Positions 1 through 64,000 of a DNA stretch of 64,000 nt are shown here, one piece after another (positions within the stretch are counted from its first letter, which is position 1; each line of letters opens with the position of its first letter). Position numbers and translations under genes: made by a program. Origin of the DNA: Paracoccaceae bacterium (GTDB taxonomy: Bacteria; Pseudomonadota; Alphaproteobacteria; Rhodobacterales; Rhodobacteraceae); assembly GCA_018222585.1 (NCBI GenBank), contig JAAFAB010000005.1:186001-250000 (forward strand), read 5' to 3'. Under the pieces are notes generated by a model. It was not told the origin of the DNA. It saw only the letters and a list, made by a program, of their open reading frames with translations, and did not search any database.

Positions 1-1408
1 GCAGGGTCTGCTTGCGCGAGAAGGCCAGCAGCTGCCCGACCAGCGCCGCCGCACGGTTGGCGTTCTGGTTGATCTGGATGAGATCGCCGAAATCCGGGTC
101 GCCCTGGTCATGGCGCAGCAGAAGCAGGTCGCAATGGCCGGTGATCGCGGTCAGCAGGTTGTTGAAATCATGCGCCACCCCGCCCGCCAGCTGGCCGATG
201 GCCTGCATCTTCTGGCTCTGAACGAACTGCGCTTCCAGCGTCTTCAGTTCGGTCGCATCCGAGAGCACCGCGATCAGCGCGACCCGCCCGTCGAAGGGCA
301 TCGCCTTGACCGCGACCTGCACGAAGACCTCGATCTCGGACCGCGACAGCCGCAGGAATTCCGACCGCGGTTTCGAGGGGCTCTCCACCGGCTGCGAGGC
401 CGCCTCGGAGAGCCATTCGCGGACCGACCGGCCCAGCCCCTCCATCAGGTCGCCCAGCTCCGCCTCGGGGCGGGGCGAGATCGACAGCAGGTGACAGGCG
501 GCTGCATTGGCCAGCTCGATCTTGCCGCTGACCGACAGCCGCAGGATCGGCACCGGCAGCGCATCGACCATGGACCAGATCGTGCCCGCCTCTTCCTCGG
601 CGGTGCGATCCACCGGGGCATCCAGGGGCAGCAGCAGGATTTCCCGTCGGCCATGGGCGCGGGACACCTCGGTCATCCGGCGCTCTTCGGTGTGATCGCC
701 GGCGCGGATCAGCACCCGCCCCTCGGCCCCGCTCGGCCCCTCGACCACCAGGTCCTCCAGCCGCCGGGGCCGTCCCCGGGCCAGCGTCCGCGCCGCCGTG
801 TTCATGTAGAGGATCGCATTGCCCCGCCCCAGGGTGAGGACCGGCAACTGCCCGCCCTGCTCCTCGGCCCGGGCTGCGCCGAGGTCCTCGACCCGCCAAA
901 GGACCTGCCCTGCGTCGAGCCCCTGGGCGCTGAGCCGCAGGGGGCCTGTCGGCGTCACCAGGTCCTCGCTGGCGGCGCCCTTGCGATGCAGTGCCGTCCT
1001 CAGACGTCGCACCACCGCATCGGCCGCGTTGAGACGCCGGGCCAGGGCCGCCTCGATGGTGCGTGTCTGTCCCTCTGCGAGAGAACTTCGCGCGACCCGA
1101 TTGGCAAACAGCAACTCCCCGTCCGCGCCCGAGATCAGGGTGGCCGCCGGATCCCCTTCAAGCAGGGTCTGCAGGTCGGGGGTTTCGGCGATCTCTGCCT
1201 GCGTGGGCCGGCCGAGGTGGCTGACCAGCAGCACCAGCCCCGCCAGGCACAGCCCGCCCACCAGAAGCGCCAGGGAGAGCAGAGGATCGGGCAGCAGGGC
1301 CGCCGAGGCGACGAAAAGGAAGGCCAGCGCCAGCAGCGCCTGCCCGCGCGCGGAGATCCCGCGCCGCGCCAGGTCCAATTGCCCCTGCTCCGTCCCCGCC
1401 TGAGACAA
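1..1408 (-). CDS. cckA: Hybrid sensor histidine kinase CckA (N-terminal part, cut by window edge)
   Basis: CckA is the membrane kinase/phosphatase that feeds phosphate through ChpT to the response regulator CtrA. About 469 codons are present and the gene runs off the left edge, so the end of the ATPase domain and the receiver domain are not seen. The protein starts with two membrane segments (about residues 24-40 and 42-63), continues with PAS-like sensory regions, and reaches the H-box GGVAHDFNNLLTAITGH with the phospho-accepting histidine at residue 413. The frame was read on the complement. The start is a TTG at 1408, preceded by AGGAGG at 1414-1419. The GGVAHDFNNLL form of the H-box is characteristic of CckA. 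A perfect CtrA box lies 53-67 bp upstream, which suggests feedback from CtrA. Identity is secure; the exact start is likely. Confidence 0.93.
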   Translation of the reverse strand, partial: MSQAGTEQGQLDLARRGISARGQALLALAFLFVASAALLPDPLLSLALLVGGLCLAGLVLLVSHLGRPTQAEIAETPDLQTLLEGDPAATLISGADGELLFANRVARSSLAEGQTRTIEAALARRLNAADAVVRRLRTALHRKGAASEDLVTPTGPLRLSAQGLDAGQVLWRVEDLGAARAEEQGGQLPVLTLGRGNAILYMNTAARTLARGRPRRLEDLVVEGPSGAEGRVLIRAGDHTEERRMTEVSRAHGRREILLLPLDAPVDRTAEEEAGTIWSMVDALPVPILRLSVSGKIELANAAACHLLSISPRPEAELGDLMEGLGRSVREWLSEAASQPVESPSKPRSEFLRLSRSEIEVFVQVAVKAMPFDGRVALIAVLSDATELKTLEAQFVQSQKMQAIGQLAGGVAHDFNNLLTAITGHCDLLLLRHDQGDPDFGDLIQINQNANRAAALVGQLLAFSRKQTL

Positions 1409-1460
1409 GCGTTCCTCCTGCCATCTCCACCCGTGTCGCGATACCGTGGTCCACGAACGC

Positions 1461-1475
1461 TTAAGCGAAGGTTAA
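1461..1475 (-). promoter_or_regulatory. CtrA box upstream of cckA
   Basis: TTAA-N7-TTAA (TTAACCTTCGCTTAA on the minus strand), the full CtrA recognition consensus with exact 7-base spacing, located 53-67 bp before the TTG start of cckA. The position fits a promoter-proximal site. CtrA is the end point of the CckA-ChpT phosphorelay, so this would be a feedback site; binding is inferred. Confidence 0.65.
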
Positions 1476-1522
1476 CAGGCGCCCATTGTCAGGCCCATTC
1501 GACCAAAGGTTGCAAGAAGAGG

Positions 1523-2689
1523 TCAGGCCCGCACCAGCTGCGACAGGAAGAACCCGTCTCCGCCGTCCAGCGGGGTCAGCGCCAGGCTCTGCTCCTGGCG
1601 CCAGCCGGGGGTGCGATCGAGGAAGGCGGCGATCTGGGCCGCGTTCTCGGCCTCGAGCAGCGAACAGGTGGCATAGGCCAGCCGCCCGCCCGGCGCGACC
1701 AGGGGCGCGGTCAGATCGAGGATCCCGGCCTGGATCGCGACCAGCTCGGCCAGACGGGCGGCATCCAGCCGCCACTTGCCCTCGGGCGCACGGCGCCAGG
1801 CGCCGCTGCCGGAACAGGGCACGTCACAGAAGACAAGGTCATAGGGCCCCTGCCCGGCCACCCGGTCGGTGTCCAGCAGGGATACACGCACCCCGGCGCG
1901 CCGCGCCCGCGCCGGAAGGTCCTTCATCCGGTGCGGCGCGGCGTCATGGGCGAAGAGGCGCAACTGCGCCCGGGCGCCGAGCGCCAGCGACTTGCCACCG
2001 CCGCCGGCGCAATAGTCCAGCACCCGCATCCCGTCGGCCAGCGGCACCGCCTCGCAGATCGCCTGACTGGCGGCGTCCTGCATCTCGAAACGCCCGTCCT
2101 CGTAGGCGGCGGTCCGTTGCAGCTTGCGGGCCCCTTCGGTGACCTCCAGCGCGCCGCGGGCCAGGTCGACCGGCCGGGCGATGATCCCCTCCTCGGCCAG
2201 TTCGTCGGCCAGGGCGGCGCGGGTGGTCACGGCGCGGTTGACACGGATGAAGACCGGCGCGCGGAAGCGCATGACCTCGGCCACGGCCTCGGCCCGTGCG
2301 CCGAGCCTGGCAGCAAACTGCGGCCAGACCCAGCCGGGGATATCGAGCCGGGTGGCAGGGTCCTCGGGCAAGGCACCGGGCACGGTCTCGGCTTCCGAGA
2401 GCGACGCGGGCGCGTGGCCCTCGCCGGTGAACAGCTCTGCCGGGTCGCGGCCCTCGGCACGTAGCATCCCCAGCATCAGGCCCCGCCCCGACTGCCCGCC
2501 GCCAAGCGCGGCGAAGGAACTGAGGCAGCGCAGCGCGTCGAAGACATGATCCCGGATCGCCGCCCGGTCCTTCGAGCCGGCGTAACGCGCCCCGCGCGCC
2601 CAGCCGATCAGCGCCTTCTCGGCGGCCTCTCCGGCCAGCACCTGGTCGAGGATCTCTGCCGCCGCGGCAATGCGGGCCGCCGGGGTCAC
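1523..2689 (-). CDS. RsmB/NOL1/NOP2/Sun-family RNA (cytosine-C5) methyltransferase
   Basis: A 388-residue SAM-dependent methyltransferase for cytosine C5, most likely acting on 16S rRNA like RsmB (Fmu). An N-terminal NusB-like helical region (about 1-130) precedes the Rossmann methyltransferase domain. Visible motifs are the SAM loop LDYCAGGGGKS (224-234), the PCSGSG motif with Cys292 and the TCS motif with Cys342. These are the two cysteines used in catalysis and product release by m5C RNA methyltransferases. It is shorter than E. coli RsmB (429 aa), typical of alphaproteobacterial homologues. The start codon overlaps the stop of the upstream FAD oxidase by 4 bp (ATGA), so the two are probably co-transcribed and translationally coupled. 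Confidence 0.9.
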   Translation of the reverse strand: MTPAARIAAAAEILDQVLAGEAAEKALIGWARGARYAGSKDRAAIRDHVFDALRCLSSFAALGGGQSGRGLMLGMLRAEGRDPAELFTGEGHAPASLSEAETVPGALPEDPATRLDIPGWVWPQFAARLGARAEAVAEVMRFRAPVFIRVNRAVTTRAALADELAEEGIIARPVDLARGALEVTEGARKLQRTAAYEDGRFEMQDAASQAICEAVPLADGMRVLDYCAGGGGKSLALGARAQLRLFAHDAAPHRMKDLPARARRAGVRVSLLDTDRVAGQGPYDLVFCDVPCSGSGAWRRAPEGKWRLDAARLAELVAIQAGILDLTAPLVAPGGRLAYATCSLLEAENAAQIAAFLDRTPGWRQEQSLALTPLDGGDGFFLSQLVRA

Positions 2690-4098
2690 GCGGAGACCTC
2701 GAAGATCTTGCCGGGGTTCAGGATATTCTTCGGATCGAGCGCCAGTTTCACCGCCCGCATGACGGCAATGGCCGGCCCCGCCTCCTCGGCCAGGGCCGAC
2801 ATCTTGCCCTGCCCGATGCCATGCTCACCGGTGCAGGTGCCACCCGCCGCCTGGGCGCGCAGGGTGATGCCATGCAGGAAGTCCTCGACCTTCGCAGCCT
2901 CGCCGGCGTCCTCGGGATCGGTCATCAGCACGACATGGAAATTGCCGTCGCCGACATGGCCCAGGATGGTGCCGGTCAGCCCCTTCGCCTGCAGATCTTC
3001 CTGCGCGGCGGCAATGTTCGCGGCCAGCGCCGAGATCGGCACGCAGGCGTCCGACACCAGCCCCTTGCACCCGGGCCGCAGCGCAAGCGCGGCCCAGTAG
3101 GCATCATGGCGGGCCTGCCACAGCCTGTTGCGGGTGTCGGGATCGCTCGACCAGTCGATATGCGTGGCGCCGGCATCGCGGGCCAGCTCGGCGAAGGTCT
3201 CGGCGGTGTCCTGCGCCACGGCCTCCGAGCCGGTGCATTCGAAGAACAGGGTCACGGTCTCTTCGAGGTCCAGCTTGGAATAGGCGTTGCAGGCGCGGAT
3301 CTGCATGGCGTCCAGCAGCTCGACCCGGCCGATGCCGAGGCCCATCTGGACCAGCAGGATCACGGCGGAAACCGCGCCGTCCAGATCCGGGAAGGCGGCG
3401 ATCCCGCCCAGCACGGTCTCGGGGATGCCACGCAGGCGCAGCGTCGCCTCGGTGATCACGCCAAGCGTGCCCTCCGAGCCGATCATCAGCCGCGTCAGAT
3501 CATAGCCCGCCGAGGACTTCGCCGCGCGGGAGCCGGTGCGGATCACCGTGCCATCGGCCAGCACCACCTCCAGCGCCAGCACGTTGTCGGCCATCGTCCC
3601 GTAGCGCACCGCATTGGTGCCCGAGGCACGGGTGGCGCACATGCCGCCGACAGAGGCATCGGCGCCGGGGTCGATGGGGAAGGTCAGGCCGGTGGCGCGC
3701 AGTTCCTCGTTCAGGCGCTTACGGGTGATCCCGGGTTGCACGACCGCCAGCAGGTCCTCGTCACGCACCTCCAGCACCGAGGCCATGCGCGCCATGTCGA
3801 GGGAGACGCCGCCGACCGGCGCATTCAGCTGCCCTTCCAGTGAGGAACCGGCGCCGAAGGGAATGACCGGCACGCCGTGGGTCCAGCAGGTGCGCAGGAT
3901 CCGCGACACCTCTTCCGTGCTCTCGGGCCATGCCACCATGTCGGGGGCCTGGGTGCCGCGCCCCGTCGCCGTATTGGCGTGCTGCGCGCGCAGCGCCTGG
4001 CCGGTCTGAAGACGATCCCCCAGAAGCGCGGCGAGTTCCGCCTGGACCGCCGCGAGGGCCTCGCTCGACGGGGGGGTCGTTTTCGCTTGCAGGGTCAT
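2686..4098 (-). CDS. FAD-binding oxidoreductase, D-lactate dehydrogenase/glycolate oxidase family
   Basis: A 470-residue flavoprotein with a VAO-type FAD_binding_4 domain (PFGAGSSLEG near 81-90) and an FAD-oxidase C-terminal domain ending in the family motif CTGEHGIG. The family oxidises 2-hydroxy acids, typically D-lactate, passing electrons to cytochrome c or quinone; the closest general description is D-lactate dehydrogenase (cytochrome) or GlcD-like. Length is normal. An ATG six codons upstream (4116) is in frame, but GGAGG lies 5 nt before the ATG at 4098, so the latter was chosen. It is coupled to the downstream rRNA methyltransferase by a 4-bp overlap. The exact substrate cannot be told from sequence. 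Confidence 0.87.
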   Translation of the reverse strand: MTLQAKTTPPSSEALAAVQAELAALLGDRLQTGQALRAQHANTATGRGTQAPDMVAWPESTEEVSRILRTCWTHGVPVIPFGAGSSLEGQLNAPVGGVSLDMARMASVLEVRDEDLLAVVQPGITRKRLNEELRATGLTFPIDPGADASVGGMCATRASGTNAVRYGTMADNVLALEVVLADGTVIRTGSRAAKSSAGYDLTRLMIGSEGTLGVITEATLRLRGIPETVLGGIAAFPDLDGAVSAVILLVQMGLGIGRVELLDAMQIRACNAYSKLDLEETVTLFFECTGSEAVAQDTAETFAELARDAGATHIDWSSDPDTRNRLWQARHDAYWAALALRPGCKGLVSDACVPISALAANIAAAQEDLQAKGLTGTILGHVGDGNFHVVLMTDPEDAGEAAKVEDFLHGITLRAQAAGGTCTGEHGIGQGKMSALAEEAGPAIAVMRAVKLALDPKNILNPGKIFEVSA

Positions 4099-4434
4099 CT
4101 CATCCTCCGGGGTCATGCAGGCCGGGGCCGACGCTGGACCCGACAGGGATCTTCCCTACCGCCGCCCCGGCAGCGGCGCAAGCATCACCGCTTTCGGGCA
4201 GCATCAGCCGTGTCTCGGGGACGGAAACGGCGCGGCGATGCCCGGTCAGAGATGCCAATACCTCCATATCTCCCATTATTATCAATAGGCTAAAGTTCAA
4301 AGCTAAACCAATCAGTCAACTTGAGGGCATCACGCAGTTCCTCCCCCTTTGCCCTGCTTCCGGCGAGCTTCCCGGCCTCTTTCGGAGACGAGCAGACTGT
4401 CCTCCTTCACCACCGAAATGCCCGGGCGGAAAAG

Positions 4435-4718
4435 TTATCCACGCTTGTCCACAGGGCTGCCCCCCATGCTTACCCCGAGTAACCCCGGCCAGGCATCGCC
4501 CGAGCTTGGGCAGCACCGACCGGGAACAGGCGTGAAACACGCCCCGGAAAGACAATCAAGCATTTGATATAAAACGTTTATATCGACAACCGATGCGGCT
4601 TTTCACCAATTCCGTCGATTTCGCGCCCGGAACGCCGCACAGAATGATCCACAGGCGCGCCCGCCGAGGCCCCCGGGCTGCCGAGAGATCTTCCACAAAC
4701 TCCCCAGACTTATCCACA
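4435..4718 (+). other. Cluster of DnaA-box-like sequences (possible origin or DnaA-binding locus)
   Basis: Five 9-mers in the same orientation: TTATCCACG (4435-4443), TTGTCCACA (4445-4453), TGATCCACA (4645-4653), TCTTCCACA (4689-4697) and the perfect consensus TTATCCACA (4710-4718). The first two are separated by one base. AT-rich stretches lie to the left and in the middle. The combination is origin-like. However, none of the genes I would expect around an alphaproteobacterial oriC (hemE, parAB, gidAB, dnaA) is adjacent, so a DnaA-titrating or regulatory site is equally possible. Confidence 0.45.
4566..4584. promoter_or_regulatory. AT-rich perfect inverted repeat
   Basis: GATATAAA-ACG-TTTATATC: perfect 8-bp arms around a 3-bp centre, in the only AT-rich patch between the DnaA-box groups, about 290 bp before the fructokinase start. 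It could be a regulator operator or an easily melted element; no known regulator assigned. Confidence 0.35.
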
Positions 4719-4874
4719 GGCCGAGGGCGAGCGGCGCGGAACGCCTTGCAAACAAGCCTGAAATCGCCGCTGCGCACGCATTCCGCTCGACCCGCCGAAC
4801 GGAAGTCTCTAAGTGTTTCCAGGACCAAAGAGCCCGTCTTTCGACTCGTTTCCCAACTATCCGAGGAGCGCCCG

Positions 4875-5801
4875 ATGCTGATCTGTTGCGGCGAAGCCCT
4901 GATCGACATGATCCCCGCCAAGACCGCCACAGGCGACGACGCCTATGTGCCTCATGCCGGGGGGGCGGTCTTCAATACCGCCGTGGCCCTCGGACGCCTG
5001 GGCGCCGAAGTGGCCATGATCTCGGGCATCTCGACCGATCTCTTCGGCACCCGCCTGGCCGAGGGGCTGAGCGCCTCCAACGTCGGCACCGACCTGCTGA
5101 TCCGCTCGGACCGGCCCACGACCATGGCCTATGTCATGCTGAAAGATGGCAGCGCAACCTATTCATTCCACGACGAAAATTCTGCCGGCCGCATGATTGC
5201 CCCGGCGGACCTCCCGCAGCTTCCCGACAACTGCACGGCGCTCTATTTCGGGGGGATCTCCCTCGCCGTCGAACCGGGGGCCGAGACCTACGCCGCGCTC
5301 TGCGCCCGCGAGGCCGCCGACCATCTGGTGATGATCGACCCGAATATCCGCCCCGGCTTCATCCGCGATGTCGACGCCTTCCGCGACCGCATGGCCCGGA
5401 TGCTGGCCCAGGCCGATATCATCAAGATCTCGGACGAGGACCTCGACTGGCTGCGCGACGGACCGGACACCGCAGAGGCCAAGGCCCGCGCCCTGCGCGC
5501 CGAGACCGGGGCCATGGTGATCCTGACCCGGGGCGCCAAGGGCGCCACGGCCTTCTACGGCGGCGGGGAGACCAGCGTCGCGGCGCGCCGAGCCGAGGTG
5601 GTCGATACGGTCGGCGCGGGGGATACCTTCAACGCCGGCGTGCTGGCCAAGTTGTCCGAACTGGGCTTCCTGACCAAGTCCGCCCTGCGCGAGATCCCGG
5701 AAACCGCCCTGCGCGAGGCGCTCGACCATGGTGCCAGGGTGGCGGCCATCACCGTCTCGCGCGCCGGGGCCAACCCGCCCTGGGCAGCAGAACTGAACTG
5801 A
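4875..5801 (+). CDS. Fructokinase-type PfkB-family sugar kinase
   Basis: A 308-residue ribokinase/PfkB-family kinase that most likely phosphorylates fructose to fructose 6-phosphate with ATP in the cytoplasm. The N-terminal substrate region CGEALIDMIP...GGAVFNTAVALGRLG (5-43) and the C-terminal signature DTVGAGDTFNAG (244-255), with the catalytic base Asp250, are both intact. The start at 4875 follows GAGGAG at 4864-4868; the frame is open further upstream but that part is not protein-like. The gene converges on mtlK (mannitol 2-dehydrogenase, fructose-forming), which strongly suggests that fructose is the substrate. The exact sugar is inferred from context. Confidence 0.85.
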   Translation: MLICCGEALIDMIPAKTATGDDAYVPHAGGAVFNTAVALGRLGAEVAMISGISTDLFGTRLAEGLSASNVGTDLLIRSDRPTTMAYVMLKDGSATYSFHDENSAGRMIAPADLPQLPDNCTALYFGGISLAVEPGAETYAALCAREAADHLVMIDPNIRPGFIRDVDAFRDRMARMLAQADIIKISDEDLDWLRDGPDTAEAKARALRAETGAMVILTRGAKGATAFYGGGETSVAARRAEVVDTVGAGDTFNAGVLAKLSELGFLTKSALREIPETALREALDHGARVAAITVSRAGANPPWAAELN

Positions 5802-5804
5802 AAA

Positions 5805-5822
5805 GGGCGCCTCGCGGCGCCC
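5805..5822. terminator. Bidirectional hairpin between fructokinase and mtlK
   Basis: GGGCGCC-TCGC-GGCGCCC, a perfect 7-bp stem with a 4-nt loop placed between two convergent stop codons. It is preceded by AAAA (5801-5804) and followed by TTCCCGTTTT, so it can serve both strands. Confidence 0.7.
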
Positions 5823-5858
5823 TTCCCGTTTTCGATCTTTCAGAAATCGCCTGTGGCC

Positions 5859-7322
5859 TCAGACGAGGAAAGCCTCAAGGGCTGCGGCAACCCCTTGCGT
5901 GTTGACGATTTCGAACCACCGCGCGAAAGCCTCGGCAAAGCGCGGGTTGTCGCCCAGATCGCCATAGACATCGCGCATCTCCAGCCATGCGGCGGGACGC
6001 AGACGGGCCTGCTCGGCGCGGATCACCAGGGCTTCCCAGCTGGGATCGTTCGGTGCCACGGCGGTGCCGTCCTCCAGCACCCCCTGGCAATATCGCGCCC
6101 AGAGCGCCGAGATCAGCGCCAGCCCCTCGACCGGCGCACCGGACTCCAGCCCGTCGCGGATCGAGGGCACGATGAACTTCGGCTGCCGGTTCGAGCCGTC
6201 GAGACAGAGACGTCGCGTGGTGTCCTCGACCGCCGGGTTGGAGAAACGGGCGTCGATCAGATCGAGATAGGTCGCAGGGTCATATTCCGGCACCGCGTGC
6301 ACATGGGGCAGGATCTCCTGCTCCTCGACCTTGCGGAAGAAACCATGGACCAGCGGATGCGCCATCGCCTCATGGGCCATTTCGAGGCCCAGCAGGGCCG
6401 CCGGATAGGCGATCAGCGCGTGACCACCGTTCAGCACGCGGATCTTCATCCGCTCGTAGACATGCACGTTGTCGGTGAAGGTCACGCCGACCTTCTCCAG
6501 CGCCGGGCGGCCAAGGGGGAAGTTGTCTTCCAGCACCCACTGGCGGAAGGGCTCGCAGGTGACGGGCACCGGATCCTCCAGCCCCAGGCGGGCGGCCAGG
6601 GCGCGCTCACGGTCGCCGGTGGCGGGGGTGATGCGATCGACCATGCCATTGGGGAAAGCCACCTGCCCCTCGATCCAGTCCGCCAGCTCCAGGTCGACCA
6701 GCTGTGCGAAACCGACCACGGCATCGCGGGTCACCTCGCCATTGCCCGGCAGGTTGTCGCAGGACATCACGGTGAAGGGATCGACCCCGGCGGCGCGGCG
6801 CAGCTTCAGCGCGGCGACGATGGCACCGAAGACCGTGTGCGGCGCATCCGCGCGGGCGGCATCAGCCCGGATCTCGGGGTGGGAGGGATCGAAGGTGCCG
6901 GTCTCGGCCGAGACGAAATAGCCGCCCTCGGTCACGGTCAGCGAGACGATGCGGGTCGCGGGATCGGCCATCTTCGCGATCAGCGCGCCGTTGCCCTCCT
7001 CGACCGGCAGGAAGTCGATCATCGCGCCGATCACCCGGGCGCGGGCGCCCTCGGGGTCCAGCTCGACCACGGTCGAGAGGCAATCCTGCGCCTTCAGCGC
7101 CTCGCGCATCCTGGCATCGGGGGCACGGACACCGGCGCCGGTCAGCGCCCAGTCATGCCCTTCGCCAAGCGCGAAGAGATCGTCGAGGTAGACCGCCTGG
7201 TGAGCGCGGTGGAAGTTGCCCAGGCCCACATGGACGATGCCATGGGACAGCGCGGCGCGATCATACCCGGGCCGGGCGACCTCAGGGGAAAGGTTGCCCA
7301 GTGTATCGTCGGAGAGTTTCAT
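5859..7322 (-). CDS. mtlK: Mannitol 2-dehydrogenase (polyol dehydrogenase, PSLDR family)
   Basis: A 487-residue long-chain NAD-dependent polyol dehydrogenase that oxidises D-mannitol (and often D-arabitol or D-sorbitol) to the ketose, mainly fructose. The N-terminal nucleotide-binding segment is HVGLGNFHRAHQAVYLDD (31-48). The catalytic Lys-x4-Asn-x2-His pattern of the family is visible in KIRVLNGGH. The length matches R. sphaeroides MtlK (about 490). The ATG at 7322 was preferred to an upstream in-frame ATG at 7376, because the extension is proline-rich and unlike the family. It is the last gene of the polyol operon, directly after smoK. In R. sphaeroides smoS (sorbitol dehydrogenase) lies between these two; it is absent here. 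Confidence 0.92.
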   Translation of the reverse strand: MKLSDDTLGNLSPEVARPGYDRAALSHGIVHVGLGNFHRAHQAVYLDDLFALGEGHDWALTGAGVRAPDARMREALKAQDCLSTVVELDPEGARARVIGAMIDFLPVEEGNGALIAKMADPATRIVSLTVTEGGYFVSAETGTFDPSHPEIRADAARADAPHTVFGAIVAALKLRRAAGVDPFTVMSCDNLPGNGEVTRDAVVGFAQLVDLELADWIEGQVAFPNGMVDRITPATGDRERALAARLGLEDPVPVTCEPFRQWVLEDNFPLGRPALEKVGVTFTDNVHVYERMKIRVLNGGHALIAYPAALLGLEMAHEAMAHPLVHGFFRKVEEQEILPHVHAVPEYDPATYLDLIDARFSNPAVEDTTRRLCLDGSNRQPKFIVPSIRDGLESGAPVEGLALISALWARYCQGVLEDGTAVAPNDPSWEALVIRAEQARLRPAAWLEMRDVYGDLGDNPRFAEAFARWFEIVNTQGVAAALEAFLV

Positions 7323-7372
7323 CTCTGCCTCTTGTCTGATGTGCCGCCGGGCCGGGGGCCCGGCGGGTCTGG

Positions 7373-8377
7373 TCACTCGACGCGCAGGCCTGCGGCGTCG
7401 AACTTGTGGATCTTGTCCGCCTCGGGGGTCAGCCAGATCGTGTCACCGTGGCGCAGGGCCATCTCGCCGCTGGCGCGGACGGTGATGGTTTCGGCCAGGC
7501 CGGTGTCATGGACATGCAGGAAGGTATCGCTGCCCAGGTGCTCGCCCACGCCGACGGTGCCCTTCCACATGCCGCTCTCGGTCGAGGGCTGCAGGTGCTC
7601 AGGCCGGACACCGATCTCGTGCGCGCCATGTTTGGCCGCCTCTTCGCCGGTGATGAAATTCATCTTCGGCGAGCCGATGAACCCGGCGACGAAGCGGTTG
7701 CGCGGCGCGCGGTAGAGCTCCAGCGGGCTGCCGACCTGTTCGATCCGGCCGGCCTGCAGCACGACGATCTTGTCGGCCATGGTCATCGCCTCGACCTGGT
7801 CGTGGGTGACATAGACCATGGTGGTCTTCAGCTTGGTGTGCAGCTCCGAGATCTCGAGGCGCATGTTCACCCGCAGCGCCGCGTCGAGGTTCGACAGCGG
7901 TTCGTCGAAGAGGAAGGCCGCCGGTTCGCGCACGATGGCCCGACCGATGGCGACCCGCTGACGCTGACCGCCCGAGAGCTGGCCCGGCTTGCGGTCGATG
8001 TAGTCGCTGAGGTTCAGCACCTGGGCGGCATAATCGACCCGCTTGTCCTGCTCTTCCTTGCTCATGCCTGCCATCTTCAGCGGGAAGGCGATGTTCTTGC
8101 GCACCGACATGTGCGGATAAAGCGCGTAGCTCTGGAACACCATGGCCAGCTTGCGCTTGGCGGGGGGCAGATGCGTGGCGTCCTCGCGGTCGATGCGGAT
8201 CTGGCCGCTGCTGACATCTTCCAGCCCCGCGATCAGCCGAAGCAGCGTGGACTTGCCGCAGCCCGAGGGGCCGACGAAGACGACGAACTCGCCCTCGTCG
8301 ATGGTCAGGTCCAGCGGCGGGATCACCTCGATGTCCCCGAACGACTTGGTCACCTTGTCCAGCGTGATACGTCCCAT
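7373..8377 (-). CDS. smoK: Sorbitol/mannitol ABC transporter, ATP-binding protein
   Basis: A 334-residue MalK/UgpC-type ATPase that powers the SmoEFG polyol importer at the inner membrane. Walker [10 protein letters not shown], the Q-loop region, signature LSGGQRQR and Walker [12 protein letters not shown] are all present. They are followed by the D-loop, the switch histidine ([10 protein letters not shown]) and a C-terminal TOBE/OB regulatory region. The length is slightly short of MalK (371) but normal for SmoK. It lies 39 bp after smoG in the same operon and 50 bp before mtlK. Assignment to polyols rests on the operon (smoEFG, mtlK, SorC-type regulator). Confidence 0.92.
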
Positions 8378-8416
8378 GTTCTTGTCCTTTATCTTCAGAC
8401 CCTTGCAGGGCGTTCT

Positions 8417-9247
8417 TTACTTGACGGCGCCGAAGGTCAGGCCGCGAACGAGCTGTTTCTGGCTGAACCAGCCCATGATGAGGATCGGCGCGATGGCCAT
8501 GGTGGAGGCCGCCGAGAGCTTGGCGTAGAACAGCCCTTCCGGCGACGAGTAGGAGGCGATGAAGGCCGTCAGCGGCGCCGCCTTGGCTGCCGTCAGGTTC
8601 AGCGTCCAGAAGGCTTCGTTCCAGGCCAGGATGATGTTCAGCAGCACGGTCGAGGCCATGCCCGGCACCGCCATCGGCAGCAGGACGTGCACCACTTCGC
8701 CCCGCAGGGTCGCCCCGTCCATCCGTGCGGCTTCCAGGATCTCGCCCGGGATTTCGCGGAAGTAGGTGTAGAGCATCCAGATGATGATCGGCAGGTTGAT
8801 CAGCGTCAGCACGATGACCAGGCCCAGCTTGGTGTCCAGCAGCCCCAGGGTGCGGAACATCAGGTAGATCGGCACCAGCACCCCGACCGGCGGCAGCATC
8901 TTGGTGGACAGCATCCACATCAGCACGTCCTTGGTGCGCTTGCCCGGCACGAAGGCCATGGCCCAGGCGGCAGGCACCGCGATCACCAGGCCCAGCAGGG
9001 TCGAGCCGACCGAGATCACCACCGAGTTCCAGAAGTGGCGGAAGTAGTTCGACCGTTCCTGCACCTCGATGTAGTTCTCGAAAGTCCAGTTGAAGCCGAG
9101 GAAGATCGGCGGATCGGCGATCGCCTGGGCCTCGGTCTTGAAGCTGGTGAGGATGGTCCAGAGGATCGGGAAGAAGATCAGCAGACCGATCACCCAGGCC
9201 ACGACAGTGTTCACCGCCATGCGCTGCGTCGTCACTTTACGCGCCAT
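8417..9247 (-). CDS. smoG: Sorbitol/mannitol ABC transporter, permease
   Basis: A 276-residue carbohydrate ABC permease (MalG type), an inner-membrane half of the polyol importer. It has six predicted membrane segments and the cytoplasmic EAA loop EAARMDGATLRGEVVHVLLP followed by P-G, which docks to the ATPase. It starts after the smoF gene and a 123-bp spacer holding an intergenic repeat, and precedes smoK. It forms a heterodimer with SmoF. Family identity is clear; the substrate is from operon context. Confidence 0.92.
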   Translation of the reverse strand: MARKVTTQRMAVNTVVAWVIGLLIFFPILWTILTSFKTEAQAIADPPIFLGFNWTFENYIEVQERSNYFRHFWNSVVISVGSTLLGLVIAVPAAWAMAFVPGKRTKDVLMWMLSTKMLPPVGVLVPIYLMFRTLGLLDTKLGLVIVLTLINLPIIIWMLYTYFREIPGEILEAARMDGATLRGEVVHVLLPMAVPGMASTVLLNIILAWNEAFWTLNLTAAKAAPLTAFIASYSSPEGLFYAKLSAASTMAIAPILIMGWFSQKQLVRGLTFGAVK

Positions 9248-9277
9248 GTCCGTTCCTCCTCGCGCGGCCCTGTTGCA

Positions 9278-9345
9278 TCACTTGGCCGGAAATACCTCGG
9301 GGTGAATGCGCCGCAGGCGCAGAGGGGCGGCGCCCCTCCTGCCCC
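9278..9345 (-). repeat. Intergenic palindromic element copy (inside smo operon)
   Basis: GGCCGGAAATACCTC (9284-9298) is the complement of the GAGGTATTT(T)CGGCC core found at 54183 and 59200. It is followed by small hairpins (GCGCCGCAGGCGC, and GGGGCGGCGCCCC). This truncated copy sits between smoF and smoG, so it is transcribed as part of the operon. Confidence 0.55.
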
Positions 9346-9370
9346 GGCTGTTGGAAGACCTCTCTCATGC

Positions 9371-10243
9371 TCAGGCCTCCAGGTTCTTGCCGATCATCCG
9401 CATCAGGAAGATCGCGACGATATTGGCCAGCACGATGGCCACCACGCCACCCGCGGACCCCGTGCCGACGTCGAAGCGCAGCAGGCTCTCGGCGTAGACG
9501 AGGTAGGTCAGGTTGGTCGAGGCATTGCCCGGGCCGCCATTGGTGGTCACCAGGATCTCGGCGAAGACCGACAGCAGGAAGATGGTCTGGATCAGCACCA
9601 CCACGGTCACCGCCCGCGCCAGGTGCGGCACGACGATGTAGAAGAAGCGCGAGAACGGCCCGGCGCCGTCCATCTCGGCGGCCTCCAGCTGCTCGCGGTC
9701 CAGCGACTGCATGGCGGTCAGCAGGATCAGCGTGGCGAAGGGCAGCCACTGCCAGCTGACGATGCCGATGATCGACATCAGCGGCGCCTGGGCGAGAAAG
9801 TCGAAGGGCTCGAGCCCGAGGAACTGCGCCAGGTAGGCAAAGAGCCCGTTCACCGGGTTCATGAACATGTTCTTCCAGACCAGCGCCGAAACGGTGGGCA
9901 TGACGAAGAAGGGTGCGATGACGAGGATGCGCACGATCCCCTGCCCCCACATCGGCTGGTCCAGCAGCAGGCCCAGCAGGACGCCGCCCACGACGGTGAT
10001 CAGCAGCACGCCCCCGACCAGCAGCAGGGTGTTGACGATGGCGGCGGTGAAGGCCGGATCGGTCAGGAAATACTTGTAGTTCTCCCAGCCCACGTAGGGG
10101 TTGTTGCCGGGCATCAGCAGGTTGTAGCGCAGCAGGGAGAAGTAGATGGTCATCCCCAGCGGGATAAGCATCCATCCCAGTAGCAGCAGCACGGAGGGTG
10201 AGATCATCAGCCGCGCGGCGGCGCGGGAATGCTGGGTCGCCAT
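9371..10243 (-). CDS. smoF: Sorbitol/mannitol ABC transporter, permease
   Basis: A 290-residue MalF-type sugar ABC permease. Six hydrophobic segments are visible, beginning with ARLMISPSVLLLLGWMLIPLG. The EAA loop EAAEMDGAGPFSRFFYIVVP lies in the second half. It pairs with SmoG in the membrane and receives polyol from SmoE. It lies 101 bp after smoE, and that gap contains two strong hairpins which may lower permease expression relative to the binding protein. The substrate is inferred from the operon. Confidence 0.92.
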   Translation of the reverse strand: MATQHSRAAARLMISPSVLLLLGWMLIPLGMTIYFSLLRYNLLMPGNNPYVGWENYKYFLTDPAFTAAIVNTLLLVGGVLLITVVGGVLLGLLLDQPMWGQGIVRILVIAPFFVMPTVSALVWKNMFMNPVNGLFAYLAQFLGLEPFDFLAQAPLMSIIGIVSWQWLPFATLILLTAMQSLDREQLEAAEMDGAGPFSRFFYIVVPHLARAVTVVVLIQTIFLLSVFAEILVTTNGGPGNASTNLTYLVYAESLLRFDVGTGSAGGVVAIVLANIVAIFLMRMIGKNLEA

Positions 10244-10277
10244 GGGTCGCCCCTTCGAATGTAAACTGGATCAAGTG

Positions 10278-10331
10278 CCTGATCCTGTGCGGATCAGGAG
10301 AGGCGGGGCAACCCCGAAGGGTCGCCCCGCC
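10278..10331 (-). other. Two intercistronic hairpins between smoE and smoF
   Basis: CCTGATCC-TGTGC-GGATCAGG (10278-10298, perfect 8-bp stem) lies beside GGCGGGGC...GCCCCGCC (10302-10331, 8-bp stem extended internally by ACCC-cgaa-GGGT). No long T tract follows, so they are more likely partial attenuators or 3' mRNA-stabilising structures behind the binding-protein gene, as known for malE-malF. Confidence 0.6.
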
Positions 10332-10344
10332 CGGCGCGTCGGGA

Positions 10345-11649
10345 TCAGTAGCCCGAACGCTCCATTTCACGGGTGGTCAGGGTCTGGGCGTTTTCCAGAG
10401 CCTGCTGGGCAGTGACCTGGCCGGCAAGCGCCGCCGAGAACTGCTGACCGACCGCGGTGCCGATGCCCTGGAACTCGGGGATCGCCACGAACTGCACGCC
10501 GACGTAAGGCACGGGGTCGACGGTCGGGTTCTGCGGGTCAGCCGCGTTGATCGACTCCAGGGTCATTTCCGCGAAGGGTGCCGCGTCCAGGTACTCCTGG
10601 TTCTCGTAGAGCGAGGTGCGGGTGCCCGGGGGAACGTTGGCCCAGCCTTCGTTTGCCGCGACCAGCTCGGTGTATTCCTTGCTGGTGGCCCAGGCCACGA
10701 AGGCCTTGGCGGCGTCGGTCTTCTCGGAGCCGGCGGGGATCGCCAGGTTCCAGGCCCAGAGCCAGTTGCCGCGCTTGCCGAGGCCCTTGTCGGGTGCCAG
10801 GGCGAAACCGACCTTGTCGGCCACGGTGCTGTCAGCAGGGTTGGTCACGAAGGAGGCCGCCACGGTGGCGTCGATCCACATGCCGCACTTGCCTTGCTGG
10901 AACAGGGCGAGGTTTTCGTTGAAGCCGTTCGAGGAGGCGCCCGGAGGACCGTAGTTGTTCATCAGGTCCAGGTAGTCGGTCAGCGTGGCTTCCCACTCCG
11001 GGGTGTCGAACTGGGCGTTCCACTCTTCGTCGAACCAGCGCGCGCCGTAGGAGTTCGCCATGGCGGTCAGGAAGGCCATGTTCTCGCCCCAGCCGGCCTT
11101 GCCGCGCAGGCAGATGCCGTAGACGTCGCCTTCGGTCATGGCGGCGGCGGCTTCCTTGATGAAGTCCCAGGTGGGGGCGTCGGGCATTTCCAGCCCGGCA
11201 GCTTCCATCAGGTCCTTGCGGTACATGACCATCGAGCTTTCGCCGTAGAAGGGCGCGGCGTAGAGGGTGCCGTCGGTGGTCAGGCCACCCGCGATGGCGG
11301 GCAGGATGTCGTCGGCGTCATAGCCTTCGGGCATGTCGGTCAGCGGCACCAGCCAGTCCTGGCCGGCCCAGATCGGAACCTCATAGGTGCCGATGGTCAT
11401 GACGTCGAACTGGCCGCCATTGGTGGCGATGTCCTGGGTGACGCGCTGACGCAGCACGTTCTCTTCCAGGGTCACCCATTCCAGCTCGATGCCGGGATTC
11501 TTGGCGGTGAAGTCATCCGTCAGCTTCTGCATACGGATCATGTCACCGTTGTTCACGGTGGCGATGGTGATGGTCTCGGCCGAGGCCGCGGATGCGGTCA
11601 GGGCACCGGCGGCGCAGGCAAGCAGCCCGGCCCGGAGTGTCAAGGTCAT
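10345..11649 (-). CDS. smoE: Sorbitol/mannitol ABC transporter, periplasmic binding protein
   Basis: A 434-residue extracellular solute-binding protein family 1 member that captures polyols in the periplasm for SmoFGK. Residues 1-24 form a Sec signal peptide ending ASAASA before ETITIATVNNGDMIRM. The mature part has the two-lobed SBP sequence pattern. The ATG at 11649 was chosen because GGGAGGAAT stands before it; an in-frame start 15 codons upstream would break the signal peptide. It is the first gene of the transport operon, behind a SorC-family regulator gene. Polyol specificity is inferred from mtlK and the gene order, which match the characterised R. sphaeroides smo operon. Confidence 0.92.
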   Translation of the reverse strand: MTLTLRAGLLACAAGALTASAASAETITIATVNNGDMIRMQKLTDDFTAKNPGIELEWVTLEENVLRQRVTQDIATNGGQFDVMTIGTYEVPIWAGQDWLVPLTDMPEGYDADDILPAIAGGLTTDGTLYAAPFYGESSMVMYRKDLMEAAGLEMPDAPTWDFIKEAAAAMTEGDVYGICLRGKAGWGENMAFLTAMANSYGARWFDEEWNAQFDTPEWEATLTDYLDLMNNYGPPGASSNGFNENLALFQQGKCGMWIDATVAASFVTNPADSTVADKVGFALAPDKGLGKRGNWLWAWNLAIPAGSEKTDAAKAFVAWATSKEYTELVAANEGWANVPPGTRTSLYENQEYLDAAPFAEMTLESINAADPQNPTVDPVPYVGVQFVAIPEFQGIGTAVGQQFSAALAGQVTAQQALENAQTLTTREMERSGY

Positions 11650-11737
11650 GGAATATTCCTCCCAGTGGTCACAACCAGGCAGCGCGGTGAGCAACTGCCC
11701 AAGTCATGAGCCATTACCCACACGAGGGCGTGCGACA

Positions 11738-11755
11738 AGTCAAGAGACTTTTGAC
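11738..11755 (-). promoter_or_regulatory. Candidate smoE promoter -35 and overlapping inverted repeat
   Basis: GTCAA-N7-TTGAC (11739-11755) overlaps a -35-like TTGACT on the minus strand (11743-11738). It lies about 90 bp before the smoE start, between the regulator gene and the transport genes. It is placed as expected for an operator of the SorC-type regulator; no clear -10 is visible at 17 bp. Confidence 0.35.
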
Positions 11756-11783
11756 GCTGCAGCGCAGAGAGGGCGGGAGGGCC

Positions 11784-12740
11784 TCAGCCGGCCAGAAGGG
11801 CCGTGGCAGTGTCCTCGTCGGTGATCAGCCCGGTCACCAGCCCGCCCTTCAGCGCGGCACGCAAGGCATTGATCTTGCTGGGGCCTCCGGCGATGCACAG
11901 GGTCTTGCCCGCGCGGACCGGAACCTGGACGCCGACCATCATGCGGTTGACCGCATGGTCGAGGTAGCGCCCCTGCTCGTCGAAGACATGGCCGCAGATC
12001 TCGCCCGCGGCGCCGGCGGCGCGCAGGCTGTCCAGCTCGTCCCTGGTGATGAAACCGTCAACGAACAAAGGGGCATCGTCGGCCATCTGGCCAATCCCGA
12101 CGATCACCGTATCGGCGGTTTCGGCCAGGGCTCGCGCACTTCGCACATGCGGCAGGGAATGATAGAGCGCCAGCTCGTCCTCGTCGCGCGCCATGACCGG
12201 AACCGACATCGGGTAGTGCGCCGCCTTGGTGCGATCGGCGAATCGCATGACCACCTCGTAGAAGCTGGCAGAGCCGTCCGGGGCGACGTTTCCGATCAGC
12301 GAGACCAGCCGGTGCGCCGAGCCGTCCAGCGCCTGCATCTCGTCGGCGACCGCCTTCAGTGTCCGCCCGGTGCCAAGGCCGATGACCTGCGGCTCGGCGC
12401 TTGCGAAGAAGCTTTCCAGGTAGCCCGCCGCCATCGGGGCGATCGCCTTCAGCCAGTCCCCGGCGCCGCGCAGGCTGGGGGCGATGCGCACCGTCTCCAG
12501 CCCGTGCCGCTGGCACAACTCGCGGCCCATCTGCTGACAGGCGGCGATGGGATGCTCGATGCGAACCCGGATCATGCCTTCCTGGGCCGCGCGGGCGACC
12601 AGCCGCTGCGCCCCCTGGCGCGAGATCCCCAACTCCTCGGCGATCCGGTCCTGGCGCATCCCGCCCACGTAGTAGAGCCATGCCGCGCGGGCCGCATCGT
12701 CCTTGCGTCCCCGATCCTCGTCGCCGTTGCCTGCCGCCAT
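11784..12740 (-). CDS. smoC: SorC/DeoR-type sugar-binding transcriptional regulator of polyol genes
   Basis: A 318-residue SorC-family regulator. The N-terminal helix-turn-helix reads MRQDRIAEELGISRQGAQRLVARA (about 28-51). The rest is the sugar-phosphate-binding domain related to NagB/DeoR effector domains, with LGTGRTLKAVADEM and the C-terminal GGPSKINALRAALKGG. It lies directly upstream of smoE on the same strand, as smoC does in the R. sphaeroides polyol operon, and probably controls that operon in response to a polyol or sugar phosphate. The symbol is given by synteny and family; the effector is unknown. Confidence 0.83.
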   Translation of the reverse strand: MAAGNGDEDRGRKDDAARAAWLYYVGGMRQDRIAEELGISRQGAQRLVARAAQEGMIRVRIEHPIAACQQMGRELCQRHGLETVRIAPSLRGAGDWLKAIAPMAAGYLESFFASAEPQVIGLGTGRTLKAVADEMQALDGSAHRLVSLIGNVAPDGSASFYEVVMRFADRTKAAHYPMSVPVMARDEDELALYHSLPHVRSARALAETADTVIVGIGQMADDAPLFVDGFITRDELDSLRAAGAAGEICGHVFDEQGRYLDHAVNRMMVGVQVPVRAGKTLCIAGGPSKINALRAALKGGLVTGLITDEDTATALLAG

Positions 12741-12755
12741 CTCGTGCCAAGTTCC

Positions 12756-13460
12756 CTAGAATAGATCCGGAGCAATGTGCGGCATCCAGGAGAAATCTGC
12801 AAAGATCCTCTTGGGGGCCAGCCGCAGCTCGGTTGTCAGGTCCAGCCCCTCGAGGTGGCTGCCACCGCGGAAGTGCCAGACCTCCATGCCCGCCGCGCGG
12901 GCGGCGCGGATACCCGGAAGGCTGTCCTCGATCACCAGGCAGGCGGCGGGATCCACCCCCGCCTTCTCGGCGGCGCGCAGGAAGAGATCCGGCGCCGGCT
13001 TGCCGCGCGCCACTTCCGAAGCGGTGGTGTAGCGCGCGCCGAAGTGATCGGTCAGCCCGGCGATCTCCATCGAGCGCTTCAGCCGCGGCTCCGAGGAGGA
13101 GGTGGCGATGCAGAAGGGCACCCGCAGCCGCTCCAGCACCGGGATCACCCCGGGCATGACGCGCAGGTCGGCCTCGAAGGCGGCCAGCAGGCGGGCCCGG
13201 TAGGCGGTTTCGAAGCCCTCGGGCAGGTCGATGCCGAACTCGGCCCGGATCTGCGCCAGCACGACAGGATAGGACCGGCCGAGGAAATGCCGCGCGATAT
13301 AGGCCAGGTCGACCGTGATACCATGCAGCGCCAGCTCGGCCACCAGCATCCGGGCGCTGATCACCTCGCTGTCCACCAGCACGCCGTCGAAGTCGAAGAT
13401 GACCAGCTCGGCGGTCTTCATGACCGGCGGCGGGGCCTCTGTGCTGGCGGAACCTGTCAC
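12756..13460 (-). CDS. HAD-superfamily hydrolase (beta-phosphoglucomutase-like phosphatase)
   Basis: A 234-residue HAD IA hydrolase. Motif I is FDFDGVLVDSE with the nucleophile aspartate, followed by a helical cap and motif II ATSSSEPR; motifs III/IV appear as GKPAPDLFL and VIEDSLPGIRAARAAG. It probably dephosphorylates a sugar phosphate or polyol phosphate. The GTG at 13460 was chosen because GGGAGG stands just before it; the family core would also be complete from the ATG at 13421. It is separated from the smoC-like gene by only 15 bp, so both are probably co-transcribed, suggesting a role in polyol metabolism. Substrate unknown. Confidence 0.82.
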   Translation of the reverse strand: MTGSASTEAPPPVMKTAELVIFDFDGVLVDSEVISARMLVAELALHGITVDLAYIARHFLGRSYPVVLAQIRAEFGIDLPEGFETAYRARLLAAFEADLRVMPGVIPVLERLRVPFCIATSSSEPRLKRSMEIAGLTDHFGARYTTASEVARGKPAPDLFLRAAEKAGVDPAACLVIEDSLPGIRAARAAGMEVWHFRGGSHLEGLDLTTELRLAPKRIFADFSWMPHIAPDLF

Positions 13461-13541
13461 CCTGCCCTCCCTGGCATGGTCAATGAGCCCCCTGATGCCC
13501 CTTTCGCCGCCCCCATGCAAGGGCCGGGGTCGAAACGACAA

Positions 13542-13565
13542 AAGGCGACCCCGGGGGGCCGCCTT
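13542..13565 (-). terminator. Terminator after guaB
   Basis: On the minus strand AAGGCGGCCCC-CC-GGGGTCGCCTT (11-bp stem with one G-T pair), followed by TTGTCGTTTCG, 24 bp after the guaB stop codon. A good rho-independent terminator. Confidence 0.75.
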
Positions 13566-13589
13566 CCGTTTCCTCCGCCTCAGGCGCAC

Positions 13590-17450
<3,861 letters not shown>

Positions 17451-17489
17451 CAGACCACCGGATCTGGCCGCGCGTCCGGCCAAAAGGGC

Positions 17490-17546
17490 GCCCCAGGGCT
17501 CTGCCCCGGCAAGGCCCCCCGGCACATTTGCGGCCAGTTGAAAGAC
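17490..17546 (+). repeat. Degenerate copy of the intergenic palindromic element
   Basis: GGGCTCTGCCCCGG, a CCCCCC run and ATTTGCGGCCAGTTGAAAG follow in the same order as in the fuller copy at 54152-54206 (GGGCTCTGCCCCC, CCCCCC, GGAGGTATTTTCGGCC). Strongly diverged, just before tRNA-Gly. Confidence 0.35.
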
Positions 17547-17641
17547 CAGGCCAGGGGAAACGTCCCCCTCCCCGCGCGGCGGCCCGCGCACCGCTTTCGG
17601 CTTGACGAGTCCGCGGCCTTGGCATAGCTCACGATAGCGCG

Positions 17642-17715
17642 GCGGGTATGATGTAATGGTAGCCTGTCAGCTTCCCAAGCTGAACGCGCGGGTTCGATTC
17701 CCGCTACCCGCTCCA
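17642..17715 (+). tRNA. tRNA-Gly (anticodon CCC)
   Basis: A 74-nt cloverleaf with acceptor stem GCGGGTA/TACCCGC and encoded CCA. The anticodon stem is TCAGC/GCTGA with loop TTCCCAA (anticodon CCC), and the T-loop GGTTCGATTCC is present. It reads GGG glycine codons. Confidence 0.95.
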
Positions 17716-17827
17716 AGCCTTCGCCGCGCAGCATCCTTCCCGCGCCCGGTGCCGGGCGGCCCTCTCTTTGGACCGTTCCGAAGCTCTGGCCCGGCGCCCC
17801 AGGGTGCCCGATCACCGGCCGAGACAC

Positions 17828-18925
17828 TTGCAAGATTTCCTGAAGACTGCCCGCCGCCTCATTGCCCTCTGCCTGCTGGGCTATATCGGAGGTCTGGCGG
17901 CGCATCTGCTGGGACTGCCCCTGCCCTACATGCTGGGATCGCTCTTCGCCGTGGCGCTGATCACCGCGCTGCTGCCCCGCGCCCTGCCCGATGACTATAC
18001 CTTCCCCGAAGTCTTCCGTTCCCTCTTCATCGCCGTCATCGGCACTACCATCGGCGCCCAGATCACCTGGGAGATCCTCGGCCACCTGCCGCGCATGGTG
18101 CCCTCGATCCTTGCGCTGACCCTCTTCGTGCCGCTGACCCAGGCGGTCAACTACCAGATCTTCCGCCGTGTCGGCGGCTATGACCGGGCCACGGCCTTCT
18201 ACGCCGGGGCGCCGGGCGGGCTGATCGACTCCATCGTCGCCGGCGAGGCGGCGGGGGCCGATGTGCAGATCCTCGCCGTGCAGCAGTTCCTGCGCATCAT
18301 CGTCGTGGTCTCGATGCTGCCCGTCGGCCTCTCGCTGTGGTACGGGCACCCGGTGGGCTCCTCCGCCGGGATCACCCTCAACAAGGGCGATGTCGGGCTG
18401 GATCACCTGCCCGAGGTGATCGGCGCCGCACTGGTCGGCCTCGTCGTCTTCCGCCGTCTCAACCTGCCCGCCGCGCAGCTGATCGGGCCGCTGATCTGTG
18501 CTGCCGCCTTGACCCTGTCGGGGCTGGCGGTGATCGAGGCGCCGGGCTGGGTGGTCTCGGGCTGCCAGGTGGTGATCGGCACCTCGCTGGGCACCCGCTT
18601 CATCGGGGTCGAGTGGAAGCGGCTGCTGCGCGCAGGCTGGCTTTCGGGGCTTTCGGTGGCCTCGATGATCATCATCGGGCTGGGGCTGGCGCTGCCGGTG
18701 GCGCCCCTGACCGGCCAGCACCCGGACGTGCTGGTGATCTCCTTCGCGCCGGGCGGGGTGACCGAGATGGCCCTGGTCGCCCTGTCGCTGAACACCAACC
18801 CGGCGGTGGTCACCCTGCATCACCTCTACCGCATCGTGCTGACCGTGCTCTGCCTCGGCTTCGCCTCGAAACGCGGCTGGTTCGACTCGCCCCGGCCCAC
18901 AGGGCCCTCCGGTCCCGGCGCATGA
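17828..18925 (+). CDS. AbrB-family (PF05145) integral membrane protein
   Basis: About 365 residues and around ten membrane segments in two repeats (for example GYIGGLAAHLLGLPLPYMLGS near the N-terminus). The segments FYAGAPGGLIDSIVAGEA and SFAPGGVTEMALVALSL carry the paired APGG motif of the AbrB/duplicated membrane domain family. This family was once labelled ammonia monooxygenase regulator but behaves like a transporter; the substrate is unknown. No ATG is available. TTG codons at 17768 and 17828 and a GTG at 17804 are possible starts, none with a clear ribosome binding site. The last codon overlaps the following GNAT gene by 4 bp. Confidence 0.75.
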   Translation: MQDFLKTARRLIALCLLGYIGGLAAHLLGLPLPYMLGSLFAVALITALLPRALPDDYTFPEVFRSLFIAVIGTTIGAQITWEILGHLPRMVPSILALTLFVPLTQAVNYQIFRRVGGYDRATAFYAGAPGGLIDSIVAGEAAGADVQILAVQQFLRIIVVVSMLPVGLSLWYGHPVGSSAGITLNKGDVGLDHLPEVIGAALVGLVVFRRLNLPAAQLIGPLICAAALTLSGLAVIEAPGWVVSGCQVVIGTSLGTRFIGVEWKRLLRAGWLSGLSVASMIIIGLGLALPVAPLTGQHPDVLVISFAPGGVTEMALVALSLNTNPAVVTLHHLYRIVLTVLCLGFASKRGWFDSPRPTGPSGPGA

Positions 18926-19392
18926 CGTCGACCGTGGCGATTCGCCCGGCCTCGGCGCGGGACCTCGACACCCTGGTGCCCCTCTACCGCGCCTTCTTCG
19001 ACGAGGATCGCATCGCCACGCCAACCGAGGCCCTGCGTGCAAACCTGGCCCTGATGCTGGCAGATTCGCGGGCGCGGATCCTGCTGGCGGAAGAGGACGG
19101 GACGCCGCTCGGCCTCGCGGCGGGCTCCCTGACCTACGGCGTCGAGTTCGGCTGCGCGGCGGAGCTGGAAGACCTCTATGTCCGCCCCGTGGCCCGGGGC
19201 CGGGGCCTGGCCCGCAGGTTGGCGCAGGCGGTCCTGGACTGGGCCGCGGCGGAGGGCGCGGGCAAGGTCTACCTTGTCATCACGCCCGAAGCCGAGGCCG
19301 ACCAGGGGCTGACGCGGTTCTACGAGAGGCTGGGATTTGCCCGTAGTGGCCGGATCACCATGTTCCGCACCCCGGGCGCGCCAGGGACCTGA
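18922..19392 (+). CDS. GNAT-family N-acetyltransferase
   Basis: A 156-residue GNAT enzyme. It shows the acetyl-CoA-binding motif A (LEDLYVRPVARGRGLARRL, about 83-101) and a C-terminal motif B segment (FYERLGFARSG). It probably acetylates an amine of a small molecule or protein; the substrate cannot be told. The start is the ATG of an ATGA overlap with the AbrB-type gene, so the two are translationally coupled. The frame is open upstream, but that part is a shadow of the membrane protein. Confidence 0.83.
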   Translation: MTSTVAIRPASARDLDTLVPLYRAFFDEDRIATPTEALRANLALMLADSRARILLAEEDGTPLGLAAGSLTYGVEFGCAAELEDLYVRPVARGRGLARRLAQAVLDWAAAEGAGKVYLVITPEAEADQGLTRFYERLGFARSGRITMFRTPGAPGT

Positions 19393-19467
19393 TCCCCGGA
19401 GCCGGCCCACCCCCCTGAACCGCAGGTGGTTGCGGGACCAGGGCCCTGCGGGACGGAGAGCGGCCCC

Positions 19468-21315
<1,848 letters not shown>

Positions 21316-21369
21316 GGCGCGCAGCTAATCAGGCGGCGGGTCGGCGTCAAGCGGACTTGGAGAGCGTGA

Positions 21370-21466
21370 GGGGGCTCCGCCCCCCGGCTGCGCCTCCCCC
21401 CGGAGTATTTTCAGCCGTCGAATGTCAGCAGAAGGCCCCTGCCCATTCTGAGGCCGGAAATACTCC
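21370..21466 (+). repeat. Intergenic palindromic element copy
   Basis: Hairpin GGGGGC-TCC-GCCCCC (21370-21384), then CTGCGCCTCCCCCC, then the inverted pair GGAGTATTTTCAGCC (21402-21416) and GGCCGGAAATACTCC (21452-21466). The same module order recurs at 54152. It lies between the ABC-F and TRIC genes. Confidence 0.65.
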
Positions 21467-21560
21467 CGCCGGAGGCGGACGGCGAGGGCGCCGGCAGAGC
21501 CGGGGCTTGGCAGTGGCGACCGCATCGCGTTAGCTGCGCCCAAGCCGACCGGAGCCTGAC

Positions 21561-22193
21561 ATGATCGACCAACCGCTTCTCTTTGCCGCTGACGTGCTGG
21601 CGACACTGGTCTTCGCCACCACCGGGGCGCTGGTCGCCTCGCGCAAGCAGATGGATATCTTCGGCTTCATGTGGCTGGCCGCCGCGACCGGGGTCGGCGG
21701 CGGCACGCTGCGCGACCTGCTGCTGGGGGTGCCGGTGTTCTGGGTCGAGGATCCCTTTCCGCTGAGCCTCTGCCTGGGCGTGGCGGTCTTCCTGCATTTC
21801 ACCGCCAGCTCGTTCCAGTCGCGGATGAAGGTGATCCTCTGGCTGGATACCTTCGGCCTGGGCTTTGCGGTGATCGCCGGCACGCTGAAGGCGCTGGACC
21901 AGGGCACCGCCGGGATCATCGCCGTGGTCATGGGGGTCTTTTCCGGCACCGTCGGCGGGATCATCCGCGACACCCTGGGACAGGAACCCTCGATCATCCT
22001 CAAGCGCGAGATCTACGTCACCGCCGCCGCCCTCGGGGCCTTCACCACGGTGATGATCCTCGGCGCGGGCGAAACCCGGGTGCTGGGCGCGGCGGCCGGA
22101 TTCGCCGTGATCTTCGCCCTGCGCGGCGCCGCCGTTCTGCGCAACTTGGCGCTTCCGGTCTACAATCCGCGCGCCGGGCGGGATTACTCCTGA
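21561..22193 (+). CDS. Trimeric intracellular cation (TRIC) channel family protein, YicG-like (UPF0126)
   Basis: A 210-residue integral membrane protein with about seven membrane segments. It is built from two homologous halves, each carrying the glycine-rich element (GVGGGTLRDLLLG in the first, GTVGGIIRDTLG in the second) typical of prokaryotic TRIC channels. These form trimers and conduct monovalent cations. Length is canonical. It stands alone between an intergenic repeat and the convergent acyltransferase gene. The physiological role in bacteria is not known. Confidence 0.88.
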   Translation: MIDQPLLFAADVLATLVFATTGALVASRKQMDIFGFMWLAAATGVGGGTLRDLLLGVPVFWVEDPFPLSLCLGVAVFLHFTASSFQSRMKVILWLDTFGLGFAVIAGTLKALDQGTAGIIAVVMGVFSGTVGGIIRDTLGQEPSIILKREIYVTAAALGAFTTVMILGAGETRVLGAAAGFAVIFALRGAAVLRNLALPVYNPRAGRDYS

Positions 22194-22196
22194 ACC

Positions 22197-22931
22197 TCAG
22201 CCCGCCACCGCACGCAGCAGCCGCTTGCGGGCCGGCGGGATGGCGCCGATCTCGAGCCCGGTAAAGACGTGCAGGGTGTTCATCTTGGGATCGACCACCG
22301 CGTGATCCGACACCCAGCCCCCCATCAGGAGATAGGTGCGCAGCAGCGGCGGCATACCCAGCATGGCGCGTTTCACGTCCGGCTTGCGCCGCAGCTTCTG
22401 GGCGAAACGGAAGACCTTGGGCGCCTTGACCCGGGGCAGGAATCGCTTCGGGCCGAGGTGCTTTTCCTTCAGCATGGCGAAGGCGTCCAGGTAGGCCGCC
22501 GCATCGGTGCCCTTGAAGGAGGAACAGCCGAACAGCATCTCGACCCCGTTGCGGTCGACATAGGCCGTCATCGCCCCCCAGGCGACCCGCAGGATATCCG
22601 GATCGCGGCGCTCGGGGTGGATGCAGAACCGGCCCATCTCGACCATCGGGCCCTCGAAGCTCTCCAGCCCCGACAACTCGTAGTACTGCGCCGAGTAGGA
22701 GCGCGAGATCTCGGCCCCCGCCGCCAGCGGCAACATGCGGAAGCAGCAGACCAGGGTGCCGTCGCGCTGGTCCTCGACGAGGATATGGGCACAGACCTGG
22801 TCGAACTGGTCGGCATCGGGAAGATCGGCATCACCGAGGAAACAGAGCGCCCGCAGATGCTGAGCGGCGCGGATATCCTCGGGCGAGATCGCGATACGGG
22901 CCGCATAGCGACCCTTCTTGAGCGCGGGCAT
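22197..22931 (-). CDS. olsB: Acyl-ACP-dependent ornithine N-acyltransferase, OlsB-like
   Basis: A 244-residue GNAT-fold acyltransferase of the OlsB family, which makes lyso-ornithine lipid from L-ornithine and 3-hydroxyacyl-ACP. This is the first step to the phosphorus-free ornithine lipids common in Rhodobacterales. Family segments include RALCFL near the N-terminus, VEMGRFCIHPERRDPDILRVAW, FGCSSFKGTD and the C-terminal AMLGMPPLLRTYLLMGGWVSDHAVVD. The ATG at 22931 (GGAGAG upstream) was preferred to a TTG at 22961 with no binding site. OlsA, the second enzyme, is not in the window. The symbol is by family resemblance. Confidence 0.82.
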   Translation of the reverse strand: MPALKKGRYAARIAISPEDIRAAQHLRALCFLGDADLPDADQFDQVCAHILVEDQRDGTLVCCFRMLPLAAGAEISRSYSAQYYELSGLESFEGPMVEMGRFCIHPERRDPDILRVAWGAMTAYVDRNGVEMLFGCSSFKGTDAAAYLDAFAMLKEKHLGPKRFLPRVKAPKVFRFAQKLRRKPDVKRAMLGMPPLLRTYLLMGGWVSDHAVVDPKMNTLHVFTGLEIGAIPPARKRLLRAVAG

Positions 22932-23073
22932 GGGCAGGCTCTCCGGCGAGCTGGGCGGCAATTGCGCCCCGATACCATGGCAGATGTGACCGCATCATGA
23001 CATCCGCAAGACCCGGGCCCGGACCCCGCGCCGCCATCGCGCGGCACCGGGGCCCCTGGATCGGTCTTCAGCC

Positions 23074-23535
23074 CTATTCGCCGCCCAGGACACCCGCCGC
23101 ATCGAAGCGGCCGAGGTTGCCGAGAAGCTGGCGGATGAAGGTCTTGTCCTGGGTCGAGGAACTGGTGACACGGCTTTCCAGGCGCACCACCCGGCCGTCC
23201 TGCAGCCCGAAGGTCTCGATGTTGGAGACCACGTCACGGCTGTCGAAGCTGATCGCCAGCACGGTGCGCTCGATCACCTCGGGGCGCCTGTAGGCGAAGC
23301 GCTTCACCCGGCTGCGGATGTAGTAGTAGTCGCCGCCATCCAGCATTCCCGCCGTGGTCGGCGCGCCGATCACGTCCAGCACGGTATCGCGGGTGTCGAC
23401 ACCGACCACCACCTGCTCCAGCTGGGTTTCGTCGGGCATATAGCCGTGGTTGCGGTACTGGGCGGTGCAGGCCGAAAGGCCGATCACGGCCGCCAGTGCC
23501 ACGATCTTGCCAGCTGCTTTGACTTTCTGCCCCAT
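23074..23535 (-). CDS. bamE: Outer membrane assembly lipoprotein BamE (SmpA/OmlA)
   Basis: A 153-residue lipoprotein of the outer-membrane beta-barrel assembly (BAM) machine. A short signal peptide ends in the lipobox LSAC with Cys23 as lipidation site. The SmpA/OmlA domain follows (QLEQVVVGVDTRDTVLDVIGAPTT...YYYIRSRV). The C-terminal extension after about residue 115 is usual in alphaproteobacteria. It is divergent from the DUF177 gene and shares an 86-bp promoter region with it. Confidence 0.9.
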   Translation of the reverse strand: MGQKVKAAGKIVALAAVIGLSACTAQYRNHGYMPDETQLEQVVVGVDTRDTVLDVIGAPTTAGMLDGGDYYYIRSRVKRFAYRRPEVIERTVLAISFDSRDVVSNIETFGLQDGRVVRLESRVTSSSTQDKTFIRQLLGNLGRFDAAGVLGGE

Positions 23536-23621
23536 CCTGCCCCTCTTGTCTTCCAGTGCTCAGGCTTCTACCTCGCTTACATAACGAACCCGTCCGCCGC
23601 AAGAAAGCAAGAAAGGTCCTC

Positions 23622-24191
23622 ATGAGCGCACCCTCTTCCACAGCCCTCGCCGTGGCATCCCTGCCCAAGTCGCACCCCACGACCTTCTCGCTGGCCCCCG
23701 AGGCCGCCGAGACCGCCGCCCTGGCCGAGGCGCTGGAGCTGCTGGCGCTGCGCAAGGTCACCTTCCGCGGCGAGCTGAAGCCCGCCGGCAAGAGCGACTG
23801 GCTGCTGACCGGGCACCTCGGCGCGACGGTGGTGCAGCCCTGCTCGGTCACGCTGGCCCCGGTGACCACGCGGATCGAGGAACAGGTGACACGCCGCTTC
23901 ATGCCGGTGCTGCCCGAGGCCCGGAGCGAGGCCGAGGAAGTCGAGATGCCCGAGGACGAGACGCTGGAACAGCTGGCCAGCCATATCGACCCCGCCGAGG
24001 TCATGGCCGAGGCCCTCGCCCTGGCCCTGCCTCTCTATCCGCGCGCCGAGGGGGCCGAGATGGAAGTCTCGGCGATCACCGAACCCGGCAAGCGGGCGAT
24101 GACCGACGAGGACACCCGGCCGCTGGCGAATCTGGCCGACCTGCTGGCGGCCCGCCGCAAGGACGACGACGGGACGCCCGACAAGGATTGA
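23622..24191 (+). CDS. DUF177 (YceD-family) protein
   Basis: A 189-residue DUF177 protein. Family members are linked to 23S rRNA accumulation and lie directly before rpmF in most bacteria, as here. The central HLGATVVQPCSVTLAPVTTRIEEQVTRRF and the acidic C-terminal half are typical; alphaproteobacterial members are more diverged than E. coli YceD. The ATG at 23622 follows GAAAGG. It opens the conserved yceD-rpmF-plsX-fabH-ihfA cluster. Confidence 0.85.
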   Translation: MSAPSSTALAVASLPKSHPTTFSLAPEAAETAALAEALELLALRKVTFRGELKPAGKSDWLLTGHLGATVVQPCSVTLAPVTTRIEEQVTRRFMPVLPEARSEAEEVEMPEDETLEQLASHIDPAEVMAEALALALPLYPRAEGAEMEVSAITEPGKRAMTDEDTRPLANLADLLAARRKDDDGTPDKD

Positions 24192-24376
24192 CGCCACGGG
24201 CGCCAGGGATCATACCCGCAAAGAATCGGTTGCGTGGCAGGATTTTCGCAGTATTTTCGCGCTTCCATCCGAATTTTGGGTTGAATGCTGGGGGCTGCAC
24301 CGACTAAGAGCCTCGCATCCACGAGAAACCGGGCCTGGTGCTTCTGCACGGGCCCCCGAATACGATAGGTTGTGAC

Positions 24377-24583
24377 ATGGCTGTCCAACAGAACAAAGTC
24401 TCCAAGTCGCGCCGCAACAACCGCCGCGCACACGACTCGCTGACGGCTGCAAACCCGAACGAGTGCCCCTCCTGCGGCGAACTCAAGCGCCCGCACCACG
24501 TCTGCCCTTCCTGCGGTCACTATGCTGACCGTGAAGTGGTTGCCTCGGCCGATGAGATCGAGCTGGACGAAGACGCGGCCTGA
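24377..24583 (+). CDS. rpmF: 50S ribosomal protein L32
   Basis: A 68-residue L32 with the basic N-terminus [19 protein letters not shown] and the zinc ribbon CPSC...CPSC (residues about 30-47) complete, so this is the zinc-binding (C+) form. The start is the ATG at 24377; an earlier in-frame start would add a non-family extension. It lies between the DUF177 gene and plsX, coupling ribosome and lipid synthesis genes. Confidence 0.97.
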
Positions 24584-24614
24584 GCCCGTGAATGCCGGGG
24601 GGCGACCGTCCTAA

Positions 24615-25739
24615 ATGACCGCGACTGATCCGTCAGACCAGGACAGGGACGGCGCCCGGCCCGCCAGTACCGCCGCGCGGCGCGTAAGGCTTTCGATCGA
24701 CGCCATGGGTGGCGATCGTGGCCCCGCCGCGGTGGTTGCCGGCATGGCGCGCTCGGCGCGCAAGAACCCCGACATCGACTTCATCCTGCACGGTCCCGCC
24801 GAAGAGCTGGAGCGCCTCGTTGCGCGCCGCAAGCAGCTGACCGGCCGGGTCGAGATTCGCGACGCCACCGACGTGGTGAGGATGGAGGACAAGCCCAGCC
24901 AGGTCGTCCGCCATGGCAAGGCCACCTCGATGTGGTCGGCACTGGATGCCGTGCGCGAGGGCGAGGCCGAGGTCTGCGTCTCTTGCGGCAATACCGGCGC
25001 GCTGATGGCGCTGTCGATGATGCGGCTGCGCAAGCTGCCCGGGGTGAACCGCCCCGCCATCGCCGTGCTCTGGCCGTCGCGCAATCCGCAGGGCTTCAAC
25101 GTGATGCTCGACGTCGGTGCCGACATCCGCGCCGATGAAAATGACCTGTTGCAGTATGCGCTCATGGGCGCCTCCTATGCCCGCAACGGCATGGGCCTGG
25201 AACGCCCGCGCATCGGCCTGCTGAACGTCGGCACCGAAGAGCACAAGGGCCGTGCCGAGCTGAAGGCGGCGCACGAGATGATCGAGAGCTCCGCGCAGAA
25301 CGCCAACTTCGATTTCGTCGGCTTCGTCGAGGGCGGGGACATCCCGGGCCGGACCTGCGACGTCATCGTCACCGACGGTTTCACCGGCAACGTGGCGCTG
25401 AAGACCGGCGAAGGCACCGCCTCGCTGATCGGGGATCTGCTCAAGGAAGCGTTCAAGTTCTCGCCGCTGTCGCGCTTCGCCGCGCTGCTGGCGCTGACCT
25501 CGCTGCGCCGGCTGCAGAAGCGCATCGACCCGCGCCGGGTCAACGGCGGCGTCTTCCTCGGGCTCAACGGCCCGGTGGTCAAGAGCCACGGCTCGGCCGA
25601 CGCCATGGGGGTTTCGGCTGCCATCAAACTGGCCTATCAGCTTGCGGCAAGCGGCTTCCAGGGGAAGATCGCCGCACGGGTTGCATCCGCCGTTTCGCTG
25701 GCACAGGATGCCGCGGAACGAGGGACGGGGAACGCATGA
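24615..25739 (+). CDS. plsX: Phosphate acyltransferase PlsX
   Basis: A 374-residue PlsX, which makes acyl-phosphate from acyl-ACP for phospholipid synthesis at the membrane. The family signature VRLSIDAMGGDRGPAAVVAG lies at about 22-41 after a short polar leader. The CVSCGNTGALMALSMMRL and VTDGFTGNVALKTGEG segments are intact. The ATG at 24615 lies 31 bp after rpmF. The last codon overlaps fabH by 4 bp. Confidence 0.95.
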   Translation: MTATDPSDQDRDGARPASTAARRVRLSIDAMGGDRGPAAVVAGMARSARKNPDIDFILHGPAEELERLVARRKQLTGRVEIRDATDVVRMEDKPSQVVRHGKATSMWSALDAVREGEAEVCVSCGNTGALMALSMMRLRKLPGVNRPAIAVLWPSRNPQGFNVMLDVGADIRADENDLLQYALMGASYARNGMGLERPRIGLLNVGTEEHKGRAELKAAHEMIESSAQNANFDFVGFVEGGDIPGRTCDVIVTDGFTGNVALKTGEGTASLIGDLLKEAFKFSPLSRFAALLALTSLRRLQKRIDPRRVNGGVFLGLNGPVVKSHGSADAMGVSAAIKLAYQLAASGFQGKIAARVASAVSLAQDAAERGTGNA

Positions 25740-26710
25740 CTATTCGCGCAGTGGCAACGGGTATCGGACACTACCTTCCGGACCGCGTGGTCCCCAATGC
25801 CGAGTTCGAGAAGACCCTCGACACCACGGACGAATGGATTCGCACCCGCTCCGGCATCGAGCGGCGCCATTTCGCCGCCGAGGGCGAGACCACTTCGCAG
25901 ATGGCGATCCGCGCCGCCCGCAAGGCGCTGGAAATGGCCGAACTGTCGCCCGCCGATATAGACTGCGTGATCGTCGCCACCTCGACCCCCGATCTTACCT
26001 TCCCTTCCGTCGCCACGATGGTCCAGGAAGGTCTGGGGATGGAACGCGGCTTCGGCTACGATGTGCAGGCGGTCTGCGCAGGCTTCATCTTTGCCATGGC
26101 CAATGCCAACGGCATGATCCTCTCGGGCCAGGCCGAACGCGTGCTGGTGATCGGCGCCGAGACCTTCTCGCGCATCATGGACTGGACCGACCGGTCGACC
26201 TGCGTGCTCTTCGGCGATGGCGCCGGCGCGCTGGTGCTGGAAGCGCGGACCGGATCGGGCTCGCCCGATGATCGCGGGATCCTCTCGGTCGACCTGAACT
26301 CGGACGGGCGCTATCGGGAAATGCTCTATGTCGACGGCGGCGTCTCGACCACCGGCCAGTCCGGCAAGCTGCGGATGCAGGGCAACCCCCTGTTCCGCCA
26401 GGCTGTCGGCAAGCTGACCGAGACCGCCGAGAAGGCGCTGGAGAAGGCCCGGCTGACCCCGGAGGATGTCGACTGGATCGTGCCGCACCAGGCCAATATC
26501 CGCATCATCCAGGGCACCGCCAAGAAGATGGGCCTGCCGATGGAGAAGGTCATCGTCACCGTCCAGGACCACGGCAATACCTCTGCCGCCTCGATCCCGC
26601 TGGCCCTGTCGGTCGGCGTCTCTGAAGGCCGCATCACCCCCGGACAGCTGCTGGTCACCGAGGCCATCGGCGGCGGACTGGCCTGGGGATCCGTGGTGTT
26701 GCGCTGGTAA
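25736..26710 (+). CDS. fabH: 3-oxoacyl-ACP synthase III
   Basis: A 324-residue FabH that condenses acetyl-CoA with malonyl-ACP to start fatty-acid synthesis. The Cys-His-Asn triad is visible: Cys114 in QAVCAGF, the His in VPHQANIRI and the Asn in HGNTSAASIP. The C-terminal GGGLAWGSVVLRW is family-typical. It starts inside plsX (ATGA overlap), so expression is coupled. Confidence 0.97.
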   Translation: MTIRAVATGIGHYLPDRVVPNAEFEKTLDTTDEWIRTRSGIERRHFAAEGETTSQMAIRAARKALEMAELSPADIDCVIVATSTPDLTFPSVATMVQEGLGMERGFGYDVQAVCAGFIFAMANANGMILSGQAERVLVIGAETFSRIMDWTDRSTCVLFGDGAGALVLEARTGSGSPDDRGILSVDLNSDGRYREMLYVDGGVSTTGQSGKLRMQGNPLFRQAVGKLTETAEKALEKARLTPEDVDWIVPHQANIRIIQGTAKKMGLPMEKVIVTVQDHGNTSAASIPLALSVGVSEGRITPGQLLVTEAIGGGLAWGSVVLRW

Positions 26711-26749
26711 ACTGCCCCGGGATCAACTGGGCTTGGCAAACCGTTGATA

Positions 26750-26779
26750 TTGACTCGGAAAAACGCGCGCGCCTATGCT
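26750..26779 (+). promoter_or_regulatory. Promoter of ihfA (sigma-70 type)
   Basis: TTGACT (26750-26755), 18-bp spacer, TATGCT (26774-26779), ending 25 bp before the ihfA ATG. It lets ihfA be expressed independently of the fabH operon. Confidence 0.55.
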
Positions 26780-26804
26780 CGCTGCAACCAGAAAGGGACC
26801 GGCG

Positions 26805-27107
26805 ATGAGTGAAAAGACACTGACCCGAATGGATCTGAGCGAAGCCGTCTTCCGCGAGGTCGGTCTGTCGAGGAACGACTCGGCGCAGCTAGTCGAATCC
26901 GTTCTCAACCACATGTCCGATGCGCTGGTGCGCGGCGAGCAGGTGAAGATCTCTTCCTTCGGTACCTTCTCGGTGCGCGAGAAGGCGGCCCGCGTGGGTC
27001 GCAACCCGAAAACGGGCCAGGAAGTGCCGATCAACCCGCGCCGCGTGCTGACCTTCCGGCCCTCGCACCTGATGAAGGATCGCGTGGCCGACGGCAACAA
27101 GGGCTGA
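26805..27107 (+). CDS. ihfA: Integration host factor subunit alpha
   Basis: A 100-residue DNA-bending HU/IHF-family protein. It begins [19 protein letters not shown], has the beta-arm signature [30 protein letters not shown] with the intercalating proline, and ends in the usual MKDRV region. It pairs with IhfB (not in the window). The start at 26805 gives the standard length and is preceded by AGGGACC. The position behind fabH and before a merR-type gene is conserved in alphaproteobacteria. Confidence 0.95.
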
Positions 27108-27118
27108 GGCCCCCTCCC

Positions 27119-27859
27119 ATGTCCAAGTCCGCAGATGCGTTCCGCACGATCTCCGAGGTTGCCGAATGGCTTGAGACCCCGGCCCATGTGCTGCGCTTCT
27201 GGGAAAGCAAGTTCAGCCAGGTCCGGCCGGTGAAACGCGCCGGCGGGCGCCGGTACTATCGCCCCGCCGACATGGAATTGCTGGGCGGGATCAAGCGGTT
27301 GCTTCACGAAGAGGGGATGACCATCAAGGGCGTGCAGAAGCTGCTGCGCGACCGGGGCACCTCTCATGTCGCGGCCATGTCGCCGCCGCTGGACGACCTC
27401 GCGGTGCCGCTGGAAGCCGAGATCGTGCAGCTGAAGCCGCGCGCCGCGGCGAAGGCCGAGGAGCCCCCCCTGCCCGCCCCGCCCGCGGAGATCCCGACCG
27501 GGGCCCTGGGCGAGATGACGCCGCCCGACGGATCCGAAGCCGGACCGATGGCCCAGGGAAGTGGCACGGGCACGGTGGTGCCGGGCCACGGCACCGACGC
27601 CGCCCCAGAAGACACTCCCGAGCCCCCGCAGGATGAGCCGCAGGACGAGGTGAACCTCTTCTCCGATCTCGCCGAGGCCCCCGAGGAGATCCCGGCGACC
27701 GCCGCCCCGGCGACGGTGATTCCCGAGGATCCCGACGACGACTCGCTGGAGGTCGCTCCGGGCGTGCTGGCGCGACTCGCCGCCCGCTCCGCGCCCCTGC
27801 CCGCCGCGCGCCTCGCCGAGGCGCTTGCCCTGGCGCAACGCCTGCCCGGCCTGAACTGA
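27119..27859 (+). CDS. MerR-family transcriptional regulator
   Basis: A 246-residue protein. An N-terminal MerR winged helix ([24 protein letters not shown]...[28 protein letters not shown], about 9-70) is followed by a long Pro/Glu/Asp-rich low-complexity region and a short conserved C-terminus ([16 protein letters not shown]). No metal-binding cysteines are seen, so it is not a metal-sensing MerR. It lies 11 bp after ihfA and is probably co-transcribed. The regulated genes are unknown. Confidence 0.87.
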
Positions 27860-27979
27860 GCTGATCGGGCCTGAATTCCGAGCCCCGCTCGCCCGGCGAC
27901 GACCGACGAAACTTTCGCGCGCGCAGGTCCGAAAAACCGCTTGCTCTCCCCCTCAGATCGGATAGAAAGCGCGAACCGT

Positions 27980-28056
27980 CGGGCTATAGCGCAGCCTGGT
28001 AGCGCGTCCGTCTGGGGGACGGAAGGTCGCAGGTTCGAGTCCTGCTAGCCCGACCA
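27980..28056 (+). tRNA. tRNA-Pro (anticodon GGG)
   Basis: A 77-nt cloverleaf with acceptor CGGGCTA/TAGCCCG and encoded CCA. The anticodon arm is TCCGT-CTGGGGG-ACGGA (anticodon GGG), with T-arm GCAGGTTCGAGTCCTGC. It decodes CCC/CCU. Confidence 0.95.
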
Positions 28057-28215
28057 ATTTCCCTCCGAAGATCATGCCAGACGCGGGACACTCTTCCCGC
28101 GTCGGCATGTCTTCCGACTTTCCTTCGATGGTCTCTGGTTCTAACCTGCCCACCCGAGGGTGCCCCCGGGGGTGACGCCCCCTAGGTGAGCCTCCTGTCG
28201 AGCGAAGGACCAAAT

Positions 28216-29292
28216 ATGACCGGCATCCTGCCCAGCCAGCACCTGAAACGCATGATCGCCGCCGGTGAGATCACCAGCAGCCCGGCGATCACCGAGGCCC
28301 AGGTGCAGCCGGCCAGCCTGGACCTGCGCCTTGGCACGACCGCCTGGCGGGTCCGCGCCTCCTTCCTTGCCGGCAAGGGCCGCAGCGTCGCCGACCGGCT
28401 GGCCGAATTCGAGATGCACGAGGTCGACCTGTCCGAGGGTGCGGTGCTGGAAAAGGGCTGCGTCTACGTCGTGCCGCTGATGGAGGGCCTCGCCCTGCCC
28501 GCCCATGTCGCCGCCATGGCGAACGCGAAAAGCTCGACCGGGCGGCTGGACCTGCTGACCCGGCTGATCACCGACGAGGGCACCGAGTTCGACCGCATTC
28601 CCGCCGGCTACACCGGCCCGCTCTATGCCGAGATCTGCCCGCGCAGCTTCTCGGTGCTGGTGCGCCCCGGAATGCGGCTGAACCAGATCCGTTTCCGTGC
28701 CGGACAGGCGACGTTGTCCGATGATGCGCTGCGGGCGCTGCACGCGCAGACTCCGCTGGTCGACGGCACGGCGGTGATCGAACAGGGCCTCGGCTTCTCC
28801 GTCGATCTCTCGCCCGGCCCCGACCGCCTTGTGGGCTACCGGGCCAAACCCCACACCGGGGTGATCGACCTCGACCGCATCGGACAGTACGACCCGCGCG
28901 AGTTCTGGGAGACGGTGCGCACCGATGAACGCCAGATCATCCTCGATCCCGGCGCCTTCTACATCCTCGTCAGCCGCGAGGCCGTGACCATCCCCCCCGA
29001 CTATGCCGCCGAGATGGCGCCCTACCTGGCCATGGTCGGGGAATTCCGCGTGCACTACGCCGGTTTCTTCGATCCCGGCTTCGGCCATGCGGAAGCGGGT
29101 GGCGCCGGGTCGCGCGGGGTGCTGGAAGTGCGCTGCCACGAAGCGCCCTTCGTGCTGGAACACGGGCAGGTCGTCGGGCGGCTGGTCTTCGAGACCATGG
29201 CGGAACGGCCGGAAATGCTCTACGGCGCGGATATCGCCTCGAATTACCAGGGCCAGGGGCTGAAGCTGTCAAAGCATTTCAGCACGCCCTGA
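28216..29292 (+). CDS. 2'-deoxycytidine 5'-triphosphate deaminase (long alphaproteobacterial form)
   Basis: A 358-residue Dcd-type dCTP deaminase (PF06559 architecture). It converts dCTP to dUTP for thymidylate synthesis. It is about twice the length of E. coli Dcd (193 aa) because it carries two dUTPase-like barrels. The first half begins TGILPSQHLKRMIAAGEI and contains QVQPASLDLRLG and ANAKSSTGRLDLLTRLITDEG. The second carries YAGFFDPGFGHAEAGGAGSRGVLEV. The ATG at 28216 follows GAAGGA. The tRNA-Pro gene lies just upstream and an MFS gene follows. Confidence 0.9.
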   Translation: MTGILPSQHLKRMIAAGEITSSPAITEAQVQPASLDLRLGTTAWRVRASFLAGKGRSVADRLAEFEMHEVDLSEGAVLEKGCVYVVPLMEGLALPAHVAAMANAKSSTGRLDLLTRLITDEGTEFDRIPAGYTGPLYAEICPRSFSVLVRPGMRLNQIRFRAGQATLSDDALRALHAQTPLVDGTAVIEQGLGFSVDLSPGPDRLVGYRAKPHTGVIDLDRIGQYDPREFWETVRTDERQIILDPGAFYILVSREAVTIPPDYAAEMAPYLAMVGEFRVHYAGFFDPGFGHAEAGGAGSRGVLEVRCHEAPFVLEHGQVVGRLVFETMAERPEMLYGADIASNYQGQGLKLSKHFSTP

Positions 29293-29315
29293 GGACTGAA
29301 AGACCAGCAAGACCC

Positions 29316-30455
29316 ATGCCCGTGATGACCAAGCCCCTTGCCCTGATGACCGGCGCGATTGCCGTTGTCGGGGCCAATTCCATGGTGCTGGCGCCGATCA
29401 CCGCCGCCGTGGCGCGTGATCTCGGCGGTGACCCGGCCGAGATCCTGCAGGCGGCAGCGGCCTATGGCGGCACCACGGCGCTCTCGGCGCTGCTGCTGGC
29501 CCCGCGTGCCGACCGCATCGGCCCCGGCCCCGCACTGATGCAGGCGCTGCTTCTGCTGCTGCTCTCATTGGTCGGCTCGATCTTCGCGCCGGGCAAATGG
29601 ACGCTGGTGCTGTTCCAGGCTGTCGGCGGCCTTGGCGCGGGGATGGCGATCCCGGCGATCTACGCGCTGGCGCCGGAACTGGGCCCCGAGGGCGAAGAGA
29701 AACGCTCGATGGGGATCGTGCTGTCGGGCTGGACGCTGGCGCTGGTGGCGGGCGTGGCCGGCTCGGGCTTCCTGGCCGAATGGGTGGGTTGGCGCGCGGT
29801 CTACGTGGCCCTGCTGGCCTGCATGAGCCTGCTCTACATCGCCCTGCGCCGCACCGACCTGTCCGTGCGCACCGTGGGGTCGGCCAGCACCCCGCTGACC
29901 GCCCTGCGGGTGCCGGGCATCGGGCGCGGGCTGATGGCGGCGGGGCTGTTGATGACGGCCTTCTACGGCACCTATGCCTTCATCGGCGCCCATGTCGCCG
30001 AGGGGCTGGGCCGGGGCACCGATGCCGCCGGTTTCGTCACGCTCTGCTATGGCGTCGGCTTCGGGCTGTCCAGCTTCCTCGACCGCTACCTCGACCGGCT
30101 GCCGCAGCACCTGGCCGGGGCGCTCTCCTTCGGGGGGCTGGGGCTGGTCTACCTGGCGATGAGCGCGGGCGCGTCGCATTTCGCGCTGCTTTCGGGGCTG
30201 GCGATCTTCTGGGGCGTGATCCAGCACCTTGGCCTGAACTTCGTCGTCAGTCGCCTTGCGGGGCTGGATGCCCGGCAACGCGGCGCGATCCTGGGGCTGA
30301 ATTCCTCGATCACCTACCTGGCGGTGCTGGGCGGCGCGCTGAGCTTCCGCCTGCCCTACGAGACCGGCGGGCTGGCGTGGTGCACCATGATCTCGGCGCT
30401 CTGCTGCGGCATCGGGCTGGCGGAATGCCTGGCCCCGCGCCGCGTCGCGATCTGA
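29316..30455 (+). CDS. MFS transporter
   Basis: A 379-residue major facilitator with about 12 membrane segments. The motif A-like loop after segment 2 (LLAPRADRIGPGPALM) and ALAPELGPEGEEKRSMGIVLSGWTLALVAGVAGSG are typical of drug:H+ antiporter-like permeases. The substrate cannot be told. It lies 23 bp after the dCTP deaminase gene and converges on a small conserved gene. An alternative start nine bases downstream (29325) exists. Confidence 0.8.
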   Translation: MPVMTKPLALMTGAIAVVGANSMVLAPITAAVARDLGGDPAEILQAAAAYGGTTALSALLLAPRADRIGPGPALMQALLLLLLSLVGSIFAPGKWTLVLFQAVGGLGAGMAIPAIYALAPELGPEGEEKRSMGIVLSGWTLALVAGVAGSGFLAEWVGWRAVYVALLACMSLLYIALRRTDLSVRTVGSASTPLTALRVPGIGRGLMAAGLLMTAFYGTYAFIGAHVAEGLGRGTDAAGFVTLCYGVGFGLSSFLDRYLDRLPQHLAGALSFGGLGLVYLAMSAGASHFALLSGLAIFWGVIQHLGLNFVVSRLAGLDARQRGAILGLNSSITYLAVLGGALSFRLPYETGGLAWCTMISALCCGIGLAECLAPRRVAI

Positions 30456-30459
30456 GGTC

Positions 30460-30636
30460 TCAGAACTTGCCCAGCCGACGGATCACCCGCTGCGCCTGAC
30501 GGGCGTTGCGGGCCATCTTCTTGCCCTGTCGCGCGCGCTGGCGCGCCTTGGGATCATCGCCCGCCACACGGTCGATCCCGGCGTTCATGCCTTTTCGCAG
30601 CAGGCGGTTGAAGATCATGCGGAACAGGCGGTCCAT
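30460..30636 (-). CDS. Small basic hypothetical protein
   Basis: 58 residues, very basic, with an amphipathic N-terminus (MDRLFRMIFNRLLRKGMNAGIDRVAG) and an Arg/Lys/Gln-rich tail ending VIRRLGKF. The ATG at 30636 is preceded by AAGGGA; an in-frame upstream start adds a non-conserved stretch. It has the look of small Rhodobacterales proteins of unknown function. It converges on the MFS gene with only 4 bp between stops. Confidence 0.65.
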   Translation of the reverse strand: MDRLFRMIFNRLLRKGMNAGIDRVAGDDPKARQRARQGKKMARNARQAQRVIRRLGKF

Positions 30637-30714
30637 GGGAAATCCCTTGCTTTCACGCCTGCAACCTAGCACGGCGCGGCGGCGATTTCAGCCGCCGTCA
30701 CGCAGAGGTGAAAG

Positions 30715-31437
30715 CTAGTCGTCATCCTCGAACATCTCGGCCTGATCCTCGTCGCTCTCGCGCTCTTCCTCCTCGCCCAGGCGACCCGGCGGCGGGCGGC
30801 TGTCCAGCAGACCGGCGGCGCGCAGATCCTTGAGGCCCGGCAGATCGCGCGGGCTTTCCAGCCCGAAGTGATCGAGGAACGAGGCCGTGACCACGAAGGT
30901 CACCGGGCGGCCCGGTGTCATGCGGCGGCGGCCGAAGCGGATCCACTCCAGTTCCAGCAGCAGGTCGATGGTCCCGCGCGACACCGAGACGCCGCGGATC
31001 TCCTCGATCTCGGCGCGGGTGACAGGCTGGTGGTAGGCGATGATGGCCAGGGTCTCGATCGCCGCGCGGCTCAGCTTGCGGGTCTCGACGGTTTCCTTCT
31101 GCATCAGGTAACCGAGATCGGGCGCCGTGCGGATCGCCCAGGCCTCGCCGACACGCACCACGCGCACGCCCCGCCCCTCGTAGCGCCGGCGCAGGTTCTC
31201 GACCGCCGCCGCGCCGTCGCAGCCATGCGGCAGGCGGGCATTCAGATCGGGGATCGAGACCGGCTCGGCCGAGGCGAAGAGGATGGCCTCGACCATGCGC
31301 TCCTGCTCGGCCAGGGGCGGCGCCTCGAAGAGGCTGTCGCGCGGCGCGGCCTCGCCTTCGGGGGCGATCTCGTCCTGCATCTCCTCCGCAGGCATCTGGT
31401 CGTCGGTCATCTCGGGGTCCTCGGGGGTCTCAGCCAT
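30715..31437 (-). CDS. scpB: Segregation and condensation protein B
   Basis: A 240-residue ScpB, a kleisin-associated winged-helix protein of the SMC-ScpAB condensin that organises and segregates the chromosome. After an acidic N-terminus (about 1-44), the core shows VEAILFASAEPVSIPDLNARLP, ETVETRKLSRAAIETLAIIAYHQPVTRAEIEEIRGVSVSRGTIDLLLE and YVVTASF-like LDHFGL. The tail is acidic. The ATG at 31437 overlaps the scpA stop by 8 bp, so both are coupled. The upstream in-frame extension is antisense-like and was dropped. Confidence 0.93.
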   Translation of the reverse strand: MAETPEDPEMTDDQMPAEEMQDEIAPEGEAAPRDSLFEAPPLAEQERMVEAILFASAEPVSIPDLNARLPHGCDGAAAVENLRRRYEGRGVRVVRVGEAWAIRTAPDLGYLMQKETVETRKLSRAAIETLAIIAYHQPVTRAEIEEIRGVSVSRGTIDLLLELEWIRFGRRRMTPGRPVTFVVTASFLDHFGLESPRDLPGLKDLRAAGLLDSRPPPGRLGEEEERESDEDQAEMFEDDD

Positions 31438-32287
31438 TGTCGCGCCCCTCGCGGCGGCGCAGCTGGATGGGCGCGAAGGTCTCGCCCTGGCGGATGTAGA
31501 TCTTGCCCTCCTTGGCCAGCTCCAGCGAGGCGGCAAAGGTGGCAGCGGTCACCGAGCGGCGGCGCATCGGGTCGCCAGTCCAGCCCGGGGGCATATAGGC
31601 GGAAAGTTCGGTCCAGGTGCCGGCGAAGCCGACCATGCCGCGCATGTGCTCCAGCGCCTGTTCCATGGTGTAGACATTGTCGCGGTCCATGACGAAGGGG
31701 CGGAATTCATCCTTGGTGCGGATCCGGGCGTAGGCCTGCATCAACTCCAGCAGCGTGGCCGAATAGGTGACCTTGCGGACGCGCTCGACCTGTTCGGGCA
31801 CCCCGCGCACGAAGAAGTCGCGGCCCTTCTGGTCGCGCGCCATCAGCCGGGCGGCGACGTCGCGCATCGCTTGCAGGCGTTCCAGCTGGAAGGCCAGGTG
31901 CGCGGCCAGTTCCTCGCCCGAGGGGCCCTCTTCCTCGGGATCGGGGGGCAGCAGCAGGCGGGATTTCAGGAAGGCCAGCCAGGCGGCCATCACCAGGTAG
32001 TCGGCGGCCAGTTCGATCCGCAGCGACTTGGCCTTCTCGACGAAGGCCAGGTATTGCTGGGCCAGCATCAGGATCGAGATCTTGCGCAGGTCGACCTTCT
32101 GGGTCCGCGACAGGGTCAGCAGAAGGTCGAGCGGGCCCTCGAAGCCCTCGACATCGACGATCAGGGCTTCGGCCGCCAGCCTCTCGGCGACGGTGATCTC
32201 GGACTGGGTGCCGGGGCCGCGGTCGGGACCGGGCTCCAGACGCCGCCCGCGCGGCGGATCTTCCTGGAAATCGTCAGAGGCCATCAC
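31430..32287 (-). CDS. scpA: Segregation and condensation protein A
   Basis: A 285-residue kleisin subunit of bacterial condensin, bridging SMC heads. The N-terminal kleisin helix region EGFEGPLDLLLTLSRTQKVDLRKISILMLAQQYLAFVE (about 47-84) is diagnostic. The C-terminal winged helix ends SLELAKEGKIYIRQGETFAPIQLR. It is in the operon nagZ-scpA-scpB with the SPOR-domain gene upstream; the start abuts the nagZ stop (no gap). Confidence 0.95.
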   Translation of the reverse strand: MMASDDFQEDPPRGRRLEPGPDRGPGTQSEITVAERLAAEALIVDVEGFEGPLDLLLTLSRTQKVDLRKISILMLAQQYLAFVEKAKSLRIELAADYLVMAAWLAFLKSRLLLPPDPEEEGPSGEELAAHLAFQLERLQAMRDVAARLMARDQKGRDFFVRGVPEQVERVRKVTYSATLLELMQAYARIRTKDEFRPFVMDRDNVYTMEQALEHMRGMVGFAGTWTELSAYMPPGWTGDPMRRRSVTAATFAASLELAKEGKIYIRQGETFAPIQLRRREGRDNG

Positions 32288-33280
32288 TTACCCGTTCAGA
32301 ACAGCGGACAGCTTGGCCTTCAACTCGTCAATGTCAAGCGTGGCAGGGTTGCGGCGCGCGTCCAGCGCCCGTGCGGCGCGGGCCTCCGCCGTCGGTGTCA
32401 TCGCACCGGCGACCTCGGCCACCCGCGCGCGGTCCGCCAGCGGCGCATTGCAGTAGAGCACCAGGTCGCAGCCCGCATCCAGCGCCGCCAGCGCCCGCGT
32501 TTCCGCATCGCCCGACAGCGCCTGCATCGAGATGTCGTCGGTCATCACCAGCCCGTCATAGCCGAGATGGTTGCGGATCACCTGCAGCACCTTGGGCGAC
32601 AGGGTCGCCGGCATCTCGGGGTCGATCGCATCGAAGAGAAGATGCGCCGTCATCGCCATCGGCAGATCGTTCAGCACCTTGAAGGGGGCGAAATCGACCG
32701 CGTCCAGGTCTTCCCAGGTGGCCGTGACACGCGGCAGATCCGCGTGGCTGTCAACCTGCGCCCGACCATGGCCGGGCATGTGCTTCATCACCGGCAGCAC
32801 GCCGCCTGCCATCAGCCCCTGCGCCACGGCGCGCGCCAGGGTGGCGACCCGCGCCGCGTCGCTGCCGTAGCAGCGGTTGCGCAGGAAGGGGTGGGTCTCG
32901 GGCAGGGCCACGTCGGCCAGCGGGGCGCAATCGACGTCGATGCCGGCGGCGCGCAGTTCCAGCGCGGTGATGGTGAAGCGCAGGCGCATGGCCTCGGCGG
33001 CGCTGTCGCCCGCGGCCTCGGCAAACTCCAGCGCCGGGGTCCAGTCGGTCGCCAGCGGCGCGCGCAGGCGCTGCACCCGCCCGCCCTCCTGGTCGACCAG
33101 GATCGGGGCGTTGCGCCCGACGGCCTGGCGCAGCTCGTCACAGAGGGCGCGGGTCTGATCCAGGCTCTCGATATTGCGCGCGAAGAGGATGAAGCCCCAG
33201 GGGTCGGCGTCGCGCAGCACGCGCGCCTCCTCGGCCGTCAGCCGGGTTCCAGTGGGATCGAGGATGGTGGCGCCGGCCAT
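32288..33280 (-). CDS. nagZ: Beta-N-acetylhexosaminidase (GH3) NagZ
   Basis: A 330-residue glycoside hydrolase family 3 enzyme that removes GlcNAc from anhydro-muropeptides in cytoplasmic peptidoglycan recycling. The NagZ catalytic loop KHMPGHGRAQVDSHADLP carries the His/Asp dyad (K-H-[FM]-P-G-H-G form). The nucleophile segment VMTDDISMQAL contains the catalytic Asp. Length is canonical for Gram-negative NagZ. It is packed between the SPOR-domain gene and scpA with no intergenic space. Confidence 0.95.
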   Translation of the reverse strand: MAGATILDPTGTRLTAEEARVLRDADPWGFILFARNIESLDQTRALCDELRQAVGRNAPILVDQEGGRVQRLRAPLATDWTPALEFAEAAGDSAAEAMRLRFTITALELRAAGIDVDCAPLADVALPETHPFLRNRCYGSDAARVATLARAVAQGLMAGGVLPVMKHMPGHGRAQVDSHADLPRVTATWEDLDAVDFAPFKVLNDLPMAMTAHLLFDAIDPEMPATLSPKVLQVIRNHLGYDGLVMTDDISMQALSGDAETRALAALDAGCDLVLYCNAPLADRARVAEVAGAMTPTAEARAARALDARRNPATLDIDELKAKLSAVLNG

Positions 33281-34249
33281 CTACTTGGCCGATACGGGGA
33301 TGCAGTCGGCGCCCTCGGCCACCAGGGCGGCACAGAAGCGGCGGCTGTCAGAGATATCGTCGAAACCAAGCACACGCAGGCGATAGAAGATCCGGCCACC
33401 GCTTTCGGCGCGCTGGATCACCCGCTGCTTGTCTTCCAGGTAGATCCCGAAGCGCGACACGAAGCGGGTCCATTCGCTCTCGGCGATCTCTCGCGAAGCG
33501 AAGGCGCCAAGCTGGGCCAGGCGGGTGCCGGCGGGCACGTCCTCGGGGGCCACGTCCAGCGCCTGCGGCTCCACCGAGACGGGGCCGGCCACCTGGCGCG
33601 CGGCGACGGAGGCCAGAAGGGTGTCGGGGCGCAGCTTGGGACGCACGGCGAGGAACGCTCCCTCGCGCGGGGCGGCGGCCTCGGCGGCGGGAACGGTGCG
33701 CGGCTCCATCGGCTGCAGCGGCGCGGCATCGCCGGCCAGGGCGCTGGCCAGTTCCTCGATCCGGTCGACGTCCGAAAGGTTCAGCGGCGCCGGTTGCAAC
33801 ACCGGCTCGGAGGCCTCGGCCTGCTGCTCGGCGGCGGGCGCCTCGTCGGGTTCCGGGGCGGGCTGCCGGGCGACGACCTCTTCGGGTGCCGGATCGTCTT
33901 CGCCAAGGCCAAGCGGCGCGGGCGCCAGGCGCACGCTGTCCGCCGAAGCCTCGGCGGCCTTGGACGCGGCGATATGGTTGACGGCAAGCCCCTGGAACGG
34001 CGCCTCGGCGCCGCCGGCGGCATCGGGCGCGCGGCGGGTTTCTCCGGTCATCGCGCGCACCACGGGCACGCCCGAGACGTCGCGCATCACCATGCGATAG
34101 CCCCAGACCCCGACCCCTGCGATCAGGGCCACCGACAGCGCGGCCCCCACCCAGGTGACCAGCGATCCGAAGGAAGCGGCGGCAGGGCCTGCCGCTTCGG
34201 GGTAAGCGTCATGGGACGCGTAGCGCGCGTCTGCGGGAAAATCTGCCAT
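33281..34249 (-). CDS. SPOR-domain membrane protein
   Basis: 322 residues: a cytoplasmic N-terminus, one membrane helix (VTWVGAALSVALIAGVGVWGYRMVM, about 31-55) and a long Ala/Pro/Glu-rich periplasmic linker. A C-terminal SPOR domain (about 238-318: GTRLAQLGAFASREIAESEWTRF...RVIQRAESGGRIFYRLRVLGF) binds denuded septal peptidoglycan. It is probably a cell-division or wall protein. It lies 79 bp after argS and directly before nagZ, a common alphaproteobacterial order. Confidence 0.88.
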   Translation of the reverse strand: MADFPADARYASHDAYPEAAGPAAASFGSLVTWVGAALSVALIAGVGVWGYRMVMRDVSGVPVVRAMTGETRRAPDAAGGAEAPFQGLAVNHIAASKAAEASADSVRLAPAPLGLGEDDPAPEEVVARQPAPEPDEAPAAEQQAEASEPVLQPAPLNLSDVDRIEELASALAGDAAPLQPMEPRTVPAAEAAAPREGAFLAVRPKLRPDTLLASVAARQVAGPVSVEPQALDVAPEDVPAGTRLAQLGAFASREIAESEWTRFVSRFGIYLEDKQRVIQRAESGGRIFYRLRVLGFDDISDSRRFCAALVAEGADCIPVSAK

Positions 34250-34328
34250 ATGCCTCTGCCTGCCGGGATCTGGCGCCCGGTCTTGCCTTGGATAGGAAGC
34301 CTGTAACCTCGGCCCGGCAGAGCAGCGT

Positions 34329-36074
34329 TCAGCGCATTTCTTCTGCCGGGGTCACGCCCAAGATACCAAGACCTGCGGAAATGACAACGGCCACGGCCCG
34401 TGCAAGGGCCAGTTTGGACTGGGAAAGACCAGGATTACCCTCCTGCACGAAACGCAATTGGGTTTCCTCGTTGCCGCGATTGTAGAGCGCGTGCAGATCA
34501 GAGGAGAGTTCATAGAGGTAGAAGGCGACGCGATGCGGCTCGTGGGTGCGGGCCGCGATCTCGACCAGGCGGGGCCATTCGGCAAGTTTCCGCGCCACCG
34601 CCAGTTCGCTGGGGTGGGTCATCGCGGCGAGGTCAGCGGCGCCCAGCGTCGCGTCATCGCAGGTGATCCCGGCCTCGGTGGCGCGGCGCAGCGCCGAGCA
34701 GACCCGGGCGTGGGCGTATTGCACATAGAAGACGGGGTTGTCCTTGGACTGTTCCAGCACCTTGTCGAAATCGAAGTCCAGGGGCGCGTCGTTCTTGCGG
34801 GTCAGCATGACGAAACGGGTGACATCCGCGCCGACCTGCTCGACCACGTCGCGCAGGGTGATGAAGGTGCCGGCGCGCTTGGACATCTTGAACGGCTCGC
34901 CGTTCTTGTAGAGCTTCACCAGCTGGCACAGCTTGATGTCCAGCGGCACGCGGTTGTCCGACAGCGCCGCGACGGCGGCCTTCATCCGCTTGACGTAGCC
35001 GCCATGATCGGCACCGAAAACGTCGATCAGCTGGTCGAAGCCGCGATCCACCTTGTCGTAGTGATAGGCGATGTCGGGGGCAAAGTAGGTCCAGGCGCCA
35101 TCCGACTTCATGATCGGGCGGTCGACATCATCGCCGTGCTCGGTCGACTTGAATAGCGTCTGCTCGCGCGGCTCCCAGTCCTCAGGCGTCTTGCCCTTCG
35201 GCGGCTCCAGCACGCCGCGATAGATCAGGCCCTTGCCACGCAGCTCCTCGATGGCCTGCTCGATACGGCCGGTGCCATAGAGGCTTTTCTCGCTGAAGAA
35301 GACATCCATCTCGACGCCCAGCAACTTCAGGTCGGCGCGGATCAGGTCGAGCATCGCATCGGTGGCGAATTCGCGCACCTCGGCCAGCCAGACCGCTTCG
35401 GGCTGGTCGACATAGGCGTCGCCCACCTTGTCCTTCAGCGCGCGGCCCGCGTCGATCAGGTATTCGCCGGGATAGGTGCCGTTCTCGAAGGTGACTTCGC
35501 GGCCGTACTGTTCGAGGTAGCGCAGGTAGACCGAGCGGGCGAGCACGTCGACCTGGGCGCCACCGTCGTTGATGTAGTATTCACGGGTGACCTCGTGGCC
35601 GGCGTAGTCCAGCAGCGAGGCCAGGGCATCGCCGAAGACCGCGCCCCGGGTGTGGCCGACATGCAGCGGGCCGGTCGGGTTGGCCGAGACATATTCCACG
35701 TTGACCTTCTGCCCCTGCCCCATGGTCGAGCGCCCGAAGGCTGCGCCATGTGCCAGCACGGCGGACACGATGCCCGCCCAGCTTTCATCCGCCAGCCGCA
35801 GGTTCAGGAAGCCCGGGCCCGCCACCTCGGCCGAGGTGATGCGTCCATCCGCCGTAAGCTTGGCGGCCAGCGCCTCGGCGATGTCGCGCGGCTTCATCCC
35901 GGCAGGCTTGGCCAGCACCATGGCGGCGTTGGTCGCCATGTCCCCATGCGCCGGATCGCGCGGCGGCTCGACGGCGACATTGTCGAAATCCAGCCCCTCG
36001 GGCAGGCGGTCTTCGGCCTGCAGGGCGGCAAGAGCGTCGAGTACGAGGGCGCGGATATCGGTAAAGAGGTTCAT
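34329..36074 (-). CDS. argS: Arginyl-tRNA synthetase
   Basis: A 581-residue class I synthetase charging tRNA-Arg. The N-terminal additional domain (1-about 110) precedes the HIGH-equivalent [14 protein letters not shown]. The KMSKS-equivalent is [16 protein letters not shown], and the DALR anticodon-binding domain forms the C-terminus. The start [11 protein letters not shown] at 36074 was chosen; the in-frame extension to 36128 is not protein-like. First gene of the argS-SPOR-nagZ-scpAB operon. Confidence 0.97.
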
Positions 36075-36174
36075 GTCTGTGTCCTGATGCGTCTCGCGGG
36101 GGTTTACCACCAGTGGCCCAGAGGTCAATCCGACAGTGGTCCCTGCCGCCCCTGCCCCGCCCGCGAGGGCCGCC

Positions 36175-37377
36175 TCAGTCGACGGTGGCGAAGCGCCGCC
36201 AGACCCAGGCCAGCGCCGCCGCCAGCCCGACGATCACGCCGTAACCCGTCGCGGTGTCCAGCAGCCCGGCCACCGGCACCACCAGCCCTGCCAGCACCGT
36301 CGGCACGCCGAACGCCGTGTAGGACAGGCAGAAGAGCGCCGCGAAGAGCTCTCCGCGTTCGTGCGGCGCGGCCAGCGGGATCAGCGTGCGGATGGTGCCG
36401 TAGAAGCAGGTGCCGAAGCCGATGCCGCCCAGGCCCAGACCCAGCACGTAGACGACGAGAGACCCCGCCTGCATCCCCGCCACCGACAGCAGGATCCCGA
36501 TCGACAGCGATGCCGAGCCGCGCAGGAGGACCTTGCGCTGATGCAGGTTGCGGCTGAGGTAGACGCCGATGGCCCCGGCCCCGGCCAGGACCAGGATCAC
36601 CGACGCCTCGGCGATGAAGTCATGGATGCCGAACACCACCGAAACGATGCCGGTGCCGAGCGACAGGTAGAGGCCGCCGATGGCCCAGCCGGCGAAGACG
36701 GCCGGGGCGCTGCGCCAGAAGGGCGCCCGGGCCGCCTTCGGCAGGCCGACACGCGGGATCAGGGCGTTCCAGACGCCGCCATTGCGCGGCGAGGTCTCGG
36801 GCAGCAGCCAGACCGCCAGCGCCAGCACCAGGTAGCAGGCGATCAGGCTGGCAAAGACATCCAGCCGGGGCGTGGCGGTGACCGTCATCAGGATGCCGGC
36901 GAACATCGCGCCTCCGGCCAGGCCGCAGAGCGGCAGCACCGCATTCCAGACCGCCGCCGCGCCGGGGCGATCCCGTGGTTCGAGGTCGACCGCCGCCGCC
37001 GAGAGCGAGGGCATCAGCAGGCCGGTCGCGATCCCCTGCAGCGCCCGCGCGACAAGCAGTTGCGGAACATTGCCCGCGTGCCAGAAGAGATAGGCCGCCA
37101 GCGCCAGCGCGAGGAATCCGACCGAGATCACCGGGCGGCGCCCGACATGGTCCGACACCGAGCCCGCAGTCAGCAAGGTGACCAGCAGGCCCGCCGCGTA
37201 GATCGAGAAGATCAGGCTGATGGTCGCCGGGGCAAAGCCCATCTCTTGCTGCAGGACCGGGTAGAAGAGAGAGGGCGCCGAGGCCCCGGCCATCATCAGC
37301 ATCACCCCGGTCAGGATCAGGACGAAACCCGCGCGGGCCCGTGGCAGCGTCTGCAGGCTGTCAGAGGAAAGGGTCAT
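36175..37377 (-). CDS. MFS efflux transporter
   Basis: A 400-residue major facilitator with 12 predicted membrane segments and the motif A form [21 protein letters not shown]. This is typical of drug/proton antiporters and of sugar-efflux-like pumps. It is divergent from a small ArsR-type regulator across 144 bp that contain two near-identical operators, so it is probably repressed by that regulator and induced by a toxic ligand. The ligand cannot be deduced. Confidence 0.86.
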
Positions 37378-37458
37378 GGAAACTCCTTCAAGTCGTGAGG
37401 CGGCCCCGGAGGATCGACGTGCCCCCGGAGAGGGCCCGGCGGACAGGTCCGATAGATC

Positions 37459-37476
37459 GTTCGATTATTTTCGAAC
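37459..37476. promoter_or_regulatory. Operator 1 of the ArsR/MFS divergent promoter
   Basis: GTTCGA-N6-TCGAAC, a perfect inverted repeat with an AT-rich centre (TTATTT), 46-63 bp before the regulator start and 82-99 bp before the MFS start. It matches operator 2 in arm sequence and spacing. Confidence 0.6.
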
Positions 37477-37502
37477 CGATCGCTACTCCCCATCCCCCGA
37501 GA

Positions 37503-37520
37503 GTTCAACTATATTCGAAC
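37503..37520. promoter_or_regulatory. Operator 2 of the ArsR/MFS divergent promoter
   Basis: GTTCAA-N6-TCGAAC, one mismatch from operator 1 with the same 6-bp spacer. Centres are 44 bp apart (about four helical turns). It ends one base before the regulator's ATG, so binding would block its transcription or translation directly. Confidence 0.6.
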
Positions 37521-37521
37521 C

Positions 37522-37890
37522 ATGATCTCCGATGTGCCCGAAACTCTCCCGCCAGACCTGCCCCATCCCGCCCGCGACGAGCTGGAGCTGACCCAGGTGC
37601 TTTTCGCCCTGAGCGATCCGGTCCGCCTTGCGGTCGTGCGCGAGATCGCCTCGGGCCCGCTGGAAATGGTCAACTGCGCCGCACTGCGCCCCGACGCGCC
37701 GAAATCCACGCGCTCTCATGTGGCCAAGGTGCTGCGCGAAGCCGGTGTGGTGACCAGCGCGCCCGCCGGGCGCTGCAGGCTGCTTTCCCTGCGCCGCGAC
37801 GACCTCGAAGCCCGCTTTCCCGGTCTGCTGGATGCGGTGCTGGGGCCACGCCCCTCGCCGATCGACGACGGCGCACCCACCGAATCTTGA
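37522..37890 (+). CDS. ArsR/SmtB-family winged-helix repressor
   Basis: A 122-residue helix-turn-helix protein. Its core ELTQVLFALSDPVRLAVVREIASG...STRSHVAKVLREAGVV (about 23-78) fits ArsR-type repressors. No cysteine pair for metal binding is seen in the recognition helix, so it probably senses an organic ligand. The ATG at 37522 directly abuts operator 2, with no Shine-Dalgarno sequence; the transcript may be leaderless. It is divergent from the MFS pump it most likely controls. Confidence 0.83.
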   Translation: MISDVPETLPPDLPHPARDELELTQVLFALSDPVRLAVVREIASGPLEMVNCAALRPDAPKSTRSHVAKVLREAGVVTSAPAGRCRLLSLRRDDLEARFPGLLDAVLGPRPSPIDDGAPTES

Positions 37891-38075
37891 CGCCACGCGC
37901 CGGGCCGCCCTATCGAGAGGGCGACCCACCCCCATGCACGGGAATTGTTGATGCTGGAGATTGTCGGAACCCGCTGACGGTCCTTTCACGGACCAGCGGC
38001 CAGGAGATCCCGCCGGAGCGATCCGGGCGGGGCAGTCCCCTGTGCCTGACGTGGTTTCAAGACGGCATCACTTCC

Positions 38076-38333
38076 ATGAACATTTAGAAAGCCGAACAGC
38101 GCGTGCTGCACGCGCTGGCGCAGGGCGGGCGCATCCTCTACGAACGCGCGCCCAACGGGCGGGTGACAGAGGTCACCTGCGTCACCCGAGACGGGATGAT
38201 CCTCGTCGATTGCACGCTGGAAGTCTGGGCCAAGCTCAGGCGGAAGCGTCTCATCGAAAGCCGCAGCGCCTCTCCCTACCGGATTTCCGACCGGGGGCGA
38301 CGCAACGTGCGGGCACAGCTCGACAACCGCTGA
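38076..38333 (+). pseudogene. yjhX: YjhX/TopAI-family toxin gene with in-frame TAG at codon 4
   Basis: Reading from the ATG at 38076 gives M-N-I-(TAG)-K-A-E-Q-R-V-L-H-A-L-A-Q-G-G-R-I and continues without interruption to the conserved end VRAQLDNR. This gives 85 codons including the TAG, the length of E. coli YjhX (UPF0386). YjhX inhibits topoisomerase I and is paired with the acetyltransferase antitoxin YjhQ. The amber codon 38085-38087 stands where homologues have Ser (TCG to TAG needs one change). A GTG at 38103 could start a 76-residue product lacking the first nine residues. No YjhQ-like gene is adjacent. Either a disabled toxin or a shortened gene. Confidence 0.72.
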
Positions 38334-38353
38334 GGCGGTCGAGAGCGGTGCCG

Positions 38354-38383
38354 GGGTCTCCGGGGGTCACTCCCCGGAGACCC
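38354..38383. terminator. Bidirectional terminator between yjhX and dgt
   Basis: GGGTCTCCGGGG-GTCACT-CCCCGGAGACCC, a perfect 12-bp stem between convergent genes. It overlaps the last codons of dgt. No T tract, but the stem is very strong. Confidence 0.6.
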
Positions 38384-39578
38384 GATCCGCGTAACGGATA
38401 TGGCCCGGACCCGAGGCGCGCAGCCCCGGCTCGGGCTCGGCGCCGGTCAGGCGGGCATGTTCGACAATGGCGAAACGGTCGGTCATGCCCGAGATGTAGT
38501 CGCTGACGATGCGCGCCAGCTTCAGTTCGTCGCCCTCGATCTCCTCGACATCCTTGCGCCATTGCTTCGGCAGCAGCTCGGGGCTTTCCATGAACAGCGG
38601 GAAAAGTTCCAGCACGATCCGGGTGACCTTCTTGCGCATCTCCACCACCTCGGGCGCGCGGTACATGCGCTGGAAGAGGAACTGGCGGATCACCTTCAGG
38701 TCGGCCCAGATGCCGGGCGAAAAACGCACCATCATCTCGCCGGCGGCGCGGATATCCTCGACCCGCTCGGGTTTCAGCGCCTGAAGGTTGGCGCGGCTGA
38801 CGTCGATCACGTCGCTGACCAGCACGCCGAAGAACCGCCGCAGCGCCTCGTGCCGGCGGCGGTAGTAGTTGAGGCCGGGATAGAGCCGGTCGACCTCGGC
38901 GAAACAGCCGGACAGGATCGGCAATTCGGCCAGCTCGTCGGTCGAGAACAGCTCGGCGCGCAACCCGTCGTGCAGGTCGTGGTTGTTGTAGGCGATATCG
39001 TCCGACAGCGCGGCCACCTGCGCCTCGGCGCTGGCATGGGTCGACAGTTCCAGGTCGTGCAGCGCGTTGTAGTCGGCAAGCGCATAGGGGATCTGGCCCG
39101 TCACCGGGCCGTTGTGCTTGGCGATGCCTTCCAGCGTCTCCCAGGTCAGGTTCAAACCGTCCCACTCGGCGTAGGTGCGTTCCAGGTTGGTGACGATGCG
39201 GATCGCCTGGGCGTTGTGGTCGAACCCGCCATAGGGCGCCATCAGCTCGTGCATGGCATCTTCGCCGGTATGGCCGAAGGGCGTATGACCGAGGTCATGG
39301 GCCAGGGCGACGGCCTCGGTCAGCTCCTGGTTCAGCTCCAGCGCCCCGGCGATGGTCCGCGCCACCTGCCCGACCTCGATGGAATGGGTCAGCCGGGTGC
39401 GAAAATAGTCGCCCTCGTGCTCGATGAAGACCTGGGTCTTGTGCTTCAGCCGCCGAAAGGCCGAGGCATGGATGATCCGGTCCCGGTCCCGCTGGAAGCA
39501 CGAGCGGAAGGCGCTTTCCTCTTCGGGATAAAGACGTCCGCGAGAGCGGAGCGGGTCGGAGGCATAGGGCGCGCGCAT
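38367..39578 (-). CDS. dgt: Deoxyguanosinetriphosphate triphosphohydrolase-like protein
   Basis: A 403-residue HD-domain dNTP triphosphohydrolase that removes triphosphate from dGTP or other dNTPs. The conserved HASAFRRLKHKTQVF (about 36-50) and the HD metal motif AHDLGHTPFGHTGE (about 92-105) are intact, as is DDIAYNNHDLHDGLR. It is the dgt subfamily 2 type widespread in alphaproteobacteria. It is divergent from erpA with 87 bp between them, a conserved arrangement in this group. Confidence 0.93.
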   Translation of the reverse strand: MRAPYASDPLRSRGRLYPEEESAFRSCFQRDRDRIIHASAFRRLKHKTQVFIEHEGDYFRTRLTHSIEVGQVARTIAGALELNQELTEAVALAHDLGHTPFGHTGEDAMHELMAPYGGFDHNAQAIRIVTNLERTYAEWDGLNLTWETLEGIAKHNGPVTGQIPYALADYNALHDLELSTHASAEAQVAALSDDIAYNNHDLHDGLRAELFSTDELAELPILSGCFAEVDRLYPGLNYYRRRHEALRRFFGVLVSDVIDVSRANLQALKPERVEDIRAAGEMMVRFSPGIWADLKVIRQFLFQRMYRAPEVVEMRKKVTRIVLELFPLFMESPELLPKQWRKDVEEIEGDELKLARIVSDYISGMTDRFAIVEHARLTGAEPEPGLRASGPGHIRYADRVSGE

Positions 39579-39665
39579 GATCAGATCCCTCGGGCTTCTT
39601 GTCGCCGTTTCGACCCTTCCTTATATTGGGCGCAAGAGACATGCAAAATGTCAGGAGTATTTCCG

Positions 39666-39983
39666 ATGAACCTGCCCCCCAAAGTCACCGACCGCGCCTT
39701 CGACCGCCTTGCCGAGATCGGTGCCGACACCCAGGCCCTGCGCGTCGCGGTCGAAGGCGGCGGCTGCTCGGGCTTCCAGTACGACATCCGCCTGGACGCG
39801 CCCGCCGAAGATGACCTGGTGCTGGAAGGCAAGGGGCAGAAGGTGGTCGTCGATCCGACCTCCCTGCCCTTCCTCGCCGGCGCCGTGATCGACTTCACCG
39901 AAGAGCTGATCGGCGCGCGTTTCGTGATCGAAAACCCGAACGCAACGTCAAGTTGCGGCTGCGGGACCTCGTTCTCGATCTGA
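39666..39983 (+). CDS. erpA: Iron-sulfur cluster insertion protein, ErpA/IscA family
   Basis: A 105-residue A-type carrier that hands [Fe-S] clusters to apo-enzymes. Three cysteines bind the cluster: Cys34 in GGGCSGFQY and Cys97/Cys99 in SSCGCGTSF. The ATG at 39666 follows AGGAG at 39652-39656. Length and C-terminus are canonical; in this group it could equally be called an ErpA-like HesB/IscA protein. Confidence 0.93.
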   Translation: MNLPPKVTDRAFDRLAEIGADTQALRVAVEGGGCSGFQYDIRLDAPAEDDLVLEGKGQKVVVDPTSLPFLAGAVIDFTEELIGARFVIENPNATSSCGCGTSFSI

Positions 39984-39998
39984 GCATCGGCCGGGACG

Positions 39999-40017
39999 CC
40001 GGGGGCTCTGCCCCCGG
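39999..40017 (+). terminator. Terminator-like hairpin after erpA (repeat-family module)
   Basis: CCGGGGGC-TCT-GCCCCCGG, a perfect 8-bp stem 16 bp after the erpA stop. The GGGGGCTCTGCCCCC core is shared with the intergenic element at 54152. Confidence 0.55.
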
Positions 40018-40097
40018 ACCCTCGCCAATGGTGTCAGGCGGAGTACAGAGACATCGCGCCTGGCAGTCACCCTGTCGCCCCGCGGATACCCCAGGAT

Positions 40098-41096
40098 CTA
40101 TTCCGCCGGCGCCGCGCGGTCGCTGGCTTCCTCTTCCGCGGCGAGGGTCTTGTAGCCTCCGGCCCGCACGATCCCGCCGCGCGCCAGCTGGTCATAGATC
40201 AGGTACAACCCCGATCCGATGACGATGGCCGAGCCAAGGAAGACGTTGGCCTGTGTCGTCTCGCCGAAGATCAGCGCGCCCATGATCACCATCCAGACGA
40301 ACTGCAGGTTCATCAGCGGCGTGACCACGTAGGCCGCCAGCAGGCGCAGCGCCACCACCAGCACCCAGCGGGCAAAGAACAGGAACCCCGCGTAGGCAGC
40401 GATCCAGAAGAGGTCGTGCAGCCCCATCGGGCGGAAGACGAAGGGCAGCGCCACCGCCATGACCAGCGCCAGCGTGGCATTCGGCCAGAAGACCTGGGCC
40501 AGGGCATTGCGTTCATGTTGGCCGATGCGCCGGGCCATGACCATCGACAGCGTGCCCGAGGCCGTGGCCCCGAAGGCGATCAGATGGCCGAGCGAGACCG
40601 CATGGACCCCCTCGGGGAACAGGCAGACAATGCCGATGAACCCGGCGCCAAGGGCAAACCAGACCGCCAGCGACACCTTTTCCTTCAGGAGCGGCCCCGA
40701 CATCAGCCCGGCGAAGATCGGCATCAGCCCGATGAAGACGAAGACCTCGGCGAACTCCAGCAGCTTGAAGGCGTAGAAATAGCAGACCGACGCGATGACC
40801 GTGGCGCAGGAGCGGACCCCCATCTCGACCGGGCGCGAGGTACGGATGGCGTCCATCACCCCCTCGCTGCCCGACTTCAGCCATTCCGCCCCCAGGCAGA
40901 AGCTGGCCACCAGCGCACCGGACAGGACGTAGAGCTGCGGCGCCGCGAAGCTGCCGGAGATGAACTTGGTGATCGCATCCGCCGAGGAGATCAGGGCGGT
41001 GTAGAGAAGCACCAGGGCGACCCCCGCGAGGGTCGCCCGGTTTGCCAGTCTTTGCGGGGCGCCAGCGCCCCCGGTCTTTCGGACTCTGGTCGTCAC
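40098..41096 (-). CDS. DMT-superfamily (EamA) transporter
   Basis: A 332-residue integral membrane protein with about ten membrane segments arranged as two EamA repeats (first from about residue 22: AGVALVLLYTALISSADAITKFISG; second from about 185). EamA proteins export amino acids, nucleosides or other small metabolites. The start is a GTG in a 4-bp GTGA overlap with the upstream 372-residue gene, with GAGGG before it, so both are translationally coupled. This makes it the third gene of the repeat-peptide locus and a candidate exporter for its product. It could also be a general metabolite exporter captured by the operon. Confidence 0.85.
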   Translation of the reverse strand: MTTRVRKTGGAGAPQRLANRATLAGVALVLLYTALISSADAITKFISGSFAAPQLYVLSGALVASFCLGAEWLKSGSEGVMDAIRTSRPVEMGVRSCATVIASVCYFYAFKLLEFAEVFVFIGLMPIFAGLMSGPLLKEKVSLAVWFALGAGFIGIVCLFPEGVHAVSLGHLIAFGATASGTLSMVMARRIGQHERNALAQVFWPNATLALVMAVALPFVFRPMGLHDLFWIAAYAGFLFFARWVLVVALRLLAAYVVTPLMNLQFVWMVIMGALIFGETTQANVFLGSAIVIGSGLYLIYDQLARGGIVRAGGYKTLAAEEEASDRAAPAE

Positions 41097-42211
41097 GCGC
41101 TGACCCTCTTCCGCGGCACCGCCGCCAGGCCGGCCCGGGCGAAGCCGGCGAAGAAGGCGTCGAAATCGGCACAGGCTTCGGCGGCGCGCGCCAGGTGGCC
41201 GATGGCCCAGGGCTCTGCCAGGGCCTCGTGGATCGGCTCCTGCATCCGCGACCAGTCGTCCGAGCGCGCCTCGTCGAGATCCAGCAGGCATTGCGACATG
41301 CGGCGCAGGGGGCCGACCGGGCGCGGCGCGGCTTGGATGGAGATGCGACCCTCGGGCACCGCCTGCAGGAAACTCTCGTTCCCCGCCGTGGCCATGGCCC
41401 AGTTGCTCACGAGGAACTCGTGATAGTCGTCATGCGCCATCGCGCCCTCCCAAGCTTCGACGGTGGCCCCGTTCATTTCGCGGGCGAGCCAGGCCTCCCA
41501 GGCCTCGGGGGGCGTCGATCCGGCGTAGCGCAGGGCCACGCAGATCTCGGCCAGCAGATCCGCATTCAGGTCAAGGTACGCCAGGGTTCCCGCGAAGTTA
41601 AGGCTCTGCTGCGCCGATTGCGTCAATTGTGTGGGTTTTCTTCCATACTCGCTGAGGTAGAACAGGATATGGGTCAGTTCATAGGCGGCCTTCTTGTTGG
41701 GAACCATGAAGGTCCGGGGCCGCGAGATGAAGGTCATCAGCCTTTCCGTAAGGTCATCCGATTCTGCCGCGCTGCCGCAGGGATCCACTCCGCGCCGCAG
41801 CATCAAGCGACGGGCCTCGGCCCTCTGAAGGTCCGACAACTCGGCCTCGGCGAGGCCCTGGGCGTGGGCCCAGTGCACCAGCCCCTCGGCCTTGTCGCCG
41901 GTCATGCCGAGCGCCTCGAGATCCAGCGCGATGGACAGGAAGAAACGATAATACTGCGGGAAGAACCCCAGGCGCTTTTCCAGCGTTTCGTAGACGCTCA
42001 TGTAGGGGGCAAGCGCGTCTGCGGGCAGATGGCCATCGTTGCAGGTCTGTCCCGTGGTCTCGAGGACGTTCAGGATCTCGGCATTTTCCTTCAGCCAGAA
42101 CACGTCGTCCCGGCTCCGGCGCGTGCCGGCGAAACGGTCGAGCAGGGCCGCGCGCCGCGCGGCCCGGCCCTGGCTCCGGGCGGGGAAGGTCAGATGTACA
42201 ACGTTGGACAT
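41093..42211 (-). CDS. Unassigned 372-residue protein downstream of repeat peptide
   Basis: I do not recognise a characterised family. The sequence looks all-alpha and soluble, with no signal peptide or membrane helix. Notable segments are CNDGHLPADALAPYMSVYETLEKRLGFFPQYYRFFLSIALDLEALG (57-101), YELTHILFYLSEYGRKP (177-193) and HDDYHEFLVSNWAMATAGNESFL (260-282). These contain clustered His, Asp and Glu residues (His181, His260, Asp261, Asp262, His264, Glu265) that could bind a metal. The start at 42211 has AAAGGA upstream, directly below a strong hairpin. It stands between the repeat-peptide gene (114-bp gap) and the EamA transporter (4-bp overlap). That fits a processing enzyme or partner of the peptide; this role is inference. 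Confidence 0.75.
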   Translation of the reverse strand: MSNVVHLTFPARSQGRAARRAALLDRFAGTRRSRDDVFWLKENAEILNVLETTGQTCNDGHLPADALAPYMSVYETLEKRLGFFPQYYRFFLSIALDLEALGMTGDKAEGLVHWAHAQGLAEAELSDLQRAEARRLMLRRGVDPCGSAAESDDLTERLMTFISRPRTFMVPNKKAAYELTHILFYLSEYGRKPTQLTQSAQQSLNFAGTLAYLDLNADLLAEICVALRYAGSTPPEAWEAWLAREMNGATVEAWEGAMAHDDYHEFLVSNWAMATAGNESFLQAVPEGRISIQAAPRPVGPLRRMSQCLLDLDEARSDDWSRMQEPIHEALAEPWAIGHLARAAEACADFDAFFAGFARAGLAAVPRKRVSA

Positions 42212-42225
42212 TGAGAGGATCCTTT

Positions 42226-42265
42226 CCGTCTGATCATCGGCCCCGGCGGGGGCGAGATCAGACGG
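42226..42265 (-). other. Intercistronic hairpin between repeat-peptide gene and downstream genes
   Basis: CCGTCTGATC (42226-42235) and GATCAGACGG (42256-42265) are perfect 10-bp arms; a second GC stem (CGCCCCCGCCGGGGCCG region) lies inside. It stands 60 bp after the peptide stop codon and 14 bp before the next start. There is no T tract, so partial termination or mRNA protection is more likely than full termination. Confidence 0.65.
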
Positions 42266-42325
42266 ACGGCGTCCTCACCTCACTCCCCGGCCCGGTCCGG
42301 GCGCGGTCACTCGGTGGCGAGCAGC

Positions 42326-42796
42326 TCAGCTGCCGGAGGTGAACATCTCGACCGCGTCGCCCGAGGCGGCAACCGAGGTCACCGGCGCCGAGCCCGAGGT
42401 GAAGGCTTCGACCGCATCACCCGAGCGGGCATCGCTGGCAACCGGCGCCGAGCCGGAGGTGAACATCTCGACCGCATCGCCCGAGGCGACCAGCGAGGTC
42501 ACCGGAGCCGAGCCCGAGGTGAAGGCTTCGACCGCGTCACCCGAGCGGGCATCGCTGGCAACCGGCGCCGAGCCGGAGGTGAACATCTCGACCGCGTCGC
42601 CCGCCATGGCAGTGGCGGCGGACATCGGTGCGGAACCGGAGGTGAACAGGCCCAGGGCCTCACCAGCCATCAGGTCACCTTGCGCGGCGGGGGCAGAGCC
42701 CGAGGTGAACATCTCGACCGCATCACCGTCCAGCAGGGTTTCGGCAGCATATGCAGTTGTGGCGGCACCGTGAACGGTCTTGCGAATGGCAGTCAT
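42326..42796 (-). CDS. Repeat polypeptide with seven GDAVExFTSGS units (possible multi-core precursor)
   Basis: A 156-residue protein: a 23-residue leader-like N-terminus (MTAIRKTVHGAATTAYAAET...) followed by seven units of G-[DE]-A-[VL]-[EG]-x-[FL]-T-S-G-S. The F-T-S-G-S cores are at 30-34, 51-55, 72-76, 92-96, 112-116, 132-136 and 152-156. Spacers read AP-V-[AT]-S-x4. The protein ends exactly on the seventh S-G-S. There is no cysteine, Sec signal or membrane helix. The ATG at 42796 has GGAG 6 nt before it. The opposite strand is also open, but only because of the repeats. The layout is that of a RiPP precursor or of a repetitive structural peptide; the neighbours suggest processing and export. 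Function unknown. Confidence 0.8.
   Translation of the reverse strand: MTAIRKTVHGAATTAYAAETLLDGDAVEMFTSGSAPAAQGDLMAGEALGLFTSGSAPMSAATAMAGDAVEMFTSGSAPVASDARSGDAVEAFTSGSAPVTSLVASGDAVEMFTSGSAPVASDARSGDAVEAFTSGSAPVTSVAASGDAVEMFTSGS
42329..42730. repeat. Tandem 60-bp / 120-bp coding repeats
   Basis: The DNA for the seven peptide units repeats with a 60-63 bp period. In the stop-proximal part, two 120-bp blocks (about 42353-42472 and 42473-42592) are nearly identical. Units with Met and with Ala before F-T-S-G-S alternate within them, pointing to recent duplication of a two-unit block. Repeats stay in frame throughout. Confidence 0.85.
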
Positions 42797-43229
42797 CTGG
42801 ATCTCCAAGTCGTTGAAAAATAAGGACGAGTGAGATCAAGGTTGCACGGGTCGGAAGACCTGAAAACAGATTTTTCAATTTAAACGTGTCAAGATAAAGT
42901 TATTCACAATAACTTCCTTGAACAACATATTGTTTCCGAATAAACAACAAACTATCGCCAATTTTTTAACACTCATTAATTTTCGGTAAATTCGATCAAG
43001 AACATTGAGGGAACTTCGACAAGATTCGGCGGAGCCCCGGATTCGCGACGAATCGAGGAGACTGGACTCGGACCCCACAGCCCGGCTGGACAGCGTCCTC
43101 GGGACGGTCGAAAAGCCTTGCAGTCCGGGCAACGCAGGCGCGACATCGGGACCAGATCGATATCCTGCCTGCGCACGCCTCACAGAGTTGCGTGTCCGCG
43201 TCACGATGAAAAGAGAAAAGGCTTTCCCC
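42797..43229. other. AT-rich non-coding region upstream of the repeat-peptide gene and xthA
   Basis: 433 bp without a supported gene. The segment 42860-43000 is markedly AT-rich compared with the whole window. It holds the promoter of the repeat-peptide locus (minus) and, in the right part, that of xthA (plus). It contains TTAA-N6-TTAA (42966-42979), which is one base short of the CtrA spacing. Confidence 0.5.
42887..42915 (-). promoter_or_regulatory. Candidate promoter -35 with adjacent palindrome for the repeat-peptide locus
   Basis: On the minus strand a perfect TTGACA (42892-42887) directly follows the inverted repeat AAGTTATT-CAC-AATAACTT (42897-42915, 8-bp arms). The palindrome contains TTATTCACA, which fits the DnaA consensus TTATNCACA. 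The -10 is not clear (best CTGTTT at 17 bp). The palindrome is a plausible activator or repressor site. Confidence 0.4.
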
Positions 43230-44039
43230 ATGAAACTGGCGACATTCAACATCAACGGCATCAAGGCGCGGGTGCAGGCGCTGAGCGACTGGCTGGACGA
43301 GGCGCAGCCGGATGTCGTGGTGCTGCAGGAGATCAAGTCGGTGGACGAGGCTTTCCCGCGCGAGCTTTTCGAGGAGAAGGGCTATCAGGTGGAAACCCAT
43401 GGTCAGAAAAGCTTCAACGGCGTGGCCATCCTGTCCAAGCTCCCGCTGGAAGATGTGACCCGGGGCCTGCCGGGCGATGACGGCGACGAACAGGCGCGCT
43501 GGATCGAGGCCACGGTGGTCGGCGAGAAGACCGCGCTCAGGATCTGCGGGCTCTACCTTCCCAACGGTAACCCGGTGGAGCTGGACGAGGCCGGACGCCC
43601 GGTCGAGGGGGGCAAGTATGCCTACAAGCTGGGCTGGATGGAGCGCCTGAAGGCCCGCGCCGAGGCCCTGCTGGCGCAGGAGGAACCGGCGGTGATGCTG
43701 GGCGACTACAACATCATCCCCCAGGCGCAGGACGCGGCAAATCCGAAGAAGTGGGAGGGCGATGCCCTCTATCGGCCCGAAAGCCGCGCGGCCTGGCAGC
43801 GGATCCTCAACCTCGGCTTCACCGAGATCTTCCGCACCCGCCATGCGGCGCCAGGCCACTACACCTTCTGGGATTACCAGGCCGGCGCCTGGCAGAAGAA
43901 CGACGGCATCCGCATTGACCACATGCTGATGACCCCGCAATGCGCCGACCTGGTCGAGGACTGCGGCATCGACGCCGGGATCCGGGGCCGCGAGAAGCCC
44001 TCGGACCACGTCCCCCTATGGGCAGAGATCGCCCTCTGA
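43230..44039 (+). CDS. xthA: Exodeoxyribonuclease III
   Basis: A 269-residue AP endonuclease/3'-exonuclease of base-excision repair. It begins MKLATFNINGIKARV. Conserved catalytic segments are VVLQEIKS (metal-binding Glu), LYLPNGN, MLGDYNIIP (Asp/Asn pair), RIDHMLMTP and PSDHVPLWAEI (catalytic His). The ATG at 43230 is the family start; upstream in-frame codons are unrelated. It converges on the FAD monooxygenase gene with a 24-bp overlap of the ends. Confidence 0.95.
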   Translation: MKLATFNINGIKARVQALSDWLDEAQPDVVVLQEIKSVDEAFPRELFEEKGYQVETHGQKSFNGVAILSKLPLEDVTRGLPGDDGDEQARWIEATVVGEKTALRICGLYLPNGNPVELDEAGRPVEGGKYAYKLGWMERLKARAEALLAQEEPAVMLGDYNIIPQAQDAANPKKWEGDALYRPESRAAWQRILNLGFTEIFRTRHAAPGHYTFWDYQAGAWQKNDGIRIDHMLMTPQCADLVEDCGIDAGIRGREKPSDHVPLWAEIAL

Positions 44040-45251
44040 CTGCGGACAGGGCAGCGGCTCGGACAGGCGCTGCCCGCCGGTGACATCCAGCCCGTAGAGC
44101 CAGTCAAATTGCCCGACGACGCGCTGCGGCGCGACCCGGCCGGCGATGCGCAGGGCGCTATGGGCGGCAAGGCGCAGCGGCGGGAAGCGCAGGTGGTATT
44201 TCCAGGCATTGCGGGTTGCCGCCTCGATGGCGCGGCGGGCGCGTGGCTGGCGCTGCGACTGGTAGTGACGCAGCCCGGCGCCGGGCCCCTGCCCCTGAGC
44301 AACGGAGGCCGAAAGCGCCTCGGCCAGCACCCAGGCATCCTCCAGCGCCAGGTTGGCCCCCTGGGCCAGGAAGGGCAGCGTCGGATGGGCCGCGTCGCCC
44401 AGAAGCGCCGTGGCGCCCTCGGTCCATTGCGGCGCCACCTCGTGACGGTGCAGCCCCCAGAGGTGCACCCGCCGGACGCGGTCCAGCAGCGATTGCACTT
44501 CCGGGCAGAAGCCCCGGAAGGCGGCGCGCAGGGCCTCGGGATCGTCCTCGTGGCTCCAGCTGTCGGGCGCCCAGTCGCGACGCTCTTCCACCGCGACGAT
44601 GTTGCGATAGGCGCCGCCGCGCAGCGGATAGGTCACCAGGTGCCGCCCCGGCCCCATGTAAAGCCGCGCCTCGGCCGCCTCGGGATCGCCCGGGGCCGAG
44701 GGGACCACCGCACGCCAGGCCACCTGGCCGGTGAAACGCGGCCGCGCCTCGCCCAGGATGGCGCCGCGCAGGCACGAATGCAGCCCGTCGGCGCCGACCA
44801 CAAGGTCGGGGCGCATCCGGGCCTGGTTGGCGATGCGGATCTCGGGGCCACTGTCCGGCGCGGCACCTGTCTCGATCCGCTCGACCCGCTGCAGCAGGCG
44901 GATGCGCGCCCCGGCCTGGCGGGCACCATGGGCCAGTGCGGCGATCAGGTCGGCGCGGTGACAGAGGTAATAGCCCGTCGGCCCCAGGGCCATGCGGATC
45001 GCCGTGCGGCCAGAGCGGTCCAGCAGATGCACCGCCTCGTTGGCCATGCCGATATTGGACGGCTCCAGCCCCAGCCCCTGCAGGACGGCGGCTCCATTCG
45101 GGCTGATCTGCAGCCCCGCCCCCACTTCGCGGATCTTCTCGGCCTGCTCCAGCACCGTGACCTCGGCGCCCCGCAGGGCCAGCGCCCGGGCAGCCGCAAG
45201 GCCGCCGATGCCGGCGCCGATCACGGCAATCCTCATTCCATCCAGCGGCAC
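44016..45251 (-). CDS. FAD-dependent aromatic-ring monooxygenase (salicylate/3-hydroxybenzoate hydroxylase-like)
   Basis: A 411-residue PHBH-fold flavoprotein. The dinucleotide-binding motif MRIAVIGAGIGGLAAARALALRG lies near the N-terminus, the DG motif is LVVGADGLHSCLRG, and the GD motif is ALLGDAAHPTLPFLAQGANLALEDA. It is probably an NAD(P)H-dependent hydroxylase of a phenolic acid, related to salicylate 1-monooxygenase and 6-hydroxynicotinate hydroxylase. The GTG at 45251 (AGGAG 6 nt upstream) is preferred to the ATG at 45236. Its end overlaps the 3' end of the convergent xthA. The substrate cannot be told. Confidence 0.87.
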   Translation of the reverse strand: MPLDGMRIAVIGAGIGGLAAARALALRGAEVTVLEQAEKIREVGAGLQISPNGAAVLQGLGLEPSNIGMANEAVHLLDRSGRTAIRMALGPTGYYLCHRADLIAALAHGARQAGARIRLLQRVERIETGAAPDSGPEIRIANQARMRPDLVVGADGLHSCLRGAILGEARPRFTGQVAWRAVVPSAPGDPEAAEARLYMGPGRHLVTYPLRGGAYRNIVAVEERRDWAPDSWSHEDDPEALRAAFRGFCPEVQSLLDRVRRVHLWGLHRHEVAPQWTEGATALLGDAAHPTLPFLAQGANLALEDAWVLAEALSASVAQGQGPGAGLRHYQSQRQPRARRAIEAATRNAWKYHLRFPPLRLAAHSALRIAGRVAPQRVVGQFDWLYGLDVTGGQRLSEPLPCPQSEGDLCP

Positions 45252-45411
45252 GGGACGTCTCTCCTGCTGGTGCGCCCTCCCGGGCGCGGGTCTGGCGCCG
45301 GCGTTGAGCGGGGCCCTCCACAGGCGGGACCTGTACACAAGGGAATCGCGGCTCTGCCCGGCGCGGGGCGGACCGATATGGCGCCTCATGGCCCGGGGAT
45401 GCAAGCAACAA

Positions 45412-45432
45412 CGCCGGGGCAAGGCCCCGGCG
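45412..45432 (-). terminator. Terminator after dksA
   Basis: CGCCGGGGC-(CTT)-GCCCCGGCG, a perfect 9-bp stem, followed on the minus strand by TTGTTGCTTG; 94 bp after the dksA stop. Confidence 0.6.
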
Positions 45433-45525
45433 TCGCTGACTTTTCACCTGTCCATTCCGATGACCTGAGGCCTCTGCCGCACCGCCGAGCCCGGCTGATC
45501 CGGCCCGGCCCGATCCGGCCCAGGC

Positions 45526-45948
45526 TCAGTCGTCGCGGTGGACTTTTTCGCGGCGCTCGTGACGCTCCTGCGCCTCAAGGCTCATGGTGGCGATCGGCCG
45601 GGCGTCGAGACGCTTCAGGCTGATCGGCTCCCCGGTCACTTCGCAATAGCCGTATTCGCCCTCGTCGATCCGGCGCAGGGCGCTGTCGATCTTGGCAACC
45701 AGCTTGCGCTGGCGGTCCCGGGTGCGCAGCTCCAGCGCCCGGTCGGTCTCTTCGCTGGCGCGATCCGCGATATCGGGAATATTGCGGGTGGAGTCCTTCA
45801 TGCCCTCGATCGTATCGCGGCTGTCGGAGAGGATTTCCTCTTTCCAGGCCAACAGCTTGCGACGGAAATACTCGGTCTGACGGTCATTCATGAACGGCTC
45901 GTCCTCGGCGGGACGATAGTCGTCTTCAAGAAAAGTTTCTGCTTTCAT
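45526..45948 (-). CDS. dksA: RNA polymerase-binding transcription factor DksA
   Basis: A 140-residue DksA, which enters the RNA polymerase secondary channel and acts with ppGpp on rRNA and amino-acid promoters. A long coiled coil (about 27-95) carries the tip motif DIADRAS with the two aspartates (59 and 62). The four zinc-finger positions read Cys102, Thr105, Ser123, Ala126, so only one cysteine remains. This is the cysteine-poor form known in alphaproteobacteria such as R. sphaeroides. The start MKAETFLEDDYRP at 45948 was chosen over upstream in-frame codons. Confidence 0.92.
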   Translation of the reverse strand: MKAETFLEDDYRPAEDEPFMNDRQTEYFRRKLLAWKEEILSDSRDTIEGMKDSTRNIPDIADRASEETDRALELRTRDRQRKLVAKIDSALRRIDEGEYGYCEVTGEPISLKRLDARPIATMSLEAQERHERREKVHRDD

Positions 45949-46396
45949 CAGCGGCTCCCGAACTTGTCCTCGCCCCGGGAAAGAAGAGCCTTCCCGGGCA
46001 GCGGGGTCCCCTGCGGAGGGCATTAACGCCTCGGACAGGCAATGTCACTACACAATCCGTTAGCCATGGCGCTGATGCGCATCGCCTGAAAGGTCTTGCC
46101 CGCAAGGCCGAACCGGCCCCATTGGTGGAGTCTTCAGAGAGAAAAGACCGCCACCTCCGGCACTTAGTCATCTCCCACGCGGCCGCACCGCCAGCCTCGC
46201 CTCGTGTCCCCCCTGCAGTACCGCCCGGAAATGCCGGGCATCATGGTGACTCCGGGTCTGAAAAACCTGCTCAAATGTCTTGCTTAACGGCCCGGAGACC
46301 GGCCCCGGCGGCGCCGGGCGGGCCGGGACGTGGCGGCGCGCTTGCCAACCGCCGCCCCGGCCCCTACCCCTTTGCGACAGTGAAAGGGAGGAATTC
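45949..46396. other. Divergent intergenic region dksA / moxR
   Basis: 448 bp with no gene I can support. It must carry both divergent promoters. The only structure noted is a small GCCCGG-AAATG-CCGGGC hairpin near 46225 and GC-rich palindromic sequence just before moxR (about 46300-46330). Confidence 0.4.
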
Positions 46397-47245
46397 ATGA
46401 CGGCGCGTTTCGAAGGCACTGCAGACTATGTCGCAACCGAGGATCTGACCGTTGCGGTCAATGCGGCGATCACCCTGCAGCGCCCGCTGCTGGTGAAGGG
46501 CGAGCCGGGCACCGGCAAGACCGAGCTAGCCCGCCAGGTGGCCGAAAGCCTCGGCGCGCCGATGATCGAGTGGAACATCAAGTCAACCACCCGCGCGCAA
46601 CAGGGCCTTTACGAATACGATGCGGTCAGCCGCCTTCGCGACAGCCAGCTGGGCGACGAGCGCGTGCATGACGTCGCGAACTACATCCGCCAGGGCAAGC
46701 TCTGGCAGGCCTTCACCGCGCCCGAGCGCGTGGTGCTGCTGATCGACGAGATCGACAAGGCCGACATCGAGTTCCCGAACGACCTGCTGCAGGAACTCGA
46801 CCGGATGGAATTCCACGTCTACGAGACCGGAGAGACGATCCGCGCGGTCAACCGTCCCATCGTCATCATCACCTCCAACAACGAGAAGGAGCTGCCGGAC
46901 GCCTTCCTGCGCCGCTGCTTCTTCCACTACATCCGCTTCCCCGACATGGAGACCATGCGCCGGATCGTCGAGGTGCATCACCCCGGCATCAAGGCCGAGC
47001 TGCTGACCGCCGCCCTCACCCAGTTCTTCGAGCTGCGCGAGATGCAGGGGCTGAAGAAGAAGCCATCGACCTCGGAAGTGCTGGACTGGCTGAAACTGCT
47101 GCTGGCCGAGGACCTGACCCCGGAAGACCTGAAGCGCGACGGCGCCAATGCGCTGCCGAAGCTGCATGGCGCCCTGCTGAAGAACGAGCAGGACGTGCAT
47201 CTCTTCGAGAAACTGGCCTTCATGGCGCGGGGACAGCGGCGCTAG
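46397..47245 (+). CDS. MoxR-family AAA+ ATPase
   Basis: A 282-residue AAA+ protein of the MoxR group, thought to act as a chaperone or metal-insertion factor together with VWA-domain proteins. Walker A is GEPGTGKTE (about 36-44) and Walker B VVLLIDEIDKAD (about 112-123). Sensor 1 ITSNNEKELPDAFLRRCFFH, which includes the arginine finger, follows. The ATG at 46397 follows GGGAGG. A VWA/CoxE-like gene three genes downstream on the same strand is the expected partner. Confidence 0.92.
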   Translation: MTARFEGTADYVATEDLTVAVNAAITLQRPLLVKGEPGTGKTELARQVAESLGAPMIEWNIKSTTRAQQGLYEYDAVSRLRDSQLGDERVHDVANYIRQGKLWQAFTAPERVVLLIDEIDKADIEFPNDLLQELDRMEFHVYETGETIRAVNRPIVIITSNNEKELPDAFLRRCFFHYIRFPDMETMRRIVEVHHPGIKAELLTAALTQFFELREMQGLKKKPSTSEVLDWLKLLLAEDLTPEDLKRDGANALPKLHGALLKNEQDVHLFEKLAFMARGQRR

Positions 47246-47370
47246 GTTTGCGCGGCCCTGGGCAGGAGGCTAGCGCCGATCCAGGGCCGCCCCGGGGCCG
47301 ATACGCAAAATCGGTTTCCCTTCGTTAGAAAATGCGCAACGCTGGCGGGACCAACAGGAAGACCAAGGCC

Positions 47371-47814
47371 ATGACCATAGAAATCCGCCCCCTCGCCCCG
47401 CAGGATCGCGCCGACTGGGGTGCGCTCTGGGAAGGTTACCTGACCTTCTACAAGACCAACCTCGCGCCCGAGATCTACGACCTGACCTTCTCGCGCCTGC
47501 TGGATCCGGTACGGCCGCAATGGGGGCTCGTGGCTCTGATCGAGGGGCGCCCGATGGGACTGGTTCACTACATCTTCCATGCCCACAACTGGCACGATGC
47601 CGATATCTGCTACCTGCAGGACCTCTACGCCGCGCCCGAGGCGCGCGGCACCGGCCTTGGCCGGGCGCTGATCGAGGCGGTGCGCGAGAAGGCGCAAGCG
47701 GCGGGCAGCTCGGGGCTCTACTGGATGACCCAGGAGGGCAACGCCACGGCGCGCCAGCTCTATGACCGGCTGGCCGAGAAGACCGATTTCATCAAGTACA
47801 GGATGGATCTCTGA
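47371..47814 (+). CDS. GNAT-family N-acetyltransferase
   Basis: A 147-residue GNAT enzyme. The acetyl-CoA-binding motif is CYLQDLYAAPEARGTGLGRALIEAV (about 87-111) and the C-terminal NATARQLYDRLAEKT is motif B. A shape like spermine or aminoglycoside acetyltransferases is possible; the substrate is unknown. It lies between moxR and the DUF2927 lipoprotein gene, 2 bp from the latter, so it is probably co-transcribed. Confidence 0.85.
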   Translation: MTIEIRPLAPQDRADWGALWEGYLTFYKTNLAPEIYDLTFSRLLDPVRPQWGLVALIEGRPMGLVHYIFHAHNWHDADICYLQDLYAAPEARGTGLGRALIEAVREKAQAAGSSGLYWMTQEGNATARQLYDRLAEKTDFIKYRMDL

Positions 47815-47816
47815 AA

Positions 47817-49208
47817 ATGCGCCTGCTGTCCCGTCTCGGCCTCTGCCTCTCGCTCCTGCTGCCCGCCGCCTGCATGGCCCCGACGCTGGAGCCCCCGGGC
47901 ACGCCGACGCGGGCAGCCCAGCAGGCCCTGCCGGATCTGCCGCCGATGAAGATCTTCGGCGCCACCGGCGCGCCGGCGTCTCAGCCGGTGTCCAACGCCG
48001 ACCTGGCGCGGGACTTCCTCGACCTCAGCTTCGAGCTGGAATCGGGACGCCAGCTGCCGGTCTTCACCCGCTTCGAGGGCCAGATCCGTGTCGGCCTTTC
48101 CGGCCAGGTGCCGCCGGGGATGGCACGCGATCTCGACGTGGTGGTTGCGCGGCTGCGGCGCGAGGCGGGGATCGACATCATCCGTCTGCCCCTCGGCCAG
48201 GAGGGCAACCTGAACATCAGCGCCGTGCCGGGCGACGAGATCCGCAAGGAGCTGCCCGCCGCGGCCTGTTTCGTGGTGCCCGGCATCAGCCATCTCGGCC
48301 AGTACCGCCGGGCCCGCCGCCAGGACCGCACCGACTGGGCCAAGCTGCAGCGGCGCTCCAAGCTGGCGATCTTCGTGCCCTCGGATGCCCCCCCGCAAGA
48401 GCTGCGCGACTGCCTGCACGAGGAACTGGCCCAGGCGCTCGGGCCGCTGAACGACCTCTACCGGCTGCCCGACAGCACCTTCAACGACGACAACATCCAC
48501 TCGATCCTCACCGCCTACGACATGCTGGTGCTGCGGGTAACCTATGCGCCCGAACTGCGCTCGGGCATGACCCGGGCCGAGGTCGCCGCGCGTCTGCCTG
48601 CCCTGCTGGACCGGCTCAACCCCGCTGGCAAGGCGGTGGCACCGCGCCATCTCTCTGCAACCCCGGTCGCCTGGATGAACGCTGTCGCCCGCGCCCTCGG
48701 CCCCGGCGCCTCGCCCGCCAGCCGGATGCGCGGCGCCCAGCAGGCCGTCGCCCTGGCCCAGTCCTACGGCTGGACCGATCACCGGCTGGCCTTTTCCTAC
48801 TACATGCTGGGCCGGCTGGCGCAGGCCAGCGACCCGGGCCGTGCCAAGGGCTACCTGACCCGCGCGCATGAGCTCTATTCCCGCGATCCCCGAACCCGCC
48901 TGCACGCCACCCATACCGCCGTGCAGCTGGCCGCCTTCGCCCTGGCCGAGGGCAAGCCGGGCCAGACCCTCGCGCTGCTGTCGGGGCGTGCCGCAATCGC
49001 CCGCGAGTATCAGAACGCCATCCTGCTGGCCAATATCGAGATGCTGCGCGCCGAGGCGCTGGAACGCACCGGCAAGCCTGACGAGGCGCGCCGCGTCCGG
49101 CTGGACTCTCTGGGCTGGGCGCGCTACGGCTTCGGCCCGGACTGGGCCGTGCGCGCCCGTCTGCAGGAGATCGCGGCGCTGAACCCGGCGCGGGGCAACC
49201 GCCCCTGA
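47817..49208 (+). CDS. DUF2927 lipoprotein
   Basis: A 463-residue predicted lipoprotein. The signal peptide MRLLSRLGLCLSLLLPAAC ends in a lipobox with Cys19. A DUF2927 domain follows (about 62-240: DLARDFLDLSFELESGRQLPVFTRFEGQIRV...CLHEELAQALGPLNDLYRLPDSTFNDDNIHSILTAYD). CLHEELAQ resembles the Zn-binding HE of a peptidase-like fold, but no full HExxH is present. The C-terminal 170 residues look like helical repeats. It is exported and lipid-anchored; function unknown. In the moxR-VWA gene group. Confidence 0.82.
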   Translation: MRLLSRLGLCLSLLLPAACMAPTLEPPGTPTRAAQQALPDLPPMKIFGATGAPASQPVSNADLARDFLDLSFELESGRQLPVFTRFEGQIRVGLSGQVPPGMARDLDVVVARLRREAGIDIIRLPLGQEGNLNISAVPGDEIRKELPAAACFVVPGISHLGQYRRARRQDRTDWAKLQRRSKLAIFVPSDAPPQELRDCLHEELAQALGPLNDLYRLPDSTFNDDNIHSILTAYDMLVLRVTYAPELRSGMTRAEVAARLPALLDRLNPAGKAVAPRHLSATPVAWMNAVARALGPGASPASRMRGAQQAVALAQSYGWTDHRLAFSYYMLGRLAQASDPGRAKGYLTRAHELYSRDPRTRLHATHTAVQLAAFALAEGKPGQTLALLSGRAAIAREYQNAILLANIEMLRAEALERTGKPDEARRVRLDSLGWARYGFGPDWAVRARLQEIAALNPARGNRP

Positions 49209-49240
49209 CCGGAAGCGCCCCGGGTGGCAGGAGAAAGACC

Positions 49241-49408
49241 ATGTTCGCAGTTGCTGGCCTCGTGATCGGCGCCCTCTTCGGGGCCTGGCGGGCGAAATCC
49301 CGCGGCGGCGACCGGCGCGACATGTTCCAATATGCCGCCACCCATGCCATCCTCTTCGCGCTGATCGGGCTCTTCGTGACCCTCTTCATCCACCGCGCGC
49401 TGGCCTGA
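49241..49408 (+). CDS. Small membrane protein (55 aa)
   Basis: 55 residues with two membrane segments (MFAVAGLVIGALFGAWRA at the N-terminus and ATHAILFALIGLFVTLFIHRALA at the end) joined by a basic loop KSRGGDRRD. It has an AGGAG ribosome binding site 6-10 nt before the ATG and lies between the DUF2927 and VWA genes on the same strand, 33 bp from each. I do not recognise the family; position and binding site make it a convincing gene. Confidence 0.75.
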   Translation: MFAVAGLVIGALFGAWRAKSRGGDRRDMFQYAATHAILFALIGLFVTLFIHRALA

Positions 49409-49441
49409 TCCTGCCGCCGGTGCCCTGCCCCGGAGGTTCTG

Positions 49442-50626
49442 ATGTTCATTCCCTTCTTCGACGCCCTGCGCAGCCACGCGGTGCCCGTCAGCCTGCGGGA
49501 ATACCTGACCTTCCTAGAGGCGCTGAAGGCCGGGCTGGTCACCTATGACCCCGAGGGCTTCTACTACCTCGCCCGCGCCGCCATGGTGAAGGACGAGCGC
49601 AACATCGACCGTTTCGATCGTGCCTTCTCCGAGGCCTTCTCGGGGCTGGAAGAGATCAGCGCCGAGCAGGTCATCGAGGCGGTGCAGATCCCCGAGGAAT
49701 GGCTGCGCTCGATGGCCGCCAAGCACCTCACCGAAGAGGAAAAGGCACGGATCGAGGCGCTTGGCGGCTTCGAGAAGCTGATGGAGACGCTCAAGCAGCG
49801 GCTGGAAGAGCAGAAGGCACGCCATCAGGGCGGCAACAAGTGGATCGGCACCGGGGGCACCTCGCCCTTCGGCGCCGACGGCTACAACCCCGAGGGCGTG
49901 CGCATCGGCCAGAAGGACAGCCGCCACCAGCGCGCGGTCAAGGTCTGGGACAAGCGCGAGTTCCGCGATTTCGACGATGCGCAGGAGCTGGGCACGCGCA
50001 ACATCAAGGTGGCGCTGAAACGGCTGCGCAAATGGGCCCGCGACGGAGCGCATGACGAGCTGGATCTCGACGGCACCATCCGCGCCACCGCCGAGCACGG
50101 CTATCTCGACGTGCAGACCCGCCCCGAACGGCGCAATGCTGTGAAGGTGCTGCTGTTCCTGGATGTCGGTGGCTCGATGGATCCCCATGTGAAGGTGGTC
50201 GAAGAGCTGTTCTCGGCGGCCCGGGCCGAGTTCAAGCACCTCGAACACTACTATTTCCATAACTGCCTCTATGAAGGTGTCTGGCGCGAGAACGCCCGCC
50301 GCTGGACCGAGCAGACCCCGACCTGGGAGGTGCTGCGCACCTACGGCGCCGACTACAAGTGCATCTTCGTCGGCGACGCCAGCATGAGCCCCTACGAGAT
50401 CGCCTACCCCGGCGGCGCCAGCGAACACTGGAACGCCGAGGCCGGCCAGACCTGGCTTCAGCGCGCGCGCGAGCACTGGCCGGATCACCTGTGGATCAAC
50501 CCGGTGCCGGAACGCTACTGGGACTACACCCATTCCATCGGCATGATCCGCGAGCTCTTCGAGAACCGCATGGTGCCGATGACGCTGGAAGGGCTCGACC
50601 GGGGAATGCGCGAGTTGGTGCGCTAG
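49442..50626 (+). CDS. VWA-domain protein, CoxE-like
   Basis: A 394-residue cytoplasmic protein with an N-terminal helical region (1-about 190) and a C-terminal von Willebrand A domain whose MIDAS motif reads LFLDVGGSMDPH (DxGxS in place of the usual DxSxS). The end resembles CoxE/YehP-type proteins. These act with MoxR ATPases in maturing or remodelling protein complexes. The moxR gene is 2.2 kb upstream in the same direction, so the two likely work as a pair. The client is not visible. Confidence 0.88.
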   Translation: MFIPFFDALRSHAVPVSLREYLTFLEALKAGLVTYDPEGFYYLARAAMVKDERNIDRFDRAFSEAFSGLEEISAEQVIEAVQIPEEWLRSMAAKHLTEEEKARIEALGGFEKLMETLKQRLEEQKARHQGGNKWIGTGGTSPFGADGYNPEGVRIGQKDSRHQRAVKVWDKREFRDFDDAQELGTRNIKVALKRLRKWARDGAHDELDLDGTIRATAEHGYLDVQTRPERRNAVKVLLFLDVGGSMDPHVKVVEELFSAARAEFKHLEHYYFHNCLYEGVWRENARRWTEQTPTWEVLRTYGADYKCIFVGDASMSPYEIAYPGGASEHWNAEAGQTWLQRAREHWPDHLWINPVPERYWDYTHSIGMIRELFENRMVPMTLEGLDRGMRELVR

Positions 50627-50673
50627 GGACCACGCCGGGGCCTCACGGGGGAACCGGGACCTGCGCGGGGTGT

Positions 50674-50690
50674 TGGGTCTGCAAGACCCA
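50674..50690 (+). promoter_or_regulatory. Short palindrome before osmC
   Basis: TGGGTCT-GCA-AGACCCA, perfect 7-bp arms, ending 18 bp before the osmC ATG and overlapping where its promoter or leader must lie. A possible operator. Confidence 0.35.
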
Positions 50691-50708
50691 TAACCCAAGG
50701 AGGTTCCC

Positions 50709-51137
50709 ATGATCCGCAAGACCGCATCCGCCCGCTGGACCGGCACCATCAAGGAAGGCTCGGGCCATATTTCGACCCAGTCCGGCGCGCTGTCGGACCA
50801 GCCCTACGGCTTCAACACCCGGTTCGAGGATGTGCCGGGCACCAACCCCGAGGAACTGATCGGCGCCGCCCATGCCGGGTGCTTCACCATGGCGCTGTCC
50901 AAGGTACTGGAAGAGGCCGGCATGGTCGCCGATAAGCTGGAGACCAAGGCCACCGTGAAGATGGAGAAGGACGATGGCGGGTTCACCATCACGGCGGTCG
51001 ATCTCGACCTGAAGGCGACCATTCCGGGCGCCGACCGTGACGCCTTCTTCGAAGCGGCGAAGACGGCCAAGGAAACCTGTCCCGTCTCGCGCCTGCTGGC
51101 CGCAGCCGAGATCACCCTGGATGCCGAGCTGCTCTGA
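50709..51137 (+). CDS. osmC: OsmC-family peroxiredoxin
   Basis: A 142-residue thiol peroxidase that reduces organic hydroperoxides. The two catalytic cysteines are in GAAHAGCFTMALS (about residue 58) and ETCPVSRLL (about residue 122), the OsmC/Ohr pattern, and the N-terminal SARWTGTIKEGSGHIST is OsmC-type. A strong ribosome binding site (AAGGAGG) and a short palindrome precede it. Monocistronic. OsmC versus Ohr cannot be settled from sequence alone, but the N-terminus favours OsmC. Confidence 0.9.
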   Translation: MIRKTASARWTGTIKEGSGHISTQSGALSDQPYGFNTRFEDVPGTNPEELIGAAHAGCFTMALSKVLEEAGMVADKLETKATVKMEKDDGGFTITAVDLDLKATIPGADRDAFFEAAKTAKETCPVSRLLAAAEITLDAELL

Positions 51138-51333
51138 CCGAGGTCGCCCCTGACCGGGCGGAGTGACGCCAGAATCCAAGGCAGGGGCCGACACGCTGGC
51201 CAAGGAGCTGATCGGCGAAAGGGGGCGCGTTTCCATCGCGCCCCCTTTCGCCTGCCGTCCCCTGCCGCACGGCCCTTTCCCCCTCGACCTTTGCCGACGG
51301 GTCGGCTTTCATGTGGCGGACCGAGGAGCCCCG

Positions 51334-51693
51334 ATGACCACCCTGCGCCAGCTCTGGAAGAACCATCCCCTCGCCTGCCTCGGCTTCCTTGCCGGGCTGG
51401 CGCTGACCCTGCTCTTCCTGGCACGGCTGGCGCTCTTCTCGCTCTCCTGGTCCGATCCCGATCACCGGGCCCCCCGCCCCGAGGGCTGGATGACGCCGGG
51501 CTATGTCGCCCATTCCTGGCAGCTGCCGGTGGACGAGGTCGCGGCCCAGCTCGGCCTGACGACGCGCCCCGAGGGCAAGCCGCCGACCCTGGCCGAGATC
51601 GCCCGCGCCAGCGGCGAGGACGAGGCGGCGCTGCTGGCGCGGCTGGAAAGCTGGCTCGACAGCCGCGCCCCCGGCGGGACGGGGCGGCGATGA
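51334..51693 (+). CDS. Hypothetical single-pass membrane protein
   Basis: 119 residues: a short cytoplasmic N-terminus, one membrane helix (about 12-36: CLGFLAGLALTLLFLARLALFSLSW) and a soluble part. The soluble part, EGWMTPGYVAHSWQLPVDEVAAQLGLTTRPEG...LAEIARASG, looks like a small helical domain similar to those in helix-hairpin proteins. GAGGAG precedes the ATG at 51334. The stop overlaps the DedA start by 4 bp, so the two are coupled and probably work together in the membrane. Function unknown. Confidence 0.75.
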   Translation: MTTLRQLWKNHPLACLGFLAGLALTLLFLARLALFSLSWSDPDHRAPRPEGWMTPGYVAHSWQLPVDEVAAQLGLTTRPEGKPPTLAEIARASGEDEAALLARLESWLDSRAPGGTGRR

Positions 51694-52337
51694 CCGACTG
51701 GCTGCTCTCCGCCCTCGTCGACTGGGGCCTGCCGCTGCTCGGCATCGGCACCTTCCTGTCCTGCCTGGCACTGCCCATCCCGAGTTCGCTGATGATGCTC
51801 TCCGCGGGCGGCTTCGCCGCCTCGGGCGACCTGGCGCTCGGCGGGGTGATGGGGGCGGCCTACCTCGGCGCGATCCTCGGCGATCAGGCGGGCTACCAAC
51901 TGGCAAGGGCCGCCTACCGGCAGCTCTCGGACCGGCTGACCGGTCGGCGCAAGACCGCGCTGGCGCTCGCCCGGGCGCAGCATTTCCTCGACCAGCGCGG
52001 CATGGCGGCGGTCTTCCTGTCGCGCTGGCTGGTCTCACCGCTGGGGCCCTACGTGAATTTCGCCGCCGGGGCCGCACGGATGCGTCGGGGGGCCTTCACC
52101 CTCGGCAGTGTCACCGGAGAGGCGGTCTGGGTGCTGGCCTATGTCGGCCTCGGCTACTCCTTCGCCGCCTCGATCGAGGCCCTGGCCGAGATCGCCTCGG
52201 ATGTCACCGGGCTGCTGGCCGGGCTGGTGCTGATGGTCGGCATGGCGCTCTGGATGCGCCACGGGGTGCGCCGGGCGCGGCTGCGCGCGCGCCAGCCCGA
52301 AAGCACCGGAGCCACGCCGCGCAACGGGCCCGAGTGA
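51690..52337 (+). CDS. DedA/SNARE-associated family membrane protein
   Basis: A 215-residue DedA-family protein with about five membrane segments. The re-entrant motif region is CLALPIPSSLMMLSAGGFAASG near the N-terminus, and the signature GAILGDQAGYQLARAAYRQL and VFLSRWLVSPLGPYVNFAAGAARM are present. DedA proteins include undecaprenyl-phosphate and phospholipid flippases. The start overlaps the preceding gene (ATGA). Confidence 0.85.
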   Translation: MTDWLLSALVDWGLPLLGIGTFLSCLALPIPSSLMMLSAGGFAASGDLALGGVMGAAYLGAILGDQAGYQLARAAYRQLSDRLTGRRKTALALARAQHFLDQRGMAAVFLSRWLVSPLGPYVNFAAGAARMRRGAFTLGSVTGEAVWVLAYVGLGYSFAASIEALAEIASDVTGLLAGLVLMVGMALWMRHGVRRARLRARQPESTGATPRNGPE

Positions 52338-52435
52338 GGGGCAGGACAACGGCCACTCGGGGCGATGCATGACGCGCGCATGTTCTGCGACACCCGCCTC
52401 TTGCCCCGCCCCGTCCGCGCCCACATATCGGCCTC

Positions 52436-53119
52436 ATGCTGAAGTTCACCCCCATCCTGCTGGCCCTGCTCTACGGTCTCGTCGTCTGGCGCTTCTCGAC
52501 CTGGAAGCTGAAGGCCGAGCTGGACCAGCGGTCTGCCGAGCTGGCCGAACCGGGGCTGCGCGCGCTGAACCGACGCCTCGCCGAGGCGCTGGATCTGCCG
52601 CGCATCCGGGTGCATCTCTACGACATTCCCGCGATCAACGGCCTGGCGGCGCCGGACGGGCGGATCTTCCTGACCCGGGGCTTCCTGGAAGCCTACCGCG
52701 CCGGCCGCGTCAGCGCCGAGGAACTGGCCTCGGTCATCGCGCATGAGCTGGGGCATGTCGCCCTTGGCCACACCCGGCGCCGGATGATCGACTTTTCCAG
52801 CCAGAACGCCCTCCGGGTCGGCCTGGCGCAGGTGCTGGGGCGCTTCATTCCCGGCATCGGCCCGATGATCGCCAGCGCCGCGATGTCGCTGCTGGCGGCC
52901 CGCCTTTCGCGCGGGGACGAATACGAGGCCGACGCCTATGCCAGCGCCCTGCTGACCAAGGCGGGCATCGGTACCGCACCGCAGATCTCGCTGCTGGAGA
53001 AACTCGAACACCTGACCGGCGCGGGCGGCGCCGGCCGCGCCGCCTGGCTGATGAGCCACCCCCGCACCTCGGAACGCGTCGCCGCGATCCGAAAGCTGGA
53101 AAGCCGCTGGCACGGGTGA
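52436..53119 (+). CDS. M48-family zinc metallopeptidase
   Basis: A 227-residue membrane-anchored peptidase. An N-terminal membrane helix (about 3-20) precedes a catalytic domain with the zinc motif [13 protein letters not shown] (HExxH) and a downstream glutamate ligand in [10 protein letters not shown]. These are the marks of M48 (HtpX/Oma1/BepA-like) peptidases. It is smaller than HtpX and lacks multiple membrane segments; the active site most likely faces the periplasm. It probably degrades misfolded envelope proteins. Standalone, followed closely by an LLM oxidoreductase gene. Confidence 0.9.
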
Positions 53120-53142
53120 AGATCCGCCCTGAAAGGACCCCA

Positions 53143-54141
53143 ATGAAGTACTCCCTCCTCGACCTCGCCCCGATCCCCGAGGGCAGCACCGCGGCGCAGG
53201 CCATCGCCAATTCGGTCGCCCTCGCCCAGGCGGCGGAAGGCTTCGGCTACAACCGCCTCTGGCTGGCCGAACACCACAACATGCCGGGCATCGCCTCGTC
53301 GGCGACGGCGGTGATGATCGGCCATATCGCTGGCCAGACCCGACGCATCCGCGTCGGCGCCGGCGGCATCATGCTGCCCAACCATTCGCCCCTGACCGTG
53401 GCCGAGCAGTTCGGCACCCTGGCCGAGATCTACCCGGGTCGCATCGACCTCGGCCTTGGCCGCGCGCCGGGCACCGACATGGCCACGGCGCGGGCGCTGC
53501 GCCGCCACATGGGCGGCGAGGATCATTTCCCCCGCGATGTCGGCGAACTGCTCGCCTACCTGGGCGACCCGCAGGACGGCCAGACCCTGCACGCCATCCC
53601 CGGCGAGGGCACCCATGTGCCGATCTGGATCCTGGGCTCGTCGCTCTATGGTGCGCAGCTGGCCGCCCAGGCCGGCCTGCCCTACGCCTTCGCCTCCCAT
53701 TTCGCCCCCGATGCCCTCGACCAGGCCATCGAGGTCTACCGGCAGGGCTTCCAGCCCTCGGCCTGGCTGGAGAAGCCCCATTTCATGCTGGCGATGAACG
53801 TCTACGGCGCCGAGACCGAGGCCGAGGCGGCCTATCTGAAGACCTCGATGCAGCAGGCATTCGCCAAGCTGCGCACCGGCCAGCCCGGCAAGCTGCCGCG
53901 CCCGGTCGAGCGGATCGAGGAGCATGTCGCCCCCGCCCTGCTGGCACAGGTGGAACATGCCTTCCGCATCACCGCCATGGGCACACCCGAGATGGTACGC
54001 CGCCAGATCGCCGACATGCTGGACGCCTATGCGCCGGACGAGGTGATCATCACCGGCCAGATCCACGATCCCGCGGCCCGCATCCGCTCCTTCGAGATTG
54101 CGGCGCAGGAGCTGCAGGCCCTCGGCGCCGAGGCAAGCTGA
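53143..54141 (+). CDS. LLM-class flavin-dependent oxidoreductase (MsnO8/YhbW-type)
   Basis: A 332-residue luciferase-like monooxygenase fold protein (TIM barrel, FMN/F420 class). It opens [32 protein letters not shown], followed by [29 protein letters not shown] and [24 protein letters not shown], typical of the MsnO8 subgroup. The ATG at 53143 follows GAAAGG. The substrate is unknown; related proteins are annotated as alkanal monooxygenase-like. It is followed by a palindromic intergenic element. Confidence 0.88.
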
Positions 54142-54151
54142 CAGGGCGGAG

Positions 54152-54328
54152 GGGGGGCTCTGCCCCCCGCTGCGCTCCCCCCGGAGGTATTTTCGGCCTG
54201 GTGATGAATGCGGGGCAGCGCCATGAAAGCGGCCTCCTTTTCCATCGGGAGCTTGCACGCTCTCGATGGAAAAGGAGGCCGCCCGGGCGGGCTGGCCCTA
54301 TGTGCATCACCAGGCTGAAAATACCTCC
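54152..54328. repeat. Nested-palindrome intergenic element (fullest copy)
   Basis: Hairpin GGGGGGC-TCT-GCCCCCC (54152-54168), then an outer inverted repeat GGAGGTATTTTCGGCCTGGTGATG (written here only by position: 54183-54206 against 54305-54328, 24 bp, one mismatch). Inside it lies a second inverted repeat (54229-54252 against 54259-54282, 24 bp, one mismatch, 6-nt loop). The whole can fold into a cruciform. The element has no transposase and sits between an LLM gene and a PIN gene; it looks like a MITE-type element. Confidence 0.7.
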
Positions 54329-54358
54329 CGCCGGAGGCAATCGGCCGTCAGGCCGATA

Positions 54359-54910
54359 TCACTTTTCCAGACGTTCCAACGCCTTGCCCGTTCGGGGCAG
54401 ACGCGCCTTGCGCATCAGTGCCCGCAGGGTCCAGTCCTCGCCCGAGAGCCTGCGGGCCGTCTCCAGCACCCTGCCGCCCACCTCGGCCATCAGCGCCGGC
54501 TGCGCCTCGGTGAAGCCCTGAAGCAACCCGTCGGGATCGGCGCGGCTGATACCTTCCTCGGCAAGGATATGCCGCGGAAAATCCTTGGCATTGGCGGTGA
54601 CGATCACATCCGCAGAGCTGGACACCGCCAGGGCCAGAACATGCAGGTCGTTCGGATCGGGCAGCCAGAGGCGCGACTCGATACCGGGGCGAGTCTCCTG
54701 GCAGGCCGCGGGGAAAGCCGCCTGTGCGAGGGCAATCTCGCCCCTTGCCTGGGACTCCACCTCGGCGCCGAACTTGGCACCGGTCAGGGCCCATTCCTCC
54801 AGCAGCCGGTCGGACCAGACGGGCTGGAACAGCCCGGCACGCGCCGCGCCGAAAAGCATTTCGCGCATCACCGTCGGGTAGAGCACGCAGGCGTCCAGAA
54901 CCGCCTTCAT
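54359..54910 (-). CDS. PIN-domain protein
   Basis: A 183-residue PIN-fold ribonuclease-like protein. Acidic metal ligands are at Asp6 (AVLDACVLYP), Glu38-39 (RLLEEW) and the paired aspartates in LPDPNDLHVLALAVSSSADVIVTANAKDFP, all intact. It resembles the RSP_2648-type PIN proteins of Rhodobacter. No antitoxin gene lies next to it, so it may not be a toxin. The start overlaps the rlmI stop by 4 bp, so the two genes are coupled; a role in RNA metabolism is suggested. Confidence 0.85.
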   Translation of the reverse strand: MKAVLDACVLYPTVMREMLFGAARAGLFQPVWSDRLLEEWALTGAKFGAEVESQARGEIALAQAAFPAACQETRPGIESRLWLPDPNDLHVLALAVSSSADVIVTANAKDFPRHILAEEGISRADPDGLLQGFTEAQPALMAEVGGRVLETARRLSGEDWTLRALMRKARLPRTGKALERLEK

Positions 54911-56121
54911 AGCCGGAAGAACAGCGCTTTGAGGTAGCCGCTTTCGGCCAGTTGCGGGTGCATCGGGTGATCGGGACCCGCATAGCCGGTGTGAATCAGT
55001 GCCGCATCGCGGCCCGCGCGGCCGATGCCGCGGATCGAGGCGGCGCGGAACTTGCCGAGGTCGGCCGCATGGGAGCAGGAGCAGAGGCCGAGGAAGCCAC
55101 CATCCGCCACCAGCGGCGCGGCAAGGCGGGCGATGCGCTCATAGGCGCGCAGGCCCGCTTCCAGCGCCTGTTTCGACGGCGCGAAGGCGGGCGGGTCGCA
55201 GATCACCACCTCGAAACGCGCGCCCTCCGCGTTCAATGCCTCGAGCTGGGCAAAGGCATCCCCCTGGCGGGTCTCGAAGCGGTCCGCCGCGCTCATGGCC
55301 GCCGCCCCCGCCGAAGCCAGCTCCAGCGCCGGGGCAGAACCATCCACCGCCAGCGCGCTTTCAGCACCACCGGCCAGACAGGCGAGGCCGAAGCCGCCCA
55401 CATGGGAGAAGACGTCGAGCACCCGGGCCCCCTTCGCCAGCCGAGCAGCAAAGGCGTGGTTCGGACGCTGGTCGTAGAACAGCCCGGTCTTCTGGCCGCC
55501 GGTCAGGTCGGCCATGTAGGTCGCGCCGTTCATCTGCACCGGCACCGGCGCATCAGGCGCGGCGCCTGCCAGCACCATCGAGACGTCGTCGAGCCCCTCC
55601 AGCCCGCGCGCACGGCCCGAGGCGCTTTTCAGCACGTTGGTCACCCCGGTCACCTCGACCAGGGCGGCGCAGAGCGCCTCGATGCGGACATCGGCCCAGG
55701 CGGCATTGGGCTGCACCACCGCCGTATCGCCGAAACGGTCGATGATCACGCCCGGCAGGCCATCGGCCTCGGCGTGGATCAGCCGGTAGAAGGGCGCATC
55801 GAACAGGGTCTCGCGCAAGGCCAGCGCCCGGGCCAAACGGGCGGCAAACCAGGCCTTGTCCGGGCCGCCCTCGGGCAGTTCCGCCGTGGCGGGTTCCAGC
55901 ACCCGGCCGAAGATACGGCTTTCGGGGTTCACCGCCACCAGCGCCAGCGGCTGCCGATCGGCATCCTCCAGCAGGGCGATCGCGCCCGGCGCCAGCGCCT
56001 TGGTGCGCCGGTCGGTGACCAGTTCATTGGCATAGACCCAGGGGAAGCCGTGGCGGATCTTGCGGGCATCGCCCTTGGGCTTCAGTCGGATCACGGGAAA
56101 AAGAGAGGAGGATGGCTGCAT
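54907..56121 (-). CDS. rlmI: RlmI-like 23S rRNA (cytosine-C5) methyltransferase
   Basis: A 404-residue protein with an N-terminal PUA domain (VIRLKPKGDARKIRHGFPWVYANEL, about 10-34), a middle EEHEE-like domain and a C-terminal SAM methyltransferase domain. The SAM-binding motif is ARVLDVFSHVGGFGLACLAGGA and motif IV ICDPPAFAPSK; CSCSH follows. This is the RlmI/YccW architecture (m5C1962 of 23S rRNA). The ATG at 56121 has AGGAGG 6 nt upstream; the frame is open further but not coding. Coupled with the PIN gene. Confidence 0.88.
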   Translation of the reverse strand: MQPSSSLFPVIRLKPKGDARKIRHGFPWVYANELVTDRRTKALAPGAIALLEDADRQPLALVAVNPESRIFGRVLEPATAELPEGGPDKAWFAARLARALALRETLFDAPFYRLIHAEADGLPGVIIDRFGDTAVVQPNAAWADVRIEALCAALVEVTGVTNVLKSASGRARGLEGLDDVSMVLAGAAPDAPVPVQMNGATYMADLTGGQKTGLFYDQRPNHAFAARLAKGARVLDVFSHVGGFGLACLAGGAESALAVDGSAPALELASAGAAAMSAADRFETRQGDAFAQLEALNAEGARFEVVICDPPAFAPSKQALEAGLRAYERIARLAAPLVADGGFLGLCSCSHAADLGKFRAASIRGIGRAGRDAALIHTGYAGPDHPMHPQLAESGYLKALFFRL

Positions 56122-56605
56122 GGCCACCCTCCTATAGTCTTCCCCGCATCTGGGGAAGTCGGGAACGACAGAATGTCGCCTCGTGACGCGAAGGCGCGGG
56201 GCCTCGCGAAGTCCTGTCCTGCCGGGTCGAGGGAACCCGAAGGTGGCGCCGGCGAGCGGCTGGAAGATCGGATGGGGCCCAGGCCCCGCGGGGTCGGCGG
56301 GCCACCCGGCCCACCCCACATTTTTGCAACGACGGATTTGCTTGGAAATGAGGGCCGAATTGCGGCAGGCTGACGGCAATGCCGAGAAGTTGTATACCGG
56401 CTCGTATCAATTTGCCCCCGGATGCTCCCTCTTTCCTCCCGGCCAGCCCTGGCCGAAAACCCGGGGCCCACACGGTTCGGGCTGGAAACACCCGCCGTTA
56501 GCGCTAAACTACGGGTGAGACAGCCCTCACCGACTCATGTGCCTGCCGCCCTCCTCCTCTCGTGCGGCAGCGCCAAGCGGACGACGCCAAAGCGGAGACC
56601 CAGCC
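56122..56605. other. Divergent intergenic region rlmI / edd
   Basis: 484 bp with no supported gene. A weak promoter-like pair CTGACG-N17-TATACC (56370-56398) lies about 210 bp before edd, next to a loosely symmetric TTGTATACCGGCTCGTATCAA that could be a GntR-type operator; both are tentative. The long open frames here have no ribosome binding site. Confidence 0.35.
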
Positions 56606-58408
56606 ATGTCCCTCGACCAGACCATCGCCGATGTGACCGATCGCATCATCGAACGCTCCCGCGAGCGGCGCGAGACCTACCTCGAGCGCATCGGCCGCGC
56701 GGGCGAGGCCGGGCCGGTGCGCGCGCACCTGACCTGCGGCAACCAGGCGCACGCCTATGCCGGCGTGCCCTCGGACCAGGAGGCCCTGGCCACGGGCCGT
56801 GCCGCCAACATCGGCATCGTCACCGCCTACAACGACATGCTTTCGGCGCATCAGCCCTTCGAGCATTTCCCCGAGCTGATCCGCAAGGCCGCCCGCGCCA
56901 AGGGCGCCACGGCGCAGGTCGCAGGCGGCGTGCCGGCGATGTGCGACGGGGTCACCCAGGGCCAGCCGGGGATGGAGCTGTCACTGTTTTCCCGCGACGT
57001 GATCGCCATGGCGGCGGGGATCTCTCTGTCGCACAACTGCTTCGACGTGGCGCTCTACCTCGGCGTCTGCGACAAGATCGTGCCGGGCCTCGTGATGGCG
57101 GCGGCGACCTTCGGCCATATCCCGGCGGTCTTCCTGCCTGCCGGTCCCATGCCCTCGGGGCTGCCCAACGATGAAAAGGCCAAGGTGCGCCAGCAGTTCG
57201 CCGCCGGGGAAGTGGGTCGCGACAAGCTGATGGAGGCCGAGATGGCCTCGTATCACTCGCCGGGCACCTGCACCTTCTACGGCACCGCGAACAGCAACCA
57301 GATGCTGATGGAATTCATGGGCCTGCACCTGCCGGGCGCCTCCTTCGTCAATCCCAACACGCCGCTGCGCGACGCGCTGACCGTCGCGGGCACCGAACGC
57401 GCGCTGGAGATCACCGCCCTTGGCAATGACTACCGCCCCGCAGGCGAGATCCTGGACGAGAAGGCTTTCGTCAACGGCATCGTCGGTCTCATGGCCACCG
57501 GCGGCTCGACCAACCTGGTGCTGCACATGCCTGCCATGGCGCGGGCGGCCGGGATCATCCTGGACCCCGAGGACTTCGACGCGATCTCCTCGGTCACGCC
57601 GCTGCTGGCCAAGGTCTACCCGAATGGCCTGGCGGACGTGAACCACTTCCACGCGGCAGGTGGCCTCGGCTACCTGATCGACCAGCTGCTGAACGACGGC
57701 CTGCTGCATCCCGACACCAAGACCGTGGCCGGTGACGGGCTGGAGCGCTACACCAAGGAACCGCAGATCGTCGACGGCGCGCTGACCTGGTCAGAGGGGG
57801 CGCGGAAAAGTGAGAACGACAAGATCGTCCGCCCCGCTTCCGATCCCTTCCAGAAGACCGGCGGGCTGAAATCGCTGACCGGTTCGCTGGGAACCGCGAT
57901 CATGAAGGTCTCGGCCGTTGCGCCGGAGCGGCATGTGATCGAGGCCCCGGTGCGCATCTTCCACGACCAGGACGACGTGAAGGCCGCGTTCAAGCGGGGC
58001 GAGTTCACCTCGGACACCATCGTCGTGGTGCGCTTCCAGGGCCCGAAGGCCAACGGGATGCCCGAGCTGCACTCGCTGACGCCGACGCTGGCGGTGCTGC
58101 AGGATCGCGGCCTGAAGGTGGCCCTGCTGACCGATGGCCGGATGTCCGGCGCGTCGGGCAAGGTGCCCGCCGCCATTCACCTGTCGCCAGAGGCGGCTGA
58201 CGGTGGCTGGATCGCCCGGCTGCAGGACGGCGACGTGGTGAAGCTGGACGCCGTCAATGGCACCATCACCACCGATGCGCCGCTCGCCGACCGCCAGCCG
58301 GTCACCCCCGACCTTTCGGCCAACAGCTTCGGCATCGGCCGCGAATTGTTCGAATCCTTCCGCCAGAACGCCTCGCCCGCCCGCGAAGGCGCCTCCAACG
58401 TCGTCTGA
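56606..58408 (+). CDS. edd: 6-phosphogluconate dehydratase
   Basis: A 600-residue dehydratase of the Entner-Doudoroff pathway, turning 6-phosphogluconate into KDPG. The IlvD/Edd family segments [47 protein letters not shown] and [25 protein letters not shown] carry the cysteines of the iron-sulfur cluster. [24 protein letters not shown] is also present. Length is canonical (E. coli 603). It is followed 10 bp later by eda. In Rhodobacteraceae glucose is mainly used by this route. Confidence 0.97.
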
Positions 58409-58418
58409 GGAGCACCCG

Positions 58419-59060
58419 ATGACCCCTGAAACCGCAAGCGCCCGCGCACGCGAGATCTGTCAACTGGCCCCGGTGGTCCCCGTGCTGGTGGTCCATGACG
58501 TGGCCCATGCCCGCCCCCTGGCCGAGGCGCTGGTCGCCGGCGGCCTGCCCGCGCTGGAGGTCACCCTGCGCACACCGGTGGCACTGGACGTCATCCGCGA
58601 GATGGCCAAGGTCGAGGGCGGGGTCGTCGGTGCAGGCTCGATCCTGACCCCCGAGGCGGTGACCGAGGTGATCGCCGCGGGTGCCAAGTTCGGCGTCTCG
58701 CCGGGCTCGACCGACAAGGTGCTGACCGCTGCCGAACAGGCCGACCTGCCGATGCTGCCCGGCGCCGCCACCGCCTCCGAGGTCATGGCGCTGCTGGAAC
58801 GCGGCTATACCGTCCAGAAGTTCTTTCCCGCCGAGATCGCCGGCGGGGCCGCGGCCATCAAGGCCATCGGCGCGCCGATCCCCGATGTCTCGTTCTGCCC
58901 GACGGGCGGCGTCTCGCCGGACAACGCGCAGGATTATCTGTCGCTGAAGAACATCCTCTGCGTCGGCGGCTCCTGGGTGGCGCCGCAGAAGCTGGTCGAT
59001 GCAGGCGACTGGAAGGCCATCGAGGAACTGGCCCGCGAAGCCGCAAGCCTGCCGCGCTGA
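58419..59060 (+). CDS. eda: KDPG/KHG aldolase
   Basis: A 213-residue class I aldolase cleaving 2-keto-3-deoxy-6-phosphogluconate to pyruvate and glyceraldehyde 3-phosphate. The general-base glutamate is in LEVTLRTP and the Schiff-base lysine is in VQKFFPAEIAGG. FCPTGGVSPDNAQDYL is the phosphate-binding region. GAGGAG precedes the ATG at 58419. It pairs with edd. Confidence 0.97.
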   Translation: MTPETASARAREICQLAPVVPVLVVHDVAHARPLAEALVAGGLPALEVTLRTPVALDVIREMAKVEGGVVGAGSILTPEAVTEVIAAGAKFGVSPGSTDKVLTAAEQADLPMLPGAATASEVMALLERGYTVQKFFPAEIAGGAAAIKAIGAPIPDVSFCPTGGVSPDNAQDYLSLKNILCVGGSWVAPQKLVDAGDWKAIEELAREAASLPR

Positions 59061-59069
59061 GCGGCCAGA

Positions 59070-59087
59070 GGTGGGGTCGCCCCCACC
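59070..59087 (+). terminator. Terminator-like hairpin after eda
   Basis: GGTGGGG-TCGC-CCCCACC, perfect 7-bp stem, 9 bp after the eda stop, followed by CTT; no long T tract. Confidence 0.5.
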
Positions 59088-59173
59088 CTTGCCAGACAGA
59101 CCCCGGCGCGCCGCCCCGCAAGGCGCGCCAGGACAGGCCCCTGAGTCCCGGCCCCGCAACAGGGCGCCGCTAC

Positions 59174-59265
59174 ATCCATCACCGGGCTGAAAATACCTCC
59201 GGGGGTGAATTGAGCCCGCAAGGGCTCAAGAGGGGGCAGCGCCCCCTGCCCCCTCTCAAACCTGC
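59174..59265 (-). repeat. Intergenic palindromic element copy with two hairpins
   Basis: GGGCTGAAAATACCTCC (59184-59200) is the complement of the GGAGGTATTTTC core. It is followed by TGAGCCC-GCAA-GGGCTCA (59211-59228) and GAGGGGGCAG-CGCCCC-CTGCCCCCTC (59230-59255, 10-bp stem). Read on the minus strand, the module order matches the copy at 54152. Confidence 0.6.
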
Positions 59266-59500
59266 ACACCGTCGGGACGACAGGTTCGACGCGGCGCCGC
59301 TGGCGACGCCAACGCAAGGGGGCTCTGCGAATGCCGGCAAGGCCAGGCCCCCAGCCCCTCCCGGCGAGGAGGCCCATCCGTCGAGTGGGCTCGCCTCCAT
59401 CGGGGCGCAGCCTCCTCGCCCGCCCTTCCTCCGGTCACCCTCCGGCGACGGGAGGCAGGGCCTGCGTTCTCTCTCAACCGCGCCAGCCCTGACGCGCCGC

Positions 59501-59779
59501 CTAGGCTCCGCGCCGTCCGCGCCAGCCGCCGCGACGTCCCCCGCGCGAAACCGTCGCAACCCCCTCGGTCATCAGTGCGGTCATCGGATGCGCAGGTTCG
59601 GCCGCGCCATGGCGCTGCAGCAGCACCTTCAGTGCCGCCTGCTGCCCCTGCCCTTCAGGCAGGCTCAGCGCCCAGTCCATCAGGATCGAGCGGCACTCGG
59701 CCTCGCTGATCCCCTCGATCCGGTAGGCCTCGCGGATCAGCCCCTTGGGGTCCACCTTGTCACCTGTCACGACAGTCAT
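59501..59779 (-). CDS. Small conserved-type protein coupled to glnE
   Basis: 92 residues with an N-terminal alpha-helical domain (VDPKGLIREAYRIEGISEAECRSILMDWALSLPEGQGQQAALKVLLQRHG, about 9-58) and a Gly/Arg-rich tail (GGRRGGWRGRRG). The start overlaps the glnE stop by 4 bp, so it is translationally coupled to the glutamine synthetase regulator. Small proteins of this kind behind glnE are familiar in Rhodobacterales; function unknown. The basic tail suggests nucleic-acid contact, but this is speculation. Confidence 0.75.
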   Translation of the reverse strand: MTVVTGDKVDPKGLIREAYRIEGISEAECRSILMDWALSLPEGQGQQAALKVLLQRHGAAEPAHPMTALMTEGVATVSRGGRRGGWRGRRGA

Positions 59780-62592
59780 CCTTCCTCGCTCTCTCCCGTG
59801 GCCGCATCCGCCTCGCGGGCCAGGATCTCCGTGATCGCCTCTCCGGCGCTGCGGGTTGCCAGTTCGAAGGCGCTTTCCAGCTCTTCCAGGGTGTCGGCGC
59901 CGGTGTCGCGCAGCAGCAGCGCCCGGCCCCCCTCGCCGATCGCCCCCGGCTCCAGCACCCGGCCCGAAAGCAGCTTGCCCACCTGGCCCACGTTCCACAA
60001 CAGCCGATAGGTCGAGACCAGCAGGTCCCGCTCGTCCTCGTGCATCCAGCCCGATCCGACCGCCAGCCGCAGACCGTCGCCGATCCAGCCTTCGGGGTCG
60101 CCGGCGATGAGGCCCCCGGCCTGGGCGATCAGCTCGATCTCCTGGTTGCGCCCGGGGCCGACCTTGACCTCCCATGGCGCGCCGGCGCCCTTGGCGGCCA
60201 GGATCCGCGCCCGCATCTCGGCCACGTCGCGCAGCACCGCGCCCCTGGCCCGCCCCGGCGCGATCAGGCTGTCACGGAAGGCCATTACCTCGGCCGAGAG
60301 CGGCGCGGGACCCGCCACCACCCGCGCCCGGGTCAGGGCGAGGTGTTCCCAGGTCCAGGCAGTGCCCTGCTGGTAATCGCGGTAGGAGGCCAGCGAGGTC
60401 GCGACCGGCCCCTGGTTGCCCGAGGGCCGCAACCGCATGTCGACCTCGTAGAGCCGCCCCTCGGCCATGGGGGCCGACAGCGCCGTCACCAGCGCCTGTG
60501 TCAGGCGCGCGTAGTAGACCCGCGACGGCAGCGGACGCCGCCCCTCGGACGCCTCCTGGCCATCGGCGTCGTAGATCACGATCAGATCGAGGTCCGAGCG
60601 GGCATTCAGCCGCCCCGCCCCCATCGAGCCCATGGCCATGACCACGGCGCCGCGCCCCGGCGGCGGGCCGTGGCGACGGGCAAACTCGGACTGCACCACC
60701 GGCCAGAGCGCCCGCAGCACCGCCTCGGCCAGGCCGGCGTATTCCGCCCCCGCCTCCTCGGGCGGGATCAGCCCGCGCAGGTGATGCACGCCGATGCGGA
60801 AATGCCACTCCTTTTGCCAGCGCCGCGCCGCATCCAGCTTGGCCTCGTAGTCCTCTTCCCGCTTCAGCACCCGCAACAGGTCCGCCGACAGCGCCTCGTT
60901 GCCCGGCCACGGATCGAAGAACGACCCGCCGATCACCGCATCCAGCACGCCGGAATTGCGGCTGAGGAAGAAGGCCAGTTCGGGCACCGTGCCACAAATA
61001 TCCCCGATCAGGTCGATCAGCTGCGGATTGGCCTCGAAGAGCGAGAACAGCTGCACCCCGGCAGGCAACCCCTTCAGGAAGCCGTCGAAGGCCAGCAGCG
61101 CCTCCTCGGGCCTGGCGGCACGGGCCAGCGAGGCCAGCAGCTGCGGGCGCAGCCGCTTGAAGATCTCCCGCGCGCGGGTCGAGGCGAAGGCCGGGTAATG
61201 GTGCCAGCGCTCCAGCATCTCATCGTCGAAGCCGGTGCTCTGCACCGCCTCGGCAGGCACTTCGCCGGGACTGTCCGGGGCAAAGAACGCCTCGGTGATC
61301 TCGTGCACCTCGGTCAGGCGGCGGGTCAGTTCTTCGCGCAACCCGGCCTCGTCGCGGCCCATCAGGGCGGCCAGCCGCGCCAGCCCCTCCTCCCCGGAGG
61401 GCAGCTTGTGGGTCTGGGCGTCGTGGATCATCTGCACCCGGTGCTCGACCTCGCGATGCGCGCGGTAGTGATCGACCAGCGCAGAGGCCGCTTCGGAGGG
61501 CAGCCAGCCCGCGACCGAGAGCTGGTGCAGCGCCGGCACCGTCGCCCGCAGCCGCAGCGAGGGATCCCGTCCGCCGGCAATCAGCTGGTGAAACTGGGCG
61601 AAGAACTCGATCTCGCGGATACCGCCGCGCCCCAGCTTCATGTCGTGACCGGGCAGCGAGAGCGGCCCGTGGTAACCCTTGCTGTCGCGGATCGCCAGGC
61701 GCACCGCATGGGCGTCCTGGATCGCCGCATAATCGAGATGGCGCCGCCAGACGAAGGGCCTGAGCCCCTCGAGGAAAGTCTGGCCGCGTTCAAGATCACC
61801 GGCGCAGGGTCGTGCCTTGATATAGGCCGCGCGCTCCCAGGTGCGCCCGAGGCTTTCATAGTAGCGTTCTGCGGCCTCCATGCCGACGCAGACCGGGGTG
61901 ACCGAAGGGTCGGGGCGCAGCCGCAGGTCGGTGCGGAAGACATAGCCCTCGCCCGTCGGCTCGCTGAGCAGCGTCGCCATCTTGCGCACCGCCCGGATCA
62001 GCGCCGGGCGCGCCTCGGCCGGATCCTCGAAGCGGTCTTCGTCATAGAGCGCGATCAGGTCGATGTCGGAGCTGTAGTTCAGCTCTCCGGCGCCCATCTT
62101 GCCCATGGCCAGCATCACCAGCCCGCAGCCGGTGTCGAGGTCGCCCTCGTCCATGCCGGACAGCTTGCCGCGCTTCAGCTCGGCAGACAGCGCGGCGCGC
62201 AGGGCGACGCCGGTGGCGAGGTCGGCGAAATCGGTCAGCGCGCCGGTCACCTGCTCCAACGTCCAGGCGCCGCCAAGGTCGGCCAGCGCCACGATCAGCG
62301 CCATGCGCCGCTTGCCGCGCCGCAGTTCGGCGCCGAGGGCCGGGTCCAGCGGGTCCAGCGCCTGCAGCCGCGCGCCCTCCTCCGATAGCGCCCGCAGGGG
62401 CGTTTCAAGCGCGCCGCGCAGCCAGTCGGTTTCCTGGCCGATCAGCCCGGCGAGATAGGGGGACGAGCCCGCCGTGCCCGCGATCAGCGACGCAAGGTCT
62501 CCGTCGAGCTCGGGCATCAGCGACAGCGCCTCGGCCCCCCTCTCGGGATCGAAGGGACGCGGCAGGCGGGTCGGTATCAGGCGGTCTTCCAT
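59776..62592 (-). CDS. glnE: Bifunctional glutamine synthetase adenylyltransferase/deadenylase
   Basis: A 938-residue enzyme that adds and removes AMP on glutamine synthetase. It has two nucleotidyltransferase domains, each with the catalytic pattern G-x-x-x-x-x-S-D-[IL]-D-L: AMGKMGAGELNYSSDIDLIALYD (about 167-189, deadenylylation half) and AMGSMGAGRLNARSDLDLIVIYD in the second half. Length is normal. The start MEDRLIPTRL at 62592 was chosen; the frame stays open to 63210 but that part is antisense to ybaK. It is followed by a coupled small gene. Confidence 0.95.
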   Translation of the reverse strand: MEDRLIPTRLPRPFDPERGAEALSLMPELDGDLASLIAGTAGSSPYLAGLIGQETDWLRGALETPLRALSEEGARLQALDPLDPALGAELRRGKRRMALIVALADLGGAWTLEQVTGALTDFADLATGVALRAALSAELKRGKLSGMDEGDLDTGCGLVMLAMGKMGAGELNYSSDIDLIALYDEDRFEDPAEARPALIRAVRKMATLLSEPTGEGYVFRTDLRLRPDPSVTPVCVGMEAAERYYESLGRTWERAAYIKARPCAGDLERGQTFLEGLRPFVWRRHLDYAAIQDAHAVRLAIRDSKGYHGPLSLPGHDMKLGRGGIREIEFFAQFHQLIAGGRDPSLRLRATVPALHQLSVAGWLPSEAASALVDHYRAHREVEHRVQMIHDAQTHKLPSGEEGLARLAALMGRDEAGLREELTRRLTEVHEITEAFFAPDSPGEVPAEAVQSTGFDDEMLERWHHYPAFASTRAREIFKRLRPQLLASLARAARPEEALLAFDGFLKGLPAGVQLFSLFEANPQLIDLIGDICGTVPELAFFLSRNSGVLDAVIGGSFFDPWPGNEALSADLLRVLKREEDYEAKLDAARRWQKEWHFRIGVHHLRGLIPPEEAGAEYAGLAEAVLRALWPVVQSEFARRHGPPPGRGAVVMAMGSMGAGRLNARSDLDLIVIYDADGQEASEGRRPLPSRVYYARLTQALVTALSAPMAEGRLYEVDMRLRPSGNQGPVATSLASYRDYQQGTAWTWEHLALTRARVVAGPAPLSAEVMAFRDSLIAPGRARGAVLRDVAEMRARILAAKGAGAPWEVKVGPGRNQEIELIAQAGGLIAGDPEGWIGDGLRLAVGSGWMHEDERDLLVSTYRLLWNVGQVGKLLSGRVLEPGAIGEGGRALLLRDTGADTLEELESAFELATRSAGEAITEILAREADAATGESEEG

Positions 62593-62674
62593 GGCGCGAC
62601 GTTGCGCAGATCGCCGCCTCTGGTCAATCCCCGCCGCCCGCGCCATGCTGCCCGCGCAATTCGAGGAGACAGAC

Positions 62675-63157
62675 ATGAGCAAGAGCCTGACCCGCGTCCG
62701 CCGCGCCCTGGAAGAGGCCGGGGTGCCTGCAGAGATCGCGGAGATGGGCCAGACCCGCACCGCCGAGGAGGCCGCCGCAGCCGCCGGCTGCGCGCTGGAC
62801 CAGATCACCAAGTCGATCATCTTTCGCGGCGAGGAGAGCGGCGAGGCGATCCTCTTCCTGACGGCGGGCGGCAACCGGGTCGATCCGGCCAAGGCCTCGG
62901 CGGTGGCTGGCGAACCGCTGGGCAAGGCAGATGCGGCGCTGATCCGGGCCCAGACCGGCTTTGCCATCGGCGGCGTCAGCCCGGTCGGCCACCTGAACCC
63001 GATCCGCGCCTTCCTCGATCCGCGCCTGCTGGAGTTTGACCGGATCTGGGCGGCCGGCGGCACTCCGCGCCACATGTTCCCCATGGATCCACAAATTCTT
63101 TCCCGGCTGACGGGCGCACAAGTCGCTGATTTCATTTCTGAAAATGAGGCAATGTAA
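62675..63157 (+). CDS. YbaK/EbsC-family Cys-tRNA(Pro)-type deacylase
   Basis: A 160-residue YbaK/ProX-type editing domain protein that hydrolyses mischarged aminoacyl-tRNA. The conserved ITKSIIFRG (catalytic Lys, about 45-53) and GFAIGGVSPVGHL (GxxxGG-P-G, about 107-119) are present. GAGGAG precedes the ATG at 62675. Divergent from glnE. The stop codon lies inside the first operator of the following gene. Confidence 0.88.
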   Translation: MSKSLTRVRRALEEAGVPAEIAEMGQTRTAEEAAAAAGCALDQITKSIIFRGEESGEAILFLTAGGNRVDPAKASAVAGEPLGKADAALIRAQTGFAIGGVSPVGHLNPIRAFLDPRLLEFDRIWAAGGTPRHMFPMDPQILSRLTGAQVADFISENEAM

Positions 63158-63171
63158 AAAACATTCACATA
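63153..63171. promoter_or_regulatory. Operator 1 before the DUF2852 gene
   Basis: ATGTAAA-N5-TTCACAT, an inverted repeat with one mismatch, overlapping the ybaK stop codon (63155-63157), 80-98 bp before the DUF2852 gene. It has the same arms and spacing as operator 2. Confidence 0.6.
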
Positions 63172-63209
63172 CCCCCTTGCGTTCTCGCCCCGTGATGCCA
63201 ATCTATGCA

Positions 63210-63228
63210 ATGTGAAAGACGTTCACAT
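63210..63228. promoter_or_regulatory. Operator 2 before the DUF2852 gene
   Basis: ATGTGAA-N5-TTCACAT, a perfect 7-bp inverted repeat, 23-41 bp before the ATG at 63251. Centres of the two operators are 57 bp apart. The binding protein is unknown. Confidence 0.65.
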
Positions 63229-63250
63229 CCAATCACGAGGAGACACCTAG

Positions 63251-63742
63251 ATGACCGCCACCACCGCCCACATGCACGACCAGCACGGCCCTTCGCGTCG
63301 CAGCTGGCTGGGCCGAACGGAGGACTGGCTGGACAGCAAGGGCAAGGGGGCCTGGATCGCCGCGATGGTGCTGGGCTTCGTGTTCTTCTGGCCGGTCGGC
63401 CTCGCCTTCCTGTTCTACATGATCTGGGGAAAACAGATGTTTGCAAAATCCTGCCGCTCGGGCGGTCGCGCCCGTCACATGCACTCCATGCGCCGCGCCG
63501 GCTTCGCCGCGATGAAAAGCTCGGGCAATACCGCCTTCGACGCCTACAAGGACGAGACACTCCGCCGGCTGGAGGACGAACAGGAACAGTTCGAAGCCTT
63601 CCTGGAACGCCTGCGCGCCGCCAAGGACAAGGCCGAGTTCGATCAGTTCATGGACGACCGCGCCCAGAAGGCCCGCAGCGAGCGCAGCGCCTCCGGTGAC
63701 GACGACCAGCGCCCCGCGCCGAGCCCCTACGCCGAGATCTGA
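63251..63742 (+). CDS. DUF2852 membrane protein
   Basis: A 163-residue protein with one or two hydrophobic stretches (about 34-60: AWIAAMVLGFVFFWPVGLAFLFYMIWGK) in a DUF2852 domain. A charged helical C-terminal part follows (SGNTAFDAYKDETLRRLEDEQEQFEAFLERLRAAKDKAEFDQFMDDR, about 97-143), likely a coiled coil. It is found widely in alphaproteobacteria, function unknown. Two matching operators in front imply tight regulation by a dedicated DNA-binding protein. Confidence 0.88.
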   Translation: MTATTAHMHDQHGPSRRSWLGRTEDWLDSKGKGAWIAAMVLGFVFFWPVGLAFLFYMIWGKQMFAKSCRSGGRARHMHSMRRAGFAAMKSSGNTAFDAYKDETLRRLEDEQEQFEAFLERLRAAKDKAEFDQFMDDRAQKARSERSASGDDDQRPAPSPYAEI

Positions 63743-63764
63743 TCCACGGGATCTGACCGGTGCC

Positions 63765-63792
63765 GTGCCCCGGCCCCTCGCGGGCCGGGCAC
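63765..63792 (+). terminator. GC-rich hairpin after the DUF2852 gene
   Basis: GTGCCC-C-GGCCC-CTCGC-GGGCC-GGGCAC, an 11-bp stem with one bulged base, 22 bp after the stop. No T tract. Beyond it to the window end (258 bp after the gene) I see nothing certain. Confidence 0.5.
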
Positions 63793-64000
63793 AGGACCAG
63801 CCACAGCCGCAAGCGCGGCCCCCCGCCCGGCTTGCCTTTTCGACGCCCGGCCCGGCGTTGCTGCGAAAATCAATTCCCTTTCAGCCTTTTCTCGCGCCGA
63901 CGCCGCCCCATCTACATTTGCGTCCAGTCCGCACCTTTACCCAGTCTCTCCGGTCCCCGGCCCCGCCGACCCGGAGATCCGATACCGGACCGTTTCGTCC

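Follow-up and report, generated by a model that had tools for sequence, protein, structure and literature searches.

The question raised by this locus is what purpose is served by a gene encoding seven copies of one pentapeptide in a single chain, and what the protein encoded directly behind it does to those copies. The locus lies in the window, i.e., the whole stretch of 64,000 nucleotides analyzed from a Paracoccaceae bacterium. On balance, the evidence favors a new multi-core RiPP-like family, in which a DUF6902 protein modifies, and probably epimerises, a pentapeptide specific to each genome.

The features of the locus are collected in Table 1. The first-pass annotation described a polypeptide of 156 residues with seven FTSGS cores, the last of which forms the C-terminus, and the coding sequence bears this out: the spacing between core starts is 21, 21, 20, 20, 20 and 20 residues, and the stop codon follows core 7 immediately. 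The N-terminal part of the chain presumably acts as a leader. One part of the array is a recent 120-bp duplication, with copies 95% alike. The plus strand is likewise an open frame through the array; the minus frame is favored because of the pattern of synonymous differences given below.

Table 1. Features of the locus, in positions of the window.
Feature	Positions	Strand	Remarks
EamA/DMT transporter, optional third cassette gene	40098..41096	-	GTG start at 41096; PF00892, E 2.9e-11
DUF6902 protein, DUF6895 relative, candidate peptide-modifying enzyme, 372 aa	41093..42211	-	Y177, H181, D218, E222, H264 common to DUF6895
Multi-core precursor gene, 156 aa	42326..42796	-	about 29 residues ahead of the first of seven FTSGS cores
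Core 1, FTSGS	42695..42709	-	residues 30-34
Core 2, FTSGS	42632..42646	-	residues 51-55
Core 3, FTSGS	42569..42583	-	residues 72-76
Core 4, FTSGS	42509..42523	-	residues 92-96
Core 5, FTSGS	42449..42463	-	residues 112-116
Core 6, FTSGS	42389..42403	-	residues 132-136
Core 7, FTSGS	42329..42343	-	residues 152-156, C-terminus
DnaA-box-like TTATTCACA	42900..42908	+	upstream of precursor; putative role

The partner protein, earlier described as being of unknown family, belongs to Pfam DUF6902 (PF21843; E 2.4e-145, 484.3 bits vs a cut-off of 27, profile positions 1-351 of 351) and is a clear relative of DUF6895 (PF21836; E 3.2e-24, 86.3 bits vs a cut-off of 23.8), the second match covering residues 18-241 only. 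DUF6902 thus appears to be a remote clade of DUF6895-type enzymes with a Pfam family of its own; the identity of the partner to the four aligned DUF6895 members is 17-19%. Y177, H181, D218, E222 and H264 are invariant in 13 aligned proteins (nine DUF6902 and four DUF6895), and this set is retained by 155 of 156 DUF6902 enzymes, a count that omits four short ones (L109, L111, L154 and L166). The sole enzyme without the set, L087, belongs to a locus without a precursor. The AlphaFold2 model of the partner, for which sample A2 was used (76 of 80 relatives and the window protein, omitting L125, L154, L166 and L172), is confident and nearly all-helical (mean pLDDT 93.6); sample A1 comprised 40 of 79 relatives and the window protein. 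Foldseek matches to this model reached E <= 0.001 neither in the PDB nor among viral models, and a PDB sequence search returned just six matches (E 0.24-0.84), taken as chance. Complement C4b and transcobalamin, both of which contain alpha/alpha toroids, occur among the weak Foldseek PDB rows, a hint only.

A profile of the repeat finds matches in 70 of the 292 Rhodobacterales genomes, all of them DUF6902-positive, and in none of the 211 genomes without DUF6902 (70/70 vs 0/211, Fisher p 3e-56). Since DUF6902 loci served to build the profile, and 11 of 81 such loci go undetected by it, divergent precursors in DUF6902-negative genomes could escape it too. Sample A3 held 44 of 91 two-repeat segments. 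The proposed check, whether the repeat gene mostly occurs without the 372-residue gene, did not tell against the pairing (0/70), and the co-occurrence of a dedicated modifying enzyme with the precursor, by which RiPP systems are recognized, extends to every repeat genome, including G150, where DUF6902 is present only in pieces. Precursor and enzyme share a strand, the precursor lying 20-343 bp ahead of the enzyme match, and the region upstream of DUF6902 encodes two or more copies of the same core at 153 of 159 loci. Three of the six exceptions (L095, L103 and L110) show a multi-copy precursor by eye; L093 has two unlike cores, L087 has none and L111 has a broken copy, although the genome of L111, G150, still yields a weak repeat match (E 2.9e-4). 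Seven enzymes of the second sample of 80 are identical to enzymes of the first; enzyme-pair counts include some pairs twice, and precursor counts were taken on distinct precursors. With considerable confidence, the precursor and the modifying enzyme can be regarded as a working pair.

Cores usually follow the form F-x-[S/T/C]-x-x and are preceded by a stretch that starts with a conserved Gly and often reads G-D/E-x-x-x-M/L/A. Position 1 is Phe in 936 of 967 cores and otherwise Tyr, the search pattern having restricted the residues allowed at positions 1 and 3; in distant members, cores of the types MPTSN, MTSVA and AQSFSAP make it clear that Phe is not universal. The earlier remark that the cores contain no Cys holds for the window and does not hold for the family, which includes FTCGL, FTTSC, FTSCA and FCSGL. 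Between genomes, about 34 core forms were distinguished, with at least about 50 changes on the enzyme tree (FastTree, support values unused), both figures being approximate because at least one label is out of register (FYTTG, L094). Cores are alike at positions 2, 4 and 5 throughout 118 of 142 precursors, the other 24 holding unlike cores, and joint core identity is 0.92 within precursors vs 0.11 between them. The chain terminates exactly on a core in 117 of 142 precursors, and the spacing is 20 or 21 residues in 627 of 927 cases, a count which includes false Val cores.

Codon differences between adjacent copies (core positions 2, 4 and 5; S/T/G/L/A codons only) comprise 1118 synonymous and 51 nonsynonymous changes in cores (4% nonsynonymous) vs 452 and 1362, respectively, in linkers (75% nonsynonymous). 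The nonsynonymous share is lower in cores than in linkers in all 121 precursors with enough differences, and 54% of codons at positions 4-5 differ between like cores. Selection keeps the core copies alike within a precursor. The locus carries what is expected of a RiPP pathway, a ribosomal precursor with a presumed leader and a core, the latter maintained by selection. The whole set can nevertheless differ between near relatives: the L120 and L128 enzymes are 95.5% identical and the leader and linkers of their precursors are largely colinear, whereas the cores are 7/7 FTSGS in the former and 6/6 FSSGS in the latter. That most genomes use a single pentapeptide in all copies, while close relatives may differ in the entire set, is a rule seldom seen among peptide natural products, and it suggests a partner able to recognize the exact sequence.

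The third gene of the window cassette overlaps the partner gene by 4 bp. EamA is present at 42 of 79 DUF6902 loci in the order sample and at 71 of 80 in the second sample; the stretches examined in 20 DUF6902-negative genomes gave no EamA match. At 35 of 79 loci, erpA lies within 700 bp after DUF6902 with no EamA between them, and the two-gene cassette includes no protease gene. In the order of precursor, enzyme and exporter proposed by the first-pass annotation, the multi-core precursor adjoining a candidate modifying enzyme is retained, and the exporter becomes optional.

In principle, recent tandem duplication and gene conversion could by themselves have left the arrays homogeneous, without any selection acting on the pentapeptide. 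The 120-bp duplication in the window and such stretches in other arrays would agree with this, but like cores differ widely in codons while the linker protein sequence has diverged, consistently across the 121 precursors; the synonymous and nonsynonymous pattern contradicts the view that recent duplication alone made the cores identical, and this explanation is extremely improbable. Alternatively, the chain could remain uncleaved as a multivalent structural or regulatory scaffold, with its FxSxx motifs as binding sites for DUF6902 or a different partner. Such a function would be compatible with the lack of a protease in two-gene cassettes, the similar frame around the motif in each repeat and the regular spacing. 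It fits poorly with an entire pentamer that is alike between copies even at positions varying freely between genomes, and with chains that mostly stop exactly on a core, and a non-RiPP scaffold is considered unlikely.

The same C-terminal F-x-S-x-x would suit a multi-copy offshoot of the actinobacterial FxSxx-COOH system, in which a radical-SAM enzyme acts as maturase, and so would a gene in G230 (one of 30 DUF6902 genomes), which reaches 349.9 bits against the FxsB cut-off of 370 and lies on a different contig. NCBIfam includes an FxSxx-COOH precursor model, yet the window precursor (P0001) has no NCBIfam match at E <= 1. FxsB exceeds its cut-off in 0/30 DUF6902 genomes, weaker matches occurring in 20/30 vs 11/14 control genomes, and there is no space for a maturase gene where erpA closely follows DUF6902. 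This assignment was rejected and retains hardly any probability. According to the available text of PMC7159879, the actinobacterial peptides are accompanied by radical-SAM and metallopeptidase partners. Within the preferred reading, the same pair could perform a different chemistry: Ser, Thr or Cys at core position 3 could serve as a nucleophile or could itself be dehydrated, cyclised or esterified, or a non-haem metal oxidase could act on Phe. This is a possibility of secondary rank. The prevalence of these residues at position 3 and of Phe at position 1 (both pattern-limited) agrees with it, as do two His and two acidic residues invariant in the enzyme, which would suit a metal. However, oxidation of Phe is difficult to reconcile with the distant cores that lack it, and the sole activity cited for the DUF6895 family, within the accessible part of the source, is epimerisation.

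That activity belongs to a DUF6895 peptide epimerase acting in a lasso-peptide pathway (ACS Catal. 2026, 16, 1757; cited in PMC13352647). It falls into the same enzyme superfamily by profile, the comparison of the five invariant residues covering the four aligned DUF6895 proteins; as far as the cited text goes, its partner is a lasso precursor, whereas the partner here is a multi-core repeat protein, and the two enzymes belong to separate Pfam families. A small ORF lies just upstream of the DUF6895 gene in 5/5 loci examined, including L211. Two-gene cassettes, such as those at the 35 of 79 loci with erpA close behind, leave no room for the cyclase and leader peptidase of a lasso locus. The epimerase MslH has a metallophosphatase fold, in contrast to the nearly all-helical model of DUF6902. 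In the available part of PMC10406935, MslH is described as the epimerase of the lasso peptide MS-271; it would work alike, by acid/base epimerisation at the alpha carbon of a ribosomal peptide, as a parallel in mechanism.

Because DUF6902 is related to DUF6895, epimerisation appears the best supported of the chemistries suggested in the first-pass annotation, with a chance somewhat short of even that a core residue is indeed epimerised. The absence of a mass change on co-expression, named there as a refutation, would be misleading, since epimerisation leaves mass unchanged. Several cores per precursor are also known from cyanobactins, and tandem identical peptides in one chain from the yeast alpha-factor precursor, which works alike and is unrelated to the DUF6902 system. 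Microviridins likewise have multi-core precursors (PMC5934393, in the text available); the DUF6902 system differs from them in its enzyme family and in having mostly identical cores in any one genome. The pairing of DUF6902 with a multi-core pentapeptide looks new. Among the matches listed, the open-licence PubMed Central literature yielded nothing on this repeat system, and the FTSGS-type matches listed concern skin grafts.

A role as a defence system and an origin from phage or plasmid were rejected. PADLOC gave no match to a defence system at E <= 0.01, the DUF6902 protein (P0002) has no tblastn match in 72,556 plasmid records, and none of 21 pattern stretches in viral contigs is a confirmed relative. 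The precursor has no tblastn match in phage or plasmid records, a search in which the low-complexity filter may hide repeats.

The proposed cassette would consist of two genes, optionally three, with the precursor carrying several copies of one pentapeptide. DUF6902 would bind the repeats and then modify each core, most likely by epimerisation of a core residue at a His/Asp/Glu active site that may bind a metal. The cores may well be released as a small peptide; general proteases are proposed for this step because the two-gene cassette includes none, and EamA, where present, could export the product. If this is correct, the mainly marine order would possess a common and compact, two-gene RiPP-like family; the only relative cited for its enzyme clade is an epimerase of peptides.

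More speculatively, and with doubts outweighing the arguments in favor, the system could define a pherotype: the genome-specific pentapeptide, modified by DUF6902 (probably to contain a D-residue) and released, would be read by cells as a self signal, perhaps connected with DnaA-box or cell-cycle control. The family makes the reaction of DUF6902 directly testable, along with possible peptide signalling among roseobacters. Under the pherotype reading, all copies must fit the receptor, so the whole array would switch together, as between L120 and L128.

The window cassette consists of genes for a 156-residue repeat protein (the precursor), a 372-residue DUF6902 protein (P0002) and an EamA transporter, and the positions proposed for all three in the first-pass annotation were borne out on the minus strand (see table). 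The core pentapeptide FTSGS stands at residues 30, 51, 72, 92, 112, 132 and 152 of the precursor. TRF describes part of the array, at 42332-42603, as 2.3 copies of a 120-bp unit that are 95% alike, and the stretch leaves out the first repeats. The opposite (plus) strand is also open at 42314-42823 (169 codons), probably just because the repeat is rich in GC.

Features of the window cassette and small ORFs of the DUF6895 loci
Feature	Locus	Position	Strand	Remark
Multi-core precursor	Window	42796-42326	minus	
DUF6902 partner gene	Window	42211-41093	minus	
EamA transporter gene	Window	41096-40098	minus	overlaps partner by 4 bp
DnaA-box-like TTATTCACA	Window	42900-42908		upstream of precursor
Small ORF	L208	9206-9403		upstream of DUF6895
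Small ORF	L209	10437-10868		upstream of DUF6895
Small ORF	L210	9069-9485		upstream of DUF6895
Small ORF	L212	10762-10998		upstream of DUF6895
Small ORF	L211	9306-9602		upstream of DUF6895

Precursor and enzyme are associated. Of 292 genomes of the order, 81 have DUF6902 at E <= 0.001 (80 above cut-off), the window's own genome counted; in a class-wide draw it exceeds the cut-off in 3 of 289, namely the window's genome and two of the same family. A scan of genome contigs gave 405 relatives, of which 80 were kept; the named genera among them belong to Rhodobacterales, and a few records carry no label finer than Alphaproteobacteria. The closest of these 80 of 405, at 77-81% alike, come from Oceanicola sp. 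S124, Pseudooceanicola marinus and P. antarcticus, which makes that group the probable origin of the window. The two-repeat profile A3, built from DUF6902 loci, matched 70 of 292 genomes drawn likewise, all DUF6902-positive (one, G150, with the enzyme in pieces), and none of the 211 DUF6902-negative genomes (Fisher p 3e-56). It missed 11 DUF6902 genomes, eight of which have a locus precursor with a divergent repeated core (L084, L097, L102, L104, L105, L108, L109, L110); L093 carries two cores that differ, L087 carries none, and none was seen at L112, where the DUF6902 match is below cut-off. With both locus samples combined, at least two copies of one core precede DUF6902 in 153 of 159 loci.

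The 142 distinct precursors, which represent 149 of 159 loci, hold 967 cores of the form [FY]x[STC]xx. Position 2 is chiefly T or S (also A, V, C, I, M, P), position 4 chiefly G, S, W, A or C, and position 5 chiefly S, L, M, A or C. Spacing is 20 or 21 residues in 627 of 927 cases, a count that includes false Val cores, and a core forms the exact C-terminal end in 117 of 142 precursors. Unlike cores are found in 24 of 142, some mixing two forms (FSSGS and FSTSC in L055), and some distant members deviate (MPTSN, MTSVA, AQSFSAP, VSSTC).

The pentapeptide copies are kept alike by selection, since residue-altering differences are few in cores and many in linkers, and the borders of constraint are sharp. 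At core positions 4-5, which the search pattern leaves free, codons differ in 54% of comparisons between copies and 9% of the differences alter the residue; in linkers the values are 79% and 81%. When only S/T/G/L/A codons of adjacent copies were compared, balancing degeneracy, the residue-altering fraction was 4% in cores vs 75% in linkers. The direction is the same in all 121 precursors having at least three differences both in cores and in linkers. Constraint covers the five core residues and a G six positions before the core, and more weakly the two residues after it, often A-P. Recent copying as the sole cause of like cores is ruled out by these core and linker codon differences. That the copies have to match suggests an exact reader of the product, for instance a putative receptor.

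The core form switches between genomes. About 34 forms were distinguished, with at least 50 changes along a FastTree of 148 enzymes (139 labelled with core form), and the main core differs in 37 of 64 enzyme pairs at 75-85% identity. The clearest case is that of loci L120 and L128, both from metagenome assemblies, whose enzymes are 95.5% identical. Their leaders are almost the same, their linkers are similar and the frames of the first and last repeats are shared, but every core reads FTSGS at L120 and FSSGS at L128, and the codons differ.

P0002 matches Pfam DUF6902 over its full length (484 bits) and also DUF6895 (86.3 bits, far above the 23.8 cut-off), with no NCBIfam match. The predicted model is confident (pLDDT 93.6, pTM 0.91) and helical almost throughout; no solved relative was found by sequence and no fold relative at E <= 0.001. 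In an alignment of nine DUF6902 proteins with four of DUF6895 taken from other groups, residues Y177, H181, F184, G190, D218, E222 and H264 are invariant besides the start Met. The full set Y177, H181, D218, E222 and H264 is present in 155 of 156 DUF6902 proteins, the window's counted. The sole exception, L087 (7998-9071), has R-R-S-E-H instead; its frame is open, the upstream precursor is absent, and it is probably a decaying copy. This single case is in line with an active site that is needed only as long as the precursor exists. The DUF6902 frame is shortened at L154 (Roseovarius litorisediminis, 8001-8420) and in pieces at L111 (genome G150).

A 2026 review (PMC13352647) cites a lasso-peptide epimerase of the DUF6895 family. 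Judged by sequence, DUF6902 is akin to this family and has the His/Asp/Glu/Tyr set in common with it. The DUF6902 enzyme would act on the cores; epimerisation is a tentative assignment with somewhat under an even chance of being right, the alternative being other chemistry by the same enzyme. General proteases could then release the cores, and EamA, where present, could export the product. The cassette is RiPP-like (as for ribosomally made modified peptides) in plan; its precursor type and enzyme clade are undescribed in the open literature searched, where nothing on DUF6902 or this precursor appeared among the matches listed. An FxsB-like radical-SAM gene (349.9 bits, just below the 370 cut-off) lies in a DUF6902 genome (G230, contig C3, 285323-286384), on a contig other than the cassette's.

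Five DUF6895 loci were examined, four of them outside the window's order (L208, L209, L210 and L212; profile 42.7-144 bits). Each of these four has a same-strand small ORF of 65-143 aa, 45-152 bp upstream of DUF6895, with no Pfam match above cut-off. L211, a shorter DUF6895 frame (38.9 bits) in a genome that belongs to the window's family and is negative for DUF6902, is preceded by a small ORF containing GWWAVVSDHCVV. Aromatic segments (GPWFVL, GPWYIYK, NYVYK, KFVFK, GWWAVV) occur in the small ORFs of the five loci. These ORFs, picked by listing reading frames, could possibly encode precursors of another type of peptide. Near the DUF6895 gene of L208 there are also an MFS transporter, an O-methyltransferase and a papain-like peptidase; tests of single neighbours at L209 and at L210 gave one lipocalin and one sub-cut-off match, neither of which speaks for a RiPP.

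The cassette is flanked by divergent xthA (<= 2 kb away in 78 of 79 loci) and, on the other side, by erpA (<= 3 kb in 75 of 79). In 20 DUF6902-free genomes the stretch beside dgt gave no DUF6902 or EamA match; xthA is present in 17 of them, with an xthA-erpA gap down to 30 bp. EamA follows DUF6902 in 42 of 79 order-sample loci and in 71 of 80 of the genome-contig sample, which contains closer relatives; erpA lies within 700 bp of DUF6902, without EamA, in 35 and 7 loci, respectively. EamA presence changes at least 12 times along the enzyme tree, and the transporter seems to be part of the cassette, yet dispensable.

The motif TGTGGATAA, which is the DnaA box consensus TTATCCACA in reverse complement, occurs exactly in 58 of 141 distinct precursor upstream regions, in one orientation throughout, and in 0.9% of 160-nt stretches drawn at random from these loci; 54 of the 58 sites lie 93-123 nt upstream of the chosen start codon. 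Two TTATNCACA sites were seen in the 64-kb window (0.11 expected), one being that upstream of the precursor, and none of 17 cassette-free xthA-erpA gaps contains a DnaA-box-like site. It is hypothesized that the precursor could be under DnaA control. TTAA-N7-TTAA, which resembles a CtrA site, is found in 12 of 141 precursor upstream regions (e.g. L078, L080, L084, L089), in 0.2% of random same-locus stretches and in 0.6% of shuffles.
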